A stretch of 64,000 nt of DNA. Origin: Anaerolineales bacterium (GTDB lineage: Bacteria; Chloroflexota; Anaerolineae; Anaerolineales; UBA11579). Below, in pieces: positions 1 to 64,000 of this stretch (position 1 is the stretch's first letter; each line of letters opens with the position of its first letter). The DNA is taken from contig JAHBVC010000001.1 of NCBI GenBank assembly GCA_019637755.1, positions 958,480 through 1,022,479 on the forward strand, in the 5' to 3' direction. The position numbers were made by a program, and so were the translations under genes. The notes beneath the pieces are model-generated. The model was not told the DNA's origin, made no database searches, and was given only the letters and a program-made list of their open reading frames with translations.

Positions 1-257
1 CCCAATTCAATCACGCGGGGAACAAACTGTTCGCCCTCATAGCCCCACAGCGCCAGGCGCGGGTTGGGGCCGCGGTAAGCAGCCAGCGTTGCCGTGGGGC
101 TAGGCTCCGGCAGCGGGTCAGATTGCGCCTCAGTAGCTTGAGCAGCTACTGAGGCTGACGTTGAAACAGGCTCTGCACTCGCCGAGGCAGCACTGCCCGA
201 CGCGCAGCCAGTCAGCACAGCCACACACAACATTGAAAAAAGAAACCAGTTTCGCAT
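1..257 (-). CDS. lipoprotein, N-terminal part only (runs off the left edge)
   Basis: Only the first 85 codons are in the window, so the function cannot be named. The protein starts with a short basic stretch and a hydrophobic core, and has a lipobox L-T-G-C with Cys at residue 18. A Ser/Ala/Thr/Pro-rich spacer of about 40 residues follows, the layout shared by the other exported lipoproteins here, before a folded part begins (Y-R-G-P-N-P-R). The ATG is preceded by GGGAG at a spacing of 6. No stop occurs before the window edge. A fragment resembling a methionine ABC permease lies just upstream on the same strand, so a MetQ-like solute-binding lipoprotein was considered, but the visible residues after the spacer do not resemble MetQ. 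Confidence 0.75.
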   Translation of the reverse strand, partial: MRNWFLFSMLCVAVLTGCASGSAASASAEPVSTSASVAAQATEAQSDPLPEPSPTATLAAYRGPNPRLALWGYEGEQFVPRVIEL

Positions 258-725
258 GGGTAACTCCCTAGGTCGGTGTTGCTTGGCGCGCGGAATACAT
301 GTTACACAATACAATGAGTTTGCACTGTCGCGCGCGGATACGCTATGCCAATACAACGCCGCTCGCCCCCGAGTATTACAGCGCGCGGGCGGCTCTAGCG
401 GTGTGAGAGACGCGCCGCCAGCCAATTACCCACACCCTGCACTGCCTGCACCAGCACCACCAGCAAGGTCACCGTGATTAGCATGATCTCCGTCTGGAAG
501 CGTTGGTAACGGCTAACAGGCAGTGTGTACCAGTGCGGCGAAGAAGCTCCATCGCTTTGGCATACACGTGCACATTGCAGCTCACGGCTGGCCAGTGAAG
601 TTGGACACGTCGCCGTCTTATGAAAGTTTGCCGCGTCTGTCAAGCAAAACGGGGTAATGCTGGCTAAGCAACGCGCGGAATTCAAATCGAGCACAGTAGA
701 TATAATCAGTGCAAAGGAAGTGAAC
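258..725. other. intergenic stretch with one decayed gene fragment
   Basis: Between the lipoprotein start and the FrnE-like gene there is no intact gene. Positions 395-514 on the minus strand hold a recognisable fragment, listed separately. A -10 box TATAAT at 701-706 lies 19 nt before the FrnE-like start; no good -35 is visible at 16-18 nt. The rest shows nothing I can support. Confidence 0.6.
395..514 (-). pseudogene. C-terminal remnant of a MetI-like methionine ABC transporter permease
   Basis: Reading leftward from 514 to a TAG at 395-397 gives about 39 residues starting S-R-Y-Q-R-F-Q-T-E-I-M-L. They continue as one hydrophobic helix ending V-Q-A-V-Q-G-V-G-N-W-L and a basic tail ending S-H-R. 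Known from the family: MetI permeases end with a Y-Q-R-F motif, a last membrane helix and a short basic tail in this order. The residues before 514 in the same frame (to 751) have no permease character and lack the G-x-G-D-L loop that should precede the motif. I infer a deleted or decayed metI whose upstream part and metN are gone. It could also be a chance hydrophobic ORF; recognition is from memory of the family end. Confidence 0.45.
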
Positions 726-1376
726 ATGAAAATTGATATTTGGAGCGACATCGCCTGCCCCTTCTGCTATGCGGGCACTACCCAGCTCAACCAAGCCCTG
801 GCTGGCTTCGCCCACAAAGACCAGGTGGAGATCGTGCATCACAGCTTTCAGTTGGACCCCAACGCACCGTTCGTGGCCGAGCAAAGCATCAATGCCATGC
901 TGGCGGCCAAGCGCGGCATCAGCGAGGACCAAGCCGATCACATGAACCAGCAAGTAGCCGAGATGTTTGCCGGGCTGGGCCTGGAGATGAACCACCACGC
1001 CGCCAAGATGGTGAACACCTTGCACGGCCACCGGCTGGTGCACTTCGCCGCCAGCCAGGGCAAGCAGGCCGCCATGCTGGCGCGCCTGTTCAAGGCGTAC
1101 TTCACAGACGGGCTGAGCGTGGCCGATAGCGAAACGCTGGTGCAGTTGGCCAGCGAAGTGGGGCTGGATGCGCAGGCGGCGCGTGCCGCCTTGGAATCAG
1201 ATGCTTACACTGCCGAAGTGCAGGCGGATCTGGGCCAGGCAGCCCAGTATGGCATCCAGGGTGTGCCCTTCTTTATCTTCGACGGCAAGTACGCCGTCTC
1301 CGGTGCTCAAGGTACCCAAGCCTTCAGCCAGGCGCTCGATCAGATCTGGCAGGAGCTGTACCCCGCCGCGGCCTAA
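726..1376 (+). CDS. FrnE-like DsbA-family thiol oxidoreductase
   Basis: A 216-residue cytoplasmic DsbA-family protein of the FrnE / 2-hydroxychromene-2-carboxylate isomerase-like group. The start is thioredoxin-like, with the redox motif C-P-F-C at residues 11-14. An all-alpha insertion follows (about residues 50-150, typical of DsbA folds), and the cis-proline loop G-V-P-F-F-I-F lies near residue 180. There is no signal peptide, so it acts inside the cell, probably on disulfides in redox stress. The ATG at 726 is chosen over an in-frame ATG at 657 because AAGGAAG lies just upstream and the alignment starts here; a -10 box TATAAT sits at 701-706. A strong terminator follows. The exact substrate is unknown. 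Confidence 0.88.
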   Translation: MKIDIWSDIACPFCYAGTTQLNQALAGFAHKDQVEIVHHSFQLDPNAPFVAEQSINAMLAAKRGISEDQADHMNQQVAEMFAGLGLEMNHHAAKMVNTLHGHRLVHFAASQGKQAAMLARLFKAYFTDGLSVADSETLVQLASEVGLDAQAARAALESDAYTAEVQADLGQAAQYGIQGVPFFIFDGKYAVSGAQGTQAFSQALDQIWQELYPAAA

Positions 1377-1394
1377 CGCATAGCGCTCACTATT

Positions 1395-1434
1395 AAAAAA
1401 ACCACAGCCTGCAAAGCAGGCTGTGGTTTTTTTT
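1395..1434 (+). terminator. Rho-independent terminator after the FrnE-like gene
   Basis: A perfect hairpin: ACCACAGCCTGC, loop AAA, GCAGGCTGTGGT, with A-run before and eight T after, so it can work in both directions. The next gene starts only about 40 nt further on. Confidence 0.92.
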
Positions 1435-1473
1435 GTTCGCTCCGTGCGTAAGTGGTTGGGTACACTACTGCGC

Positions 1474-2522
1474 GTGAAGCTCCGCCTTATCCGCCTGGCG
1501 ATCCTCTGTTGTGTGCTGCTGGCCGCATGCACCCTCCCGCAGGCCGGCGCGGCAGGTTTGCCCACCCCGTTCATCGTGCGCAGCAGCGCTACCGCCACCT
1601 TCACCGCCAGCCCTAGCCCCAGCGCCACCCTCACCCCGACGGCGACCCCGCTGCCGCTGCATCCGTTAAGTATCGAGTACTTGCGCCAGCGCAGTTACCC
1701 GGCCACGCAGCTCACCATCGAAGAAGTGCTGGAAAACGGCAGTAATTACGCCCGCTACATTGCCTCGTATCTATCGGATGGGCTTAAGCAATATGGCCTG
1801 CTCACGGTTCCCTTCGGGGAAGTACCCGCCACGGGCTGGCCCGTGATCATCTTCAACCACGGCTATATTGCCCCGCAGGAATACCGCACTACCGAGCGTT
1901 ATATTGCTTACGTAGATCGCCTGGCCAGCGCCGGCTATATTGTCTTCCGCCCGGATTACCGCGGGCACGACCGCTCGGAGGGCATCGCCCGCGGTGCCTA
2001 TGGCCGGCCCGACTACGTGATCGATGTACTCAATGCCACCGCCGCGCTGAAGGCCTATGCCGATGCGGACCCCAACCGCATTGGGATGTGGGGCCATTCG
2101 ATGGGCGGCTATATCACCCTGCGCGCCATGGTGGTGGACCCGGACATTAAGGCGGGCGTGATCTGGGCCGGGGTTATCTCCGCCTACGCCGATATGATCG
2201 ATATCGGCGGCAGGCCGCGCTTTGGCACGCGCAGCCTGCTCGAACCTACGGCCCGCCAACGGCCGACCCCGAATTCTGGGCTTCGCTCTCGGCCAACAGC
2301 TACCTGGACGAACTCTCCGGCCCGCTGCAGTTGCACCACGGGAGCAGCGATGCCACCGTGCCGGTTTTTATGTCATACCAAGTGGCCGAGCAAGCCCGCG
2401 CCGCCGGGCAAACCGCCGAGCTGTTTATCTATGATGGCGATAATCACAACCTCTCCACCTATTTTTCCGCTGCCATGCGGCGCACGATCGAATTTTTCGA
2501 TCTGTACGTAAAAGACCGCTAA
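1474..2522 (+). pseudogene. alpha/beta-hydrolase lipoprotein with a frameshift
   Basis: A dienelactone-hydrolase / S9-like esterase or peptidase, exported as a lipoprotein. The lipobox L-L-A-A-C has Cys at residue 19 when started at the GTG at 1474, and a Thr/Pro/Ser-rich spacer follows. The oxyanion region is F-N-H-G-Y and the nucleophile elbow is G-H-S-M-G-G. After about 2235-2265 the first frame becomes nonsense, while the frame one base back continues with A-D-P-E-F-W, G-S-S-D-A-T (catalytic Asp) and G-D-N-H-N-L (catalytic His) to a TAA at 2522. The triad is therefore split over two frames, consistent with loss of one base: either a real mutation or a sequencing error. The GTG at 1474 follows TACACT by 7 nt with no ribosome-binding site. 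Confidence 0.8.
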
Positions 2523-2609
2523 CTATCAATCGCTTTGAAGATCGCACGAACCTGCGGTACTTGCCTGGGGGTCATGGTTCACTACAATAGGCGCGACAGA
2601 AAGGCGTCT

Positions 2610-3602
2610 ATGCATATTCGAAAGCTCTTGCTCCCCACCCTGCTGGCTTTGGCCCTGTCGGCCTGCCGCAGCACTCTGGACACCGTGCCGCTGCGCGTGA
2701 CAAGTGAAACCGCCACCACGCGCACCATCGAGCACACCTTTGGCACTACCGAAATTCCCGCCGCCCCGCAGCGCGTGATCGCCCTGGGCGAAGAGGGCCT
2801 GCTGGCGGATCTGCTCGACGCAGGGATCACCCCGTTGGCCTCGATCGTTAACCTGCCTGACTATTTGCCAGCCCTGATCGCCCCGCAAGAGGTGGCCGGC
2901 GTGGAGTTGTATTCCTCCTCCACTAGCGTATCGCTTGAGCGCCTGGCGGCCCTGGAGCCTGATGTGATCATCGGTACGGCATTCTTTGTGGACCGCATCG
3001 GTTATGCCAAACTCTCCCAAATCGCCCCCACCATTGCTGTGGCCGGTGAGAATGAAGTGGAGAACTACGCGCAAACCCTGGCCGCCTTGGGGTTGGCCGA
3101 CGAAGCCACCAGCAAGGTGGCCGCCTTTGAGGCCGCGCTGCAAGCGGCGCGCAGCCAACTGGGCAGCGCAGTAGATGCTTCGGTGGCGGCCATCTACCCC
3201 GGCAACAGCGTGGCCGTCTTTACCGATCGCCCGCGCACGGTGCCCTGGCTGCTGCGCCAGCTCGGCGTCAGCCTGCATCCGGATGGCAGCGAGGAAGGCT
3301 TGAGCCTCCGCGATGGCCGCGCCTTCATCAGCCTCGAGCGCCTCGATCTGCTCTCCGGCACACAGCTTTTCTTGCTGCAAAACGATAGCGTGGAGGGGGA
3401 AGCAGACTCATTGGCCGAAGTTTCCGCTAACCCGCTATGGCAGCAGATTCCGGCGGTGCAAGCTGGGCGGGTCACGGTGTTGGATCGCCTGGGCTACCCT
3501 GGCTTCCGCGGCGTGAACGCGCTGCTGCAAGATCTGATGGAAGCGCTGAACAGTTGCCGAATAACAAAAAGCCCCGCAATGTTTGCGGGGCTTTCTTTAT
3601 GA
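2610..3602 (+). CDS. iron-siderophore-type ABC transporter substrate-binding lipoprotein
   Basis: A FecB/TroA-like periplasmic-binding protein of 330 residues. Signal peptide with lipobox L-S-A-C (Cys near residue 19), then the family start T-I-E-H-T-F-G-T-T-E-I-P-A-A-P-Q-R-V-I-A. The motif L-E-P-D-V-I-I-G in the first lobe and a V-T-V-L-D end follow. It would capture an iron chelate or similar ligand; no permease or ATPase gene is adjacent. ATG 2610 is chosen over an in-frame start at 2535 because it places the signal peptide first; TACAAT at 2583-2588 is a likely -10. Odd point: the last 13 codons run through the terminator hairpin to a TGA at 3600-3602. Removing one A near 3549 would end the gene at a TAA at 3562-3564, just before the hairpin. 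Confidence 0.85.
   Translation: MHIRKLLLPTLLALALSACRSTLDTVPLRVTSETATTRTIEHTFGTTEIPAAPQRVIALGEEGLLADLLDAGITPLASIVNLPDYLPALIAPQEVAGVELYSSSTSVSLERLAALEPDVIIGTAFFVDRIGYAKLSQIAPTIAVAGENEVENYAQTLAALGLADEATSKVAAFEAALQAARSQLGSAVDASVAAIYPGNSVAVFTDRPRTVPWLLRQLGVSLHPDGSEEGLSLRDGRAFISLERLDLLSGTQLFLLQNDSVEGEADSLAEVSANPLWQQIPAVQAGRVTVLDRLGYPGFRGVNALLQDLMEALNSCRITKSPAMFAGLSL
3566..3598 (+). terminator. Rho-independent terminator overlapping the 3' end of the binding-protein ORF
   Basis: Stem AAAGCCCCGCA / TGCGGGGCTTT with a 5-nt loop and a T-rich tail. Its position inside the reading frame suggests that the natural stop was upstream. Confidence 0.88.
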
Positions 3603-3674
3603 TGAGCGCGGAAGGACTCGAACCTTCAACCGTTGGCTTAAAAGGCCACTGCTCTGCCATTGAGCTACGCGCCC
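3603..3674 (-). tRNA. tRNA-Lys (anticodon TTT)
   Basis: The minus strand folds into a 72-nt cloverleaf: acceptor GGGCGCG/CGCGCTC with one G-U pair, D arm GCTC/GAGC, anticodon loop CTTTTAA (anticodon TTT, lysine), and T arm GAAGG-TTCGAGT-CCTTC. The discriminator base is A and no CCA is encoded. The anticodon stem GTGGC/GCCAA has a G-A mismatch at its outer pair (27-43). A TAAAAT-like -10 lies about 15 nt upstream on the minus strand. Its 3' end abuts the TGA of the convergent binding-protein ORF. Confidence 0.95.
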
Positions 3675-3724
3675 AGAACGTGCAAGATTTTATCATGCCT
3701 CGCCGCCCAGCCGCAGCGCAGCGC

Positions 3725-3753
3725 TTGACAGGGGCAGATGGGCTTGCTAGTAT
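3725..3753 (+). promoter_or_regulatory. sigma-70-type promoter of the thioredoxin gene
   Basis: TTGACA at 3725-3730 and TAGTAT at 3748-3753 with a 17-bp spacer. The predicted start of transcription is about 35 nt before the thioredoxin ATG. Confidence 0.8.
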
Positions 3754-3794
3754 TTCTTCCCGTGCGCGGCGCGGTCTTCTCAGCGGAGGGAGCG

Positions 3795-4121
3795 ATGAGC
3801 CAACTGAAGCCGATTGATAGCCACTGCTTTGACGCCGATGTGTTGCAGGCCCCCAAACCCGTATTGGTGGAATTCGGCGCGGTGTGGTGCCAGCCCTGCC
3901 GCCTGCTCGAGCCAGTGCTCGAAGAATTGGCTGGGGAATGGGGCGATACGGTCACCGTAGCCAAGCTGGACGTTGACGAAGCTGCCCAACTCACTCAGGA
4001 GTACCAGGTGCTGAGTGTGCCCACAGTGATGCTGTTCAAAAACGGCAAGATCGTTGAACGCATGACTGGCTACCAGCCCAAAGACAAAATTCAAAGCAAA
4101 GTAGAGCCACATATCAGCTAG
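3795..4121 (+). CDS. thioredoxin
   Basis: A 108-residue single-domain thioredoxin, of normal length and without signal peptide, reducing protein disulfides in the cytoplasm. The active site is W-C-Q-P-C at residues 31-35, with Gln where the classical site has Gly, and the cis-proline loop S-V-P-T-V is present. A second Cys lies at residue 11. The ATG at 3795 has GGAGGG at a spacing of 4 and is preferred to an in-frame upstream start at 3738, which lies inside the promoter spacer. The gene is transcribed alone: it has its own promoter and a terminator follows. Gln in the motif occurs in some divergent thioredoxins and may shift redox potential. Confidence 0.93.
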   Translation: MSQLKPIDSHCFDADVLQAPKPVLVEFGAVWCQPCRLLEPVLEELAGEWGDTVTVAKLDVDEAAQLTQEYQVLSVPTVMLFKNGKIVERMTGYQPKDKIQSKVEPHIS

Positions 4122-4158
4122 TCCCAGCAGGCGCATGCAGCAATCCCCAACTGAATCA

Positions 4159-4191
4159 AAAAAGGAGCGGTGTACATGTACCGCTCCTTTT
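4159..4191 (+). terminator. terminator after thioredoxin
   Basis: Stem AAAGGAGCGGT / ACCGCTCCTTT around an 8-nt loop, with A-run before and T-run after. Confidence 0.88.
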
Positions 4192-4227
4192 GTAATAAGG
4201 CTGAGCACATAAGCACATAGCCTGTTA

Positions 4228-4256
4228 TTGACACCGGCGTAATTTCGGTTTATATT
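4228..4256 (+). promoter_or_regulatory. sigma-70-type promoter of the membrane protein gene
   Basis: TTGACA at 4228-4233 and TATATT at 4251-4256 with a 17-bp spacer. Transcription would start near 4263, downstream of the GTG at 4260, which supports the ATG at 4284 as the real start. Confidence 0.78.
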
Positions 4257-4283
4257 TAGGTGCAACTAAATAAACAGGGCACA

Positions 4284-4784
4284 ATGATACCTATTGCCAT
4301 CACTTTGACGCACGCCCTGCTGCTTTGTATTCCGTTCACCATCTTCGTAGTAGTCAGTTTCTGGGGTTGGCCTCGGCTGTGGTTACATAGCCTCCCCGAA
4401 GACATAGCCAAATTGGCTGGCCCAAAAACACCGGCCGAAGAACGTGCCACCACCTTTCTACTCCTGCCCTATCTGATCATTCTGCCCGGGCTATCTATCG
4501 TCTCAACAATCTACGCCGCGCAATCAGCCAACGTTGAGCTCAGTTTCCTGGGCGCTCTCGTGCACCTCTACCTGGTTATGCTTGTTGTGCATACGTATGA
4601 TTTTGCAGTGATCGATTTCATCCACACGCTGATCATTAATCCCAACCACCCACCCATCAAGGGTACCGAGGGAGCACACGGATGGAAGGACATGAACTTC
4701 CACTTCCACTCCCTGCTAAAAGCCATCCCCAACAGTGCTGTCTTTGTAGTGCCCGCCGCCTTGCTTGTTTCGTTGTTTGTGTGA
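4284..4784 (+). CDS. four-helix integral membrane protein of unknown function
   Basis: A 166-residue protein with about four membrane helices (near residues 5-25, 60-80, 90-110 and 145-165). Between helices 3 and 4 is a polar loop with N-P-N-H-P-P-I-K-G-T-E and W-K-D-M-N-F-H-F-H-S, rich in His, which could bind a metal; that is only an inference. I do not recognise the family. The start is set by the promoter position. It sits alone between two strong terminators, so it is a monocistronic gene. Confidence 0.8.
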   Translation: MIPIAITLTHALLLCIPFTIFVVVSFWGWPRLWLHSLPEDIAKLAGPKTPAEERATTFLLLPYLIILPGLSIVSTIYAAQSANVELSFLGALVHLYLVMLVVHTYDFAVIDFIHTLIINPNHPPIKGTEGAHGWKDMNFHFHSLLKAIPNSAVFVVPAALLVSLFV

Positions 4785-4800
4785 GGTAATCGACTTTCTG

Positions 4801-4844
4801 AAAACAAAAAGAGCGGTGCGTTTGCACCGCTCTTTTTTGTTTTA
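4801..4844. terminator. bidirectional terminator between the membrane protein gene and metK
   Basis: AAAACAAAAAGAGCGGTGC, a short GTTT loop, then GCACCGCTCTTTTTTGTTTT. T-runs occur on both strands, so it serves both convergent genes. Confidence 0.9.
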
Positions 4845-4855
4845 TCGGGTTGGGG

Positions 4856-6070
4856 TTAGCTCAGGCCAGCGGCCTTGGCCAGCGCAGCGGCGCGGCCGGT
4901 ATCTTCCCAGGGCAGCTTGACGTCATCGCGGCCAAAGTGGCCGTAGGCGGCCGTCTGGCGGTAGATCGGGCGGCGCAGGTCCAAATCGCGGATGATCGCG
5001 CCGGGGCGCAGGTCAAAGTGCTCTTCCACCAGCGCGGCGATCTTGTCATCGGCAATCTTTCCGGTGCCGAAGGTCTCTACGTTCACGCTCAGCGGGCGGG
5101 CGACACCGATGGCATAGGCCACCTGGATCTCGCAGCGCTCGGCCAGGCCGGCCGCCACCACGTTCTTGGCCGCCCAGCGCGCCGCGTAGGCGGCGGAGCG
5201 GTCCACCTTTGTGGGGTCCTTACCGCTGAAGGCACCGCCGCCGTGGCGGCCCATGCCCCCGTAGGTGTCTACGATGATCTTGCGCCCGGTCAGGCCGGCA
5301 TCACCCATCGGGCCACCGATCACAAAGCGCCCGGTCGGGTTGACGTAGATCTTCAGCTCGCCGTCCACCAGTTCCTTGGGCAGCACCGGCTCGATCACAT
5401 GCTTGATGATCGCTTCGCGGATCTGCTCCTGGCTGACCTCGTCTGAATGCTGCGTGCTGATCAGCACGGTATCAATGCGCTTGGGCTTGCCCTTGGAATA
5501 CTCCACGGTCACCTGGCTCTTGCCATCCGGCCGCAGCCACTTCAGCGTACCGTCTTTGCGTACTTCGGTCAGGCGGCGGGTGAGCTTGTGGGCCAGGTAG
5601 ACGGGCATCGGCAGCAGGGTCGGCGTTTCATCGCAGGCATAGCCAAACATCATGCCCTGGTCACCCGCACCCACCGCTTCCAGCTCGGCCTCGGTCATCT
5701 CGCCAGACTTGGCTTCGAGCGCCTTGTCCACACCCATGGCGATATCGCCGGATTGCTGGGCAATCGCCACTTGCACGCCGCAGCTCTCGCCGTCAAAGCC
5801 GTAATCGCTGCTGGTGTAGCCAATATCCTTAACCACCGAGCGCACCAACTGGTCATAGTTGATGTTGGCCTGGGTGGTGATCTCGCCCAGCAGCATCACG
5901 AAGCCGGTCTTGACGGCCGTTTCGCAGGCTACGCGGGAATTTTTATCCTGCGCCAGGCAGGCATCCAAAACCGCATCGCTGACCTGATCACAGATCTTGT
6001 CAGGATGCCCTTCGGTTACAGATTCAGAAGTGAACAGCAGTTTTTCTGCCTGGGTAAAGGTGCTACTCAT
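4856..6070 (-). CDS. metK: S-adenosylmethionine synthetase
   Basis: Forms S-adenosylmethionine from methionine and ATP in the cytoplasm. The 404 residues match the usual length. Visible signatures: [12 protein letters not shown] near residue 14 (methionine/ATP site), the adenosine-binding [12 protein letters not shown] near residue 132, and the G-G-G-A-F-S-G-K-D loop near residue 275. The start ATG at 6070 follows GGAGG at a spacing of 7. Its leader carries a SAM-I riboswitch and an intrinsic terminator, so the enzyme is switched off by its own product. The gene has its own promoter at 6294-6322. Confidence 0.98.
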
Positions 6071-6091
6071 TACAATAATCCTCCGTTAAAC

Positions 6092-6126
6092 GAAAATTTG
6101 CCCTCAGACAGCAGAGAAGGGCAAAC
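6092..6126 (-). terminator. riboswitch-controlled terminator in the metK leader
   Basis: On the minus strand TTTGCCCT pairs with AGGGCAAA across a 12-nt loop, followed by TTTTCGTTT. It lies between the SAM-I aptamer and the metK ribosome-binding site, so it is the expression platform. Confidence 0.85.
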
Positions 6127-6142
6127 CAGCAGGATTTTGCAC

Positions 6143-6245
6143 CCTCTCATCTTCCAGAAACTTTCTGTCGGAATTGGCACCATCCCGCGCAGCGGGGGTT
6201 GCCGAGGTTTCAACGGGCCGATTCCCTCAACCTCTCTGGATGAAA
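6143..6245 (-). promoter_or_regulatory. SAM-I (S-box) riboswitch aptamer
   Basis: Read on the minus strand the leader shows the conserved S-box order. First comes the P1 strand TTTCATC, then CAGAGAGG, then GAAACCTCGGCAACC, a GC-rich variable arm, GGTGCCAATTCC, and finally the P1 partner GATGAGA (7 pairs, one G-U). Known from the family: SAM binding stabilises P1 and lets the downstream terminator form. It acts on metK, 73 nt downstream. Confidence 0.96.
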
Positions 6246-6293
6246 TGCCGGCGAATGTTCGCAGGCTGGGCAGTATTCAGTTTGTCGGGCGAG

Positions 6294-6322
6294 ACTATAC
6301 CACTGCCGAGAGGCAGTGTCAA
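6294..6322 (-). promoter_or_regulatory. metK promoter with an inverted repeat in its spacer
   Basis: On the minus strand TTGACA (6317-6322) and TATAGT (6294-6299) are 17 bp apart. The spacer contains a perfect 7-bp hairpin, CACTGCC-TCTC-GGCAGTG on the minus strand (6301-6318), overlapping the -35 edge. It can be an operator, or the 3' hairpin of the HAD gene whose stop is at 6330, or both. Confidence 0.8.
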
Positions 6323-6329
6323 TTTAGCA

Positions 6330-6932
6330 TTATGAGGCTGGGCTCAGGATCGCCGCCAGCTCAGCCAAAGCCTGTTGGCGCGAGCGGAAGTGCACCGCGT
6401 GCAAACCGGCGCGCCGGGCACCTTCTACATTTTCGATGAAATCATCCACAAATACGGCTTCGCTGGCGTGCACGCCCAGGCGCTCCACCGCCAAGGCGTA
6501 GATCGCCGCGTCTGGCTTCACCAGCCCCACTTCGGCGGAAATGATCAGCTCATCAAACGCATCCAGGATCGGATACTGCTCCGTGAGCATCGGCCGCAGG
6601 CTGGACATCGCATTGCTGAGCAGGCCAATCTTGTACTGCGGGCGCAGGCCATGAATATACGCCATCAACTCAAGATCCAGCTCGTCGGCGCCGAAGAACG
6701 AGCGCATCAGCTCGTCCACATCCAGGTTGAGTTCAGCCGCCACGCTGCGCAGATACTGGCCGCCATCCACCGCGCCCAACTGGGCCTGGCGGCGGTGATC
6801 GCTATCAAAGACGCGCCGCTCCAACTCCTGCGGGCTAAGGCCCACCTGGGCGGCCAACGCCTGGCGGCGCTCGAAGCTCATCGTGCGCACCAGCACACCA
6901 CCAAAATCCCAAATGACGGCGCGAATACTCAT
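6330..6932 (-). CDS. HAD-superfamily hydrolase (phosphatase)
   Basis: A 200-residue HAD hydrolase with a four-helix cap (subfamily IA/YihX-like). Motif I W-D-F-G-G-V-L is at residues 9-15. It has Gly in place of the second Asp of the DxD motif, as in several YihX-type HAD proteins. Motif II is L-L-S-N-A (Ser/Asn in the Thr/Ser position). Motif III Lys is in V-K-P-D-A and motif IV is F-V-D-D-F-I-E-N. It probably dephosphorylates a small sugar or nucleotide phosphate; the substrate is not visible. It starts 5 nt after glpX, so it shares that transcript, and it may belong with sugar-phosphate turnover. Confidence 0.9.
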   Translation of the reverse strand: MSIRAVIWDFGGVLVRTMSFERRQALAAQVGLSPQELERRVFDSDHRRQAQLGAVDGGQYLRSVAAELNLDVDELMRSFFGADELDLELMAYIHGLRPQYKIGLLSNAMSSLRPMLTEQYPILDAFDELIISAEVGLVKPDAAIYALAVERLGVHASEAVFVDDFIENVEGARRAGLHAVHFRSRQQALAELAAILSPAS

Positions 6933-6937
6933 TGGGG

Positions 6938-7924
6938 CTAATACTCGATCGGGCTGATCTTTTCGAGCTTCTCGATGCTGTGAGTGGCGATCACCTGGCG
7001 CACCGTGCCGGTGGTGCCGCGCACCACCAGGCTGTGCGTGCGCGCCCCGTGCGAGGAATACTTGACGCCGTCCAACAGCTCACCATCGGTGATGCCCGTG
7101 GCGGCAAAGAACACATCTTCCGAAGACACGAGGTCATCCATAGTGAGGATCTTGTCAAAGTCGTAGCCCATTTCGCGGCCACGGCGCAGTTCGTCTTCGT
7201 TGCGCGCATACAACTTGCCCTGGATCTCGCCCCCCATGGCGCGCAGGGCGCACGCCGCCAGCACGCCCTCGGGCGTGCCGCCAATGCCCAGCAGTACGTC
7301 AATGCCGGCATCCGGCATGGCGGTCATCAGCGCGGCGGCCACATCGCCATCATCGATCAGGCGGATGCGCGCGCCGCAGCGGCGTACCTCAGCCTTCAGC
7401 TCATCATGGCGTGGCCGGTCCAGCATGATCACCGCCAGGTCTTGAATACGTTTGCCGCTGGCCTTGGCGATGGCTTGCAAATTCTCTTGAATGCTCCACT
7501 CCACATGGATAGCGCCTTTGGCCGCCGGGCCCACTGCGATCTTGTTCATGTATACGAAGGGGCCGGGGTCAAACATGGTGCCGCGCGGCGCCACTGCCAC
7601 AGTGGCGATGGAGTTCAGGCGCCCTTCCGCCAACGGGCGGGTACCGTCGATCGGGTCCACCGCCAGATCTACCTCCGGGGCGCCGCCAAAGCCAACCTTC
7701 TCGCCGTTGTACAGCATGGGCGCTTCGTCTTTCTCGCCCTCGCCAATAATCACCACTCCGCTCATCTCGATGCTGTTGAGCACCAGGCGCATACCATCCA
7801 CGGCCGCCTGGTCGCCGGCGGGCTTATCGCCGCGCCCCATAAAGCGCGCCGCGGATAACGCCGCCGCCTCGGTGACCCGCACCAGTTCCAACGCCAGATT
7901 ACGAGAGGGGGACTGATCGTTCAA
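6938..7924 (-). CDS. glpX: class II fructose-1,6-bisphosphatase
   Basis: Removes the 1-phosphate of fructose-1,6-bisphosphate, the committed step of gluconeogenesis. Signatures: G-E-G-E-K-D-E-A-P-M-L (metal site), D-P-I-D-G-T-R-P-L-A-E-G, and the later G-I-G-G-T-P-E-G-V-L loop. The length of 328 residues matches GlpX. No ATG fits: the TTG at 7924 is chosen because AAAGGAG lies 5 nt upstream; the GTG one codon earlier is too close to that site. It follows cdsA by 10 nt and precedes the HAD gene by 5 nt, in one minus-strand run. Confidence 0.95.
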   Translation of the reverse strand: MNDQSPSRNLALELVRVTEAAALSAARFMGRGDKPAGDQAAVDGMRLVLNSIEMSGVVIIGEGEKDEAPMLYNGEKVGFGGAPEVDLAVDPIDGTRPLAEGRLNSIATVAVAPRGTMFDPGPFVYMNKIAVGPAAKGAIHVEWSIQENLQAIAKASGKRIQDLAVIMLDRPRHDELKAEVRRCGARIRLIDDGDVAAALMTAMPDAGIDVLLGIGGTPEGVLAACALRAMGGEIQGKLYARNEDELRRGREMGYDFDKILTMDDLVSSEDVFFAATGITDGELLDGVKYSSHGARTHSLVVRGTTGTVRQVIATHSIEKLEKISPIEY

Positions 7925-7934
7925 CACAACTCCT

Positions 7935-8750
7935 TTATGAGAATAAAAGGGTGACGAGATAAAAGCCGATCGGCACGGCCCATAGCCACGAATCGATACG
8001 ATCGAGAATGCCGCCATGCCCAGGCAGGATCTGGCTGGCATCTTTGACGCGCATCTGACGCTTGATCATGCTCTCGCCGAGATCACCCAGTGTGGTCAGC
8101 GCCCCCACCGCCAGGCCGAGCAGCGCCAAATGGGCCGGCGCAAATTGCGCATCCGCCGGCAAGCCCAGCTGCGCCAGCAGCCAGCCAAACAGTGGCGTGC
8201 CGGCCACGGCAAACACCAAGCCGGCCAGGTAGCCTTCCCAGCTCTTCTTAGGGCTGAGGCGCGGCGCCAGCCGGTGGCGCCCCAGCGGGGTGCCGATGGC
8301 GTAGGCCGCGGTATCCGTTAGCCATACCGAGAGCAGAGTGAGCAACAGCCACCACTCACCGTAGGGCAGATTGCGCATGTGGGCAAAGTAGGCGCCCAAG
8401 ACGCCGATATAAAAGATGCCACTGAGGGTGATGGCGAAGTCTGTGCCGGCGCTCTCGCGCCCGCGCTCGTAGCTCACCAGGTGTACCGCCAGCGCCAGCA
8501 TGGGCAGGCCGGCCAGCAGCACGCCATCCGGCAAGCCCCAATGCGCCGCCAGGAACAGCAGCAGCGTGCCGGCCACAACCAGCAGGCGCGCCGGCTGGGC
8601 GCCACCACTGATAAACAGGCCGCTGTATTCCCAGGCGGCCAGCCCCAACAACACTGCAAACAGCGCGGCAAACAAGCCGCCGCCGAGCATGATCAGGGTA
8701 ATGCCAATCGGCAAGCCGATCAAAGCCACCAGGATGCGTTTAGCGGCCAT
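7935..8750 (-). CDS. cdsA: phosphatidate cytidylyltransferase
   Basis: Makes CDP-diacylglycerol from phosphatidate and CTP for phospholipid synthesis. The 271-residue protein has about eight membrane helices, K-K-S-W-E-G-Y-L-A-G near residue 170 and the CDS signature ending P-G-H-G-G-I-L-D-R-I-D-S near residue 245. The ATG at 8750 has GAGGAA at a spacing of 5; an in-frame GTG at 8762 has none. Its start overlaps the end of uppS by 11 nt, so the two are translationally linked, the order seen in many bacteria (pyrH-frr-uppS-cdsA). Confidence 0.95.
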   Translation of the reverse strand: MAAKRILVALIGLPIGITLIMLGGGLFAALFAVLLGLAAWEYSGLFISGGAQPARLLVVAGTLLLFLAAHWGLPDGVLLAGLPMLALAVHLVSYERGRESAGTDFAITLSGIFYIGVLGAYFAHMRNLPYGEWWLLLTLLSVWLTDTAAYAIGTPLGRHRLAPRLSPKKSWEGYLAGLVFAVAGTPLFGWLLAQLGLPADAQFAPAHLALLGLAVGALTTLGDLGESMIKRQMRVKDASQILPGHGGILDRIDSWLWAVPIGFYLVTLLFS

Positions 8751-9486
8751 TGGCTTCCTCACTCACCAGGCCACCAAAGCGCCGCTGGCGGTTCGCAAAT
8801 TCTGTGACCGCGGCCTGCAACTCTGCGGGGCCGAAATCAGGCCAGTAGGTCTGCGGGAAGACCCATTCAGCATAGGCGCTCTGCCACAGCAGGAAGTTGC
8901 TGGTGCGCTGCTCGCCTGAGGTGCGGATCACCAGATCAGGATCTGGAATGCCGGCGGTGAACATGTAGCGCGAGAGGGTTTCCTCGTTGACCTCATCCGC
9001 GGTCAAGCCATCACGCAGAATGGCGCGCACGGCTTGCACGATCTCATCGCGGCCGCCGTAGTTGAAGGCCACGCTAAGCGTCAGCCCGTGATTGTTCTTG
9101 GTAAGTTCCATGCCACGCCGGATCTTCTCTTGCAGCGAGGCGCGCACCTTATCCAGGTTGCCGATGTGATTGAGGCGCGCGCCTTGCTTATGCAGATCCG
9201 CCAGCTCGCGTTCAAACATTTCATCGAAAATGCCCATCAGGCCACTCACCTCTTCTTCGGGGCGGCCCCAATTTTCGGTGGAGAAGGCATAGATGGTTAG
9301 ATACTTCACGCCCAGGTCACCGCAGGCGCGTACGATGTTGCGCAGGTTCTCGGTGCCGGCACGGTGGCCGGCCAGGCGCGGCAAGCCGCGCGCTTTGGCC
9401 CAGCGGCCATTGCCATCCATAATGATGGCGATGTGTTGAGGGATGCGCCGGGGGTGCTCGGCAGCGGGCTCCGCCCTGGGTGCCAA
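8740..9486 (-). CDS. uppS: undecaprenyl (isoprenyl) diphosphate synthase
   Basis: A cis-prenyltransferase making the lipid carrier for cell-wall precursors. The catalytic loop I-I-M-D-G-N-G-R-W-A is at residues 21-30, followed by G-H-R-A-G (substrate phosphate), Y-A-F-S-T-E-N-W, the F-N-Y-G-G-R region and R-T-S-G-E-Q-R-T-S-N-F-L near the C-terminus. The 248 residues match the family. The start is TTG at 9486: GGAGG lies 6 nt before it, formed by the last codons of frr, whose stop is 2 nt upstream. No ATG fits in the conserved start region. Confidence 0.96.
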   Translation of the reverse strand: MAPRAEPAAEHPRRIPQHIAIIMDGNGRWAKARGLPRLAGHRAGTENLRNIVRACGDLGVKYLTIYAFSTENWGRPEEEVSGLMGIFDEMFERELADLHKQGARLNHIGNLDKVRASLQEKIRRGMELTKNNHGLTLSVAFNYGGRDEIVQAVRAILRDGLTADEVNEETLSRYMFTAGIPDPDLVIRTSGEQRTSNFLLWQSAYAEWVFPQTYWPDFGPAELQAAVTEFANRQRRFGGLVSEEANGR

Positions 9487-9487
9487 G

Positions 9488-10045
9488 CTAAACCTCCATC
9501 ACTTCTTTTTCTTTTTGCTTCCCCATCGCCACAATCTCGGCGGTGATTTCATCAGTGAGCTTCTGGATGTCCTCTTCGCCGCGCTTGAGCTCATCTTCCG
9601 AGACCAGCTTCTCATCCTTGGCTTCACGCATATCCTTGATCACATCCCGGCGGATATTGCGCACCGCCACGTTGGCCTCTTCAAGGCGCGCATTGACGAC
9701 TTTGACCAGATCACGGCGGCGGTCCTCGGTGAGCGGCGGCAGGTTGAGGCGCACCACCTTGCCGTCTGAGTTCGGCGTCAGGCCGAGATCCGAGGTTTGC
9801 ACGGCTTTTTCAATATCGCGGATGCTGCTGGGGTCAAACGGCTTGATCAGCAATTGGCGCGGTTCAGGCACGCTGATCGAGGCCATCTGCATCAGCGGGG
9901 TGGGCTGGCCGTAATACTCCACACTGAGTTTTTCCACCAAGGCGGGGGTGGCGCGCCCGGTACGGATGGCGGCCAGATCTTCCTTAAGCGCGGAAATGGC
10001 GCCGCGCATACGCTCTTTGGACTCTTTGAGCATGTCTGCAATCAC
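9488..10045 (-). CDS. frr: ribosome recycling factor
   Basis: Splits post-termination ribosomes together with EF-G. The 185 residues show the three-helix-bundle layout with the R-T-G-R-A-T-P-A-L-V loop near residue 29, Y-Y-G-Q-P-T-P-L near residue 44 and the P-P-L-T-E-D-R-R hinge near residue 105. The start is GTG at 10045, with GGAGG at a spacing of 5. It leads the frr-uppS-cdsA-glpX run. A short palindrome (CCGCTT-GGTAC-AAGCGG, 10062-10078) lies in its leader, without a T-run. Confidence 0.97.
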   Translation of the reverse strand: MIADMLKESKERMRGAISALKEDLAAIRTGRATPALVEKLSVEYYGQPTPLMQMASISVPEPRQLLIKPFDPSSIRDIEKAVQTSDLGLTPNSDGKVVRLNLPPLTEDRRRDLVKVVNARLEEANVAVRNIRRDVIKDMREAKDEKLVSEDELKRGEEDIQKLTDEITAEIVAMGKQKEKEVMEV

Positions 10046-10108
10046 AAAAGCCTCCTAAAGGCCGCTTGGTACAAGCGGTAAGACGAATGCGGGCATTTTA
10101 CCATTGGC

Positions 10109-10543
10109 TCATCCCGCCTTTTCGCGCTCCCAGGCGGCCCGCGGGCCAGGCACGGCATAGAACAGCGGGTGCGGGCGCGGTTGGCTGGCTTGCTGCGCGG
10201 CATACCAGGCCGGGGCGCGGCGCTGCAGCTTGGCAAGCAAGTGGCGCCACTCGTATTCGATCTGGCCCTCAGTCACGGGGAGTTGCAGGCTGGTGCGCGG
10301 CGTGCCGATGCGGCTGGCATCAAAACGGTAGCCGCGCTGGCTAGCCTCCTGCCATACCGCCAGCAAATAGCTGGCGATCAGCGCCTCTGCCTCGCCGCCC
10401 TCGCGGAAGCGCTCGAGTTGGGGATGGTGGGTGTAGCCGCGCGTGCGCCCTTGCAGCACGCGCTGCGCCAGCAACCCCTCGCGGCATAGCGCGGTCAGGC
10501 CGCGCGCATCCAGATGGCCGGGGTGCAGCGACCAGAGGCGCAT
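10109..10543 (-). CDS. pyrimidine-dimer DNA glycosylase family protein
   Basis: A 144-residue protein that begins M-R-L-W-S-L-H-P and continues L-D-A-R-G-L-T-A-L, then R-E-G-L-L-A-Q-R-V-L, G-Y and H-P-Q-L-E-R-F. This is the start of the Pyr_excise family (T4 endonuclease V-like pyrimidine-dimer glycosylases, PF03013). Such enzymes cut the glycosidic bond at UV dimers. I see the family likeness, not proof of activity; many members are annotated only by similarity. It starts 6 nt after pyrH and is in its transcript. Together with uvrA elsewhere in the window it would give two routes for UV repair. Confidence 0.78.
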   Translation of the reverse strand: MRLWSLHPGHLDARGLTALCREGLLAQRVLQGRTRGYTHHPQLERFREGGEAEALIASYLLAVWQEASQRGYRFDASRIGTPRTSLQLPVTEGQIEYEWRHLLAKLQRRAPAWYAAQQASQPRPHPLFYAVPGPRAAWEREKAG

Positions 10544-10549
10544 CGGCGC

Positions 10550-11407
<858 letters not shown>

Positions 11408-12004
11408 TCACTTGCCGCCCAGCTCCCAGCGGGCAAAGCGGTGCACGACGATGTTTTCGCCCGTGGCTACCACGCCCTCGCTGATCATGTCCTTGATGGT
11501 CTTGCTGTCATCGCGGATGTAGCCCTGGCGCAGCAGCACGCTCTCATCCAGGAACTTTTGCACGCGGCCTTCGACGATCTTGTCCCAGGAGGCCTCTGGC
11601 TTGCCCGATTCCTTGGCCGTGTTGCGCGCCACTTCCTTCTCGCGCTCCACCGCCGCCGGGTCCACTTCCTCCTCGGTCAGCCATTGCGGGCTGCTGGCAG
11701 CGATCTGCAGGGCGATCTCGTGCGCCAGCTTGCGGAAGGCTTCGGAACGGGCCACAAAGTCCGTCTCGCAGTTGACTTCCACCATCACACCGACGCGGCC
11801 ATCACCGTGGGAGTACAGCTCCACCACGCCGTTGAGCACTTCGCGGTCGGCACGCTTGGCCGCCTTGGAAAGGCCCTTCTGGCGCAGCACATCCACCGCT
11901 TTGTCGAAATCCCCTTGGGCTTCTTCGAGCGCGGCGCGGCAATCCAAAATTCCAGCGCCGGTGGCCTGGCGCAATTCTTTGATCAGTTCAGTCGTAATTT
12001 CCAT
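11408..12004 (-). CDS. tsf: elongation factor Ts (short form)
   Basis: Nucleotide-exchange factor for EF-Tu. The N-terminal UBA-like domain has the family start L-R-Q-A-T-G-A-G-I-L-D-C, and the core motif V-N-C-E-T-D-F-V-A-R is near residue 80. At 198 residues it is the short form found outside proteobacteria, with a single dimerisation-type subdomain. The gap to rpsB is 5 nt; no strong ribosome-binding site is visible, so coupling to rpsB translation is likely. Confidence 0.97.
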   Translation of the reverse strand: MEITTELIKELRQATGAGILDCRAALEEAQGDFDKAVDVLRQKGLSKAAKRADREVLNGVVELYSHGDGRVGVMVEVNCETDFVARSEAFRKLAHEIALQIAASSPQWLTEEEVDPAAVEREKEVARNTAKESGKPEASWDKIVEGRVQKFLDESVLLRQGYIRDDSKTIKDMISEGVVATGENIVVHRFARWELGGK

Positions 12005-12009
12005 CGTTT

Positions 12010-13074
12010 TTATTCTTCAGTCTCTTTTGGGGCCTCAGCCGGGGCTTCGGTCTCAGTCTCATTCTCGGTTTCGGTTTCAGCCTCAGCTTCAGCTTCGTCC
12101 TCGCCCTCGCCTTGCAGGTCAGACTTCTTCAGCTTGGGCTTGCGCGCCTTGGGGGCTGGGGCGCCTGCGGCGGGTTTCTTGACGGCGGGTTTGGCCTCGC
12201 CGCTCCCGGCCTTCTGGGCTTCCTTGGCCTGCTCTTCGGCTACCTTGGCCAGCGTGGCCTCGCCCAGCAGGGCATCATCCGCCAGCTCGGTCACCTCGCC
12301 GTCTTCGCGGCGGCGCGGGGCGGCCGTCTTGGGCTCCACCTTGGCGGGCTCGGCATCCTGCTTATCGTTACGCAGCGAGGCGCCTTCCAGGGCGGCGTCA
12401 GCAATGTAAGACACCATCAGTTTGATGGCGCGGATGGCGTCATCATTCGAGGGGATCACATAATCGATCACGCTGGGATTGCAGTTGGTGTCCACCAGGC
12501 CTACCACCGGGATGCCGAGGATGTTGGCCTCGCGCACGGCGGTTTCTTCGCGGTTGACGTCGACCACGAACAGCAGGTCAGGCACGCGGTTCATATTGCG
12601 GATGCCACCAAAGCGCTCTTGCAGCTTCTCCGCCTTGCGCGAATTGGTCAGCATCTCACGCTTGGTGAGCTTGAGCTTGCTGCTAGCTTCCCCTTCGGCC
12701 GGGGCCTGTTGCGCCATGCGCTCCAGGGTGTCCAGCTCACTGATGCGCTGGCGCATCGTGCTCCAGTTGGTGAGCATGCCACCCAGCCAGCGCACGGTGA
12801 CGTAGGGCATACCGGCGCGCTGCGCCTCGGCCTCGATCGTCTCCACGGCCTGGCGCTTGGTGCCGACGAACATGATCGTCTTGCCCTCGGCCACGGCTTC
12901 GCGCACGAGCTTATAGGCTTCTTCGAGTGCCTTTACGGTTTGCTGCAGGTCAATGATGTGGATGCCGTTGCGCTCAGTAAAGATGTACGGCTTCATGCGC
13001 GGATCCCACTTCTGGGTGCGATGCCCGAAGTGCACGCCCGCTTCGAGAAGGGCCTTCATATCAATGGGGGCCAT
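12010..13074 (-). CDS. rpsB: ribosomal protein S2 with a long charged C-terminal extension
   Basis: 30S subunit protein S2. The core (residues 1 to about 225) has [10 protein letters not shown], the F-V-G-T-K-R loop, W-L-G-G-M-L-T-N and the P-V-V-G-L-V-D-T-N region. The remaining 130 residues are unlike S2: a mixed Ala/Lys/Pro part ([14 protein letters not shown]) then a Glu/Thr repeat ([15 protein letters not shown]). Total 354 residues against about 230-260 usually. The ATG has AAAGGAG at a spacing of 8. It is the first gene of the operon; the promoter is at 13229-13257, giving a leader of about 150 nt that may hold an autoregulatory structure. Confidence 0.97.
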
Positions 13075-13228
13075 AGGTAATACTCCTTTGCGTTATACGT
13101 CCGCTGCCGTCATCCCTGCCGGTGACCCACTAGGGGGCACGCACCGCCAAGTCAGGTGAGCGTGTGAGATGTGTGCCGCCACTTTGCCGTGAGCAGCACA
13201 AGCGCCCGCGAGTGCGAGCGCGGCAGAG

Positions 13229-13257
13229 AGTATACCAGCGCGCGGCGCCAGAGTCCA
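13229..13257 (-). promoter_or_regulatory. promoter of rpsB-tsf
   Basis: On the minus strand TGGACT (13252-13257) and TATACT (13229-13234), 17 bp apart. It faces the divergent birA start, whose -10 box lies only 10 bp from this -35. Confidence 0.7.
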
Positions 13258-13278
13258 GCGGGTTGATACAATCGCAGC

Positions 13279-14073
13279 ATGCAAGCTGCCGAATTCGCCC
13301 GCGCCGTAGCCGGGCTGCCGCTGGCCCGCGCCGAGTTCTTCGCCCAGGCCGGCTCCACCAATGACATCGTGGCCGGCTGGGCTGCGGCGGCCCCCGCCGG
13401 AGTGTGCGTGGCCGCCGCCGACGAGCAAACCGCCGGCCGTGGGCGGGCCGGCCGCCACTGGCACACGCCGCCCGGCAGCGCCCTGGCGCTGAGCCTGCTG
13501 CTGCCTCTGCCGCCAAGCTTTGCCAGCGCGCAGATCGGGCGTGTGTCGGGTTTGGGCGCCCTGGCCGTCAACCTGGCCTTGGAGAGCTTCGGCCTGGCTA
13601 CCGAGATCAAATGGCCCAACGATGTGCTCGCCGGCGGTAAAAAGCTATGTGGCGTGCTGCCCGAAGCGCAATGGAACGGCAGCCAACTGCAAGCCGTGAT
13701 CCTGGGCATTGGCATCAATATTGCAGCCTCTGCCGTACCCGATGAGGCCACGCTGAGCTTCCCGGCCACCAGCGTGGAGCAGGCGCTGGGGCGCCCACTG
13801 GCCGCCGGCGACCTGTTGCGAGCTGTGTTGCAGCAGGTGCTGGCTTGGCTGCCCGGCCTGGCCGGCGATGAGTTTTTGCAAGCCTGGGAGCAGCGCCTGG
13901 CCTACCGCGGCCAGGCGGTGGATATTGTGGAGCACGGCACGCCCCAGCGCGGCACCCTGCTGGGCCTGGCGCCCGATGGCGGCCTGCGTCTGCTGGCTGC
14001 CGATGGCAGCCAGCGCAACGTGCAGGCCGGCCAGGTGCAGCTGCGCCCCGCGGTTGACAGCGCCAGTAATTAG
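13279..14073 (+). CDS. birA: biotin--[acetyl-CoA-carboxylase] ligase
   Basis: Attaches biotin to the carboxyl-carrier protein of acetyl-CoA carboxylase. The catalytic domain shows G-S-T-N-D near residue 26, the G-R-G-R-A-G-R biotinyl-AMP loop near residue 55, K-W-P-N-D-V near residue 112 and L-G-I-G-I-N near residue 137. The C-terminal SH3-like domain is present. The N-terminal DNA-binding domain of regulatory BirA is absent, so this is a ligase only. Its ATG lies exactly 6 nt after TACAAT (13267-13272) and no Shine-Dalgarno is present, so the mRNA is probably leaderless. The small membrane protein gene follows after 22 nt. Confidence 0.95.
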   Translation: MQAAEFARAVAGLPLARAEFFAQAGSTNDIVAGWAAAAPAGVCVAAADEQTAGRGRAGRHWHTPPGSALALSLLLPLPPSFASAQIGRVSGLGALAVNLALESFGLATEIKWPNDVLAGGKKLCGVLPEAQWNGSQLQAVILGIGINIAASAVPDEATLSFPATSVEQALGRPLAAGDLLRAVLQQVLAWLPGLAGDEFLQAWEQRLAYRGQAVDIVEHGTPQRGTLLGLAPDGGLRLLAADGSQRNVQAGQVQLRPAVDSASN

Positions 14074-14095
14074 GCTAGACTGGATTAGGAGATCT

Positions 14096-14314
14096 ATGCT
14101 CGACGATTTTTTACGCGACGATGATACCGAAAGTTTCTTGAATGAAATTCAAGAAACGCCGGCGCTCAACCCCACGGCGGATGACGAAACGGGCTTCCTG
14201 GGCATGACCGCCGGGCAGCGCTTTATCATCGCCATCCTGTTCTTTTTTATGGTGCTGATCATCGGCACCTTCTTCCTGCTGATCACTGGCTCGATCGCCA
14301 TTCCGCTGGGCTAG
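14096..14314 (+). CDS. small single-helix membrane protein of unknown function
   Basis: A 72-residue protein: an acidic N-terminal half (D-D-F-L-R-D-D-D-T-E-S-F), then M-T-A-G-Q-R-F and one long membrane helix near residues 43-66, ending G-S-I-A-I-P-L-G. AGGAG lies 4 nt before the ATG at 14096. It is probably co-transcribed with birA, which ends 22 nt upstream, and a terminator follows. I do not recognise the family; the acidic tail on a single anchor suggests a protein-interaction role, which is only a guess. Confidence 0.8.
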   Translation: MLDDFLRDDDTESFLNEIQETPALNPTADDETGFLGMTAGQRFIIAILFFFMVLIIGTFFLLITGSIAIPLG

Positions 14315-14335
14315 CTCGCACACCCACATCTAAAC

Positions 14336-14366
14336 AAAAAATCCCGCCGTTCGGCGGGATTTTTAT
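14336..14366. terminator. bidirectional terminator
   Basis: AAAAATCCCGCCG-TTC-GGCGGGATTTTT, T-runs on both strands; it separates the convergent birA unit and dcd. Confidence 0.9.
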
Positions 14367-14384
14367 TTCTGTCCCAAACACACC

Positions 14385-14409
14385 AGCTGATAGCTGACAG
14401 CTATCAGCT
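14385..14409. repeat. perfect 12-bp inverted repeat before the dcd stop
   Basis: AGCTGATAGCTG, one A, then CAGCTATCAGCT: a perfect palindrome with a 1-nt centre, made of the shorter unit AGCTGATAGCT. It lies 3 nt after the dcd stop and 19 nt from the terminator. A single-nucleotide loop cannot form a hairpin tip, so it would form a stem with a small open loop or act as a cruciform or protein site. Confidence 0.75.
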
Positions 14410-14411
14410 AC

Positions 14412-14966
14412 TTACAGCTTGGGCAGCACGATGCTTTGCTGCTTCTGGTACTTGCCCTTCTTGTCTGCATAGGAGACGCGGCATTCCTCATCGGCCTCAA
14501 AGAACAGCACCTGGGCAATGCCTTCGTTGGCGTAGATCTTGGCGGGCAGCGGCGTGGTGTTGGAGATCTCCAGGGTCACATAGCCTTCCCATTCCGGCTC
14601 GAACGGCGTAACGTTGACGATGATGCCACAGCGCGCATAGGTGCTCTTGCCCAGGCAGATGGTGAGCACGCCGCGCGGGATGCGAAAGTACTCGACGGTG
14701 CGCGCCAGGGCAAATGAATTCGGCGGCACGATGCATACCTCGCCCTTGAAATCGACCATCGATCGTTCGTCAAAATTCTTAGGGTCGACGACGGCCGAGT
14801 GTACGTTGGTGAAGATCTTGAACTCATCGGCCACGCGAATATCGTAGCCATATGAGGATACGCCGTAGGAGATGACACCTTGGCGCACCTGGCTGGCCTC
14901 GTACGGCTCGACCATACCGTGCTCACGCGCCATCGCTTCGATCCAGTGGTCCGGTTTTAGTCCCAT
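14412..14966 (-). CDS. dcd: dCTP deaminase
   Basis: Converts dCTP to dUTP (possibly bifunctionally to dUMP) for thymidylate supply. The 184 residues match the family. Visible: S-S-Y-G-Y-D-I-R near residue 37, the G-K-S-T-Y-A-R-C-G substrate loop near residue 106, and the [13 protein letters not shown] region with the catalytic Glu. The C-terminal end has the Q-rich Y-Q-K-Q-Q cap. The ATG has GGAGGAG upstream. It is the first or only gene of its unit; the CapA-like gene ends 30 nt upstream. Confidence 0.96.
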
Positions 14967-14995
14967 GCTTCACTCCTCCATCTCAATGCAATAGG

Positions 14996-16705
14996 CTAAG
15001 AGCCTTCTGCAGGCGGGCGCGGCGCCCACAGGCTGTTCTCGAAAATAAGGCCTAAAAATTCTGCGCGCTCTTCTGCATCCAGCCAGCGCGGCTGGGCGAA
15101 ATCTACAAATACAAACGGCAACAATTCGGAACTGATATAGCGGTTGTCGTAGATCACATGACGCACCATCATGCCGTGCGAGGTGTCGTAGCCAAAAATG
15201 ATCTGGTCAAAGAACATATTGCCCAGGCCATAGGTGATCAGCGTGTCCGCATCGTAAAACTCCACGCCGTGCGGCTGGTGCGCCTGGCTGCCGCTGACGA
15301 TGCTGGCGCCAGCCGCGGCCACGCGGCCAAAATCGCGCACCAGCGTATCCGAGGGCTTGTACTGGTAGATCTCATTGTGCTGGAAGGTGGTGATGACGGT
15401 GTAGCCTTCATCAACCAACTGGGCAATCGTGCGCTGCATGTATTCGTAATCACAGGCCCAGGTGCCGGGGTAGCTATCCGTGGCCGAGGCGTAGCCGCCG
15501 CCCTTGCCATTGCAGCCGATGAAGGCGATACGGTTGCCATTGCTCTCCAGGCGCAGCGGCTGCATTGCCTCCTGCAAGTTTTCGCCGCCGCCGTAATACG
15601 GCCAGCCGTGCTGGCGGTAAACCTCCAGGGTGTACTCCATGGCGGCGCGCGTCCAATCATTGAAGTGGTCGCCGGTTAGCTCAACCACATCGGTGCCCAG
15701 CGCTTCCAGCAAGGCGATATAGCTGGCATCACTGCAAAACACCAGCGTGCGCTGGCTGGGATCAGGCCGCGGGCAGTTCTCGGCGAAGGGCACTTCGTTG
15801 CTAATGTGGGCGATATCGGCGGCGCGCATCACCGCGCCGACCTCGTCCGCCGGGTAGGTGATGCCCTTACGTTCCATCTCCCAGGCGGTGGCGCGCACAA
15901 GTGCGGTGACCCCGGTCATGATCACAGTGGTGAGCTTATCCGCGTCGCGGTTGCTGGCCGGGAAGCTCACCCCGGTTTCGGCGAGCGGGGGCCAGTTGGC
16001 ATCCTGAGCCAGGGTGATCGGCAACGCCAGGGCATAGGTGGCCGCGTCAAAATCCTTCCAGATCGGCGATTGCCCATCGATGGCGAGCACCTTCCAGCGC
16101 GGCGCCAGCTGCTCAAATGGCACGATCGCCCAACTGGGCTGCTGCGCCCAGGCCAGATCCACCAGCTCATCGGGCGCGGCCACCTGCACGGCCCCGGCGG
16201 CCGGTTCGCCCCACAGGGCTTGTAACGCTTGCTGCGTCTCGGCGCTCATTAGCAAGGGTTGGCCAGCGAAGGGGCCGCCATCCTTGCCCTGCCAGGCATT
16301 GTACAAATCAGCCGAAGAGACCTCTTCGGCAATCGTAGGAAATGGTGCCACCAGCGCGTAGACCCACTCGGCCACGCGTTCGCCCTCCCCCGCCACCGCC
16401 AGCCGATATTGCGCCGAATCGATCACATCAGTTTGCGCAATCGAGCGCTCCTGCGTAATGCCCGCGTAGAAACCGTCAGGCAGGCTGGTGGAGAAATACC
16501 ACTGCGCCACGGGCTGATTCTCGGCGGCCGCATCCGCCGGCTGGGGTTGGAACGGCGTCAGCGTGGTGGCAGCGGGCGGCGGTGCGTCTGCGGCAGGCTG
16601 GGCAGGCAAATTGCAGCCGGCCAATAAAGTGGCCAGCAGGCCAAGAGCGGCTAGCAGGCGCCGGGCGGCCAGCAAACGCCGGGCGAAAGTTGGTGGTGTG
16701 TGCAT
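14996..16705 (-). CDS. CapA/PGA_cap-type metallophosphatase-fold lipoprotein
   Basis: A 569-residue exported lipoprotein with lipobox L-L-A-G-C near residue 29 and a Pro/Ala-rich spacer. The C-terminal half (from about residue 300) shows the PGA_cap / CapA fold: H-I-S-N-E-V-P-F, L-T-G-D-H-F-N-D-W, F-I-G-C-N-G, Q-H-N-E-I-Y, S-G-S-Q-A-H-Q-P-H-G-V-E and G-L-G-N-M-F-F-D-Q. Members help make or anchor polyglutamate capsules or act as surface phosphoesterases; the N-terminal half is not recognised. ATG 16705 is used, since it puts the signal peptide first, with GGAG upstream. It begins 13 nt after ftcD. Confidence 0.88.
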   Translation of the reverse strand: MHTPPTFARRLLAARRLLAALGLLATLLAGCNLPAQPAADAPPPAATTLTPFQPQPADAAAENQPVAQWYFSTSLPDGFYAGITQERSIAQTDVIDSAQYRLAVAGEGERVAEWVYALVAPFPTIAEEVSSADLYNAWQGKDGGPFAGQPLLMSAETQQALQALWGEPAAGAVQVAAPDELVDLAWAQQPSWAIVPFEQLAPRWKVLAIDGQSPIWKDFDAATYALALPITLAQDANWPPLAETGVSFPASNRDADKLTTVIMTGVTALVRATAWEMERKGITYPADEVGAVMRAADIAHISNEVPFAENCPRPDPSQRTLVFCSDASYIALLEALGTDVVELTGDHFNDWTRAAMEYTLEVYRQHGWPYYGGGENLQEAMQPLRLESNGNRIAFIGCNGKGGGYASATDSYPGTWACDYEYMQRTIAQLVDEGYTVITTFQHNEIYQYKPSDTLVRDFGRVAAAGASIVSGSQAHQPHGVEFYDADTLITYGLGNMFFDQIIFGYDTSHGMMVRHVIYDNRYISSELLPFVFVDFAQPRWLDAEERAEFLGLIFENSLWAPRPPAEGS

Positions 16706-16718
16706 GCGTGCTCCGAGA

Positions 16719-18230
16719 CTACAGGCCGCCGCGGGCGGCCATGTGTTGGTGGGCTTGGGCCTCGAGCGCAATCGTCTGGTGTTCCAAGTCTTTGAGTTGT
16801 TGGATATAGGCCGCCGCCTGGCTGCTGCCCGGCAAGCTATTGGCATTGATGCGCACATTGAGTGCGGCGCCCTGCAGACTGGCTTTGGCCAGCGCCGCAG
16901 CCGTGCCGGCATCACTGAGCGCATTGGTATTGCCCAGCTCGCTGGCCTGGGTGGCCAACTGCAAGGTACGCAAGGCCATCTCAGCCACCTGCAGCGGCAA
17001 GCGCATCGCTTCCAGCGTGGCAGCCTCAATGGCGGCACGGCGCTCGGCGGCCTTGGCTTCAGGCTCCTTGGGCAACTTGAACGCCGCCATCACGGCGTGA
17101 AACGCAGCCGCATCCTGCTCGACGGCCAGGCTGAACTGCTTACGCAGCGTCTCGGCCTCGCTCAGCAGCGCAGTCATGGCATCCTGCACATTGGCATACT
17201 TCTTCTTGCCCAGGGTGAGGCGCGCCACCATGGCCACCAAGCCCGCCGCCAGGGCGCCGGCGTGCGCCGCCGCCGAGCCGCCACCGGGGGCCGGCTCGGC
17301 CGATGCAACCGCATCGAGGAACGAATTCTCCGCCGGAGGAGCCATGCTGTGGATCCGGCGCTCCAGAATCTGCTGGCGGTCAAAGTCGTGCAAATGCAAA
17401 TACCAAGCGGCGGCATCATCCAGCGCCTCCTGGGGGATCAAGCCGATCAGCTCGCTCTTTTCGATCGAGGCGCCATAGCGCGCCGCTTCGCTGCGGATCA
17501 TTTCAATGACGCGCGCCAACGGCGTTTTGCGGAAGTTGGTGAGGTTCATCGAGACTTGCGCTTTGCCATCCACCAGGAAGCCAGCGCCCTTGACAAAGCG
17601 CAGCCCGCCTGAGGAGTGGCGCACCGCCTTGCCGATCGCCTGGGCCACGCGCACATCGGCGGTGTTCAAGTACACGTTATAGGCGATGAGCGGAGCACGC
17701 GCCCCGATGGCGGTCGCGCCGGCGCGGCCCAAGTGCGCCGGGCCGTAATCCGGCTTGCGCGCTTTCTGAGTCTTGATCGCTTCACGAAGGCCTTCGTACT
17801 GGCCGCGGCGCACATCTTCCAGGTTGCGGCGGCTCTCACGCGTGGCGGCATCTTCATACAAATAGACGGGAATGCCCAGCTCCCCGACGCGTTGGCCGAC
17901 GCGCTGGGCGATCTGCACACACTCTTCCATGCTGGCACCCGCGATAGGGATAAAGGGCACCACATCCGTAGCGCCCATGCGCGGGTGCTCCCCGTGGTGC
18001 TGCTCCATATCGATCAGTTCGGCGGCCTTAGCTATGCCGCGATAGGCGGCTTCTTCCACCGTGCCCGCGGCACCCACAAAGGTGATCACGCTACGGTTGT
18101 GGTCCACATCGGAGCTTTGGTCCAGCAAGGTAATGCCATCCACGGAGCGGATGGCGGCCACGATCTGCTCGATCACTTCTGGGCGGCGGCCTTCAGAGAA
18201 ATTGGGAACGCACTCTATGATTTGTTGCAT
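16719..18230 (-). CDS. ftcD: bifunctional glutamate formimidoyltransferase / formimidoyl-tetrahydrofolate cyclodeaminase
   Basis: Passes the formimino group from formiminoglutamate (histidine breakdown) to tetrahydrofolate, then releases ammonia to give methenyl-THF. Residues 1-180 are the N-terminal formiminotransferase domain, starting I-I-E-C-V-P-N-F-S-E-G-R-R with catalytic His in M-E-Q-H-H-G-E-H-P-R-M-G. Residues 180-300 are the second domain. Residues 315-503 are the cyclodeaminase with E-P-A-P-G-G-G-S-A-A-A. Both enzymes are fused, as in animals and many bacteria. GGAGG lies 4 nt before the ATG. No other histidine-utilisation gene is in the window. Confidence 0.95.
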   Translation of the reverse strand: MQQIIECVPNFSEGRRPEVIEQIVAAIRSVDGITLLDQSSDVDHNRSVITFVGAAGTVEEAAYRGIAKAAELIDMEQHHGEHPRMGATDVVPFIPIAGASMEECVQIAQRVGQRVGELGIPVYLYEDAATRESRRNLEDVRRGQYEGLREAIKTQKARKPDYGPAHLGRAGATAIGARAPLIAYNVYLNTADVRVAQAIGKAVRHSSGGLRFVKGAGFLVDGKAQVSMNLTNFRKTPLARVIEMIRSEAARYGASIEKSELIGLIPQEALDDAAAWYLHLHDFDRQQILERRIHSMAPPAENSFLDAVASAEPAPGGGSAAAHAGALAAGLVAMVARLTLGKKKYANVQDAMTALLSEAETLRKQFSLAVEQDAAAFHAVMAAFKLPKEPEAKAAERRAAIEAATLEAMRLPLQVAEMALRTLQLATQASELGNTNALSDAGTAAALAKASLQGAALNVRINANSLPGSSQAAAYIQQLKDLEHQTIALEAQAHQHMAARGGL

Positions 18231-18273
18231 CGAGCCTCCGCCACTGATATTACCGCAAGGCCAGCGGGCCGGC

Positions 18274-19185
18274 TCAGCCGGGCTGCACGTCTGCCGCGCG
18301 CGGCGTGCTGTGCAGCAGATATTCGCGCGTCGCCACCTGCTCGGCCTCGAAAGCCTGGCGCATGGCCGCCAATACCGCCGGGGCTTCGGCGGTGTGGGTA
18401 AAGGCGATGACCCCCGGCCCGGCGCCGCTCAGGCAGGCGGCTGCGCCCAGGCGCTGGGCTGCCGCCAGCGCGGCGGCGGCCCCCGGCAACAGCGCCAGAC
18501 GGTGCGCCTGGTGCAAGCGGTCTTGCATCGCCTCCGCCAGGGCGGCCAGATCGCCCTGGGCCAACGCCGCCTGCAGGGCCAGCGCCTGGCCTATATTGAA
18601 CACCGCATCCTCCAGCGCCACGCGGCGCGGCAAGGCCGCTCGCGCCGCACGCGTACTCAGGCGAATGCGTGGCAAGACGTACACGGCCTGCCACGCCGCG
18701 CAGGGCAACGGGAGCGCGGTGGTGCGCCAATCCGTGTGCTTCACCAGCACCAGGCCGCCATACAACGCCGCGGCCAGGTTGTCCGCATGGCCTTCCAGCT
18801 CAGCGCCCAGACGCAGGATCAATTCAGGCTTGAGCGGCGCGCCCAACAGGGCATTGGCGCCCAGCAAGCCCGCCAGGCTGGCCGCCGCGCTGGACCCCAA
18901 ACCTGAGCTGAGCGGAATGTGATTGTGGCAACGCAGGCGCAGGTTCTGCGGCGGCGGAGCGCTGACCTCGGCATACAAACGCTGCACGGCGCGCCATACC
19001 AGGTTGCGCCCGTCGCGCGGCAAACGCTCGGCACCCTCACCATCGACTTCGATCTGCAGCCCGTTGCCGCCGACCTCAAACTCGACCACGTTCCACAGGT
19101 CCAGCGCCAAGGCCAGACAATCGAAGGCCGGGCCCAAATTGGCCGTGCTGGCCGGCACCTGGATGCGTACATGCTGTGGGTTCAT
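18274..19185 (-). CDS. thrB: homoserine kinase
   Basis: GHMP-family kinase that phosphorylates homoserine for threonine synthesis. Visible: V-P-A-S-T-A-N-L-G-P-A-F-D near residue 10, the ATP loop P-L-S-S-G-L-G-S-S-A-A-A near residue 91, and the C-terminal L-S-G-A-G-P-G-V motif near residue 255. The 303 residues match the family. It lies 23 nt after thrC and is clearly in the same operon, so the two last steps of threonine synthesis are made together. Confidence 0.96.
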   Translation of the reverse strand: MNPQHVRIQVPASTANLGPAFDCLALALDLWNVVEFEVGGNGLQIEVDGEGAERLPRDGRNLVWRAVQRLYAEVSAPPPQNLRLRCHNHIPLSSGLGSSAAASLAGLLGANALLGAPLKPELILRLGAELEGHADNLAAALYGGLVLVKHTDWRTTALPLPCAAWQAVYVLPRIRLSTRAARAALPRRVALEDAVFNIGQALALQAALAQGDLAALAEAMQDRLHQAHRLALLPGAAAALAAAQRLGAAACLSGAGPGVIAFTHTAEAPAVLAAMRQAFEAEQVATREYLLHSTPRAADVQPG

Positions 19186-19208
19186 TCAGCGCTCACTCTC
19201 AGCACAGG

Positions 19209-20264
19209 TTACGCCAGATTCCCCAGCGCCTCTTCCAACGCGCCCAGCGCGGCGGGAATGCGCTGTGGTTCGGGCGTAGCACGGCTGATGCTCTCGGCGT
19301 CTTTGAGGCCGTGCCCGGTGCACACCGCCACCACACGGCGGCCACGCAGGTCCAGCCGCCCGGCGGCCACTTCGGCGGCCAGCCCGGCCAACCCGGCCGC
19401 GGAAGCCGGCTCCACCCAAACGCCTTCGGCCGCCAGGCGGCGTTGCATCGCCAGGATGTGCTCGTCTGCCGCTGCCACGATGCGCCCGCCAGACTCCTTG
19501 GCGGCCGCCAAGGCCTGCGGCCCGCGCGCCGGGTTGCCGATGCGAATGGCGGTCGCCACCGTTTCCGGCTGCGCGATCACCGTCCCGTGCACCAGCGGCG
19601 CGGCGCCGGCCGCCTGCACACCCAGCAGCGCCGGCACGCCAGACTGGTGGAGCTGGTGATATTGCTGAAACCCCTGCCAGTAGGCGGTGATGTTGCCGGC
19701 GTTGCCCACCGGCAGGCACAGCCAATCCGGTGCGGCGCCCAGTTGCTCCACAATCTCAAACGCGGCAGTCTTCTGGCCTTGCAAACGGAACGGGTTGAGC
19801 GAATTCACCAGGGCCAAGGGCTGGCGCTGGCAAATCTCCAATACCAAGGCCAGGGCATCATCGAACGAGCCTTGGATCTGCAATACTCGCGCGCCGTAGG
19901 CACGTGCGCCCGCCAGCTTGCCGGCGGCCACCTGGCCCTGCGGAATGAGCACATAGGCCGCCAGCCCGGCCCGCGCCGCATAGGCCGCGGCGCTGGCGGC
20001 GGTGTTGCCGGTGGAGGCGCAGATCACGGCGCGCATGCCGCGCCCGGCCGCCTCGCCCACTGCGGTGGTCATGCCGCGATCTTTGAAGGAGCCGGTGGGA
20101 TTGAGGCCCTCGTACTTCACATAGAGTTCGAACCCGCCGCCCAGGTGTTCGGCCACCTGCGGCATTGGGATCAGCGGGGTGTCACCCTCACCCAGCGAAA
20201 CCTGGCGGGTGTGGGCAGGCAGCTCCACCAAGGCCTGATAGCGTTCCAGTAAGGGTGGTTTCAT
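19209..20264 (-). CDS. thrC: threonine synthase
   Basis: Pyridoxal-phosphate enzyme turning O-phosphohomoserine into threonine. The PLP lysine is in N-P-T-G-S-F-K-D-R-G near residue 60; the phosphate loop is V-G-N-A-G-N near residue 195; A-S-T-G-N-T-A-A-S is near residue 87. The 351 residues fit the shorter type of threonine synthase. Its ATG overlaps the TGA of the ComEA-like gene (ATGA), giving translational coupling in the order comEA-like, thrC, thrB. Confidence 0.95.
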   Translation of the reverse strand: MKPPLLERYQALVELPAHTRQVSLGEGDTPLIPMPQVAEHLGGGFELYVKYEGLNPTGSFKDRGMTTAVGEAAGRGMRAVICASTGNTAASAAAYAARAGLAAYVLIPQGQVAAGKLAGARAYGARVLQIQGSFDDALALVLEICQRQPLALVNSLNPFRLQGQKTAAFEIVEQLGAAPDWLCLPVGNAGNITAYWQGFQQYHQLHQSGVPALLGVQAAGAAPLVHGTVIAQPETVATAIRIGNPARGPQALAAAKESGGRIVAAADEHILAMQRRLAAEGVWVEPASAAGLAGLAAEVAAGRLDLRGRRVVAVCTGHGLKDAESISRATPEPQRIPAALGALEEALGNLA

Positions 20265-20674
20265 TCGGACTCCAGTGTGATAAAGCCCAGCAAGCCTGCA
20301 TAGGTCTTGGGGCCAATGCCGGCCACGTTTTGCAAGTCTTCCAACGCGGTGAACAAGCCATAGCGTTCACGATAGGCCACGATCGCCTGGGCCGTGGCCG
20401 GGCCGATGTTGGGCAGCTTTTGCAGATCCTGCAGAGTGGCTTCATTGATGTTGATCCACAGCGGCGCTTCGGTGGGCCAGGGGGTGCGCGTGACGGCCGT
20501 GACCGGAATCGATACGAACGAATAGGTCGGCGCAGCCTCCAGCTCGATGGCATGGCCGCGCGGCGGCGCCATCAGATAGGCCAGCAGCCCGGCCCCGGCC
20601 AAGCCGCACAACACGCCATACAGCAGCCACCAGGCGGGCGAGAGTGAGCGCGTGGGGGTCTCAGGCGGGGCCAT
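20261..20674 (-). CDS. ComEA-like membrane-anchored helix-hairpin-helix protein
   Basis: A 137-residue protein: a membrane helix near residues 14-34, a linker, then a C-terminal helix-hairpin-helix pair starting W-I-N-I-N-E-A, with L-Q-K-L-P-N-I-G-P-A-T-A-Q-A-I and L-Q-N-V-A-G-I-G-P-K. This is the ComEA DNA-binding unit, which holds incoming DNA in transformation; comEC is at 60.3-62.6 kb. The SLBB domain of classical ComEA is absent. ATG 20674 follows TATAAT by 9 nt and has no ribosome-binding site, so the transcript has almost no leader. The longer reading to 21115 lies over the DUF554 gene and is rejected. Confidence 0.85.
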   Translation of the reverse strand: MAPPETPTRSLSPAWWLLYGVLCGLAGAGLLAYLMAPPRGHAIELEAAPTYSFVSIPVTAVTRTPWPTEAPLWININEATLQDLQKLPNIGPATAQAIVAYRERYGLFTALEDLQNVAGIGPKTYAGLLGFITLESE

Positions 20675-20735
20675 ACGCGTCGAATTATACGGTTGATCCT
20701 GCAGCCTCCGGCGCGCGGGCACGTATAATCCCCGC

Positions 20736-21452
20736 ATGATCGGAACTTTGCTAAACATCGCCACCGTGCTGGTGGGCGGCATCATGGGCCTGCTGTTTGG
20801 GGCGCGCTTTCCCGAGCGCTTGCGCCAAACTGTAGTGGCCGGCCTGGGGCTCTTTACTCTGGCGATCGGGGCGCGCATGTCGCTGGATAGCCAAAACGTC
20901 ATCCTGGTGTTGGTGAGCCTGCTGTGCGGCGGCATATTGGGCGAATGGCTGGTGCTGGAAGACCGCCTGGAAGCCCTGGGGGCTTGGCTGCAACAACGTT
21001 TCGCCGCCCAGGCTGAGGGCGGTACGACGCGCTTTGTGCGCGGCTTCCTGACGGCCTCTTTGGTCTTCTGTGTCGGGCCGATGACGATCCTGGGCTCGAT
21101 CCAGGATGGGCTCACCGGAGATTACCGCCTGCTGGCGATCAAGGCGGTGTTGGATGGCTTCGCCGCGATGGTGTTCGCCTCCAGCCTGGGTGTAGGGGTG
21201 CTGTTCTCCACGTTGGTGATTCTGGTACTGCAGGGTGGCATCAGCCTGCTGGCGCAACAGGCCCAGGCCGTGTTCACCAGCGCCATGATCGCTGAGCTGA
21301 GCGCGGTAGGCGGGGTGCTGCTGCTCGGCGTGGCGATCAGCAGCCTGCTGGAGATCAAAAAGATCCGCGTGGCTAATTTTCTGCCCGCCTTGCTGATCGC
21401 CCCACTGCTCGTGGCCTTATTGGATGCGCTCGGGTGGAGCCTGACGCCTTAG
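20736..21452 (+). CDS. DUF554 family membrane protein
   Basis: A 238-residue integral membrane protein with about seven helices, starting M-I-G-T-L-L-N-I-A-T-V-L-V-G-G, with R-F-P-E-R-L-R-Q-T in the first loop, V-G-P-M-T-I-L-G-S-I-Q-D-G-L near residue 115 and G-G-I-L-G-E-W near residue 65. These are signatures of the DUF554 (YqgA-like) family, of unknown function, possibly a transporter. The ATG lies 6 nt after TATAAT (20724-20729) with no ribosome-binding site, so it is probably leaderless. It diverges from the ComEA-like gene; a terminator follows. Confidence 0.9.
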   Translation: MIGTLLNIATVLVGGIMGLLFGARFPERLRQTVVAGLGLFTLAIGARMSLDSQNVILVLVSLLCGGILGEWLVLEDRLEALGAWLQQRFAAQAEGGTTRFVRGFLTASLVFCVGPMTILGSIQDGLTGDYRLLAIKAVLDGFAAMVFASSLGVGVLFSTLVILVLQGGISLLAQQAQAVFTSAMIAELSAVGGVLLLGVAISSLLEIKKIRVANFLPALLIAPLLVALLDALGWSLTP

Positions 21453-21467
21453 CACTGAGCTAAAAGC

Positions 21468-21498
21468 AAAAAGAGTGCCTTGCGGCACTCTTTTTTTG
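21468..21498. terminator. bidirectional terminator
   Basis: AAAAAGAGTGCC-TTGC-GGCACTCTTTTTTT; serves the convergent DUF554 and DsbA-like genes. Confidence 0.9.
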
Positions 21499-21518
21499 TG
21501 TATATGAGTAAGAACAGC

Positions 21519-22211
21519 TTAGTTGCCGGTCTTGGCCAACTCCGCTTCGATCAGGTCCGCAAGCTGGGCAAAGGTCTTCTCGCCGCCCACGATCGTGTCG
21601 TTGATCACGAAGGCCGGGGTGCCCGTGATGCCCATAGAACGCGCTTCGTCCATCGCCGCTTGCATGGCGGCGGCGCCGCGCCCCTCGGCAATGCATTGCT
21701 GCAAGGCGTCACGGTCCATGCCTACGGCATCCGCCATCGAAAGCAGCCTGCCCTCGGCATACCCGCCGGCATTGCTATGCGAGAAATTGGCAAACAGCGT
21801 GTCGTGATACGGCCAGAAGGCATTTTGTTCGGCAGCGCAATACGCGGCCGCCGCTGAGCTATCCGAATCCGGCCCCAGGAAGCCCACCGGCTTGTAGGTG
21901 AAATAGACCGTGCCGGTATCGATGTAGCTGGCGATCAACTGATCTTCCGCACCCAGGTAGACGTTGTAGCAGTGCGGGCACTGAAAGTCTGCGAACTCGG
22001 TGATCTTCACCGGCGCGTTAGGGTCACCCAGGCTCATGCCATCCGGCTGCAGGTAGGTGCGCTCAGATGCGCTGCGGACGCGGCTGGCGTAAATAAGCAG
22101 GCCCGCAATCACTACGGCAATGATGCCGATGTACACAATCCCCTTCATTTGTCCGCGGCGCTCCGCACCACGGCGACGATCCAAGCGAGCTTGGCGTGCA
22201 CTTCGATCCAT
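21519..22211 (-). CDS. membrane-anchored DsbA-like thiol oxidoreductase
   Basis: A 230-residue protein with a basic cytoplasmic tail (residues 1-22), one membrane helix (about 24-42) and an outward DsbA/thioredoxin_4-type domain like BdbD or DsbG-like proteins of Actinobacteria and Chloroflexota. The redox motif is F-Q-C-P-H-C-Y near residue 80 and the cis-proline loop T-G-T-P-A-F-V near residue 196; two further Cys (Y-C-A-A-E, Q-Q-C) may form a second disulfide. It introduces or checks disulfides in exported proteins. GGAGG precedes the ATG at 22211. Candidates for substrates in this window are the LysM-M23 lipoproteins with four conserved Cys. Confidence 0.92.
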   Translation of the reverse strand: MDRSARQARLDRRRGAERRGQMKGIVYIGIIAVVIAGLLIYASRVRSASERTYLQPDGMSLGDPNAPVKITEFADFQCPHCYNVYLGAEDQLIASYIDTGTVYFTYKPVGFLGPDSDSSAAAAYCAAEQNAFWPYHDTLFANFSHSNAGGYAEGRLLSMADAVGMDRDALQQCIAEGRGAAAMQAAMDEARSMGITGTPAFVINDTIVGGEKTFAQLADLIEAELAKTGN

Positions 22212-22311
22212 CTCTTCTTCCTCCGAAAATTAACCGCCCAAGGGCGAGCTGGCCTCAGTGTAGCAGAATTTAACTCGCCGCCCTAGCGATGACTCCCAAA
22301 TTCACGCAGGG

Positions 22312-23169
22312 TTAATCTGCTGCGATCTCAAGCTGATAGACCGGAAATGTTTCTTGCGTCAAACGGAAACCCAGCTTTTGATACAGCGCCAGCGAGGGCT
22401 GGTTGGTGTCTTGGGTGTTGACGGTGAGCCGGGCTTCCTGGCGCGCATGGGCATACTGCTGCAAATGGGTGGTGAGCGCCAGCGCCAGGCCGCGGCCTTG
22501 CTGCGCGGGATGAGTCGCCAGCCGCGCAAGGTGCAAACCCTGCGCACTGTGCGTACTGATCTGGTAGGCCACGATCTCGCCATCCTGCTCCAGCACGGTG
22601 GCAAAACCAGCCTGTTGGAAGGCATGCTCCAGCGCGCCCAACGGGTTCTGCCACAGGGGGGCAAAGGCGGCCTTATCCACCGAGTAGACCGCGGGCAAAT
22701 CCTCAGCCCGCATGCGGCGGATGGCGGCATGCTGCGGCGCATCCAGGATCGTGGCGCTCACCGGCCAATCGAGCACCACCACATTCTGGGCGTGCACGAA
22801 GCCGCTGCTACGCAGGGGCGCAACGAACCATTCATTGAGCGGGATGGCGGCCGCCAACTGGGCGCCTCCGGCAGCCAACTGCGCCTGCGCCTGGGGCCAC
22901 AAAGCATCCCAGGCTTGCTGGATCTCGATGCGGGTCACTACGGCGAACAGGCGCAGCCAGGCCAGGCCCGGCGGGTCTTGCGGGCAGGCCAGTGCGGCCA
23001 ACAGCCGCCCGGAATCCTCGAGTACGAAGAAAGGAGATTGGCCCAGCCATTCCAGAGGACGCCGCCAGTCCAAGTGGCGGTGTACATGCGGTTCAAAGTG
23101 CAGCAGGTTGGCTAACCGGCTGCGATCCTCTTCAATTGCAGGGCGCAGGGTGAAGACGGCAGGAGCCAT
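22312..23169 (-). CDS. GNAT-family N-acetyltransferase
   Basis: A 285-residue protein. The C-terminal half is a GNAT domain with the acetyl-CoA loop H-P-A-Q-Q-G-R-G-L-A near residue 225 and the Y-Q-K-L-G-F end near residue 268. The N-terminal half is less clear and may be a degenerate second GNAT domain. The acceptor is unknown. The ATG at 23169 follows TATAAT (23177-23182) by 7 nt with no ribosome-binding site, so the message is probably leaderless; this -10 box lies in the 26-nt gap after the HD-GYP gene. Confidence 0.88.
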   Translation of the reverse strand: MAPAVFTLRPAIEEDRSRLANLLHFEPHVHRHLDWRRPLEWLGQSPFFVLEDSGRLLAALACPQDPPGLAWLRLFAVVTRIEIQQAWDALWPQAQAQLAAGGAQLAAAIPLNEWFVAPLRSSGFVHAQNVVVLDWPVSATILDAPQHAAIRRMRAEDLPAVYSVDKAAFAPLWQNPLGALEHAFQQAGFATVLEQDGEIVAYQISTHSAQGLHLARLATHPAQQGRGLALALTTHLQQYAHARQEARLTVNTQDTNQPSLALYQKLGFRLTQETFPVYQLEIAAD

Positions 23170-23195
23170 CGGGTGGATTATACCCGGCGGCGCAC

Positions 23196-25589
23196 TTACG
23201 CCAGTGGGCGCTTAAGGATGTGTTCGAAGAACGCCTCTACGATCGCCGGGTCAAAATGCTTGCCGGATTCTTCGCGCAGATAATTTGCCACGCGGTCGGC
23301 ATCCCAGGCCTCGCGATAGGGCCGGTTCGAGGTCAGCGCGTCCCACACATCTACGATGGCAAAGATGCGCGCCTCCAACGGAATTTCGCGCCCACTCAAG
23401 CCCTGCGGGTAGCCGCTGCCATCCCATTTTTCGTGATGGTAGGTGGGAATGGGCAGGGCGGGATGCAAAAATTGAATGGCGGAGAGCATCTCACCGGCAT
23501 ACACCGGGTGGCGACGCATGATCTCCCATTCGTCCGCATCCAGCGGGCCGGGCTTGCCGAGCACATTGTCTGGCACGCCCATCTTGCCAATATCATGCAG
23601 CAGCGCCCCGCGGCGCACATGCACGATCTCTTCCTCGGGCACGCCCAGGGCACGCGCCAGCAGCACGGTCATCTCGGTGACGCGCCGGCTGTGTTCGATG
23701 GTTTCCATGTCACGCAAGGACAGGGCGTGCGCCCAGCCTTCGATGGTGCGGTCATAGGCCTGGCGTAACTCCTGGTTGGAGCGCTGCAGATCGTTAAACA
23801 GGCTGGCATTGTCGATGGCGATGGCCGCCTGGCCGGCCAGGGTGAGCAGGAAATCGCGCCATTCTGCATCGCGCGGTTCGTTGCTGCGGTGGAACGTCTC
23901 CAGCACGCCGATCACGCGCCCCTTGGCGATCAGCGGCGCGGCGCAATAGCACACCACGCCCTCCGCCGCCGAAAGCGAACTGCGCGACCACAAGCTGTGC
24001 GCCGCGCTGAGATCGTTCTCGGCCACCAAGCTGCGCGTGCGCGCCGCCATGCCAGCCAGGCCATCACCAAAGCGCACTGCGGTGTGTTTGATTTCATCCG
24101 TGTGGAACCCGAGCCCGGCGGCATAGCGCAACACCTGGTCCTGATCCAACAGCAGGATCGCAGCGGCATCCACGCGTAATCCGGCGCTGCCCTGGCTCAA
24201 GATCATGTTCAAGGTGATCTTGAGATCGAGACTGGTGGCGATGGTATTGTCGATCTCGCGCAGGCTGCGCAAGTGCTGCAGGCGGCGCTCAGTCTGTTCG
24301 TACAAGCTGGCGCGGTGGATGGCGGCGCCGCCGATGTCGCAAATGGCGCTGAGCACGCGTACATCGCTTTGCTCTACATGCGCCTGGCGCCCCAAGCCCA
24401 GCGTGCCAATGACTTCGTTCTGGGCGGTGATGGGCACGATCACCAGGGACTGCGTGCGCTCCATGGTGGCGTTCAGATCCACCGTGGCCGGGTCTGGCTG
24501 GTGGCGAAATTGATTATTGAGATAGGCAGTAGCGCTGCTGACCACCTGGCTGGTGAGCCCCATGCCGGCCGGGATGCGCTGGCCGACGGGGAGATCCGGC
24601 CGGCCCTTGCCCATGGCGATCACATGATCGCCGCTTTCTGCTTCCACCAGGGTGATCGTGCCAACGACGGCATCCATCGAGACCATGGCCTGATCCAGGA
24701 TGACGGGCAGGATCTCCTCTACCCGACGGGCCTGGCGCAGGCTGCTACTCACCGCGGCCACCGCTTCGATTTCGCGCTCGCGCTGCTTGCGCTCGGTAAT
24801 ATCGCGGAAGATCACCTGAGTAGCCGGGCCATCTTCAAATACAAAGGGGCTGCCGGTCACTTCCACATCAATCACGCGCCCATCGCGGCACAGAAATTTC
24901 TCTTCCAGCGCCATCTGGCTGCGCCCGGTGGCCACCTTGCGCATGCGCTCGTTGGCCATCTCGCGAAAATCGGGATGGACCAGATCGATCATCTGGCTAC
25001 CGATCAGTGCATCGGGTGCGCCGGCGCCGAGGATCTGCACCGCAGCCGGATTGACGAAGACAATGCGGCCCTCCTGGTGCACCAGGATCGCATCGGGCAT
25101 AAGGTCTACCAGGCTCTGATAGCGTTCGCGGCTCTCGCGTAGCAAGCGGTCAGCTTCATCGCGCTCGATGGCGTGGCGGATCGAACGCAGCAACAACTCC
25201 CCGCTGATCTGCCCCTTCACCAGGTAGTCTTGCGCGCCGTTGCGCACGGCGTGCAGCGCCATATCCACATCGTTCAAGCCGCTGAGGATGATGACGGTGA
25301 AAGCTTCGGCTTTTTCTTTGAAGCGCGCAAAGGTTTCAAAACCCTGGCTATCCGGCAGCCCAAGATCGAGCAGCACGGCATCCAGCGGCTTTTCGGGATC
25401 ACCCAAGTATTGCAAGCCATCTTTGAGGGTGGCGGCATGCTCCATGCGTAGATCCGGCACGGAGACATCGCGCAGCATCTCCTGGATCAGCCGCGCGTCA
25501 CCTAAGTTGTCTTCTACCAACAGCAGACGGATGGATTTGCGTTCAGTGGGTTTGATGGGCGGCAGCGAGCCCGTGGCAGACGGTGTCAT
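23196..25589 (-). CDS. REC-PAS-GAF-GAF-HD-GYP response regulator (cyclic-di-GMP phosphodiesterase)
   Basis: A 797-residue soluble signalling protein. Order: receiver domain (residues about 20-145, phospho-acceptor Asp in L-L-D-L-G-L-P-D), PAS domain (about 155-275), two GAF domains (about 285-430 and 440-605), then an HD-GYP domain (about 625-790) with L-L-H-D-I-G-K and the complete H-H-E-K-W-D-G-S-G-Y-P motif. HD-GYP proteins break down cyclic-di-GMP, so it would lower that messenger in response to phosphorylation and ligands. ATG 25589 has GGGGAG close upstream. A promoter -10 TATACT lies at 25763-25768. Its partner kinase may be one at 27.5-29.8 kb. Confidence 0.93.
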   Translation of the reverse strand: MTPSATGSLPPIKPTERKSIRLLLVEDNLGDARLIQEMLRDVSVPDLRMEHAATLKDGLQYLGDPEKPLDAVLLDLGLPDSQGFETFARFKEKAEAFTVIILSGLNDVDMALHAVRNGAQDYLVKGQISGELLLRSIRHAIERDEADRLLRESRERYQSLVDLMPDAILVHQEGRIVFVNPAAVQILGAGAPDALIGSQMIDLVHPDFREMANERMRKVATGRSQMALEEKFLCRDGRVIDVEVTGSPFVFEDGPATQVIFRDITERKQREREIEAVAAVSSSLRQARRVEEILPVILDQAMVSMDAVVGTITLVEAESGDHVIAMGKGRPDLPVGQRIPAGMGLTSQVVSSATAYLNNQFRHQPDPATVDLNATMERTQSLVIVPITAQNEVIGTLGLGRQAHVEQSDVRVLSAICDIGGAAIHRASLYEQTERRLQHLRSLREIDNTIATSLDLKITLNMILSQGSAGLRVDAAAILLLDQDQVLRYAAGLGFHTDEIKHTAVRFGDGLAGMAARTRSLVAENDLSAAHSLWSRSSLSAAEGVVCYCAAPLIAKGRVIGVLETFHRSNEPRDAEWRDFLLTLAGQAAIAIDNASLFNDLQRSNQELRQAYDRTIEGWAHALSLRDMETIEHSRRVTEMTVLLARALGVPEEEIVHVRRGALLHDIGKMGVPDNVLGKPGPLDADEWEIMRRHPVYAGEMLSAIQFLHPALPIPTYHHEKWDGSGYPQGLSGREIPLEARIFAIVDVWDALTSNRPYREAWDADRVANYLREESGKHFDPAIVEAFFEHILKRPLA

Positions 25590-25727
25590 AACTCCCCATA
25601 CGGATGTGGGATGCTTTGAACAAATAGCGGATCAGGCGCCCATCCACACGATTGGATTTCTGCCACGTGTTTTGTGCAAACCATACAACATCACATCTTT
25701 GCTAGAACTACCGGATAGGCCGTTGCT

Positions 25728-25768
25728 GTGTTCGTTAAGAACACTTACAAGAGTGCAAGGTCAGTATA
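25728..25768 (-). promoter_or_regulatory. HD-GYP gene promoter region with a GTGTTC-N5-GAACAC dyad
   Basis: TATACT on the minus strand at 25763-25768 is the likely -10; the -35 is poor. The perfect inverted repeat GTGTTC-GTTAA-GAACAC at 25728-25744 lies about 20-35 nt downstream of it, where a repressor could act. The whole 25590-25822 gap contains no gene that I can support. Confidence 0.45.
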
Positions 25769-25822
25769 GAAGTACTATTGCTACTCTTGACTTACAGATT
25801 TGTTAGAAACGGAGTTGTAAGG

Positions 25823-26500
25823 TTATTTGATTAATGCGTTGAGTGTTTCCACCAACACACGTAGGCGTTCAACGGGGATGCTGCTCAAGCGCTGAGCCAG
25901 CTCAAGATAGTAATGATTGCTGGGGGCGGCCAGGAATTCTTGCAGATCACGCGGCAACTCATCAAACTCAGCCACGGCTTTGCTGCGCACGATCCATTCG
26001 CCCACCGGGCCACTGCTATCGGTAAAGTCATCCAGGGTATAGCCCAGGCTGGCGGCCAGGCTCTCGAGCTCAGGCAGCGGCACGGCGGTTTCGCCGCTTT
26101 CGTAGCGGCGAATCCGGCTGGGCGAGATGCCCGTGCGGTCAGAGAGTTCTTTCTGGCTCAGGCTCTTTTCGTTGCGCCCTTGGCGCAGCAGCGCCGCCAC
26201 GGTGCGGTGGCGCAGGGCCAGCAAGCCTTCGGCCTGCAGGGTCTCGGCCGGCGAGACTTCCTGCGAGACGATGTCTTCGCTCCAGAAGTGCGCCAGCGGG
26301 ATACGCAGGTAGAAGGCCAGCAGCTCCAGCTCCGGCAGGGACAGGGCGTTGGCGCCGCGCTCCACAGCACTCAGCGTGCCACTGGAGAGCCCGATCACAT
26401 CAGCCACTTGCTTGAGTGATTTGCCGGCGGCCAGCCGCGCATCACGCAGCAAGACGCCGATGATCTTGGAGCGCAACTGGATTGCCTGGGTCTGACTCAT
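25823..26500 (-). CDS. transcription regulator with two XRE-type helix-turn-helix domains
   Basis: A 225-residue protein with two XRE/HTH_3 domains in tandem. The first (about residues 10-65) contains S-L-K-Q-V-A-D-V-I-G-L-S-S-G-T-L-S-A-V-E-R-G. The second (about 80-140) contains S-L-S-Q-K-E-L-S-D-R-T-G-I-S and I-R-R-Y-E-S-G-E. A C-terminal helical part of about 70 residues follows without a known ligand domain. The ATG is 6 nt after TATAAT (26507-26512) with no ribosome-binding site, so it is probably leaderless. Such double-HTH proteins may bind a long or asymmetric operator. Target genes are unknown; the neighbouring kinase operon is one candidate. Confidence 0.9.
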   Translation of the reverse strand: MSQTQAIQLRSKIIGVLLRDARLAAGKSLKQVADVIGLSSGTLSAVERGANALSLPELELLAFYLRIPLAHFWSEDIVSQEVSPAETLQAEGLLALRHRTVAALLRQGRNEKSLSQKELSDRTGISPSRIRRYESGETAVPLPELESLAASLGYTLDDFTDSSGPVGEWIVRSKAVAEFDELPRDLQEFLAAPSNHYYLELAQRLSSIPVERLRVLVETLNALIK

Positions 26501-26525
26501 AGCGGCATTATAGCAAAGCTAGCGC

Positions 26526-26810
26526 TCAGGGAACTGCGCCCCCGGCGGCATTCTCGATCACCCAGATGATATTGGCGCGATTGATCGCCAAAAAATCGCT
26601 GGTACTGAGCTGGCGCTCCCCGTGCACATCAAAGATGCGCACCTGAGTGATCGCCAGGAACGGATCCGTGGAGTTGAGCGCATCTTTGATGCGCTCATTC
26701 TCACGGGCATGCAAATTGCCGGCAATGCGGTTATGGATGGTTTGGATAATGACCGGGAATTGAAAGGTACTCGCTTGCGGTCTGAAGCCGCGCTCACGCG
26801 TTGGCAACAT
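26526..26810 (-). CDS. conserved-looking small protein of unknown function
   Basis: A 94-residue soluble protein. GGAGG lies 8 nt before ATG 26810, which is preferred to the in-frame start at 26843 that would overlap the response-regulator stop. The sequence has a predicted strand-rich core (I-I-Q-T-I-H-N-R-I-A-G-N-L, then I-T-Q-V-R-I-F-D-V-H-G and F-L-A-I-N-R-A-N-I-I-W-V-I-E), like a small beta-barrel. It lies 33 nt after the regulator gene, so it is probably the last gene of the kinase operon. I do not recognise the family by name. Confidence 0.72.
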   Translation of the reverse strand: MLPTRERGFRPQASTFQFPVIIQTIHNRIAGNLHARENERIKDALNSTDPFLAITQVRIFDVHGERQLSTSDFLAINRANIIWVIENAAGGAVP

Positions 26811-26843
26811 ATCGATTTCCTCCGTGGGGAGAGAACGATGCAA

Positions 26844-27527
26844 CTAGGGCATTGAATACCCTTCCCCGGAATGGGTAACTATCAATTCTGGTTGTTTGGG
26901 GTCCTTCTCCAGCTTTTGGCGCAGCCGCGAGATGCTGACCCACAGGATCTCTTTTTCATCCTTGTATTCTTCGCCCCACACATTGCGCAACAGATCCTCT
27001 GCGGTCAGGATGCGGCCGGCCGAATGGGCAAACTGCAGCAGCAGGCGGTACTCGGTAGCCGAGAGCGAGACCAGCTCGCCGTCCAGGCGCACCTCGGCCC
27101 GGGCAAAGTCAATTTGCAGGCTGCCGCGGCTGAACAGCGTTTCGCCGCTCTCCGGGGCGGCGGTTTGGGCCCGGCGCAATACGGCGCGCACCCGCGCCAG
27201 CATCTCCCCGGCGGAGAATGGCTTCACGATGTAATCATCCGCACCGAGGTTCAGGCCGCGAATGCGCTGGTCTTCCTCGCCGCGCGCCGTGAGCATGATG
27301 ATCGGCACGTTGGAAAATTGGCGAATCCGTTCGCAGGCCTGAAAGCCATCCATCTCGGGCATCATCACATCCAGCAGCACCAGGTCAGGCTTGCCGTTGG
27401 CAGCCTGCTCCACGGCCTGCTTGCCGTCTTTGGCTTGCAAAATTTGGTAGCCTTCGGTCTGTAAGTTGGCTTCAATGAGGCGGATAAAGCGCGGTTCATC
27501 ATCCACAATCAATATACGTTGGTTCAT
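26844..27527 (-). CDS. OmpR/PhoB-type response regulator
   Basis: A 227-residue regulator. Receiver domain at residues 3-118, with acidic pocket D-D-E, phospho-acceptor Asp in L-L-D-V-M-M-P-E-M-D-G, switch Thr in L-T-A-R-G and Lys in V-K-P-F. The winged-helix DNA-binding domain at about 130-225 has L-S-A-T-E-Y-R-L-L and W-V-S-I-S-R-L-R-Q-K-L, ending in the G-E-G-Y wing. ATG 27527 starts right after the histidine-kinase stop (TGA, one A, ATG), so it is co-translated. The longer reading to 27638 lacks a reason. Confidence 0.95.
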   Translation of the reverse strand: MNQRILIVDDEPRFIRLIEANLQTEGYQILQAKDGKQAVEQAANGKPDLVLLDVMMPEMDGFQACERIRQFSNVPIIMLTARGEEDQRIRGLNLGADDYIVKPFSAGEMLARVRAVLRRAQTAAPESGETLFSRGSLQIDFARAEVRLDGELVSLSATEYRLLLQFAHSAGRILTAEDLLRNVWGEEYKDEKEILWVSISRLRQKLEKDPKQPELIVTHSGEGYSMP

Positions 27528-27528
27528 T

Positions 27529-28758
27529 TCAGCCCTCTCTATTTGGCATTGCGTGCGCGCGCGGCAGGCGAATGACAAACTCGGTCCCTTTCCCCTTCGG
27601 TTTTGCCAGACGGATCTCCCCTCCATGCGCCAGGACAATTTGCTTACATATATATAGCCCTAAACCGCTACCGCGCGCCAGTTCCTGGGTGGCCGGCACG
27701 CGGTAAAAGCGCTCGAAGATGCGCTCGCGGTGCGCCGCGGCCACCCCCGGGCCAGCATCGCGCACGGTGAGGGTAGCTTCGCTGGCGCTGAGCTCCAGGT
27801 GAATATGCAGTGGCCCCTGGTAGGCATATTTGGCGGCGTTGCTCACCAGGTTCTCCAGCACCTGCCCCAAGCGGCGCGCATCCCCTTCCATCAGGCCATC
27901 CTGCGAAGGCGGATGCCAGCGAATATCCAGCCCAGCGAAGCGCACGCGCAGGCGTTCGATGTTTTCTTCCAGCACGGCGGTCAGATCCATCGGGCGGAAA
28001 TCAATATCCAGGTTGCCGCTTTGCAAGCGGGAGGAATCGAGCAGGTTGTCCACCAGCTCCACCAGGCGGTCGGCCTCTTCATCAATGATCGCCAGAAACT
28101 CCTGCTGCTCCTCAGGCGTCCAGCGCGCGTCGGGGCGCAGCAAGGTGGTGGAATAGCCCTTGATAAAACCCAGCGGGGTTTTGAGTTCGTGTGACACCGT
28201 GGCGATGAAATCGGATTGCAGTTGGCTCAGGCGGCGTTCCGCCTCCAGGCTGGCAATCCGTTCCACCAGGCGCTTGTGCTCCAGCACCTGGGTGACGTGG
28301 GCGGCAATGTATTGCGCCAGGTTGATCTGCGCCTTGGTGTACACCGGGCCGCCAAAGCGCACAAACACCAGCGCGCCGATGGCTTGGCCGCCGGCCAATA
28401 GCGGCAGGGCCAGGAAGAAGCGCTGCTGCAAGCGGTCAGGGTCGGCATCCAGCTCGGGCTGCGTCACCACCGTGCGCACCTCGCGGAAGGCGGCCAACCC
28501 GGCCGCCTCGCCCCAGGCCGAATCGGCCTCCGAGGAGCGCCCACGCCCGATGGCACGCGCAAAGGCTGCCTCCAGCACGCCGTTGGCTTCGTTCTGCAAA
28601 TACAAGACGGCATTATCGAAAATAAAGACTGGCCGCGCCAGGCGCACAATTTCAGAGAGCGCTTTGTCTACATCCAGCGTCTCGGTGACGGCACGGCTAA
28701 TCGCATATACCGCCTGTAGCTCATTGAGTGGAAGCGTATTCCGTGTTTGCTCGCTCAT
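27529..28758 (-). CDS. GAF-domain sensor histidine kinase
   Basis: A 409-residue soluble kinase. Residues about 25-165 form a GAF domain with the usual A-L-P-L-L-A-G-G-Q-A-I-G-A-L-V-F core; a short coiled coil follows. The HisKA helix is F-I-A-T-V-S-H-E-L-K-T-P-L near residue 190. The ATPase has L-E-N-L-V-S-N-A-A-K-Y (N box), D-A-G-P-G-V and G-S-G-L-G-L-Y-I-C-K. No membrane helix is seen, so the signal is cytoplasmic. Its ATG overlaps the stop of the upstream kinase (ATGA) and its stop is 1 nt from the regulator start, so kinase, kinase and regulator form one unit. Confidence 0.95.
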   Translation of the reverse strand: MSEQTRNTLPLNELQAVYAISRAVTETLDVDKALSEIVRLARPVFIFDNAVLYLQNEANGVLEAAFARAIGRGRSSEADSAWGEAAGLAAFREVRTVVTQPELDADPDRLQQRFFLALPLLAGGQAIGALVFVRFGGPVYTKAQINLAQYIAAHVTQVLEHKRLVERIASLEAERRLSQLQSDFIATVSHELKTPLGFIKGYSTTLLRPDARWTPEEQQEFLAIIDEEADRLVELVDNLLDSSRLQSGNLDIDFRPMDLTAVLEENIERLRVRFAGLDIRWHPPSQDGLMEGDARRLGQVLENLVSNAAKYAYQGPLHIHLELSASEATLTVRDAGPGVAAAHRERIFERFYRVPATQELARGSGLGLYICKQIVLAHGGEIRLAKPKGKGTEFVIRLPRAHAMPNREG

Positions 28759-29801
28759 ATCGCCCCAGTGATGGGCAGGCTAAACGAGAAGCGACTGCCC
28801 TTTCCTGGTAACGAATCAACCAGCAGTTTTGACCCGTGGCCTTCGACAATTCGTTTGGCCAGGGTCAGGCCGATGCCCGTACCGGCGTGCCGGCGGGTCG
28901 AGGAGCTATCCAGTTGGTGAAAAGGCTCAAAGATCTCGTGCATGCGCTCAGGCGCGATGCCTACACCGGTATCGGCCACCGCCAATTCGATACGTTGGCC
29001 CTGCTGGCGGGCATTGATATGCACGCGCCCGCCACGTACATTGAACTTGAGGGCATTATCGATGAGCTGACCGATGGCCCACTCCAGGCGGTTGCTGTCG
29101 GCCAGCGCGTGGGGCAGATCCGCGGCCACTTCCAGGGTCAGCTCGATCTGCTCATTTTCCGCACGGGCGCGGTACGGCTCCAGCAGTTGCGGCAGCAAGC
29201 TTTGCAGTTGCACCGGGCCGGTTTCCAGGTGCAGGGTTTCCACGGTGTCGAACGACAGGAACAGCAAATTATCGATCAGGCCGGCCAAGCGCTTGTACGA
29301 TTTTTCGAGCACGTTGACCGCAGCACGCTGGTCCGCGCTCAACGTACCCAGCGCTTCGGCAGCCAGCAGATCAATATAGCCAACCATATGCGAAAGCGGC
29401 GTGCGCAGCTCATGCGAGACGTTGGAGATGAAGTCATTCTTCATCCGGTTGAGCTCGGTGAGTTTGTTGAGCGCCTCTTGCAATTCGGCCGTGCGCTCTT
29501 CCACGCGCTGCTCCAGAAACAAGTTGCTCTGGCGCAGCGCTTCTTGCAGGTGGGCGATCTGTTCGGTCACCGCCGCATCCAACTTGGCGCGATCGATCAG
29601 GCCCAGATCCACCAGAGCCTGCCCCAGCAGCACGCGCTGGCCCTGGGCGCGCATGCGTTTCTGGTAAGCCAGGGCCTGCTGTAGGTCGGCCTGGGTGAGC
29701 AGCCCCTTCTCCAGCAGGCTATCGCCCAGACGCGGCACCAGCACTTCGGGCGATAGCGGGCCTGTGCGGGAGATCGAAGGAATCATTGAATCGGAGTTCA
29801 T
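28755..29801 (-). CDS. histidine kinase with an MshEN-like N-terminal domain
   Basis: A 348-residue kinase without membrane helices. The N-terminal part carries two 24-residue motifs, R-L-G-D-S-L-L-E-K-G ... Q (residues 24-47) and L-L-G-Q-A-L-V-D-L-G ... Q (58-81). These look like the paired motifs of the GspE-N/MshEN domain, which in MshE binds cyclic-di-GMP. A coiled coil (about 90-125) leads to HisKA F-I-S-N-V-S-H-E-L-R-T-P-L and an ATPase with I-D-N-A-L-K-F, D-T-G-V-G-I and G-T-G-I-G-L-T-L. The spacer between the motifs is 10 residues rather than the short MshEN one. ATG 29801 has GAGG close upstream; TTG 29810 is possible. Confidence 0.9.
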   Translation of the reverse strand: MNSDSMIPSISRTGPLSPEVLVPRLGDSLLEKGLLTQADLQQALAYQKRMRAQGQRVLLGQALVDLGLIDRAKLDAAVTEQIAHLQEALRQSNLFLEQRVEERTAELQEALNKLTELNRMKNDFISNVSHELRTPLSHMVGYIDLLAAEALGTLSADQRAAVNVLEKSYKRLAGLIDNLLFLSFDTVETLHLETGPVQLQSLLPQLLEPYRARAENEQIELTLEVAADLPHALADSNRLEWAIGQLIDNALKFNVRGGRVHINARQQGQRIELAVADTGVGIAPERMHEIFEPFHQLDSSSTRRHAGTGIGLTLAKRIVEGHGSKLLVDSLPGKGSRFSFSLPITGAI

Positions 29802-29869
29802 CAGCCTCAACCTACGCGAGTGAGTAAAAGCAGCGTCAACTCACGGCGCAGCTGCATCTCTGTGCGAAA

Positions 29870-29899
29870 AGTATACATAACTGCTCCGCGCGTGTACAA
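29870..29899 (-). promoter_or_regulatory. promoter of the kinase-kinase-regulator operon
   Basis: On the minus strand TTGTAC (29894-29899) and TATACT (29870-29875), 18 bp apart. This leaves a leader of about 60 nt before the first kinase. Confidence 0.6.
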
Positions 29900-30036
29900 C
29901 CCTACCAAGCTCCCAGCATAAATATGGAAATTGGCCGGCTGCTTACGAGGAGCCTCACAAGGCCTAACGGTATAATTAAGGCTCTGACCAAGTTCTGAAC
30001 AAAATTCTTCTTTTTCCCATGGATTGAAAGGTTTTT

Positions 30037-32661
30037 ATGGCGAATAGTTCCATCAAGCCTGTAGATATTGGCGATCAAATGCGCTCGGCGTACCTCGATT
30101 ACGCCATGAGCGTCATCGTTTCACGCGCCCTGCCCGATGCACGTGACGGCCTCAAGCCCGTGCACCGCCGCATTCTGTACGCCATGCTGGATATGGGCAT
30201 TCGTTCCAATACCGCCTTCAAGAAATCCGCCCGTATCGTCGGTGAAGTGCTGGGTAAGTATCACCCGCATAGTGATGTAGCCATCTACGATGCCATGGCG
30301 CGTATGGCCCAGGATTTCTCGCTGCGCTATACCCTGGTCAGCGGCCAGGGCAACTTTGGCTCCATCGGTGGTGACCCCCCAGCGGCGATGCGTTACACCG
30401 AGGCGCGCCTGCACTCGATGGCCGAGGAACTGTTGGCCGATATCGACAAGGAAACCGTCGATTTCACCGATAACTTCGATAGCTCGCTCAAAGAGCCTAC
30501 CGTCCTGCCCGCCCGCCTGCCGAATCTGCTGCTCAACGGCTCCTCCGGCATCGCCGTGGGCATGGCTACCAACATCCCGCCGCACAACCTGGGCGAGCTG
30601 GTGGGCGCACTGCAATACATGATCGATAACTACGAGAAGATGGATGACATCACCACCGAGGACCTGCGCCGCTTTGTCAAAGGCCCAGACTTCCCCACCG
30701 GTGCCATCATCGTGGGCGAAGAAGGCATCCGCGATCTGTACAGCAAGGGCAAGGGCCAGCTCATCGTGCGCGCCCGGGCCCGCATTGAAGAAGGCCGCCG
30801 CGGGCGCATGCGCATCGTGATCAGCGCCATCCCCTACCAGGTCAACATGACCAATCTGATCGAGCGCATCGCCGAGTTGGTGCGCGAAGGCCGCCTGGAA
30901 GGTATCGCCGACATGCGCGATGAGTCCGACCGCGAAGGCCTCAGCATCGTGCTGGAGCTCAAGGCCGGCGCGCAGCCCAAAATGGTGCTCAACCGCCTCT
31001 ACAAATACACCCCGCTGCAATCCAGCTTTGCCGCGCAAATCCTGGCGCTGGTGGATGGCGAACCGCGCTTGCTCTCGCTCAAGCGTGCGCTGCAAATCTT
31101 CCTCGATCACCGTCAGGAAGTGATCACGCGCCGTAGCAAGTTTGAGCTGGCCAAGGCCGAGGCACGCGCTCACATCCTTGAAGGCTTGCTCACCGCGCTG
31201 GCCAACATTGATGATGTCATTCGCACCATTCGGGAAGCCAAAGACACTGAGATCGCCAAAGAGCGCTTGATGACGCGCTTCAAGCTGTCAGACAAGCAGG
31301 CCGTGGCCATCCTGGATATGCAGTTGCGCCGCCTGGCCGCGCTGGAACGCCAGAAGATCGAAGACGAATACAAGCAGATCCAAGAGCGCATTGCATATTT
31401 GAAAGACCTGCTCAAGCACCCCAAGAAGATTCTGACGCTGATCAAGAGCGATCTGGGGGAGCTGGCCGTAACCTATGGTGACGAACGCCGCACCGCGCTG
31501 GATGGCGAAGGCAAGGGCGACGTCAGCGAAGAAAGCCTGGTGGCGGATGAAGCCACCCTGGTGAGCATCACCAGCCTGGGCTACGTCAAGCGCGTGGCCG
31601 CCAAAGCCTTCCGCGCCCAGGGGCGCGGTGGCTCCGGCGTCAAGGGCCACGCCACCAAGAACGAAGACGAAGTGGTGCTGCTGGTGCCGGCGCGCACCTT
31701 GGATACGATCTTGTTCTTCTCCAATCGCGGCAAGGTGTATTCGGAGAAGGCCTACCGCATCCCCGAGGCGGAGCGCACCGCGCGTGGCACGCCGATCGTC
31801 AATATCCTCAGCGTGGGCCAAAACGAAACCATCACCGCGGCCATTGCGGTGCCCAGCTTCCAGGCGGTGGATTTCTGCATCGTCGCCACCCGCGACGGCA
31901 AGATCAAGCGCATGGAGCTCAGCGAATTCGAAAGCGTGCGCGCCTCAGGCCTGATCTGCATCAACCTCGAGAAGGATGACCAGTTGGGTTGGGCCGGTTT
32001 GGTGGGCGGCAAAGACTACATCATCCTGATCTCACGCAACGGCCAGGCCTTGCGCTTCGCGGTGGACAAGGTGCGCCCGATGGGCCGCCAGGCCGGCGGC
32101 CTGCGCGCCATCAAGATGAAGGCCGATGATCAACTGGCTAGCATGGAAGTGGTGGAACCCGGCGCCGACCTGCTGGTGATCAGCACGCTGGGCTACGGCA
32201 AACGCACGCCGCTGACCCAATACCCGGCCAAGGGCCGCGGCACCAGCGGCGTCCTCACCACAGACGTCAAAGCCTTCAAGGATATCGGGCCCATCGCCGC
32301 CGCCCGCGTAGTGCAAGAGGACGACGAAGTCACCATCATCTCGGCGGCCGGCGTGGTGTTGCGCACCGCGGTCAAGGCGATCAAACAGGCCAGCCGCGCC
32401 ACACGCGGCGTGCGCATCATGCACGTGGCCCGCGAGGATAGCATCGCCACGCTGGCGCGCATTCCCGTAACCAACATCAACGCCGCGGCCGAGAGCGCCG
32501 CCGAACCCGCCGCGCCGGCGCCCGCAAAATCAGCCCCGGCCAAGGCCGCCCCCACCAAAGCCGCCCCGGCCAAGGCGGCAGGCAAGGCCAAAGCACCGGC
32601 CAAGAGCAAGAACGCCAAGCCAGCCAAGAAAGCGGCTACGAAGAAGAGCAGCAAAAAGTAA
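30037..32661 (+). CDS. gyrA: DNA gyrase subunit A
   Basis: Breakage-reunion subunit of gyrase; the catalytic Tyr is residue 120 in M-R-Y-T-E. The winged-helix region has [10 protein letters not shown] (76-85). Compared with the usual H-P-H-G-D-S-A-V-Y-D it has Ser for Gly and Val for the quinolone-contact Ser (E. coli 83). Further on, G-S-I-G-G-D has Gly where Asp is usual. The C-terminal beta-pinwheel keeps a GyrA box Q-G-R-G-G-S-G near residue 528, so it is GyrA and not ParC. Residues about 814-874 form a Lys/Ala/Pro tail ([11 protein letters not shown]). TATAAT at 29971-29976 is a likely -10; the leader is about 55-60 nt. gyrB is not in the window. Confidence 0.97.
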
Positions 32662-32679
32662 GCCTGCCCCTCACTTTTT

Positions 32680-32726
32680 AAAATAAGCCACCTGTTTGCA
32701 CAATAAAACAGGTGGCTTATTTTTTG
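32680..32726 (+). terminator. terminator after gyrA
   Basis: AAAATAAGCCACCTGTTT, a loop of about 9 nt, AAACAGGTGGCTTATTTTTT. A long and nearly perfect stem with T-runs on both sides. Confidence 0.92.
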
Positions 32727-32772
32727 CAATCTTTGTATAACCCTGATAGGAACAGTTTCCGGCCTCATTCCC

Positions 32773-34296
32773 ATGCAACGAACGATCTGGCTCCCCTGGC
32801 TCTTGCTGCTGTTGGCCGCGCTGGCCTGCAACTACCCGCGCACCACGCTCGGCCCCGCCGCGGCCGCCCCCAGCCCGGCGCTGGCTGCCGCCACGCCACA
32901 GGGTGCCGCGGCCCCGCCGCCTACGCTGCCGCCGACGCGTGACCCGAACACCCCGATCCTCACCCCTACGCCGGATGCGCCGCATACCCAACTCGCCCTG
33001 CGCAGCGAAGCCAGCCAATACACCGTGCAGCCCGGCGATTCGCTGAATGCGATTGCCGAGCGCATGGGCCTCAGCCTGCAGCAGTTGCTGGCAGTCAACG
33101 CCATCGCCAACCCGAATGCACTCAACGTCGGTCAGGTGATCAACATCCCCGCGCAGGAGATCAGCAGCCTCGGGCCGGATTTCAAGCTCATCCCTGATTC
33201 GGAGCTGGTCAACGGCCCCTATGCCATCGTCTTCAACGTTGCCGATTTCGTCAACAACCAGCCAGGCTACCTCAAACAGCATCAGGAGCAGGTGGACCAG
33301 CAGTTTCTCAGCGGCGCGGCGATCGTGCAACGCGTGGCTAACGAATACTCGGTGAACCCCAAGTTGCTGCTGGCCCTGCTGGAGTATCACAGTGCCTGGC
33401 TGAGCAACCCCAGCCCCAACGGCGCCAGCCTCAGCTTCCCGATGGGCAAGCAAGATGCCTGGCGCAGTGGCCTATACCTGCAGCTCTCTTGGGCGGCAGA
33501 TAATCTCAACAAGGGCTATTACGATTGGCGCGCCGGCCAGGTGACCGCCTGGCGCACGCAGGATGGCGTAGCCATTCCGCCCCACCCCAGCATCAATGCC
33601 GGCACGGCTGCGCTGCAGAACCTGTTGGCGCTGATGCACGCCGAACCTGCCTGGCGCAGCGCGGTGAGCGAGGCGGGCTTCTTCCAAACCTATCTGCGCC
33701 TGTATGGCTACCCCTTCGATTACGCCATCGAACCCGTGCTGCCTGCCGGGCTCAGCCAACCAGCGCTGCAGCTACCCTTTGAGCCCGGCGTGCGCTGGGT
33801 CTTCTCGGGTGGCCCGCACGGGGGCTGGGGCAACGGCTCCGCCTGGGCGGCGCTCGATTTCGCCCCCAGTGCCGAGATCAGCGGCTGCAATGCCAGCAAC
33901 GATTGGATCGTGGCCGCCGCAGACGGCTTGATCGTGCGCGCCGATAACGGCGCCGTGGTGCAAGACCTGGATGGCGACGGCTACGAGCAAACCGGCTGGA
34001 CGCTGCTCTACATGCACATCGCTCCGCACGATCGCGTGGCGGCGGGCACTTACCTGCGCGCCGGCCAACGCATCGGCCACCCCTCGTGCGAAGGCGGCGT
34101 GGCCACCGCCACCCATTTGCACATTGCCCGTCGCTATAATGGCGAGTGGATCCCGGCTGCCGGCAACCTGCCCTTTACCCTCGAGGGCTGGGTCTCGGTG
34201 AGCAACGGCTTGCTCTACGATGGCAGCCTGCTGCGCGATGGCGTGCAGGTGGATGCCTGCGAATGCCGTTTCCCCGCCAATATGGTGCAGCGTTAG
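32773..34296 (+). CDS. LysM / M23-peptidase-like lipoprotein, first of three paralogues
   Basis: A 507-residue lipoprotein (Cys 19, lipobox A-L-A-C). A Pro/Ala/Thr spacer is followed by a LysM peptidoglycan-binding domain (about 82-127, Y-T-V-Q-P-G-D-S-L). A helical middle domain (about 140-330) contains N-P-K-L-L-L-A-L-L-E-Y-H-S and resembles a lytic-transglycosylase fold without its E-S. The M23-like domain (about 345-480) has G-G-P-H-G-G-W, A-L-D-F-A-P, Y-M-H and T-H-L-H-I, the four metal/catalytic positions. Inside the last domain is D-L-D-G-D-G-Y-E-Q, an EF-hand-like calcium loop. Conserved Cys occur in S-G-C-N, P-S-C-E-G-G and C-E-C. It leads a three-gene unit. Confidence 0.88.
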   Translation: MQRTIWLPWLLLLLAALACNYPRTTLGPAAAAPSPALAAATPQGAAAPPPTLPPTRDPNTPILTPTPDAPHTQLALRSEASQYTVQPGDSLNAIAERMGLSLQQLLAVNAIANPNALNVGQVINIPAQEISSLGPDFKLIPDSELVNGPYAIVFNVADFVNNQPGYLKQHQEQVDQQFLSGAAIVQRVANEYSVNPKLLLALLEYHSAWLSNPSPNGASLSFPMGKQDAWRSGLYLQLSWAADNLNKGYYDWRAGQVTAWRTQDGVAIPPHPSINAGTAALQNLLALMHAEPAWRSAVSEAGFFQTYLRLYGYPFDYAIEPVLPAGLSQPALQLPFEPGVRWVFSGGPHGGWGNGSAWAALDFAPSAEISGCNASNDWIVAAADGLIVRADNGAVVQDLDGDGYEQTGWTLLYMHIAPHDRVAAGTYLRAGQRIGHPSCEGGVATATHLHIARRYNGEWIPAAGNLPFTLEGWVSVSNGLLYDGSLLRDGVQVDACECRFPANMVQR

Positions 34297-34298
34297 CC

Positions 34299-35855
34299 AT
34301 GACTTCACGAATGCTACGACTCCTCGTCCTCAGCCTGGCGCTGGCGGGCGCCAGCCTGATGTGCAGCAGCGGGTACATCACCCCGCAGAGCCTGCGCGCC
34401 ACGCAGGATCTGCTGGCCCAGCTTAGCGCCACCGCCAGCGCCTTCGTGCCCTCGGCCACGCCAACCGAGCTGCCCAGCCTGACCCCAAGTTTGCGCGCCA
34501 CCGCCAGCCCCAGCCCCACCCCGCAAGAGAGCCCTTCGCCGGCGCCGCCGTTCATCTACACGGCGCAATCCGGCGATACGCTGGCGGCGCTGGCGGTGCG
34601 CTTTGGCGTCGACCCCGGCCAGATCGCCTCGCCGCGGGATATTCCCAGCGGGTTGATCCCCCCCGGCCAGATCTTCACCATTCCGCATGCCGTCGGCATC
34701 ACCACGCCCAATGACAAACTCGTGCCGGATAGCGAAGTGGTTTACTCGCCCTCGGCCAGCGGCTTTGACCCGCAGGCCTATAGCGATCCCTTTGCCGGCT
34801 ACATGAGCACGTATCGCGAATACCTACCCTCCGCGTGGTACAGCGGGGCCGGCGTGGTGCTGCGCGTAGCGCAGGAGAATTCGCTCAACCCGCGCCTGCT
34901 GCTCTCCATCCTGCAATACCAGAGCAATTGGGTGCTGGGCCAACCCACCAACAACAGCGCCATCGATTTCCCGATTGGCTACCGCCTGCCGCAGGCCCAC
35001 GGCCTGTACCAGCAACTCACCTGGGTAGCCAAGCAGCTCTCCACTGGCTACTACGGCTGGCGCGAAGGCCGCCTCACCGAGATCAGCTTTCGCGACGGGG
35101 TGCGCATGCGTATCGCCCCGGAGCTGAATGCGGGCAGTGTCGCCATTCAGTATCTGTTCGCCCAACTGTATGACTACGAAGAATGGCTAGATGTCATCAA
35201 CCGCCATACCGGCTATCCCTTCACCCACGCTTCGATGTTTCCGGATCCCTGGGTGCGCGCTGCCCAGATCGAGCCGCTGTTTCCGCCAGCGCTCTCGCAA
35301 CCCGCGCTCAGCCTGCCCTTCCTCGAGCGCCAGGTGTGGTATTTCACCGCCGGGCCGCACGGCGCCTGGGAGCGCGAAGGCTCGTGGGCCGCTCTGGATT
35401 TTGCGCCCAGCAGCAGCCAGCCCGGGTGCGTGGCCTCGACCCACTGGGTCACCGCCGCCGCCCCGGGCCTGGTGGTGCGCACCAGCCCCGGGGTGATCGT
35501 GGTAGATATGGATGCGGATGGGGATGAGCAGACCGGCTGGGTGATCCTCTACCTGCATGTGATCGGCGACAGCACTCCGGCCGAAGGCACCTGGCTGGAT
35601 CGTGGCGACCGCCTCGGCCACCCTTCATGCGAAGGCGGCGCGGCCACCGCCACGCATGTACATCTGGCGCGCAAGTACAACGGCGAATGGATTGGCGGCG
35701 GCGGGGCACTGCCCTTCGTGCTCAGCGGCTGGACGGTAGAATACGGGGCAGACGCCTATCTGGGCAACCTGACCCGTGATGGGCGCGTGGTGGTGGCGTG
35801 CACTTGCAGCGGCAAGGATAGCCAGATCACCCTCAGCAGTGATGACCCCTACTAA
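34299..35855 (+). CDS. LysM / M23-peptidase-like lipoprotein, second of three paralogues
   Basis: A 518-residue paralogue of the preceding gene, starting 2 nt after its stop. Signal peptide with Cys in S-L-M-C-S-S-G (Met before Cys makes a weak lipobox), Thr/Pro/Ser spacer, LysM domain (Y-T-A-Q-S-G-D-T-L), the helical middle domain (N-P-R-L-L-L-S-I-L-Q-Y-Q-S, Gln where the first copy has Glu), then the M23-like domain with G-P-H-G-A-W, A-L-D-F-A-P, Y-L-H and T-H-V-H-L. The calcium-loop equivalent is D-M-D-A-D-G-D-E-Q. Cys pattern as in the first copy (P-G-C-V, P-S-C-E-G-G, C-T-C). ATG 34299 is used because it starts the signal peptide. Confidence 0.87.
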   Translation: MTSRMLRLLVLSLALAGASLMCSSGYITPQSLRATQDLLAQLSATASAFVPSATPTELPSLTPSLRATASPSPTPQESPSPAPPFIYTAQSGDTLAALAVRFGVDPGQIASPRDIPSGLIPPGQIFTIPHAVGITTPNDKLVPDSEVVYSPSASGFDPQAYSDPFAGYMSTYREYLPSAWYSGAGVVLRVAQENSLNPRLLLSILQYQSNWVLGQPTNNSAIDFPIGYRLPQAHGLYQQLTWVAKQLSTGYYGWREGRLTEISFRDGVRMRIAPELNAGSVAIQYLFAQLYDYEEWLDVINRHTGYPFTHASMFPDPWVRAAQIEPLFPPALSQPALSLPFLERQVWYFTAGPHGAWEREGSWAALDFAPSSSQPGCVASTHWVTAAAPGLVVRTSPGVIVVDMDADGDEQTGWVILYLHVIGDSTPAEGTWLDRGDRLGHPSCEGGAATATHVHLARKYNGEWIGGGGALPFVLSGWTVEYGADAYLGNLTRDGRVVVACTCSGKDSQITLSSDDPY

Positions 35856-37416
35856 GCAGCCCCTCTCCTTACTCGCCAGCCTATGGCTGTGCGGCTGCCT
35901 GCTGGCGGCCTGCCGCCCCCAACCCGCCCCCACGCAAACCGCCGCCGCCACCGCGGATGCTAGCATCGCCCAGGTGAGTACCGCCCAGGTAGCCATCCTC
36001 ACCCCTGAGCTCACCGCTACGCCGCCGCCGGCGCGCCCGCTGTACGATCCCGGTACGCTGGTGGACTACACCGCCCAAACCGGCGATAACCTGATTGCCC
36101 TGGCAGCCCGCTTCAATACCACGGTGCGCGAGATCCGCGCCGCCAACCCGATCATCCCCGATACGGCTACGACGATGCCCGCCGGCTTTCCAATGAAGAT
36201 TCCGGTCTATTACCGCACCTATTGGGGCTCGCAATTTCAAATTCTGCCTGACAGCTTGTATGTCAATGGCCCGGCCCAGCTGGATTTTGACACCCACGCC
36301 TTTGTGGCCGCCCAGCCCGGCTGGCTGAAGAACTACCGCGAATACGCCGCCGGCCAGCACCGCGATGGCGCCGGCCTGGTGGATCTGGTGGCGCAAAATT
36401 TCAGCGTCAGCCCGCGCCTGCTGCTGGCCCTGCTCGAATACCAGGCCGGAGCGCTAAGCCAACCCGTGCTCGACGATGCCATCGGCCCCTACATGTTGGG
36501 CTATGAACACCAGTTTCACCGTGGCGTCTATTTGCAACTGGTGTGGGCCGCCAACACCCTCAATAATGCCTACTACCAATGGCGCAATGGCAAGCTGATC
36601 GAGTTTGATCGCCCGGATGGCACGATCTACCGCCCTGACCCCTGGCAGAACGCAGCCAGCGTCAGCCTGCAGGAATTCTTTAACACCACATTGCCACAAG
36701 CAGATTTTGCCACGGCCATCGGCCCACAGGGCTTTATCCAAACCTATACCGATCTATTCGGTGACCCCTGGGCAGCGGATGAGCCGCACATCCCCGGCAG
36801 CTTGCTACAACCCGAATTACGCTTGCCCAGCCCACCGGGCGAGCTATGGTCCTACACCGGTGGCCCACACACGGGGTGGGGCACTGGCAATCCCTGGGCC
36901 GCGCTGGATTTTGCCCCGGGCAGCGAGACGCGGGGCTGCGTTAGCACCACCTCATGGGCGCTGGCGATGGCGGATGGCTTGGTGGTGCGCTCGGAGCCGG
37001 GCACGGTTGTGCTGGACTTGGATGGCGATGGCGATGAGCGCACCGGCTGGGTGCTGTTCTACCTGCACCTGGCCACCAACGGGCGGGCGGCGGCCGGGCA
37101 GCAAGTGCAAGCCGGCTGGCCGCTGGGCCACCCCTCGTGCGAGGGCGGCTCGGCCACCGGTACGCATGTGCATATTGCGCGTAAGTACAACGGGGAGTGG
37201 ATCGAAGCGGCCGGCGCGCTGCCGTTTGTAATGGAAGGCTGGACGGCGGGGGAAGGCAGCGGCGGCAGCTACACCGGCACGCTTACCCGCCTGGGCCAGG
37301 TGGTGCGGGCGTGCACCTGCTCAGATGCCGCCAGCAGCATTGTTTCGCGGGCGGCCATCGTGCCGTTTCCTACGCTGCAAATGCTGCCGAGCGAGACGGC
37401 CGCGCCCAATCCCTAA
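35842..37416 (+). CDS. LysM / M23-peptidase-like lipoprotein, third of three paralogues
   Basis: A 524-residue paralogue whose ATG overlaps the end of the second gene by 14 nt, so the three are co-translated. Lipobox L-L-A-A-C, Thr/Ala/Pro spacer, LysM (Y-T-A-Q-T-G-D-N-L), the helical middle domain (S-P-R-L-L-L-A-L-L-E-Y-Q-A) and M23-like motifs G-P-H-T-G-W, A-L-D-F-A-P, Y-L-H and T-H-V-H-I. The calcium-loop is D-L-D-G-D-G-D-E-R, the best of the three. The C-terminal tail after C-T-C is about 30 residues longer than in the others. Likely acts on or binds the cell wall; activity is inferred from motifs only. Confidence 0.88.
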   Translation: MTPTKQPLSLLASLWLCGCLLAACRPQPAPTQTAAATADASIAQVSTAQVAILTPELTATPPPARPLYDPGTLVDYTAQTGDNLIALAARFNTTVREIRAANPIIPDTATTMPAGFPMKIPVYYRTYWGSQFQILPDSLYVNGPAQLDFDTHAFVAAQPGWLKNYREYAAGQHRDGAGLVDLVAQNFSVSPRLLLALLEYQAGALSQPVLDDAIGPYMLGYEHQFHRGVYLQLVWAANTLNNAYYQWRNGKLIEFDRPDGTIYRPDPWQNAASVSLQEFFNTTLPQADFATAIGPQGFIQTYTDLFGDPWAADEPHIPGSLLQPELRLPSPPGELWSYTGGPHTGWGTGNPWAALDFAPGSETRGCVSTTSWALAMADGLVVRSEPGTVVLDLDGDGDERTGWVLFYLHLATNGRAAAGQQVQAGWPLGHPSCEGGSATGTHVHIARKYNGEWIEAAGALPFVMEGWTAGEGSGGSYTGTLTRLGQVVRACTCSDAASSIVSRAAIVPFPTLQMLPSETAAPNP

Positions 37417-37425
37417 CCTGCTTGG

Positions 37426-37845
37426 CTAGACCGGGATGATTTCGTAATCGGTCTCGATCTGCACGGCCATCTTGAGCATGTTCTGCGCCGGGCAATACTT
37501 ATCCGCCGAAAGCTGAATGGCGCGCTCCACCGCGGCGGCGTCAATATCGTTGCCGGTGATCAAGTACTCGATCAACACATGCGTCCACACTTTGGGGTGT
37601 TCCTTGGCCGCCTGCGTGGTCACCTTGACTTGAAAGGCGGTCACATCCTGGCGTTTCTTCTGCAAAATTGAAATAACATCCATCCCCGTGCAGCCCCCCA
37701 GGCCGAGCGCCACCAGCTCCATCGGGCGCAAGCCTTCTTCGGTGCCGCCCACCGAGGCATCCGCATCCACATCGACTGAAAAATTGCTACTCAGCCCCTT
37801 GCCGCGAAAATTCAAGCCCTTTTTCCAATCCAATGCTACTTGCAT
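37426..37845 (-). CDS. OsmC/Ohr-family peroxide-reducing protein
   Basis: A 139-residue OsmC-type protein that reduces organic hydroperoxides with two Cys. The Cys pair is in L-G-L-G-G-C-T-G-M-D near residue 50 and K-Y-C-P-A-Q-N-M near residue 115, with the D-V-x-x-x-L-Q-K-K-R helix between. ATG 37845 with GGAGG at a spacing of 4 is chosen over the in-frame start at 37920. A -10 box TATAAT on the minus strand is at 37889-37894. It is convergent with the LysM-M23 cluster and divergent from sbcC. Confidence 0.92.
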   Translation of the reverse strand: MQVALDWKKGLNFRGKGLSSNFSVDVDADASVGGTEEGLRPMELVALGLGGCTGMDVISILQKKRQDVTAFQVKVTTQAAKEHPKVWTHVLIEYLITGNDIDAAAVERAIQLSADKYCPAQNMLKMAVQIETDYEIIPV

Positions 37846-37926
37846 GATGCCTCCATCCCGAAAATGTGTGCTGCGTGACCGCCAAATGATTATAGTGTAG
37901 AGGATAGCAGTTAAAATCAACTCAGC

Positions 37927-40491
37927 ATGATTCCTATATCGCTCAAGCTTTCAGGCTTTTTGTCTTACCGCGATGCGGTGGAAATTGATTTCACGCGCTT
38001 TAGTATTGCCGCCATTTCCGGCGCCAACGGCGCGGGCAAATCCAGCCTGCTGGATGGCCTTACCTATGCGCTGTTCGGTGAAGCGCGCAACCGCGGCGAA
38101 GCGCTGATCAATCTCAGCCCGGATGTGCAGGCCGCCGAGGTCGCCCTGACCTTTGAATACGAGAGCAACGTCTATCGCATCCAGCGCCTGCTGCCGCGCG
38201 ATAAGACCACGCAGCTCGAATTCCAGATCCGCAACGCGGACGGCAATTGGAAGCCGCTCACTGAGCGCAGCGTGCGTGAGACTGAAAAGCGCATTCGCGA
38301 AACGCTGCGCCTCGATTATGAAACCTTCGTCAATGCTTCGTTCTTCTTGCAAGACAAGGCAGATGAGTTCACCCAGCAGCGCCCTACGGAACGCAAAAAG
38401 ATCCTCGGTAATATCCTAGGGCTAGAAGTCTGGGAGCAGTACCGCCTGGTGGCTGCTGAGCGCCGCAAGCAGATCGAAGCGCACGTGGTGGAGTTACAAG
38501 GCCGCCTGCAGGAAGTGGCCAATGAGCTCGGCGAGGAAGCCGCCCGCAAAACGCACCTGCAAGACCTGGAAACCAGCCTGCAGGGGCTGGCTGAGCAGCG
38601 CGCCAAGCAAGAAGCCAGCGTGCAGCAAATGCGCATCCTGGCCGCCAATGTTGACACCCTGGCCAAGGCAGCAGCCAGCCAGCAGGCAAGCCTGCAGCGC
38701 GCCGAAACGCAGTTGGCCACCCTACGCCAGCGCCTGGAGCAGCGCAGTGGCGAGCACGCCCAAAATCAGGCGCTGCTGGCGCGTGCCGCCGAGATCGAGC
38801 AGGCCTTTGCGCAACTGGAAGCCCTGCGCAGTGAGCTGCGCAGTTGGGATGCGATTGCCGTCACTTTCAATGCCCAGGAAAAACAGCGTGCCACCCCGCT
38901 CACTACCATCGAAGCCGAGCGCGCCCGCTTGCAGACTGAACTGGCCGCGCTACAAGTGGAGCAGGCGCGCGTACAGAATGCCAGTGCCCAGCGCAGCGAA
39001 TACGAGAAGCAGCTCAGCACGCTGACGGCCCAGATCAAAACACTCAACCTCAAAGTAGCCCAATTACCTGAGCTGGAAGCTGAATTGAAGCACGAGCAGG
39101 CCGCGCAAACCAAAGCCGCCTCAGAAAACAAATTGCTGGCTGACCAGATGCAGGAGCTGAAAAAACGGCTGGATCTGATCGAAACCGCCCGCGGAGCCTT
39201 CTGCCCGACCTGTGGCCAGGCGCTCACCGAAGAACACCGCACCCAGGCGGCTGCCTCGCTCAAAAAAGAAGGCAAACAAATGGGTGATCTGTGGCGCAAG
39301 AACCGCGTGGCGCTTGAAGCTCAGGAAAAGACTATTGAAAAGAAGCTAGCCAGCCTGAGCGCCGCCCGCGAAGCCGATCAGGAAGTGCGTGAAAAGACGC
39401 GCCTTGAAGACCAGGCGCGTCTGACCCTGGCCGAGCTGATGAAGCTGGAAGCCGAGTGGGACGCCCGCGGCGCGGCGCGCATACAAGAGCTGCAGCGCCT
39501 GCTGGCCGAAGACAGCTTTGCCCCGGAGGCGCGCGCCCAACTGGCCACCATCGACGCGGAGCTCAAAGCCACCGGCTATGATCCGGCCGCGCACGATGCC
39601 GTGCGCAAGGCTGAAGCCGAGGTGCGCATCGCCGAAACTGAGCTGCGCACCCTGGAGGCCGCGCGAGGGGCCACCAAACCGGTGGAGCGCGAAATCAGCG
39701 AGCTGCAAGCCCAGATCGCCGAGCAGGAGCAAGAGGTAACCCGCCAGCAGGAAAGCGCCGCCAGCGCCGAGGCGGCGGTGCAAGCCGGCCGCCAGGGGCT
39801 GCCCGATCTGCAGGCGGCCGAGCGCGAGATGTTGGCCCTGCAGGAGCAGGAAAACCGCATGCGTATGGAACTGGGCCAGGCGCAACAACGCGTGGCCGTG
39901 CTGGACACGCTGCGCAAACGGCAGGATGAGCTGGAAGCCGAGCGCGAGCTGCACAGCCAGCAAGCCAGCCGCTTTGACCAACTGGAGCGCTCGTTCGGCA
40001 AAGACGGTGTGCCAGCCATGCTGATCGAACAGGCCCTGCCGCAAATCGAAGCCAAGGCCAACGAGATCCTCGAACGCCTGAGCAATGGCGAGATGAGCAT
40101 TTCGTTCATCACGCAGCAAGCCTACAAAGACCGCCGCCGCGAAGACAAGCGTGAAACGCTGGAGATCCAGATCCGCGACAGTGTGGGTATGCGCGAATAT
40201 GAGATGTTCTCGGGTGGCGAGGCCTTCCGCATCAACTTCGCCATCCGCCTGGCGCTCTCCGAGGTGTTGGCACAGCGCGCCGGGGCACGCTTGCAAACCC
40301 TGGTGATCGACGAAGGCTTTGCCAGCCAGGACGAAGGCGGCCGCCAACGCCTGGTCGAGGTCATCAACCTGGTCAAAGAAGATTTTGCCAAGATCCTGGT
40401 CATCACCCATGTCGAATCGCTCAAAGATGCCTTCCCCTCACGCATCGAAGTGGAGAAGGGGCCGCGCGGTTCACAGGTGAAGATCATATAA
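37927..40491 (+). CDS. sbcC: SbcC/Rad50-type SMC-like ATPase (orphan)
   Basis: An 854-residue DNA-repair ATPase. Walker A G-A-N-G-A-G-K-S-S is near residue 32; two long coiled coils flank a zinc-hook A-F-C-P-T-C-G-Q-A near residue 424; the signature S-G-G-E-A-F-R and Walker B L-V-I-D-E-G-F-A lie near residues 762 and 795. SbcC works with the SbcD nuclease, but no sbcD is adjacent and the short phosphoesterase at 53 kb is of another type. ATG 37927 follows TAAAAT by 9 nt without ribosome-binding site, so the leader is at most a few bases. Confidence 0.93.
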   Translation: MIPISLKLSGFLSYRDAVEIDFTRFSIAAISGANGAGKSSLLDGLTYALFGEARNRGEALINLSPDVQAAEVALTFEYESNVYRIQRLLPRDKTTQLEFQIRNADGNWKPLTERSVRETEKRIRETLRLDYETFVNASFFLQDKADEFTQQRPTERKKILGNILGLEVWEQYRLVAAERRKQIEAHVVELQGRLQEVANELGEEAARKTHLQDLETSLQGLAEQRAKQEASVQQMRILAANVDTLAKAAASQQASLQRAETQLATLRQRLEQRSGEHAQNQALLARAAEIEQAFAQLEALRSELRSWDAIAVTFNAQEKQRATPLTTIEAERARLQTELAALQVEQARVQNASAQRSEYEKQLSTLTAQIKTLNLKVAQLPELEAELKHEQAAQTKAASENKLLADQMQELKKRLDLIETARGAFCPTCGQALTEEHRTQAAASLKKEGKQMGDLWRKNRVALEAQEKTIEKKLASLSAAREADQEVREKTRLEDQARLTLAELMKLEAEWDARGAARIQELQRLLAEDSFAPEARAQLATIDAELKATGYDPAAHDAVRKAEAEVRIAETELRTLEAARGATKPVEREISELQAQIAEQEQEVTRQQESAASAEAAVQAGRQGLPDLQAAEREMLALQEQENRMRMELGQAQQRVAVLDTLRKRQDELEAERELHSQQASRFDQLERSFGKDGVPAMLIEQALPQIEAKANEILERLSNGEMSISFITQQAYKDRRREDKRETLEIQIRDSVGMREYEMFSGGEAFRINFAIRLALSEVLAQRAGARLQTLVIDEGFASQDEGGRQRLVEVINLVKEDFAKILVITHVESLKDAFPSRIEVEKGPRGSQVKII

Positions 40492-40608
40492 CTTCAGTCG
40501 CTTGGTTACTTAGTTCCCTGGTCCGCAATGATCAGCGGGCGACCAATTGACTAACCGACAAATCGACTTATTCTGTATACTCTTCAGGTTTATGAGGTGA
40601 TCTAGTAC

Positions 40609-41670
40609 ATGCTGGACAAAATCGCGGGTATCGAAGCCCGCTACGACGAAATTGAAAAAGAGCTGAGCGAAGCGGCCAGCAATTACCAGCGCGTTGCCGA
40701 GCTTTCCAAAGAACGCTCGGATTTGCAGCCACTGGTGGATAAGGCGCGCGCCTACCGTGCCGCGCTGCAGCGCCAGGCGGAGGCCAAGGAGCTGGCCTAC
40801 GGCAAAGATGCCGAGCTGGCCGAACTGGCCGAGTTGGAACTGGCCGAGCTGGACGAGCAGGTGCCCAAGTTGGAGCTGGAGCTCAAGAGCATGCTGCTGC
40901 CCAGCGATCCGCGCGACAAGCGCAACGTGATCGTTGAGATCCGCGCCGGTGCTGGCGGCGATGAAGCCGGCATCTTCGCGGCTGACTTGTATCGCATGTA
41001 CACACGCTTCGCCGAACGCCAGGGGTGGAAGCAGGAGCTGCTTAGCACCAACCCCACGGGCGTGGGTGGCTACAAAGAAGTCACCTTCATGCTGAAGGGG
41101 AAGGGCGCCTTTTCACGCCTTAAATTCGAATCCGGGGTGCACCGCGTGCAACGCGTGCCCGCTACTGAAGCGCAGGGGCGCATCCATACCAGCACCGCCA
41201 CGGTGGCCGTGCTGGCCGAGGTGGACGAAGTGGAGATCAAGATCCCGGAGACTGACATCAAGATGGATGTCTACCGCTCGCAGGGCGCCGGCGGCCAGAA
41301 CGTACAAAAGAACTCGACCGCCGTGCGCATCACCCACCTGCCCACGGGCATCGTGGTGCAATGCCAAGACGAGCGCTCGCAACTGCAAAACCGCTTGCGC
41401 GCTCTGGCGATCCTGCGCGCCCGCCTCTACGAGATCGAAGAAGAGAAGCGCCGCTCCGAGCAGGAGGCCGCCCGCCGTTCGCAAGTGGGCACGGGCGAAC
41501 GCTCCGAGAAGATCCGCACATACAACTACCCGCAATCACGCGTCAGCGATCATCGCGTCGGTTTTACCTCGCACAACCTGCCAGCCCTGATGGATGGTGA
41601 CTTGGATGAGCTCTTTGATGAGCTGGCCACCCAAGACGAAGCCGACCGTCTGGCCGCGGCGGGAATGTAA
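40609..41670 (+). CDS. prfA: peptide chain release factor 1
   Basis: Reads UAA and UAG and releases the finished protein. The stop-codon tripeptide region is R-V-P-A-T-E-A-Q-G-R-I-H-T-S (P-A-T type, RF1 and not RF2), and the catalytic G-G-Q is in G-A-G-G-Q-N-V near residue 229. The 353 residues match RF1; no frameshift site is seen, unlike RF2. AGGTGAT lies 7 nt before the ATG, and TATACT at 40576-40581 is a likely -10. The methyltransferase that modifies the GGQ Gln is the next gene. Confidence 0.97.
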   Translation: MLDKIAGIEARYDEIEKELSEAASNYQRVAELSKERSDLQPLVDKARAYRAALQRQAEAKELAYGKDAELAELAELELAELDEQVPKLELELKSMLLPSDPRDKRNVIVEIRAGAGGDEAGIFAADLYRMYTRFAERQGWKQELLSTNPTGVGGYKEVTFMLKGKGAFSRLKFESGVHRVQRVPATEAQGRIHTSTATVAVLAEVDEVEIKIPETDIKMDVYRSQGAGGQNVQKNSTAVRITHLPTGIVVQCQDERSQLQNRLRALAILRARLYEIEEEKRRSEQEAARRSQVGTGERSEKIRTYNYPQSRVSDHRVGFTSHNLPALMDGDLDELFDELATQDEADRLAAAGM

Positions 41671-41689
41671 GCGCCGGAGATCATCTACC

Positions 41690-41725
41690 GATGAACACCG
41701 ATGCCTGCCTTGATCCGTGTTCATC
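41690..41725 (+). repeat. 9-bp inverted repeat between prfA and prmC
   Basis: GATGAACAC at 41690-41698 and GTGTTCATC at 41717-41725, 18 nt apart, inside the 77-nt prfA-prmC gap. There is no T-run, so it is not a clear terminator. It could be an RNA hairpin that adjusts prmC or a protein site. Confidence 0.6.
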
Positions 41726-41747
41726 CCGCATAGCTGTGGGCTCTTGA

Positions 41748-42623
41748 ATGGCAATCAGCATCGCTGAAGCATTACACCAGTCCCTCACCGCCCTGGCCTC
41801 GGTCAGCGAGACCGCCCGGCTGGATGGCGAAGTGTGGCTGGCACGCGTGCTGGGCGCTGAGCGCAGTTGGCTGCTGGCCCACGGTGAACAGCCGCTCAGC
41901 GAGCGGCAAGCCAGTGATTGGGCCAGCGGCTTGCAGCGCCTGGCCGCCGGCGAACCTCTGCCCTATTTACTAGGCGAATGGGAATTTTACGGGCTGACCT
42001 TTCAGGTCAGCCCGGCGGTGTTAATTCCGCGCCCGGAGACCGAGCTATTGGTGGAAGAGGCGATTGGCTGGTTGCGTGGGCGTAAAGCCCAGGCCCAGCC
42101 CTATGCGCCGGCGCGCGCCGCCGATGTGGGCACCGGGTCGGGCATCATACCGATTGCCATCGCTGCCAACGTGGCGGATGTACATTTCCACGCCATCGAC
42201 CTCTCCGCCGAAGCGCTGGCCGTAGCGCAAAGCAACGTGGCTCGCCACGGCCTGAGCCAGCGCATCCGCTTGCAGCGTGGCGATCTGCTGGCGGCGCTGC
42301 ACACGCCGCTGGATCTGATCACCGCCAACTTGCCCTACATCCCCAGCCCACGCGTGCCCACGCTGGCGGTGGCTGCCTGGGAGCCGCAGATCGCGCTGGA
42401 TGGCGGCGCGGATGGGCTGGTGCTGATCCGCACGCTCTTGCAGCAAGCGCAGCAATGCTTACAGCCCGGCGGGCTACTGCTGGAAGAAATTGACCCTGAG
42501 CTGGAAGACGCATCGCTGCACCTCGCTCGGCAAACCTGGCCCAGCGCTCAGGTAGACGTGCTGCCTGATCTGGCCGGGCGGCCGCGGCTGCTGCGCGTGG
42601 CGTTGGCAGGGGAGCTAGCATGA
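41748..42623 (+). CDS. prmC: release factor glutamine methyltransferase
   Basis: Methylates the Gln of the GGQ motif in release factors, using SAM. The N-terminal helical domain leads to P-Y-L-L-G-E-W-E-F-Y-G near residue 75 and R-P-E-T-E near residue 97. The SAM site D-V-G-T-G-S-G is near residue 126, and the catalytic motif is N-L-P-Y near residue 195 (N-P-P-Y in the classical form; the Asn and Tyr are kept). The 291 residues match the family. No ribosome-binding site is clear; it follows prfA by 77 nt. Its stop overlaps the tsaC start (ATGA). Confidence 0.94.
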   Translation: MAISIAEALHQSLTALASVSETARLDGEVWLARVLGAERSWLLAHGEQPLSERQASDWASGLQRLAAGEPLPYLLGEWEFYGLTFQVSPAVLIPRPETELLVEEAIGWLRGRKAQAQPYAPARAADVGTGSGIIPIAIAANVADVHFHAIDLSAEALAVAQSNVARHGLSQRIRLQRGDLLAALHTPLDLITANLPYIPSPRVPTLAVAAWEPQIALDGGADGLVLIRTLLQQAQQCLQPGGLLLEEIDPELEDASLHLARQTWPSAQVDVLPDLAGRPRLLRVALAGELA

Positions 42624-43243
42624 ACACGATGCACATCGCCGCGGATGCCCGTGATGCCCAGGCGCAGGCGCTGGCCGTGCTGCAGCGCGGTGGCCTGGTG
42701 GCGCTGCCCACCGATACGGTGTATGGCGTGGCGGCGTTGATCAGCCAGCCCGAGGCCATCGAGCGCTTGTATGCGGTGAAAGGCCGCCAGCACACCAAAG
42801 CCATCGCCGTGTTGCTGGGCGCCGCCGAGCAACTGGATCGAGTGGCACAGCAGCCCAGCGCCGCGGCGCAGCGCTTGGCGGCGCGCTTCTGGCCGGGGGC
42901 ACTGACCCTGGTGGTGCCGCGCCGCCCGGAGCTGCCCGCAAATCTTTCGCCCAGTGCTACAGTGGGCGTGCGCGTGCCCGCCCATGCGCTTACCCAGCAA
43001 CTGCTGCTGGCCAGCGGGCCGCTGGCGGTCACCTCCGCCAACCGCTCTGGCGAGCCGGACGCGCTGGATGCCGCGGCCGTGCTGGCGCAGCTCGGCGGCG
43101 GGATCGAGCTGCTGCTGGATGGCGGCCGCACGCCGGGCGCAGTGCCCTCCACCGTGGTGGATACCACGCTGAGCCCGCCGCAGATCCTGCGGGCCGGGCC
43201 GATCAGTGCCGCGCAGATCCTGGCCGCCTTGCAGGCCGAGTGA
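42620..43243 (+). CDS. L-threonylcarbamoyladenylate synthase (TsaC/Sua5 family)
   Basis: First enzyme of tRNA t6A37 synthesis, joining threonine, bicarbonate and ATP. Of 207 residues it has the YrdC fold: [13 protein letters not shown] near residue 24, K-G-R-Q near residue 54 with K-A-I-A-V, and S-A-N-R-S-G near residue 140. The C-terminal Sua5 domain is absent. The ATG overlaps the prmC stop. tsaD, the last enzyme of the same pathway, lies 3 kb downstream behind uvrA. Confidence 0.93.
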
Positions 43244-43334
43244 CACTTATCCGCACCTCATATTGATTTCATTTGGCGCTTATGCGCGCGCGGCATACTA
43301 CCGGCATAGCGAGAATCTCCTCCTCACTTACCGA

Positions 43335-43359
43335 ACCGCACCCGTACCGTGGGTGCGGT
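43335..43359 (+). terminator. terminator after the prfA-prmC-tsaC unit
   Basis: ACCGCACCC-GTACCGT-GGGTGCGGT, followed by TTGGGTTT; the T-run is interrupted by G, so the strength is moderate. The 43244-43442 gap also holds the uvrA promoter: TACAAT preceded by TG (extended -10) at about 43403-43408. Confidence 0.7.
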
Positions 43360-43442
43360 TTGGGTTTAAATCGGGTAAAAAGCACTCTAAAACATCTGTG
43401 CTACAATGCCGTGCGCATGTAGTCGAGAAGGAACCAACCCAA

Positions 43443-46325
43443 ATGGCAGAAAATGTAATCCGTGTTGTGGGGGCCAAGGAGCACAATCTTAAAAACGTTA
43501 GCGTAGACATCCCGCGCGATAAGTTTGTGGTCATCACTGGGCTGTCTGGCTCTGGCAAATCCTCATTGGCGTTCGACACGATCTTTGCCGAGGGGCAACG
43601 CCGCTACGTCGAGTCGCTCTCGGCGTATGCGCGCCAGTTCCTCGGGCAGATGGACAAGCCTGATGTTGAGTACATCGAAGGGCTCTCGCCGGCGGTCTCG
43701 ATCGACCAAAAGGGCAGCTCGCACAACCCGCGCTCTACCGTGGGCACGGTTACCGAGATCTACGATTATCTGCGCCTGCTGTTCGCCCGCGTGGGCACGC
43801 CGCATTGCCCACTGTGTGGGCGCGAAGTCACGCGCCAATCCGCTCAGGAAATTGTTGACGCCATCGAAAAGCTGCCCGAGGGCAGCCGCCTGCTGGTGCT
43901 GGCGCCGGTGGTGCGTGGCCGCAAGGGCACGCACGAGAACGTATTGGAAGAGATCGCCAAGGCAGGCTTTGTGCGCGCCCGCATCAACGGTGAGGTCTAC
44001 CAGCTCGATACAGACAAAGTGAAGCTGGATCGCTACAAGATGCATACCATCGAAGCGGTGGTAGACCGTCTGGTGCTGCACAAAGATACCAGCAAGGAAG
44101 AGGCCGCGGCGGCCCGCACACGCATGACCGATTCAGTGGAAACGGCGCTGCGTTTTGGCGAGGGTACGCTGATCGTGCAGAACCTGGCCGCAGACGCCGG
44201 CGAAGACCTGATGTTCTCCGAGAGCCTGACCTGCCCCGAGCATGGCAGCGTTCTGCCGGAGATCGAGCCGCGCACTTTCTCCTTCAACACGCCGCACGGC
44301 GCCTGCCCGGAGTGCCAGGGGCTGGGCACCAAGTTGGAGATCGATCCCAACCTGTTGATCACCAACAAAGAGCTCTCCTTCGCCGAAGGTGCGGTGAGCG
44401 CCTCGGAATGGGGCGGCCCGCGTGAAGAGGGCGGCTACTACTGGTCGACCCTGGAGGGTGCGGCGCGCGCCTACAAGATCAATCTGAATACGCCAGTGGA
44501 GAAACTCTCGCAGAAGCAGATCGACCTGATCTTGTATGGCACCCAGGGGCGCGAAGTAACGGTGAAATACAAGCAGCGCAGCAGCGGGCGCGATTACACC
44601 TTCAGCACCAAATTCGAGGGCATCATCCCCAACCTGGAGCGCCGTTTCCGCGAAACCAACTCCGAGTACATGCGCCAGCGCATTATGGAATTCATGAGCG
44701 ACCGGCCCTGCCCGGCCTGCCACGGCGCACGCCTGCGCCCGGAAGCGCTGGGGGTGACAGTACTGGGCGACAACATTCTGCAAGTGACCCAGCGCCCGGT
44801 GCTGGAAACACTGCAATGGGCGCGCAGCCTGGCCGCCAATACGCTTAACCAACGCCAAACCCTGATCGCCAAGCCGATCATCAAAGAGATCAACGAGCGC
44901 CTGGGCTTTATGGTGGATGTTGGCCTGGATTACCTGACGCTCGACCGTTCGGCCGGCACCCTCTCCGGCGGTGAAGCCCAGCGCATCCGCCTGGCGACGC
45001 AAATTGGCTCGCGGCTGATGGGCGTGCTGTATGTGCTGGATGAGCCTTCGATCGGGCTGCACGCCCGCGACAATGAGCGCCTGCTGCACACGCTGACCAA
45101 TATGCGCGACATCGGCAACACGGTGCTGGTGGTGGAGCACGACGAAGAAACCATCCGCCGGGCAGATTGGGTGATCGACATGGGGCCGGGGGCCGGCGAG
45201 AACGGCGGGGAGGTGATCGCCGCCGGGCCGATCAAGGATATTCTCGCCAGCAAGCAATCGCTCACCGGCGCGTACCTCTCCGGGCGCAAGGCGATCGAAG
45301 TGCCGGGGCAGCGCCGCAAGGGCAACGGAAAATCTCTGGTGGTGCGCGGTGCCCGCGAGAACAACCTGAAGAACCTGGATGTGGCTTTTCCGCTGGGCAC
45401 GCTGATTTGCATTACCGGCGTCTCAGGCTCGGGCAAAAGCAGCCTGATGAACGAGATCGTCTACAAGGCGCTAGCGCGCGAGTTGAACGGGGCGCACCTG
45501 ATGCCCGGCGCGCACGACAAGATCGAAGGCATCGAGCATCTCGATAAGATCATCAACATCGACCAATCGCCGATCGGGCGCACCCCGCGCTCCAACCCCG
45601 GCACCTATACCGGCCTGTTCAATCTGATCCGTGATCTGTTCGCCGAGCTGCCGGAAAGCAAAGCACGCGGCTACAAGCCTGGGCGCTTCTCGTTCAATGT
45701 GCGCGGCGGGCGCTGCGAGGCCTGCGAGGGCCAGGGCGAAGTGCGCATTGAGATGCAGTTTCTGCCGGATATTTACGTGCCCTGCGAAGTGTGCCACGGG
45801 GCGCGCTTCAACTCAGAAACGCTGCAAGTCAAGTTCAAGGATATGAGCATCGCCGATGTGCTCGGGCTCTCGATCGAGCGCGCCCAGGAGGAGTTCGCCG
45901 CCTTCCCAGGTATGGCCAGCAAATTGCAGACCCTGAAGGATGTTGGCCTGGGCTACATTCGCGTGGGCCAATCCGCCCCCACCCTCTCGGGTGGCGAGGC
46001 GCAGCGCGTCAAGCTGGCCAAGGAGCTCTCCAAACGTTCCACCGGGCAAACCATCTACGTGCTCGACGAGCCTTCAGTGGGCCTGCACACCGCCGATGTG
46101 CACAAGCTGATCGAGGTGCTGCAACGCCTGGTGGATAGCGGCAACACGGTGCTGATCATTGAGCACAATATGGATATCATCAAGGTGGCCGATCACCTGA
46201 TCGACCTGGGGCCAGAAGGTGGCTTGCGCGGCGGTGAGCTGCTGGCGCAGGGCACCCCCGAGCAGGTAGCCAAGATCAAGAGCAGTTACACCGGCCAGTT
46301 TCTGAAACCGTATCTCACTAAATAA
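43443..46325 (+). CDS. uvrA: excinuclease ABC subunit A
   Basis: Damage-recognition ATPase of nucleotide-excision repair; 960 residues, as usual. The first Walker [10 protein letters not shown] is near residue 31; signature L-S-G-G-E-A-Q-R-I near residue 503; a Zn site with C-P-E-C; the second Walker [10 protein letters not shown] near residue 660; Zn finger C-E-A-C ... C-E-V-C near residue 760; and a second [12 protein letters not shown] 43443 (AAGGA upstream) matches the family start [10 protein letters not shown]. uvrB and uvrC are not in the window. Confidence 0.98.
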
Positions 46326-46380
46326 CCGGCAGGGCCTATCGGCTCGGCAAAGCGGGGCCGCATCGCATACAATACATGCG

Positions 46381-47445
46381 ATGTCTCCGCGCAAAAAACT
46401 AGGCCCCGCCCGCATTCTGGGCATCGAAACCTCCTGTGATGAAACCGCCGCGGCAGTGGTGGAGGATGGCCGTCTGGCGCTCTCCAACGTGGTGGCTTCG
46501 CAGGCCGAGATGCATGCCAAGTATGGCGGCGTCTTCCCCGAGATTGCTTCGCGCCAACACATCAAGGTGATCGACCGCGTACTGAGCGAAGCGCTGAGCC
46601 AGGCGCACCTGGAACTGGCGGATATTGACGCCATCGCCGTGACGCGCGGCCCGGGCTTGCCAGGCTCGCTGGTGGTGGGCCTCAACATGGCCAAGGGCCT
46701 GGCCCTCGGCAGCCGCAAACCCCTGTATGGCATCAATCACTTGGAGGGCCATTTGTACTCCGCCTGGGTGCATCTGCCCGCGGCGGCAGACGCCCCTGTG
46801 ACTGAGCTGGCCGCCCCGCCCGAGTTCCCCTTGGTGGCGCTGATCGTCTCCGGCGGGCACACCGAGTTGGTGCTGATGCAGGATCACCTGCGCTACCAAC
46901 GCCTGGGCAGCACGCTGGACGATGCCGCTGGTGAGGCGTTTGACAAGGTGGCGCGCCTGCTCGGCCTGGCCTACCCCGGCGGGCCGAGCATCCAAAAGGC
47001 GGCAGAGCAAGGCAACCCGGCCGCGTTCACATTGCCGCGCGCCTGGCTGCCCGGCACCTGGGATTTTTCATTCAGCGGGCTGAAGACGGCCGTGTTGCAC
47101 CAAATCCGCGCCCTGGATCCAGGCGAAGATCCGGCCAAGCTGCCCACCGCCGACCTGGCGGCCAGCTTTCAAGAGGCCGTGGTGGAGGTGCTGGTGGGCA
47201 AACTGCGCATGGCCTGTGAGACATTTGGCGCCCAGCATGTGTTGGTGGCTGGCGGCGTCTCAGCCAACCAGGCGCTGCGCCAGCGCCTGCAGCGCGAGCT
47301 GACCCTGCCAGTGCATCTGCCACGCCTGGCGCTGTGCACCGACAATGCCGCCATGATCGCCGCGGCGGGCTACTTCCGCCATGCGCTCAAGCGCCCGGCC
47401 GCCAGCGGGCTGGCGATGGATATTGACCCGGGCTGGGTGTTGTAG
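46381..47445 (+). CDS. tsaD: tRNA N6-adenosine threonylcarbamoyltransferase
   Basis: Moves threonylcarbamoyl onto A37 of ANN-reading tRNAs. Visible: G-I-E-T-S-C-D-E-T-A near residue 14; metal site H-L-E-G-H-L-Y near residue 121; S-G-G-H-T-E near residue 159; G-G-V-S-A-N near residue 286; and C-T-D-N-A-A near residue 320. The 354 residues match. The ATG follows TACAAT (46368-46373) by 7 nt without ribosome-binding site, so it is probably leaderless. otsA begins 1 nt after its stop. Confidence 0.96.
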   Translation: MSPRKKLGPARILGIETSCDETAAAVVEDGRLALSNVVASQAEMHAKYGGVFPEIASRQHIKVIDRVLSEALSQAHLELADIDAIAVTRGPGLPGSLVVGLNMAKGLALGSRKPLYGINHLEGHLYSAWVHLPAAADAPVTELAAPPEFPLVALIVSGGHTELVLMQDHLRYQRLGSTLDDAAGEAFDKVARLLGLAYPGGPSIQKAAEQGNPAAFTLPRAWLPGTWDFSFSGLKTAVLHQIRALDPGEDPAKLPTADLAASFQEAVVEVLVGKLRMACETFGAQHVLVAGGVSANQALRQRLQRELTLPVHLPRLALCTDNAAMIAAAGYFRHALKRPAASGLAMDIDPGWVL

Positions 47446-47446
47446 C

Positions 47447-48928
47447 ATGGCCGCATCATCCGCTCACGAAAAGGCGCTGATCATCATCGCCTCGAATCGC
47501 GGGCCATTCACTTTTCACAAGCAGGGCAATACATTTTCAGTAGAGCGCGGCGCCGGCGGCCTGGTGACCGCGCTGGCGGCCCTGGCCGAGCGCCACGAAG
47601 TGCTGTGGGTGGCGGCGGCGATGAGCGAAGATGACCGCCTGTGGTCACAGCAGCATCAAGGCAAAGTGCAAACCGTTGAGGGCATTCACCTGAAGTTGGT
47701 GGAACCTTCGCTGGAAGCTTACGAAGGCTATTACAACGAGATCGCCAATCCCTTGCTGTGGTTCATCCAACACCAGTTATGGGATATTCCGCGCGATCCC
47801 AGCATCACCGAAGATACCTGGAATGCCTGGGAGCACGGCTACAAGCCGGTGAACGAATTGTTTGCACAGGCGATCGCCGAGGCCATCGGCAACACAGACC
47901 GGCCGGTGATCGTGCTGCCGCAAGACTATCATCTCTATCTGACTCCGCACTACCTGCGCGCCTTGGTGGGCGAGCGCGTGCAAATTCAGCCCTTCGTACA
48001 CATTCCCTGGCCGGGGCCGGATGCCTGGCGCATTCTGCCGCAGCCGATGCGTGATGCGCTGTTGAGCAGCTTGTTGGAATCGGATCGAGTGGGCTTTCAA
48101 ACCGAGAAGGATGCCTTCAACTTCGTGCAGTGCTGCCGTTTTTATCTCGGCGCGCATGCGCACGGCCGCCGCGATGCAGTGGAGTATGCCGGCCGCGATG
48201 TGGGCGCACTGGCCTACCCGATCTCGATCGATGTAGAGAAGCTGCGCCAACTGGCTGACGAGCAGGTTACCCGGCTGGAGCGCTCGCAACTGCTCAATAC
48301 CGTCGGTGACCGCGCCGTGATCCTGCGCGTCGACCGCATCGAACCGAGCAAGAACAATTTGCGCGGCTTGCAGGCCTACCGCACCCTGCTGCGCAAGTAC
48401 CCGCAGCACCGCGGCAAAGTGCAGTTGCTGGCCCTGCTGGTGCCCTCGCGCATGGAAGTGGACCAATACCAGAATTACCTCAGCGAGATCATGGCCGAAG
48501 CTGGGCTGATCAATGCGTATTACAGCGATTCGATCTGGGAGCCAGTGCGCATCGTGGTGGGGGATAACTACACCCGTGCGATTGCGGCGATGCAACTGTA
48601 TGACCTCTTACTGGTCAATCCCATCGCCGATGGCATGAACCTGGTGGCCAAGGAAGGGGTTTTGGTCAACCGCAAGAATGGCGTTCTGCTACTCTCCGAA
48701 TTTGCTGGTGCTTTTTATGAGCTGGGGCAGGATGCGCTCACCGTTTCGCCGTTCGATGTGTATGGCACCGCCGAGGCGATGCACCAGGCGCTCACCATGC
48801 CAATGGAGGAGCGCAGCCGCCGGGCCGCCGCGCTGCGCGAGATCGTGGTCAAGAACGATGTGCGCGAGTGGTTTGCAGCGCAGGTAGACGATGCGCTGCA
48901 CGCCATGGGCAGCCCGCCGCGCGCCTAA
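47447..48928 (+). CDS. otsA: trehalose-6-phosphate synthase (GT20)
   Basis: Makes trehalose-6-phosphate from UDP-glucose and glucose-6-phosphate. Of 493 residues it has S-N-R-G-P-F near residue 15, G-A-G-G-L-V-T-A-L near residue 35, the R-V-D-R-I-E-P-S-K-N-N region (nucleotide-sugar site) near residue 290 and N-P-I-A-D-G-M-N-L-V-A-K-E-G near residue 390. It follows tsaD by 1 nt and is co-transcribed. Its stop is 6 nt from the convergent otsB stop, and no terminator is visible between them. Confidence 0.93.
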   Translation: MAASSAHEKALIIIASNRGPFTFHKQGNTFSVERGAGGLVTALAALAERHEVLWVAAAMSEDDRLWSQQHQGKVQTVEGIHLKLVEPSLEAYEGYYNEIANPLLWFIQHQLWDIPRDPSITEDTWNAWEHGYKPVNELFAQAIAEAIGNTDRPVIVLPQDYHLYLTPHYLRALVGERVQIQPFVHIPWPGPDAWRILPQPMRDALLSSLLESDRVGFQTEKDAFNFVQCCRFYLGAHAHGRRDAVEYAGRDVGALAYPISIDVEKLRQLADEQVTRLERSQLLNTVGDRAVILRVDRIEPSKNNLRGLQAYRTLLRKYPQHRGKVQLLALLVPSRMEVDQYQNYLSEIMAEAGLINAYYSDSIWEPVRIVVGDNYTRAIAAMQLYDLLLVNPIADGMNLVAKEGVLVNRKNGVLLLSEFAGAFYELGQDALTVSPFDVYGTAEAMHQALTMPMEERSRRAAALREIVVKNDVREWFAAQVDDALHAMGSPPRA

Positions 48929-48934
48929 GCGCGC

Positions 48935-49747
48935 TCAGGCGCCGGCGGCCTGGCGGGCAGCGAGTATAAAGGCCAGCAACGCTTCTACATCCGCCACGCC
49001 ATCCGCCAGGTAATCGGCTTCATCCAAAAGCTCGGCGGGTGCATCCGCCGAGCGCACCCCAACCCCCCAGGCGTGCACGCCCTGCGCGCGCAAAGTACGC
49101 ACCGCCTGCAAAGCACTTAGATCGCTAATATCATCGCCAAGAAATAGGGCCGCACGCAACTGGTGTTCTGCCGCCAAGGCTTGCAAGGCTACGCCCTTGT
49201 CCACCGCCACCGGTGGGCGCACCTCTAGCACCATCTTCCCTGTGAACATCTCCAAGCCATGTTGCTGGGCGATGGCGCGCAATTGCACCCCCCAGCTGAG
49301 CAAGAATGCTCGCGGATCCGGTGTTTGGCGGTAATGAATGCTCAGGGTGAGATCCTTATCCTCCACCACGGCGCCGGGCGGCAGCAAGGCTTGAATTTCA
49401 CTATGCGCCTGCTGCAAGGCGGCGCGGTAGCTGGCCGCCTGCGGCAGGCCCACTACGTTTCCATCCAGCCATTGTTCCAGGCCGTGGTTACCCACATAGA
49501 CCAGGCCAGGCAAGCCTACTTTGGCTTGCAGGCTGGCGGCGCGGCGGCCGGAGATCAGCGCCACCAGCGGCAGCTCTGCGGCCAGGGCTTGCAGGTGCTG
49601 GCGATTGGTGGGCGTTAGCGCGGCGGCCTCAGGCGTAGCGGCAATCGGGGCGAGCGTGCCATCCAGATCACTGAACAGGCCAAATTGCGGCTCGGCCAGC
49701 AACTGGCGCAGCGGTACCTTGGCCGCGCTCCAATGGATCGCACTCAT
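48935..49747 (-). CDS. otsB: trehalose-6-phosphate phosphatase
   Basis: HAD-type phosphatase finishing trehalose synthesis, an osmotic and heat protectant. Of 270 residues: motif I F-S-D-L-D-G-T-L-A-P-I near residue 25, S-G-R-R near residue 67, G-N-H-G-L-E near residue 85, and the metal end L-G-D-D-I-S-D near residue 205. Its ATG overlaps the stop of the helicase-associated gene (ATGA), so the two are co-translated on the minus strand, while otsA converges from the other side. Confidence 0.94.
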   Translation of the reverse strand: MSAIHWSAAKVPLRQLLAEPQFGLFSDLDGTLAPIAATPEAAALTPTNRQHLQALAAELPLVALISGRRAASLQAKVGLPGLVYVGNHGLEQWLDGNVVGLPQAASYRAALQQAHSEIQALLPPGAVVEDKDLTLSIHYRQTPDPRAFLLSWGVQLRAIAQQHGLEMFTGKMVLEVRPPVAVDKGVALQALAAEHQLRAALFLGDDISDLSALQAVRTLRAQGVHAWGVGVRSADAPAELLDEADYLADGVADVEALLAFILAARQAAGA

Positions 49748-51366
49748 TCTCTCTCCTCCAGTTCACCTAGATAGCCAAGCTCCAGCAAAACCTGGATGAC
49801 CTGATGGCCCGCGCCGGGTTGCACCGTGATCGCCAGCGGGCCGAGCAGCTCACCCAACCAGCGCGCCGCCCGCGAAGCGCGTAACGCCTTGAGCGCGGCG
49901 GCCGACGGCAGGCGCAGCACCAGCTGCGGCGCCAACTGCGCCTGAACCCCGTATTGCTCCCAGCGCTGCAACGCTTGCCCCACATTGGGTGGCAGCGCCT
50001 TGTCTACCTGGGCTTTCAATAGGGCCAGCAATTGGCTGGCTTGCAAGCCTTGTTGGCGCGCCGCCTGCAGGCCGCGCGCTGAAATCTGGTAACGGTATAC
50101 CTGCTTGCGGCGCGGTTGCCAACTGCAGAAACGCGCCAGTTGATAACGAATGGCACGCGGCACCTGCGGGCTGGCGCTGATGGTGCCCATCGAATCGATC
50201 TTGAGCACGTCGGCTTCGGCAGGCAAAGCCGGCGGGCGGCCGGAGAGCAGATCCAGTGCCGCGGCGCTCCAGCGGAAGGCGAGCGGTGCGGCGCCTGCAT
50301 TGGGCGCAGCCAGATCCAGCAAGCCTAACCAATGCAGCGGGCCGCTAAGCATGTAGTGCAGCAAGGCACCTTCTACATCATCCCAATGGGCAAAGCCACG
50401 CAAGTACTCCCCGGCGGGGTTGCGCAGATACCAGGCATCGTACTCGCCAGCGCTGCGTTGAAAATCGGGATGATGCTTTTTCACGTCGGCTACAAAGGCG
50501 CTAAGACTCCACCATGGGCCAGCCGGCAGGTGGTTGGGCAGCAATTCGAGTACGCGTTGGCGCGTGAGCTGTGGCTGGTTGGCCCAACCGCCCTCGGCAC
50601 TCAGCCCGGGCAGCAAACGCAGCTCGTTGAGCTGCTCACTCGCCAGGGCGGCCTGCACCAGGGCCAGCCAAGCCGCCCTGCGCTCCTGCTCCAGCCAGCG
50701 CCGGGCGGCGCTGGCGTTGATCTTGCCGCCGGGCTCCAGCAGCCCGGCCGCCTGCGCCAAGGCCAACAAGAAACTGGTATCCGCGGGCCAGCCTTCCAAT
50801 TCTGCGGCTTGCGCCAAAGGCAATTGGCTGCGGTTGGCCGCCAGCAGGCTGCAGATCTGATCTACGATCACATCACTGCCCAGGCGCAGCTCGGCGCGCT
50901 CGTCTGGGCGTGCCGGGCGGCCGAGCGTTGCCGGGCGCTGCCCGGCGGCAGGCTGGGTAGCCAAGACTTCATCGGGCAAATAGGCAAATTCAGCGGGGCC
51001 AGCGGGCGTGGCGAAGAACGCCCGCGCCACCAGAGCGCGGTACCACAACTGTTCGGCCACCGAAACCGGCTGGCGTTGGGGGCGTTCTTTTTCCAGGCGG
51101 GCGGCACCCATCTCGCGCAGGGGGCCATAGGAGCGGATAAATTGCGGCCAGGGCATGCGGCCGCCCAAGACGGCCAAAGCCTGCAGCGCTACCTGGCAGG
51201 GGCCGGGCAAGGCTTCACGGTCAGCCAGTAGTTGCTGGATGTGGCTGGCCAGTTGCTGCGCCGCGGCGCGGCGATCTGGCGCATCCAACTCAATGCGCCA
51301 GAGGTCGGCTACGCTACGTAAGTAGGCGAAATCCTGGCCTTCCAGGCTGTGCGCAAGGCCGGGCAT
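49744..51366 (-). CDS. XPB-type helicase-associated-domain protein without helicase motor
   Basis: A 540-residue soluble protein. The C-terminal half shows the Helicase_C_3/XPB N-terminal-type pattern (PF13625): R-Y-Q-L-A-R-F-C-S-W-Q-P, Y-R-Y-Q-I-S-A-R-G-L near residue 420, then L-L-A-L-L-K and P-P-N-V-G-Q-A-L-Q-R-W near residue 460. No Walker A or DExH box is present anywhere, so the motor is missing. The N-terminal half is helical and not recognised. Such proteins occur in Chloroflexota and Actinobacteria, and the function is unknown; DNA binding is an inference. It is 6 nt after the lipid kinase gene and coupled to otsB. Confidence 0.75.
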   Translation of the reverse strand: MPGLAHSLEGQDFAYLRSVADLWRIELDAPDRRAAAQQLASHIQQLLADREALPGPCQVALQALAVLGGRMPWPQFIRSYGPLREMGAARLEKERPQRQPVSVAEQLWYRALVARAFFATPAGPAEFAYLPDEVLATQPAAGQRPATLGRPARPDERAELRLGSDVIVDQICSLLAANRSQLPLAQAAELEGWPADTSFLLALAQAAGLLEPGGKINASAARRWLEQERRAAWLALVQAALASEQLNELRLLPGLSAEGGWANQPQLTRQRVLELLPNHLPAGPWWSLSAFVADVKKHHPDFQRSAGEYDAWYLRNPAGEYLRGFAHWDDVEGALLHYMLSGPLHWLGLLDLAAPNAGAAPLAFRWSAAALDLLSGRPPALPAEADVLKIDSMGTISASPQVPRAIRYQLARFCSWQPRRKQVYRYQISARGLQAARQQGLQASQLLALLKAQVDKALPPNVGQALQRWEQYGVQAQLAPQLVLRLPSAAALKALRASRAARWLGELLGPLAITVQPGAGHQVIQVLLELGYLGELEERE

Positions 51367-51372
51367 GGCCTA

Positions 51373-52305
51373 CTAGCTGGCTGGCGGCACCAGCACTTCC
51401 AGTGCCTGGGGCAGAACAGAAATTTTGAGTTTGTGCACGTTGCTATTGAAGCCCGCAAAGGTCTCGCCGTCAATATGAATGGTGAGCGATTGCTGCGATT
51501 CGAGTTCAATGCTCTTGGCCTTGCCCATCTTGACCTGCTTATCAAAGCGGCCCTGGGTGCCCTTGAGGAACTCAGGGATCAGGCGGAACATGCTCAGGCG
51601 TGAAACCTTGCCCACCTGGGTGTAATTCAGCCAGCCATCATCGAATTCAGCTTCGGGAGCGGTGATAAAGCCGCCGCCCTCACGCTTGCCGTTGCACACC
51701 CCCAGCATCAGCACGTCGGCATCCCAACTTTCCTGGTCCGTGCTGATCTTCATCGACATCACGTCATAGCGGCGGATGATGGTGAGCAAGGTGGCGGCGA
51801 AATACATAAGGAAGCCTCGCACCAGCGGCAAATTGTGCGAATAAATGTTGACCGAGCCGCCAAAGCCGATGTTCATGGTGTTATCCCAGTATTCTTTGCG
51901 GCCGTTCTCATCTTCGATCAGCGCCAGATCAATTTTGCGTGTGTTTCCCTGCAAGGCCATCTGTAGGGCATCACGCGGGCCATCCGGCAGGCCCAGATTG
52001 TGCGCAAAATCATTCCCGGAACCCAGCGGCACAATGCCAAACTTGGGGCGCTGATGGGCCGGCACGCTCATCAAGCCGTTGATAACCTCGTGGGCCGTGC
52101 CATCGCCGCCTACGGCAATCACGATCTCGTAGCCTTCTTCGGCCGCCTGGCGGGCCAGTTCGGTGGCATGCGTGGGGTATACGGTGCCAGCCCAATCCGC
52201 ACCGCCAAATTGCTCCGCAATCGCTCGTAGGTCAGTGGCTTGCCGCCAGGCATTGCCCAGATCGGCATTGGGGTTGATGATGAGCTTGATGCGTTTGCCT
52301 GCCAT
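51373..52305 (-). CDS. diacylglycerol-kinase-family lipid kinase
   Basis: A 310-residue DAGK_cat / YegS-BmrU-type lipid kinase. Visible: I-I-N-P-N-A-D-L-G-N at the start, the nucleotide loop V-G-G-D-G-T-A-H-E near residue 65, P-L-G-S-G-N-D-F near residue 97 and the C-terminal beta domain. It would phosphorylate diacylglycerol or a related lipid for lipid recycling. ATG 52305 with CTGGAG upstream is used. TATAAT on the minus strand (52333-52338) is its -10, right behind the terminator of the ferritin-like gene. Confidence 0.9.
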   Translation of the reverse strand: MAGKRIKLIINPNADLGNAWRQATDLRAIAEQFGGADWAGTVYPTHATELARQAAEEGYEIVIAVGGDGTAHEVINGLMSVPAHQRPKFGIVPLGSGNDFAHNLGLPDGPRDALQMALQGNTRKIDLALIEDENGRKEYWDNTMNIGFGGSVNIYSHNLPLVRGFLMYFAATLLTIIRRYDVMSMKISTDQESWDADVLMLGVCNGKREGGGFITAPEAEFDDGWLNYTQVGKVSRLSMFRLIPEFLKGTQGRFDKQVKMGKAKSIELESQQSLTIHIDGETFAGFNSNVHKLKISVLPQALEVLVPPAS

Positions 52306-52332
52306 TGTGTCTCCAGAAGGGGGAATGGCGGA

Positions 52333-52378
52333 ATTATAGTCCGAAACCAAAAGCCACCCCGAACGGGGTGGCTTTTGG
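52333..52378 (-). terminator. terminator of the ferritin-like gene, with the next promoter directly behind it
   Basis: Stem CCAAAAGCCACCCCG-TT-CGGGGTGGCTTTTGG on the minus strand (52347-52378), then TATAAT at 52333-52338 only 9 nt beyond the hairpin base. The two transcription units are thus separated with very little space. Confidence 0.85.
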
Positions 52379-52401
52379 TACACGCGCAAGCCCGCGGCCA
52401 G

Positions 52402-52869
52402 CTAGAGCGGCCAGTCACGCAGGATGCGCTCGGTTTCCTCGGCGTGGCGGGTTTCATCACTGACGATGTTCTCCAGCTCCACTGCCAGACCCTTGTCACC
52501 GTACTCTTCAGCGTCTTCAGCACGCTGGGTGTAATCGCGCACGGCGCGTTGCTCGGCCTCCAGCACCGCCTCGAGCATCTCGCGGTTGCTTTCGACGGTG
52601 GCCACGGGGCGCGGCTGGGTGGTGGGCTCGCCGCCCAGAGCTACGATCTTGTTGGCCAGGAACTGCGCATGGCGCTGCTCGTCGGGCACTTCGGCCAGAA
52701 AGAACTCCACCAATTGCGGGCGGTAAGGCCCGGTGACCTTGGCGGCGTAGGCGATGTACTGCACGATGGCACTGAGCTCACCGGCCAGGTCTTCATTCAA
52801 ACTCTCGATGAGGTCCGCTTTGGCCTGTAAAACCGCGGCAGACGCTTTGGTCTTGGTTTTGGTTTTCAT
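52402..52869 (-). CDS. ferritin-like / bacterioferritin-family di-iron protein
   Basis: A 155-residue four-helix-bundle protein. Metal ligands appear in order as E-x-x in N-E-D-L-A-G-E-L, E-x-x-H in P-D-E-Q-R-H-A, E in L-E-A-E-Q, and E-x-x-H in D-E-T-R-H-A-E. This is a complete di-iron set as in bacterioferritin, rubrerythrin-like and related ferritin-like proteins. A Lys/Thr-rich N-terminal tail (M-K-T-K-T-K-T-K) precedes it. It may store iron or remove peroxide. AGGAGG lies 4 nt before the ATG, the strongest ribosome-binding site in this part. It is transcribed alone. Confidence 0.88.
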   Translation of the reverse strand: MKTKTKTKASAAVLQAKADLIESLNEDLAGELSAIVQYIAYAAKVTGPYRPQLVEFFLAEVPDEQRHAQFLANKIVALGGEPTTQPRPVATVESNREMLEAVLEAEQRAVRDYTQRAEDAEEYGDKGLAVELENIVSDETRHAEETERILRDWPL

Positions 52870-52954
52870 AGTACCTCCTGCGATAGTTGATCCACGCGCT
52901 TCCAGTTCAAGTGTTACATAGCTGGCAACGAATCCACAGGGGCATTTATCACCA

Positions 52955-53554
52955 CTAGCGGCGGGTAGTGTCCATTTTTAAGTTGTCCTCATCTGGCTGC
53001 GGGGGCAGCTCGATCAGCTCGGCCTCGGCCTGGCCGGCCTGCAGGTGCAGTAGAGCAAAGCTGGGGGGGTTGCCGGGCAGCACCTGGTAACAGGCCGAGC
53101 CGGGGTTGACCAGCAATTGGCGCCCCACGCGGCGGATGAGCGGCTCATGCGTATGGCCGAAGACGATCACATCCTCCTGCGGAAACTGGCGCAGGATGCG
53201 TTCGGCAAAGTAATCGAAGCTGCGCGGTCCGTGCAGCAGGTAGTGCAGTTTGTCGCGCAGGTAGCTGCGCCAGTTGATGTGCCCATGGGCCAACCCGATG
53301 CGCACACCGCCATACTGCAAATGACGCTGATTGGGCAAATCGGCGGAGGGGAACCAATCGGTGTTGCCGCGCACCGCCAGCACTGGGGCCACCTCCCCCA
53401 GTTGGGCCAGCAGGCGCGCGGTGGAGATATCGCCGGCGTGCAGGATTGCGCTGACGCCCGCCTGGCGCAGTGCGGGCAGGATACGCGCGTCCAGACCGCG
53501 CTTGCGGTCTGGTACATGCGTATCGGCGATCAACCCCAGGGTGATTTTGGTCAA
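52955..53554 (-). CDS. YfcE-type calcineurin-like phosphoesterase
   Basis: A 199-residue metallophosphoesterase. Metal motifs: L-I-A-D-T-H near residue 8, H-A-G-D near residue 38, R-G-N-T-D near residue 62, A-H-G-H near residue 88 and G-H-T-H near residue 131, then N-P-G-S. The length and G-N-T-D form match the YfcE/MJ0936 group of small phosphodiesterases, not SbcD. The start is TTG at 53554, with GGGAG at a spacing of 5; no ATG is available. It lies 11 nt after the M24 peptidase gene and belongs to the same run. Confidence 0.92.
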   Translation of the reverse strand: MTKITLGLIADTHVPDRKRGLDARILPALRQAGVSAILHAGDISTARLLAQLGEVAPVLAVRGNTDWFPSADLPNQRHLQYGGVRIGLAHGHINWRSYLRDKLHYLLHGPRSFDYFAERILRQFPQEDVIVFGHTHEPLIRRVGRQLLVNPGSACYQVLPGNPPSFALLHLQAGQAEAELIELPPQPDEDNLKMDTTRR

Positions 53555-53565
53555 AGAGGCTCCCG

Positions 53566-54801
53566 CTACGATTTTAGCGGGATCACCAGGTCATAAGGAT
53601 ACGGGGCCAGGATTTCAAGATGGCCATCGGGATGCAGGTAGACGGCGTCCTCAATGCGCGCGCCCAGGCCGCGCTCGGGATAGTACAGGCCCGGCTCGAC
53701 GGTGATCACCATGCCGGGCTGCAGCACATCTTCGGGGGAGGCATCGCGCCCGGTGGAGGGGCGCTCGTGCACATCCAGGCCGAGGCCGTGGGCCAGCGAA
53801 TGTACATAGCCGGAGCGGATGCGCGGATCCTGGCGCACGGTGGCGTGGCCCTGGGCCTCAAAGAGCTCACACACGCGCTCTTGATAGACCGTGCCATGCA
53901 CGCCGGCTTTGATCTCGGCCATCACGGTATCGAATACGGAGCGCACGTCATCATATAGCGCTTGCGCTTCGGGTGTGGCGTAGCCGATGCACCAGGTGCG
54001 CGTAAAATCGGCAAAGTAGCCGCCGCCCGCTTGCACCGGGTAGATATCGAAGACAATCGGTTCGCCCAGGCGCAGCACAGCGTCCGGGCTGCCCTGGCTG
54101 TGGGGCACGCCGCCCTCGGCGCCGGGGGCAAAGATAGTGCCGTGCGGGTTATCTAGGCCGCGCTCGGCCAGCCAACGATTGATCAGCGATTTCACCTTGG
54201 CCACGGTGACCGGCTGGCCATCTTCACCGGTCAGCACCCCGTCGACATCTTTTTGGCGGCTGAGGAAATCAGCCACCTGGCCCACCACGTCCACCGTCTG
54301 CTGGGCCACTTTGCGCATCTGCACCATTTCAGCGGCGTCTTTGGTGGCGCGCGCCTGCAGCAACACGGAATTGCGGAATTCGTCAACCAATTGCAAACCC
54401 GGCATGAACTCCTGCAGGGCCGAGAGCAGGCCGAAGGATTGCCCGGCATCCCGCTGGCCATACACCGCCACTTTGCCAGCCGTCAGACCTACATCGCTAA
54501 GCATGTGTTGGAACAGGCGCGCGGTAGCACGCAGCGCATCTTTGCCCTCCTGCTCGTACAGCTCGCGATAGTTGTAATCAGTGATCGAGCGCGTGGCCAA
54601 GCCGGTGGAGGCCGCTTCATCACGCTCCATGTTGTGGCAAAACAGCACCGGCGCCTCACCACGCTTGACCACCAGTAACCCCTCGGTAACATGGGCCACA
54701 CCAGTGAAATACGTCATCGGAGGGTTGTGCAATGCATCGCCAAAGATCAATAAAGCGTCCAAGCCACGCGCGTCCATCAGGGCCGGCAAATCTGATTTCA
54801 T
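53566..54801 (-). CDS. M24-family Xaa-Pro aminopeptidase
   Basis: A 411-residue peptidase with the creatinase N-terminal domain (about 1-150) and the pita-bread M24 domain. The two-metal ligands are seen: Asp in V-F-D-I-Y-P, Asp in D-F-T-R-T-W, His in H-G-L-G-L-D-V-H-E, Glu in I-T-V-E-P-G and Glu in R-I-E-D-A-V-Y. It removes a residue before proline from short peptides or acts as an X-Pro dipeptidase. AGGAG lies 7 nt before the ATG at 54801, 2 nt after the GGR-like stop. Confidence 0.93.
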   Translation of the reverse strand: MKSDLPALMDARGLDALLIFGDALHNPPMTYFTGVAHVTEGLLVVKRGEAPVLFCHNMERDEAASTGLATRSITDYNYRELYEQEGKDALRATARLFQHMLSDVGLTAGKVAVYGQRDAGQSFGLLSALQEFMPGLQLVDEFRNSVLLQARATKDAAEMVQMRKVAQQTVDVVGQVADFLSRQKDVDGVLTGEDGQPVTVAKVKSLINRWLAERGLDNPHGTIFAPGAEGGVPHSQGSPDAVLRLGEPIVFDIYPVQAGGGYFADFTRTWCIGYATPEAQALYDDVRSVFDTVMAEIKAGVHGTVYQERVCELFEAQGHATVRQDPRIRSGYVHSLAHGLGLDVHERPSTGRDASPEDVLQPGMVITVEPGLYYPERGLGARIEDAVYLHPDGHLEILAPYPYDLVIPLKS

Positions 54802-54803
54802 CC

Positions 54804-56015
54804 TTACACTCCTATCAATACTTTGCGTACGATCCGCGGGCGCAATAAGGCCGCGGGGTGCTGCTGACTCATCAAGATACTAACAAACAATTCGCGCAGC
54901 TCTGGGCTGCGCGCACACACGCGCACAATGCGATCCATCAGCAGCGGGTTGACGTAAACCTTGCGCAGATACCCCAGAAAGGTAAACATGCTTTGGAAGT
55001 GCGCCCGCAGCAGGCGGTCATACGCGCGCAAGGCGTTGCGGCTAAGCGCATCCGAGGCCAGCGCATCATGCAGGAATTGGGCTGCCAGGCGGCCGCTCTC
55101 CAGCGCGAAGTCGATGCCTTCGCCAGTGAGCGGGCTCACCAGGCCGGCGCTCTCGCCCACCAGCACGATACGCTCGGCGTGGGTAGGTGCGGTGGTGAAA
55201 TCAATGCGCAGCGGGTAGCTCTTGACTAGGCCAACCTGCTGGGCCCCGGCGGTTAGCTGGCTCAGGCGCGGGCCTTGCAGAAAATGATCGAAAGCCGTGC
55301 GCAACGAGCCGGCGCTGGTGGCCTGATCACGCCACATGCCCAAGCCGATATTGGCCGAAGCCGGCCCGGTGGGAAAGACCCAGCCATAGCCCGGCATGGG
55401 CACTTGTTCAAAGTGCGCCTGAATATGATCGCCCAGATCGTGCAAGCCCTCATAGTATGCGCGCACCGCCACAATCGGGCGCGGGGCATAGCTGAGGATC
55501 TGGTTGTCGCGCAAGAAGCCCATATTGGCGCCCACCGCCACCACCGCGGCACGCGCCTGAAAGCTGGCCGGCTGGCCGTCAAGCTCGGCTTGGATCTGCA
55601 CGCCGCTGGTCTCGGCATGCAAGGCGGTGACGCGGGCATTGCCCTGGAACGTGGCGCCTTGTTGAATGGCGCGCTGGCGGATTAGATCATCCAGGCGCAG
55701 GCGCGGCACCACCAATAAGTAATCATGAAAATCAGGGTGGGCAGGAATGCTGGAGTGCAATACCGCACCGCGTTTGGCAAAGATCGAAACCCCATGGATA
55801 CGGCATCCCGCCGCCTCGGCCGCCGCCAGAATGCCCATATCCGCCAGGATATCCAGGGCACGCGGGGTGAGGCCATCGCCACAGGTCTTATCGCGCGGGA
55901 AGCTAGCCTTATCCAGCAGCAGCACGCGCTGGCCTTGGCGCGCCAGGTAAAACGCAGCCGCCGAGCCTCCCGGCCCGGCGCCAATCACCGCGACGTCATA
56001 GGAGGGCGCCGCCAT
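54804..56015 (-). CDS. geranylgeranyl-reductase-family FAD oxidoreductase
   Basis: A 403-residue flavoprotein. The dinucleotide fold is at the start, G-A-G-P-G-G-S-A-A-A near residue 12, followed by L-L-D-K-A-S-F-P-R-D-K-T-C-G-D-G-L, the GGR signature, and V-L-V-G-E-S-A-G-L-V-S-P-L-T-G-E-G-I-D near residue 290 (FAD). Members reduce prenyl double bonds of lipids, or act in menaquinone or carotenoid-like work. Since it starts right behind a squalene/phytoene synthase, an isoprenoid lipid is the likely substrate; this is an inference. Confidence 0.92.
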   Translation of the reverse strand: MAAPSYDVAVIGAGPGGSAAAFYLARQGQRVLLLDKASFPRDKTCGDGLTPRALDILADMGILAAAEAAGCRIHGVSIFAKRGAVLHSSIPAHPDFHDYLLVVPRLRLDDLIRQRAIQQGATFQGNARVTALHAETSGVQIQAELDGQPASFQARAAVVAVGANMGFLRDNQILSYAPRPIVAVRAYYEGLHDLGDHIQAHFEQVPMPGYGWVFPTGPASANIGLGMWRDQATSAGSLRTAFDHFLQGPRLSQLTAGAQQVGLVKSYPLRIDFTTAPTHAERIVLVGESAGLVSPLTGEGIDFALESGRLAAQFLHDALASDALSRNALRAYDRLLRAHFQSMFTFLGYLRKVYVNPLLMDRIVRVCARSPELRELFVSILMSQQHPAALLRPRIVRKVLIGV

Positions 56016-56020
56016 GCCAG

Positions 56021-56857
56021 CTACGCGGAGCCGAGGGAATTTTGCGCTTCAAGCGCTTGCAGGATCTTGAGCACATCTGCGCGCGAAAGTTTTTCGCGCC
56101 CTTCGGCCAGCGCCTCCAGGGTGGCATGCGCCAGCGCCCGGGGGATATTGACAAAGTCTGAGAAGGTGTTGGCCGCCAGGCTTTGCATGTAAGCATCAAA
56201 GTCGTTCAAATTGTGGCGGGCGTAATTCTGCATTTCAGCATCGCCCCAATCATCGGGGTAAAAATCCACACCGCGTTGCAAGTCTTCCTTGCGATTGCGC
56301 AGGATGTTGACCGATTGCAGGGCGCGCCCAAACTGGATCGCCAAACTGCGGTGGATCTGCACGTGCTCGAACCAAGCCCACAAGTCACACAGCAGCAGGC
56401 CCACCGCGCCCGCCACGCTATACGTGTAGCGATCCAGATCAGCCTGCGAAGCTACCGTGAAGCCGTTGAGCACCCAATCGCGCATGCGCCCGGCCATCGC
56501 CGAGGTGGCCTCCCAGACGCGCGGGGCGATGAACGCCGGGGCATAGCACGCCCATTCGGAGAGGCGCAGCGTCACCTCAGGCAACTGCTCTGTATAGGGG
56601 GCAAAGAGCGCGCTAAAACGCGCATGGTCAAAGCGCTCGGCCGAGGTTTGCGAATCGAGCAGCAGGCAAATAGTTTGCAGGAGCTCGGCCTTGGCCGCCG
56701 CTGGCAAGTGCGGATGATCTTCGATCTCGTCAATGGCGCGCATGCACAGGTAGCCCGCGGCCACGGCTTCCTGCAAGCCATTGGGCAAGCGGATGATCGG
56801 CAGATAAAAGGTGCGGCTGGTTTGCTCCAGCACTTCAAGGGCGGTATGGATCGTCAC
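56021..56857 (-). CDS. squalene/phytoene synthase family protein
   Basis: A 278-residue head-to-head prenyl synthase. Visible: F-Y-L-P-I-I-R-L-P near residue 17, the first aspartate-rich motif D-E-I-E-D at 43-47, a helical core and the second metal region S-V-N-I-L-R-N-R-K-E-D-L-Q-R-G-V-D-F-Y near residue 185. It joins two FPP or GGPP units into squalene or phytoene; which one is not decidable here. The start is a GTG at 56857, 7 nt after TATAAT (56865-56870). That box overlaps the stop of the preceding gene, and no ribosome-binding site is present. Confidence 0.9.
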   Translation of the reverse strand: MTIHTALEVLEQTSRTFYLPIIRLPNGLQEAVAAGYLCMRAIDEIEDHPHLPAAAKAELLQTICLLLDSQTSAERFDHARFSALFAPYTEQLPEVTLRLSEWACYAPAFIAPRVWEATSAMAGRMRDWVLNGFTVASQADLDRYTYSVAGAVGLLLCDLWAWFEHVQIHRSLAIQFGRALQSVNILRNRKEDLQRGVDFYPDDWGDAEMQNYARHNLNDFDAYMQSLAANTFSDFVNIPRALAHATLEALAEGREKLSRADVLKILQALEAQNSLGSA

Positions 56858-56865
56858 TAGCGTGA

Positions 56866-57276
56866 TTATATATCCTCAGGTTCAGAATAACGCCACTGGC
56901 TGCGTTCACGCATGCGCAAGAACCACTCGATCGCCAGGAACACAATCGCCAGCAAAAGCGCCAACGCGCCCGTGAGCACCTGGCCATATTGCAACCAAGC
57001 CAGGGTGGCCGCATACACGCCGACCCACAAGGCCTGGCGCACGATGCCATTGCTGCGTACCGGCGGATCGCTGGGGAAGCGGTAATTGAGGAAGGACACC
57101 ACCGGCAGGCCCAGGCCGCTGAACGCGATCACCACCAGGAAGAAGAACAGCCAGCGCGGCACAAGCGTGGGCTGGGTACTGGTGAGCAGCAAGCTCAGCC
57201 CACCCCAACCCAGCACCAGCAACAGGATGGTGATGGGCAGGAAGGCAAACGGAGAGGGGGTGCCAGCCTTGTTCAT
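56866..57276 (-). CDS. small four-helix membrane protein of unknown function
   Basis: A 136-residue protein with about four membrane helices (near 8-28, 40-60, 85-105, 108-125) and a charged C-terminus. ATG 57276 follows TATAAT (57284-57289) by 7 nt without a ribosome-binding site, so it is probably leaderless. The longer reading to 57330 would start upstream of that -10 box. Its stop TAA forms part of the -10 box of the next gene. I do not recognise the family; it may belong with the isoprenoid genes downstream. Confidence 0.8.
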   Translation of the reverse strand: MNKAGTPSPFAFLPITILLLVLGWGGLSLLLTSTQPTLVPRWLFFFLVVIAFSGLGLPVVSFLNYRFPSDPPVRSNGIVRQALWVGVYAATLAWLQYGQVLTGALALLLAIVFLAIEWFLRMRERSQWRYSEPEDI

Positions 57277-57301
57277 TGCGGTGATTATACGTGCTTGCTG
57301 C

Positions 57302-57331
57302 TTGACTAGCCTGGCGCACCTGATGTACACT
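57302..57331 (+). promoter_or_regulatory. promoter of the leader ORF and GNAT gene
   Basis: TTGACT at 57302-57307 and TACACT at 57326-57331, 18 bp apart, giving transcription from about 57338 and a leader of about 225 nt before the GNAT gene. It diverges from the membrane-protein promoter, whose -10 is at 57284-57289. Confidence 0.7.
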
Positions 57332-57354
57332 ATGCGCTATCAGGAGTTTGTAAG

Positions 57355-57456
57355 ATGCAGACCTTCTACACCACCCCAATTGCTCAGCAGAGCGCAGCCA
57401 ATAAGGCTGGCGTTTTCGCTCTGCCTTGGCGTAGTGTGCCTGCATCTGGCCAATAG
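57355..57456 (+). CDS. 33-codon leader peptide / small ORF in front of the GNAT gene
   Basis: ATG at 57355 with AGGAG at a spacing of 8, then 33 codons to a TAG at 57454-57456. The peptide starts M-Q-T-F-Y-T-T-P-I-A-Q-Q-S and ends V-P-A-S-G-Q, with one Trp and no run of one amino acid. It is 17 nt downstream of the predicted transcription start and 20 nt before the first of two terminators. This is the layout of a translated attenuator leader. It may instead be a small protein with its own terminator; the sequence does not decide. I know of no family for it. Confidence 0.6.
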   Translation: MQTFYTTPIAQQSAANKAGVFALPWRSVPASGQ

Positions 57457-57476
57457 ACAAATTCTGTTTAGTGACC

Positions 57477-57509
57477 GGCCGCATGGCGCACCGCCCTGCG
57501 GCCTTTTTT
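57477..57509 (+). terminator. first tandem terminator in the GNAT leader
   Basis: GGCCGCA, 13-nt loop that itself has GGCG/CGCC, TGCGGCC, then six T. The loop pairs can extend the stem. Confidence 0.88.
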
Positions 57510-57515
57510 GTTTAA

Positions 57516-57547
57516 GGTCGCCGGGCGCCCGCCTGCGGCCTTTTTTT
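57516..57547 (+). terminator. second tandem terminator in the GNAT leader
   Basis: Outer pairs GGTCGC/GCGGCC and inner CGGG/CCCG, then seven T at 57541-57547. Its 3' arm CTGCGGCC plus T-run copies that of the first terminator, so one may be a duplicate of the other. The GNAT ribosome-binding site GGAGG starts 8 nt later. Confidence 0.82.
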
Positions 57548-57563
57548 ATTCTTTGGAGGCATT

Positions 57564-58580
57564 ATGGATGACGAATTGTATAGCCAGTATGCGCTGCGCC
57601 CGGTAGCGCCCGAGGACACCGCCGCCGTGGTGGCGGTGATCAACCAGTTCTCGCAAACCTTTGGCAACTTCGCCGAGGAGACGGTGGAGGGCCTGGCCGG
57701 ATTTTGGAAAACGCCCGGTATAGCGCCCGCCGATGACTTGCGCGTGCTAGTGGCCGCGGATGGCCGCATTGCCGGGTACGCCGAAACCACCGCGTGGAAT
57801 GAGGTGCCCGTGCATCCCAACATCTACCAGCGCGTGCTGCCTGAGCTGGTCGGCAGCCCAGCCCATGCGCAGCTGCTGGATTGGGCCATCGCACGCAGCC
57901 ACGCGGTGCTGGACAAAGTACCCGAGGACCTGCGCGTCTCGATCGGCACCTTCAGCCTGATGGATATCCCCGCGCAGGAGGCGCTGCTGGCCGAGCGTGG
58001 CTTCAGCAAGACGCGCTATACCTTTGAGATGGGCATTGCCCTCAACGGTGAGATCCCCGCGCCGCAGTGGCCGCACGGTATCCGCTTACAGCCTTTCGAT
58101 CTCGAGCGGGATCTACGCAAGGTATATGCCGCTCACGATCAGGCCTTCGAAGACCACTTCGGCCACCAGGCCGAAGAGTTCGAGAAGGGTCTTGAGCGCT
58201 TCCGCCATCTGTTGGTGGCGGAAGGCACCGAGTACGACCCGAGCCTGTGGTTCATCGCCATGGATGGCGATGAGATCGCCGGCTACCTGGTTGGGCGCAA
58301 ACGCAGCGATGGCGGCGATTTGGGCTGGGTCAATTTGCTCGGCGTGCGCCGCCCCTGGCGCAAGCTGGGGCTGGGTTTGGCGTTGCTGCAGCATGGCTTC
58401 CGCGCCTTCCAGGCGCGCGGCTGGCAACGCGCCGAGCTCAACGTAGATGGCAGCAGCCTCACCGGCGCGGTGCGCTTGTATGAACGCGCGGGCATGCAAG
58501 TGATTCGCCGGCATGCCCGCTACGAGAAGGAACTTCGTGCAGGAAAGGAGTTGATGACCGTAGAACTAAGCAGCCAATAG
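57564..58580 (+). CDS. GNAT-family protein with two acetyltransferase domains
   Basis: A 338-residue protein with two GNAT domains. The N-terminal one (about 8-150) starts L-R-P-V-A-P-E-D-T-A-A and has A-G-Y-A-E-T. The C-terminal one (about 170-320) starts I-R-L-Q-P-F-D, has I-A-G-Y-L-V-G and the acetyl-CoA loop R-R-P-W-R-K-L-G-L-G near residue 265, then Y-E-R-A-G-M. The layout is like mycothiol synthase MshD and related double-GNAT enzymes; the acceptor is unknown. GGAGG lies 4 nt before the ATG. Because its leader has an ORF and two terminators, its expression is probably conditional. Confidence 0.88.
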   Translation: MDDELYSQYALRPVAPEDTAAVVAVINQFSQTFGNFAEETVEGLAGFWKTPGIAPADDLRVLVAADGRIAGYAETTAWNEVPVHPNIYQRVLPELVGSPAHAQLLDWAIARSHAVLDKVPEDLRVSIGTFSLMDIPAQEALLAERGFSKTRYTFEMGIALNGEIPAPQWPHGIRLQPFDLERDLRKVYAAHDQAFEDHFGHQAEEFEKGLERFRHLLVAEGTEYDPSLWFIAMDGDEIAGYLVGRKRSDGGDLGWVNLLGVRRPWRKLGLGLALLQHGFRAFQARGWQRAELNVDGSSLTGAVRLYERAGMQVIRRHARYEKELRAGKELMTVELSSQ

Positions 58581-58600
58581 CCCCAAACCGCAGAACCAAC

Positions 58601-58636
58601 ACAACAGCGCCGGCGATGAGCCGGCGTTGTTGTTTC
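58601..58636 (+). terminator. terminator after the GNAT gene
   Basis: ACAACAGCGCCGGC-GATGA-GCCGGCGTTGTTGT, then TTTCTGG; the T-run is short. It lies just before the aldo/keto reductase promoter region. Confidence 0.75.
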
Positions 58637-58671
58637 TGGCCGTTATACTTGCACGGAAAGGATCTGCGGCA

Positions 58672-59643
58672 ATGGAATACAGACAATTTGGCAAACAGGC
58701 GCTGCGCGTCAGCGAGATGGGGCACGGCTTGTGGGGGATGGGCGGGTGGTCAGACGCCGATGATAAACAATCTATGGCCGCGCTGGAGCGCTCGTTGGCC
58801 CTGGGCTGCAATTTCTTTGACACCGCCTGGGCCTATGGCGCGGGCCATAGCGAGCGCCTGCTGGGCCAGTTGATCCGCAATCACCCGGGCAGCGAGATCA
58901 TCATTGCTACCAAAGTGCCGCCCAAAAACGGCGTATGGCCGGCCGATCCAAACGATGCGCTCGAGGATGTATTCCCCGCCCAGCACATTATCGATTTCAC
59001 AAAACGCAGCCTGGATAATTTGGGCACTGACCATCTGCACTTGCAACAACTGCACGTCTGGGATGACCAGTGGGCCGAGGCCCCCGGGTGGATCGAAGCC
59101 GCTGAACAATTGAAGGCGGAAGGACTGATTAAATTCTTCGGCTTGAGTTTGAACCGTTGGGAGCCCTGGAATGGACTCAAGGCAATTCGCACCGGCGCAG
59201 TAGATGCGGTGCAGGTGATCTACAACATTTTCGATCAGGCGCCCGAAGATGAACTCTTCCCGCTGTGCCAGGAGTTGGGCGTGGCGGTATTGGCACGCGT
59301 GCCATTGGATGAAGGCGGCCTTAGCGGTAAGCTCACGCTAGAGACCCAGTTTGCCGAAGATGACTGGCGCTCGGGCTATTTTGGGCCAGAGAATTTAAAG
59401 CCCACGGTTGAACGCGCCGAAGCACTGAAGGCCTTGCTGCCCGCCGGCATGCCGCTGCCGGAGCTGGCCCTGCGCTTTGTATTGGCCCACCCGGCAGTCA
59501 GCACCACCATCCCGGGGATGCGCAAGTTGGCGCATGTGGAGCAGAACATCGCCTTGAGCGATGGCAAGCCCCTGCCCGCAGAACTGCTGGAGCAACTTAA
59601 GGCGCACCGCTGGGACCGCAAAGTGGCCCCGTGGTCTGATTAG
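58672..59643 (+). CDS. aldo/keto reductase
   Basis: A 323-residue NADPH-dependent carbonyl reductase of (beta/alpha)8 fold. The catalytic tetrad is visible: Asp and Tyr in F-F-D-T-A-W-A-Y-G, Lys in I-A-T-K-V, and His in L-Q-Q-L-H-V-W. The C-terminal cofactor loop is S-T-T-I-P-G-M-R near residue 290. It looks like the general oxidoreductase group, substrate unknown. ATG 58672 has AAGGAT upstream, with a -10 TATACT at 58644-58649. Its TAG overlaps by 4 nt the convergent TAA of the next gene. Confidence 0.92.
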   Translation: MEYRQFGKQALRVSEMGHGLWGMGGWSDADDKQSMAALERSLALGCNFFDTAWAYGAGHSERLLGQLIRNHPGSEIIIATKVPPKNGVWPADPNDALEDVFPAQHIIDFTKRSLDNLGTDHLHLQQLHVWDDQWAEAPGWIEAAEQLKAEGLIKFFGLSLNRWEPWNGLKAIRTGAVDAVQVIYNIFDQAPEDELFPLCQELGVAVLARVPLDEGGLSGKLTLETQFAEDDWRSGYFGPENLKPTVERAEALKALLPAGMPLPELALRFVLAHPAVSTTIPGMRKLAHVEQNIALSDGKPLPAELLEQLKAHRWDRKVAPWSD

Positions 59644-60212
59644 TCAGTTGGGGTAATGGGTTCGAGTTCGGCAACCAAATAGGGCACCTGCTCAGGGTAA
59701 GACCAAAGCACTACGGCGCGATACTCGGCCAGCTCAACGTCAGCGGGCAGCGCCAGTTGGGCATCGCCCTCGGCTAGCGCCAACAAGCCCAGGTCGAGAC
59801 TGGTGGCCCAATCGGGAGCGTTGCTGGCATCAACCTCGCCATCGGCCAGCACCACGTGCAGATTCGGATACGCATCCAGCTGCACGTCCTCCAAAGCCAC
59901 AATGTGGGCGCCATTCTCGAGCGCGTAGATCTCCACATTGCCGCTGCCTGCCACGGCCACCGCCATAAAGCTACCACTGGCTACGCGTTGTGCTTGTGGC
60001 ATGCTACTGAAGTCAATCGTCTCCAGGGTGGCGGTTGGCAATGGAGTGGCCGTGGCCGGGCGCGGGGTAGCACTGGCCATCAGCGCCAGCGTGGGAAACA
60101 TGGTGTAAGCTTGCCGGCTGGTAAACAGCGGGGAAATCAAATACCACGCCACGGACGAGCCTAACAAGGCCATTCCCAAAACAGCCAGCCGGATCACAGG
60201 TTTCTTAAACAT
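59640..60212 (-). CDS. exported protein with a DM13-like domain
   Basis: A 190-residue protein with one N-terminal membrane helix (about residues 8-28), a Thr/Pro/Ala spacer (T-P-R-P-A-T-A-T-P-L-P-T-A-T) and a C-terminal domain (about 75-185). The domain runs G-S-F-M-A-V, G-N-V-E-I-Y-A-L-E-N-G, L-D-A-Y-P-N-L-H-V-V-L-A and Y-R-A-V-V-L-W-S-Y, matching the electron-transfer DM13 pattern (PF10517). The usual Cys before the end is Ser here. Anchored outside the membrane. The ATG follows TATAAT by 9 nt with no ribosome-binding site. The function is unknown; DM13 is only presumed to bind a cofactor. Confidence 0.75.
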   Translation of the reverse strand: MFKKPVIRLAVLGMALLGSSVAWYLISPLFTSRQAYTMFPTLALMASATPRPATATPLPTATLETIDFSSMPQAQRVASGSFMAVAVAGSGNVEIYALENGAHIVALEDVQLDAYPNLHVVLADGEVDASNAPDWATSLDLGLLALAEGDAQLALPADVELAEYRAVVLWSYPEQVPYLVAELEPITPTD

Positions 60213-60286
60213 GGAGCGCGGATTATAGCCGAACGCCGCGCCGCCGCGCCGAGCCTGGGTTTAAGGTTGCATGAGAGCCCGGGCAC

Positions 60287-62608
60287 TCACGGGGTGGCGC
60301 TGCTGAGCCATAGCCGGTAGCCATCGGTCTCGGCGCGCAGCCAGCCGTGCTCGGCCACCGAAAGCAGCCGGCCCGGCAGCGCGGCGTTCGGCGCGGTGCC
60401 TTCGGCACTGAGCCAATATACGCGGGCGCCACTGCCAGCAAGCCATTCCGGCGGGTTCAGCGGGGGATAGCCGCCTTCAGGCAACAAGAGCAGATCCAGC
60501 CCGGCTACCGGCTCAGCACGCAACCTAGCCAGTTGGTCTACATCGATGCCGGTGGGCAGTAGCGCCTGAAAGTTGCGCCATTGCAATAGGAAGGTGGCGC
60601 CACGCGGGCCAATGCCGAGCACTTGCAAAGAGGCCTCATCCCCTAAATCCAGCGTTTGCCCTTGGGCTAAAGGACTGGGGGCATAAGTAGACAAGTTCTC
60701 CAGCAATGCGCTGAGCTGTGGAGTGGGCCAACTGTGTCCCCATAGCACCCCATTGGCCTGTAGGCGTTCAAAGCCACTGCGCAGGCCGTCGATCTGCTCG
60801 GCACGGCTGCCGCCCAGCAGCACCCAATCCAGCTGGCGGGCAAAGAATGGCAAATGTTGGCCGAGCTGGCTGGAAAGTTCGAGCGCGCTGCCCCCACCGT
60901 TGATCAAGACATTACGCCCGGTGGGTGTGCGGATCAGAATTGCCTCACCGGGCACATCCAACAGGGTAATTTGCAACCGCCCGCTGGGTGCGGCCGCCGC
61001 CAGCCCCCAGGCGGCCAGTGCCGCGCCTGCTAACAGGCCGGCAACCAGCGCCGGGCGCGGCTGCAAACGGCGCAGCGCCTGGCGCAAGGGCGCCAGGCTG
61101 GCCGCCAGCACGGCGGCGTAATACAACAGCACCAGAGCTAAACTAACATGCTCAACAGGATAGACGGCCCAGGCGGGCTGCGCCAGCCACTGCGCGCTGC
61201 GCACGGTGAGCGCGCCCAGCGGCCAGGCACAAAGCGCCAATAGCTGGCCGGGTAAGCGCCAAACCCAGGACACCAGTAGGGACAGACCGCCCAGAATGAA
61301 CAGCGCCGGCTGCAATGGCAAGATCAGTAGATTGGCCGGAAAAGTAATTAGCGAGAATTGCCCAAAGTGATACAGCAGCAACGGCAGGGTGAGTACTTGC
61401 GCTGCCAAGGTAAATAAAAAGTATTCGCTGATCGGGCCGGCGAGGCGCGTGGCCCACACTGCGGGGAGACGCGCCTCAAGCTGCTGCTCTAACCAGGCTC
61501 GCCAGGGGCCGGCATACACCAGCAGCCCCAGCGTGGCCATAAAGGAGAGCTGAAAGCCAACATCCCACAGGATCAAAGGGTTCACCAAGGCCATCAGAGC
61601 CGCGGTGAAGGCCAGCGTGTTCAGGCTGTGCTGATCGCGTCCGGCCAGTTGAGCGGCCAATACCACCAGGCCCATGATCGCCGCGCGCACTACGGAGGCT
61701 TGCGCTCCGACCAAGACGGTGTAAGCCACAATGCACAGGCCCGCCAGCCACAGGCCGCGGCGCTTGCCGACCACTCGCGTGAACACGCTGAGCGCTAACC
61801 CGGCAATGATGCTGATATTGAAGCCCGAGATGGCTACGATGTGACGGGTACCGGTGGTGTTGAACGCCTGCTTCAGCTGCTGGCTGATGCCACTTTCATC
61901 ACCGAGCAGAATACCAGCCAGCAAACCGGCCACCGGGTCAGGATAGAGCTGGTGCAGGCGCTCCACCCCGGCTGATCGAATACTGTACAGCCACTGGCGC
62001 AGGCGATCCCCGTGCCATTGACCGCTGGCCTGCACGTTAGCAAAAGGCATCTCACTATGTACGCCTTGACGCGCCAGGTATTCGGCGTAGGTGTCATCTT
62101 CATCGCCCCCTGGAGTGCGCAACCGGCCGGTGAGCAGCACGCCGTCACCATAATGCCACTGCTGGCCCAAGGCCACGCGTGCCAGGGCGCGCCCCCGCAC
62201 GGCGTATAGCTGCCCGTCCAGCTCCAGCTGCTCCGCCTCGAACCACAGCTCGGTGTGGTTTTCACGCGCCACGGCCGGCTGGGTCAGATGGCCCCACACC
62301 TGTAGCTGCCCCTCGGCATTGTTGTAAAAAGCCAGGTCGGCGGGGGTGAGCTGCGGCTGCGCCGCCTGGTAGCGCAGCGCGCCCAGTGTGAGCAGCAAGG
62401 CGGCGAACAAGGCCAGGCGCGCCGCCGCGTGGGGCCAGCGCCACAGCGCGGCGAGTAAGGCCAGTAGGCACAGCGCGGCCAGCCACGGCCAGGCCGCGCC
62501 GTGCGGCCAGCGATTGGCGGCCAGGATACCGAGGAGAAATGCCAGACTGGTCCACAAGAGCGGCAAGTGGACGAAGGCCGGCACACGTTTGCTGTCCGCG
62601 CCCTGCAT
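60287..62608 (-). CDS. ComEC/Rec2-type DNA-uptake channel protein
   Basis: A 773-residue integral membrane protein: N-terminal DUF4131-type soluble part (about 95-200), the Competence channel domain (about 230-520, about ten helices, containing A-I-S-G-F-N-I and V-R-A-A-I-M-G), and a C-terminal part with a metallo-beta-lactamase-like outline. That part has L-L-D-V-P-G-E-A-I-L-I and I-N-G-G-G-S, but L-G-G-S-R-A-E-Q where active copies have an H-x-H-x-D-H motif, so the nuclease-like site is lost. The ATG at 62608 follows TATAAT (62616-62621) by 7 nt and has no ribosome-binding site; the longer reading to 62668 lies in the rRNA terminator. It would bring DNA through the membrane. Confidence 0.85.
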   Translation of the reverse strand: MQGADSKRVPAFVHLPLLWTSLAFLLGILAANRWPHGAAWPWLAALCLLALLAALWRWPHAAARLALFAALLLTLGALRYQAAQPQLTPADLAFYNNAEGQLQVWGHLTQPAVARENHTELWFEAEQLELDGQLYAVRGRALARVALGQQWHYGDGVLLTGRLRTPGGDEDDTYAEYLARQGVHSEMPFANVQASGQWHGDRLRQWLYSIRSAGVERLHQLYPDPVAGLLAGILLGDESGISQQLKQAFNTTGTRHIVAISGFNISIIAGLALSVFTRVVGKRRGLWLAGLCIVAYTVLVGAQASVVRAAIMGLVVLAAQLAGRDQHSLNTLAFTAALMALVNPLILWDVGFQLSFMATLGLLVYAGPWRAWLEQQLEARLPAVWATRLAGPISEYFLFTLAAQVLTLPLLLYHFGQFSLITFPANLLILPLQPALFILGGLSLLVSWVWRLPGQLLALCAWPLGALTVRSAQWLAQPAWAVYPVEHVSLALVLLYYAAVLAASLAPLRQALRRLQPRPALVAGLLAGAALAAWGLAAAAPSGRLQITLLDVPGEAILIRTPTGRNVLINGGGSALELSSQLGQHLPFFARQLDWVLLGGSRAEQIDGLRSGFERLQANGVLWGHSWPTPQLSALLENLSTYAPSPLAQGQTLDLGDEASLQVLGIGPRGATFLLQWRNFQALLPTGIDVDQLARLRAEPVAGLDLLLLPEGGYPPLNPPEWLAGSGARVYWLSAEGTAPNAALPGRLLSVAEHGWLRAETDGYRLWLSSATP

Positions 62609-62641
62609 GGCGGGCATTATAAATGGGGGCGATGCGGAAAC

Positions 62642-62671
62642 AAAAATGCCGCCAGGATCTGGCGGCATTTT
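62642..62671 (-). terminator. terminator of the rRNA operon
   Basis: AAAATGCCGCCA-GATCC-TGGCGGCATTTT on the minus strand, followed by TTG and TTT. Its base is 21 nt from the comEC -10 box, so read-through from rRNA into comEC must be low for independent control. Confidence 0.88.
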
Positions 62672-62687
62672 GAGTTAAAAGAAAAGT

Positions 62688-62807
62688 CTCTTGGCAATGA
62701 CCTACTCTCCCAGGGGGCTGCCCCCCAAGTACCATCGGCGCTAGCGAGCTTAACTGCCGGGTTCGAGATGGGACCGGGTGTACCCTCGCTGCATAAATCA
62801 CCAAGAG
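62688..62807 (-). rRNA. rrf: 5S ribosomal RNA
   Basis: The minus strand reads GCAGCGAGGGTACACCCGGT, then CCATCTCGAACCCGG, AGTTAAGCTC, GCGCCGATGGTACT and GGGAGAGTAGGTC, the invariant 5S parts in order. The closing helix is TCTTGGTGA with TCATTGCCAAGA. The ends are approximate within a few nucleotides. It is the last RNA of the operon; 23S lies 76 nt upstream. Confidence 0.96.
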
Positions 62808-62883
62808 ACTATTTCACAAGTCTGGTAACTGAATAATGACCCTGGGTTGCTGCACGGAAAATCTTCGAGTTCTCCACATTACC

Positions 62884-64000
<1,117 letters not shown>

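Follow-up and report, generated by a model that had tools for sequence, protein, structure and literature searches.

Three adjacent genes in the window, a stretch of 64,000 nucleotides from an Anaerolineales bacterium, raise the question of whether three versions of one LysM/M23 protein are kept side by side as working parts of the cell surface or as spare copies. The initial annotation favoured the former, and its description of the locus was borne out. The genes A, B and C, of 507, 518 and 524 codons, each encode a signal peptide with a cysteine, a spacer of 51–64 residues rich in proline, threonine and alanine, a LysM domain, a helical middle domain and a domain of the M23 type. The tight junctions that had been reported are present as well: A and B are separated by 2 nt (TAG cc ATG), and B and C overlap by 14 nt. 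The pairwise identity of B and C to A is 42–44%. This arrangement is not due to chance, since the same order recurs among 80 related loci. A search of the genome (2.26 Mb, two contigs) revealed no full-length member of the family besides A, B and C; at least five further M23 proteins are encoded in it.

The boundaries of the locus can be drawn on both sides. Between gyrA and the trio lies a hairpin with a folding energy of -26.2 kcal/mol (z -7.5), and none of 200 shuffled sequences was equally stable. The hairpin is likely to be a terminator that parts the trio from gyrA, and it could act in both directions. It was missed by the consensus terminator scan, and the promoter scan found no sigma-70-like site. 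On the 3′ side, an OsmC-like gene converges on the trio. This neighbour recurs at 32 trio loci, while the other neighbours change. The features of the locus are listed in Table 1.

Table 1. Features of the trio locus, with positions in the window; domain types are predicted.
Feature	Positions	Strand	Remarks
Hairpin, likely terminator, between gyrA and the trio	32680..32723	+	18-bp stem, 8-nt loop, U run
Gene A	32773..34296	+	507 aa; signal peptide with Cys19, LysM, lysozyme-like middle domain, M23A-type peptidase
LysM of A	33019..33150	+	residues 83-126; Pfam E 4.7e-15
Middle domain of A	33154..33780	+	residues 128-336; E204 at 33382-33384; GH23 Glu position is H206, 33388-33390
M23A-type peptidase of A	33751..34293	+	H349, D362, H415, H448, H450; C372, C439; DxDxDG loop 398-403
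Gene B	34299..35855	+	518 aa; domain layout as in A; atypical lipobox SLMC
LysM of B	34557..34685	+	residues 87-129; Pfam E 1.8e-5
M23A-type peptidase of B	35292..35852	+	H354, D367, HxH 453-455
Gene C	35842..37416	+	524 aa; domain layout as in A; canonical lipobox LAAC
LysM of C	36067..36162	+	residues 76-107 of Pfam match; E 4.1e-5
M23A-type peptidase of C	36802..37413	+	H343, D356, HxH 442-444
OsmC-like gene	37426..37920	-	converges on the trio, its 3′ boundary

The type of the C-terminal domain could be refined. The Pfam M23 model recognizes A above its cut-off, C falls just under it, and B lies below detection yet carries every catalytic residue. The M23-like domain noted earlier is thus present in all three proteins, but its type is M23A (beta-lytic/LasA) and not LytM. 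In LytM the spacing is H-x3-D. The proteins A, B and C contain an H-x12-D motif (residues in Table 1), together with HxH and an extra histidine as in LasA, for which this spacing has been published (PMC9662197). An AlphaFold model of residues 78-507 of A, built with 99 homologues, reached a pLDDT of 93.3 and a pTM of 0.88. Its C-terminal domain matches the MEROPS M23A peptidases over the whole fold with Z of 19–20 (LasA, 3IT5, 19.9; pseudoalterin, 6IK4, 19.7; Blp, 8AF1, 19.1; 160–161 residues), and the best M23 fold outside M23A gives 13.0. The domain also matches pseudoalterin and LasA in sequence, and a CEGG stretch is shared with the M23A peptidases. Model and motifs together assign the predicted peptidase domain to the M23A type. 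H349, D362, H415, H448, H450, C372 and C439 (A numbering) show no substitution in any of the 81 A, 77 B and 64 C copies, and the zinc and catalytic residues are kept in virtually all of about 230 homologues examined. One copy of B2, an additional gene found between B and C at some loci, has a single change. Because the active-site residues are invariant, none of the three lines resembles a pseudo-enzyme. Among the three, A has the most conserved M23 domain. A DxDxDG loop within the domain (33964-33981, 35505-35522 and 37015-37032) is nearly invariant and absent from the alignments of LasA and pseudoalterin. It resembles a calcium-binding loop, and a calcium site here is a guess.

The initial annotation assigned a lipobox to all three. 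A cysteine does follow the signal peptide in each of them, but in a test for [LVI][ASTVI][GAS]C after a hydrophobic segment only C (LAAC) matches; A (ALAC) is loose and B (SLMC) atypical. In the near relatives of B the cysteine is kept, with valine or methionine at position -1. A strict or loose lipobox is present in 59 of 64 relatives of C, 65 of 81 of A and 55 of 77 of B. Lipid anchoring is therefore uncertain, since the lipobox of B is atypical here and some homologues have no recognisable one. The LysM domains of A, B and C all pass the Pfam cut-off of 20.9 bits, with 55.7, 25.0 and 23.9 bits, respectively. Across the order the LysM of C (36067-36198) is far more conserved than that of A or B (mean p-distance 0.29 versus 0.47–0.51), which suggests a fixed ligand or partner for this domain.

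The helical middle domain received no name in sequence searches of Pfam or the PDB with A, B or C, and weak Pfam matches to Glucosaminidase or SLT are limited to a few family members. Folded alone, it was modelled by AlphaFold with a pLDDT of 94.4. Foldseek returned no match under E 0.001 for this model. The ranked lists of Foldseek and VIA-align 2 consist mostly of wall enzymes of the lysozyme superfamily, and nearly all VIA matches listed with Z above 6 are such enzymes. LytB is at the top (8.7), followed by AtlE (8.0), MltF (7.9), MltC (7.2), goose-type lysozymes (about 7) and Slt-type enzymes (6–7), moderate values that a common arrangement alone can attain. For this reason a profile-profile alignment was performed as a second test. 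Against GH23 domains of related genomes it scored 35.7, and the best of 60 column shuffles scored 23.9. A GH73 profile aligned in the same register as GH23, with a score not above the shuffles. In the GH23 register the canonical catalytic glutamate corresponds to residue 206, which is histidine in A and glutamine in B and C of this genome. Glutamate occurs at this position in none of 81 A copies, none of 64 C copies and 23 of 77 B copies; otherwise it is mostly Q, R, H or T. Most likely, the middle domain is lysozyme-like in its fold and has lost the usual catalytic glutamate. This substitution in nearly all copies of the family distinguishes the trio from the GH23 transglycosylases and GH73 glucosaminidases (MltF, Slt, LytB, AtlE), with which it shares the fold of this domain and a short motif near the catalytic helix.

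The middle domain is not restricted to the trio. A profile search of the phylum sample gave 16 further matches, trio copies excluded; 13 loci (L155-L167, for example L156:2160-4073 and L158:5644-12603) were extracted and 11 proteins were scanned with Pfam. In 10 of the 11 an M23 domain comes immediately after the middle domain, and then Golvesin_C, LamG or Ig-like domains. These proteins differ from the trio in that they do not match the full-family profile, their M23 domains score with ordinary M23 models and their C-terminal domains are others. Because the module recurs beside M23 in different families, it likely helps the peptidase to meet its substrate. One Anaerolineales protein of 2320 aa combines the middle domain with CARDB and fn3 instead of M23.

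The distribution of the family shows that the three genes are old. The best 80 loci from 84,980 genomes all belong to Chloroflexota. They contain A-B-C, A-B-B2-C or versions of these that are broken or truncated by contig ends; the exception is one A near a contig end. With strict E-value limits and many metagenome-assembled genomes, the 71 Anaerolineales genomes of at least 95% completeness gave three matches in 48 cases, four in 19, five in two and two in two, so that at least three copies are present in 69 of 71. Among 150 genomes of Anaerolineae outside this order a match was found in 71, 66 of which contain exactly one, and in 132 Chloroflexota genomes outside Anaerolineae the family was not found at E 1e-50. 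In the maximum-likelihood tree A (100/97), B with B2 (100/98), C (100/99) and B+C (100/99) are well supported. The single copies of the sister orders fall outside B+C, and their placement outside A+B+C as a whole has weak support (50/91). The tree is best read as two duplications near the base of Anaerolineales, A from BC and then B from C. The dN/dS values against near relatives, about 0.12–0.29 for A, B and C, indicate purifying selection. Recent duplicates and randomly scattered single copies are ruled out by the tree and the genome counts, and the proposal that the copies are not spares holds: they are three old orthologous lines retained together across the order. A phage origin was rejected, phage matches being of LysM size only. 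Apart from the OsmC-like gene there is no fixed neighbourhood, since adjacency to gyrA, sbcC and prfA is limited to near relatives, and no division or growth genes tied to the trio were found among the neighbours examined.

Chloroflexota are usually regarded as monoderms (PMC13319060), and it had been suggested that a monoderm or otherwise unusual wall could need the trio. This part of the initial annotation found no support. Anaerolineae genomes nearly all contain the mraY gene (154 of 160), whether they carry the family or not. Wall synthesis does not generally require the family, since many Anaerolineae possess mraY and no family member. Comparing the presence of the family with that of peptidoglycan synthesis was uninformative, as mraY occurs almost throughout the class.

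We propose, with moderate confidence, that ancient duplication gave rise to A, B and C as sub-specialised peptidoglycan endopeptidases of one operon, tethered to the membrane and bound to the wall. Each protein would be exported and most likely anchored by a lipid to the cytoplasmic membrane, and the disordered spacer would let it reach outward. The LysM domain would bind glycan, the lysozyme-like module without the usual catalytic glutamate would hold the glycan strand, and the intact M23A zinc site would cut peptide cross-links. The trio would have been fixed in the ancestor of Anaerolineales through two duplications of a gene that sister orders still have in single copy. The three enzymes probably divide their labour in wall expansion or in the separation of cells at the septum or in filaments. 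Redundancy with the other M23 proteins of the genome is possible.

Three other explanations have to be weighed against this proposal. The middle domain might be an active muramidase that uses E204, which would make each protein a two-headed hydrolase of glycan and peptide. The lysozyme-like fold speaks for it, and so does the wide retention of E204: it is present in 77 of 81 A copies, 55 of 77 B copies and all 64 C copies, and in 12 of the 13 distant proteins that contain the domain. However, the GH23 register places the glutamate at 206, and E204 gives way to Q or D in 21 of the 77 B copies; B of this genome has Q. A second conserved active-site motif was not found. We consider this explanation improbable. 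Still less probable is that the trio serves to lyse competitors or prey, as beta-lytic protease and LasA do, instead of remodelling the cell's own wall. Those M23A relatives whose function is known are indeed secreted lytic enzymes (PMC9662197). The trio differs from them by its export cysteine, LysM and lysozyme-like domain; the lipoprotein-type export signals and LysM of most copies, the near-universal retention in one order and the lack of a propeptide domain favour a housekeeping role. In the order of LysM and M23-family domain, and in sometimes being lipoproteins, NlpD, ActS and DipM resemble the trio. Their domains are of the M23B/LytM type and often inactive, they have no lysozyme-like middle domain, and the NCBIfam scores of the trio proteins are far under the cut-offs.

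It is also conceivable, though unlikely, that the three proteins assemble into a single obligate hetero-oligomer at the cell surface, with their peptidase sites acting together. This would be the multi-part machine suggested in the initial annotation. Such a complex would fit the near-universal retention of all three, the local A-B-(B2)-C order that persists in the best 80 loci while most neighbours change, and the close junctions, which in relatives are mostly no longer than 30 nt (43 of 77 A-B and 37 of 56 B-C pairs, as judged from predicted starts). Pairwise divergence in one of the three correlates with that in the others (r 0.77–0.81), but this is as expected from co-inheritance. Against a complex, in one genus (code g3) A is found on the opposite strand, some 9 kb away from B-C, with all three kept, and two Anaerolineales genomes have only two matches. 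Sister orders usually have one copy only; the ancestral protein therefore functioned on its own. A bolder version, in which an order-defining three-part complex uses dead lysozyme-like domains to position glycan for three M23A sites, and the dead module is a targeting domain dedicated to M23 throughout Chloroflexota, likewise seems doubtful to us.

The type of envelope in Chloroflexota is debated and, to our knowledge, wall remodelling in this phylum is almost unstudied. A literature search, thin on subscription journals, returned no paper on the trio family. Its parts are of known kinds; for the combination of LysM, lysozyme-like and M23A domains, the order-fixed triplication and the M23-associated domain no prior description was found. 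Under our preferred reading of separate endopeptidases, the nearly universal set of three enzymes offers a way to study how filamentous Anaerolineales extend their walls or separate their cells. The trio also provides marker genes for the order, and the M23-associated lysozyme-like domain could become a named family.

The B2 gene is best read from the tree as a later extra copy. It is located between B and C at loci L014, L021, L028, L034, L035, L043, L047, L050, L065 and L068. In the middle domain of B2, cysteine takes the place of the conserved Trp209.
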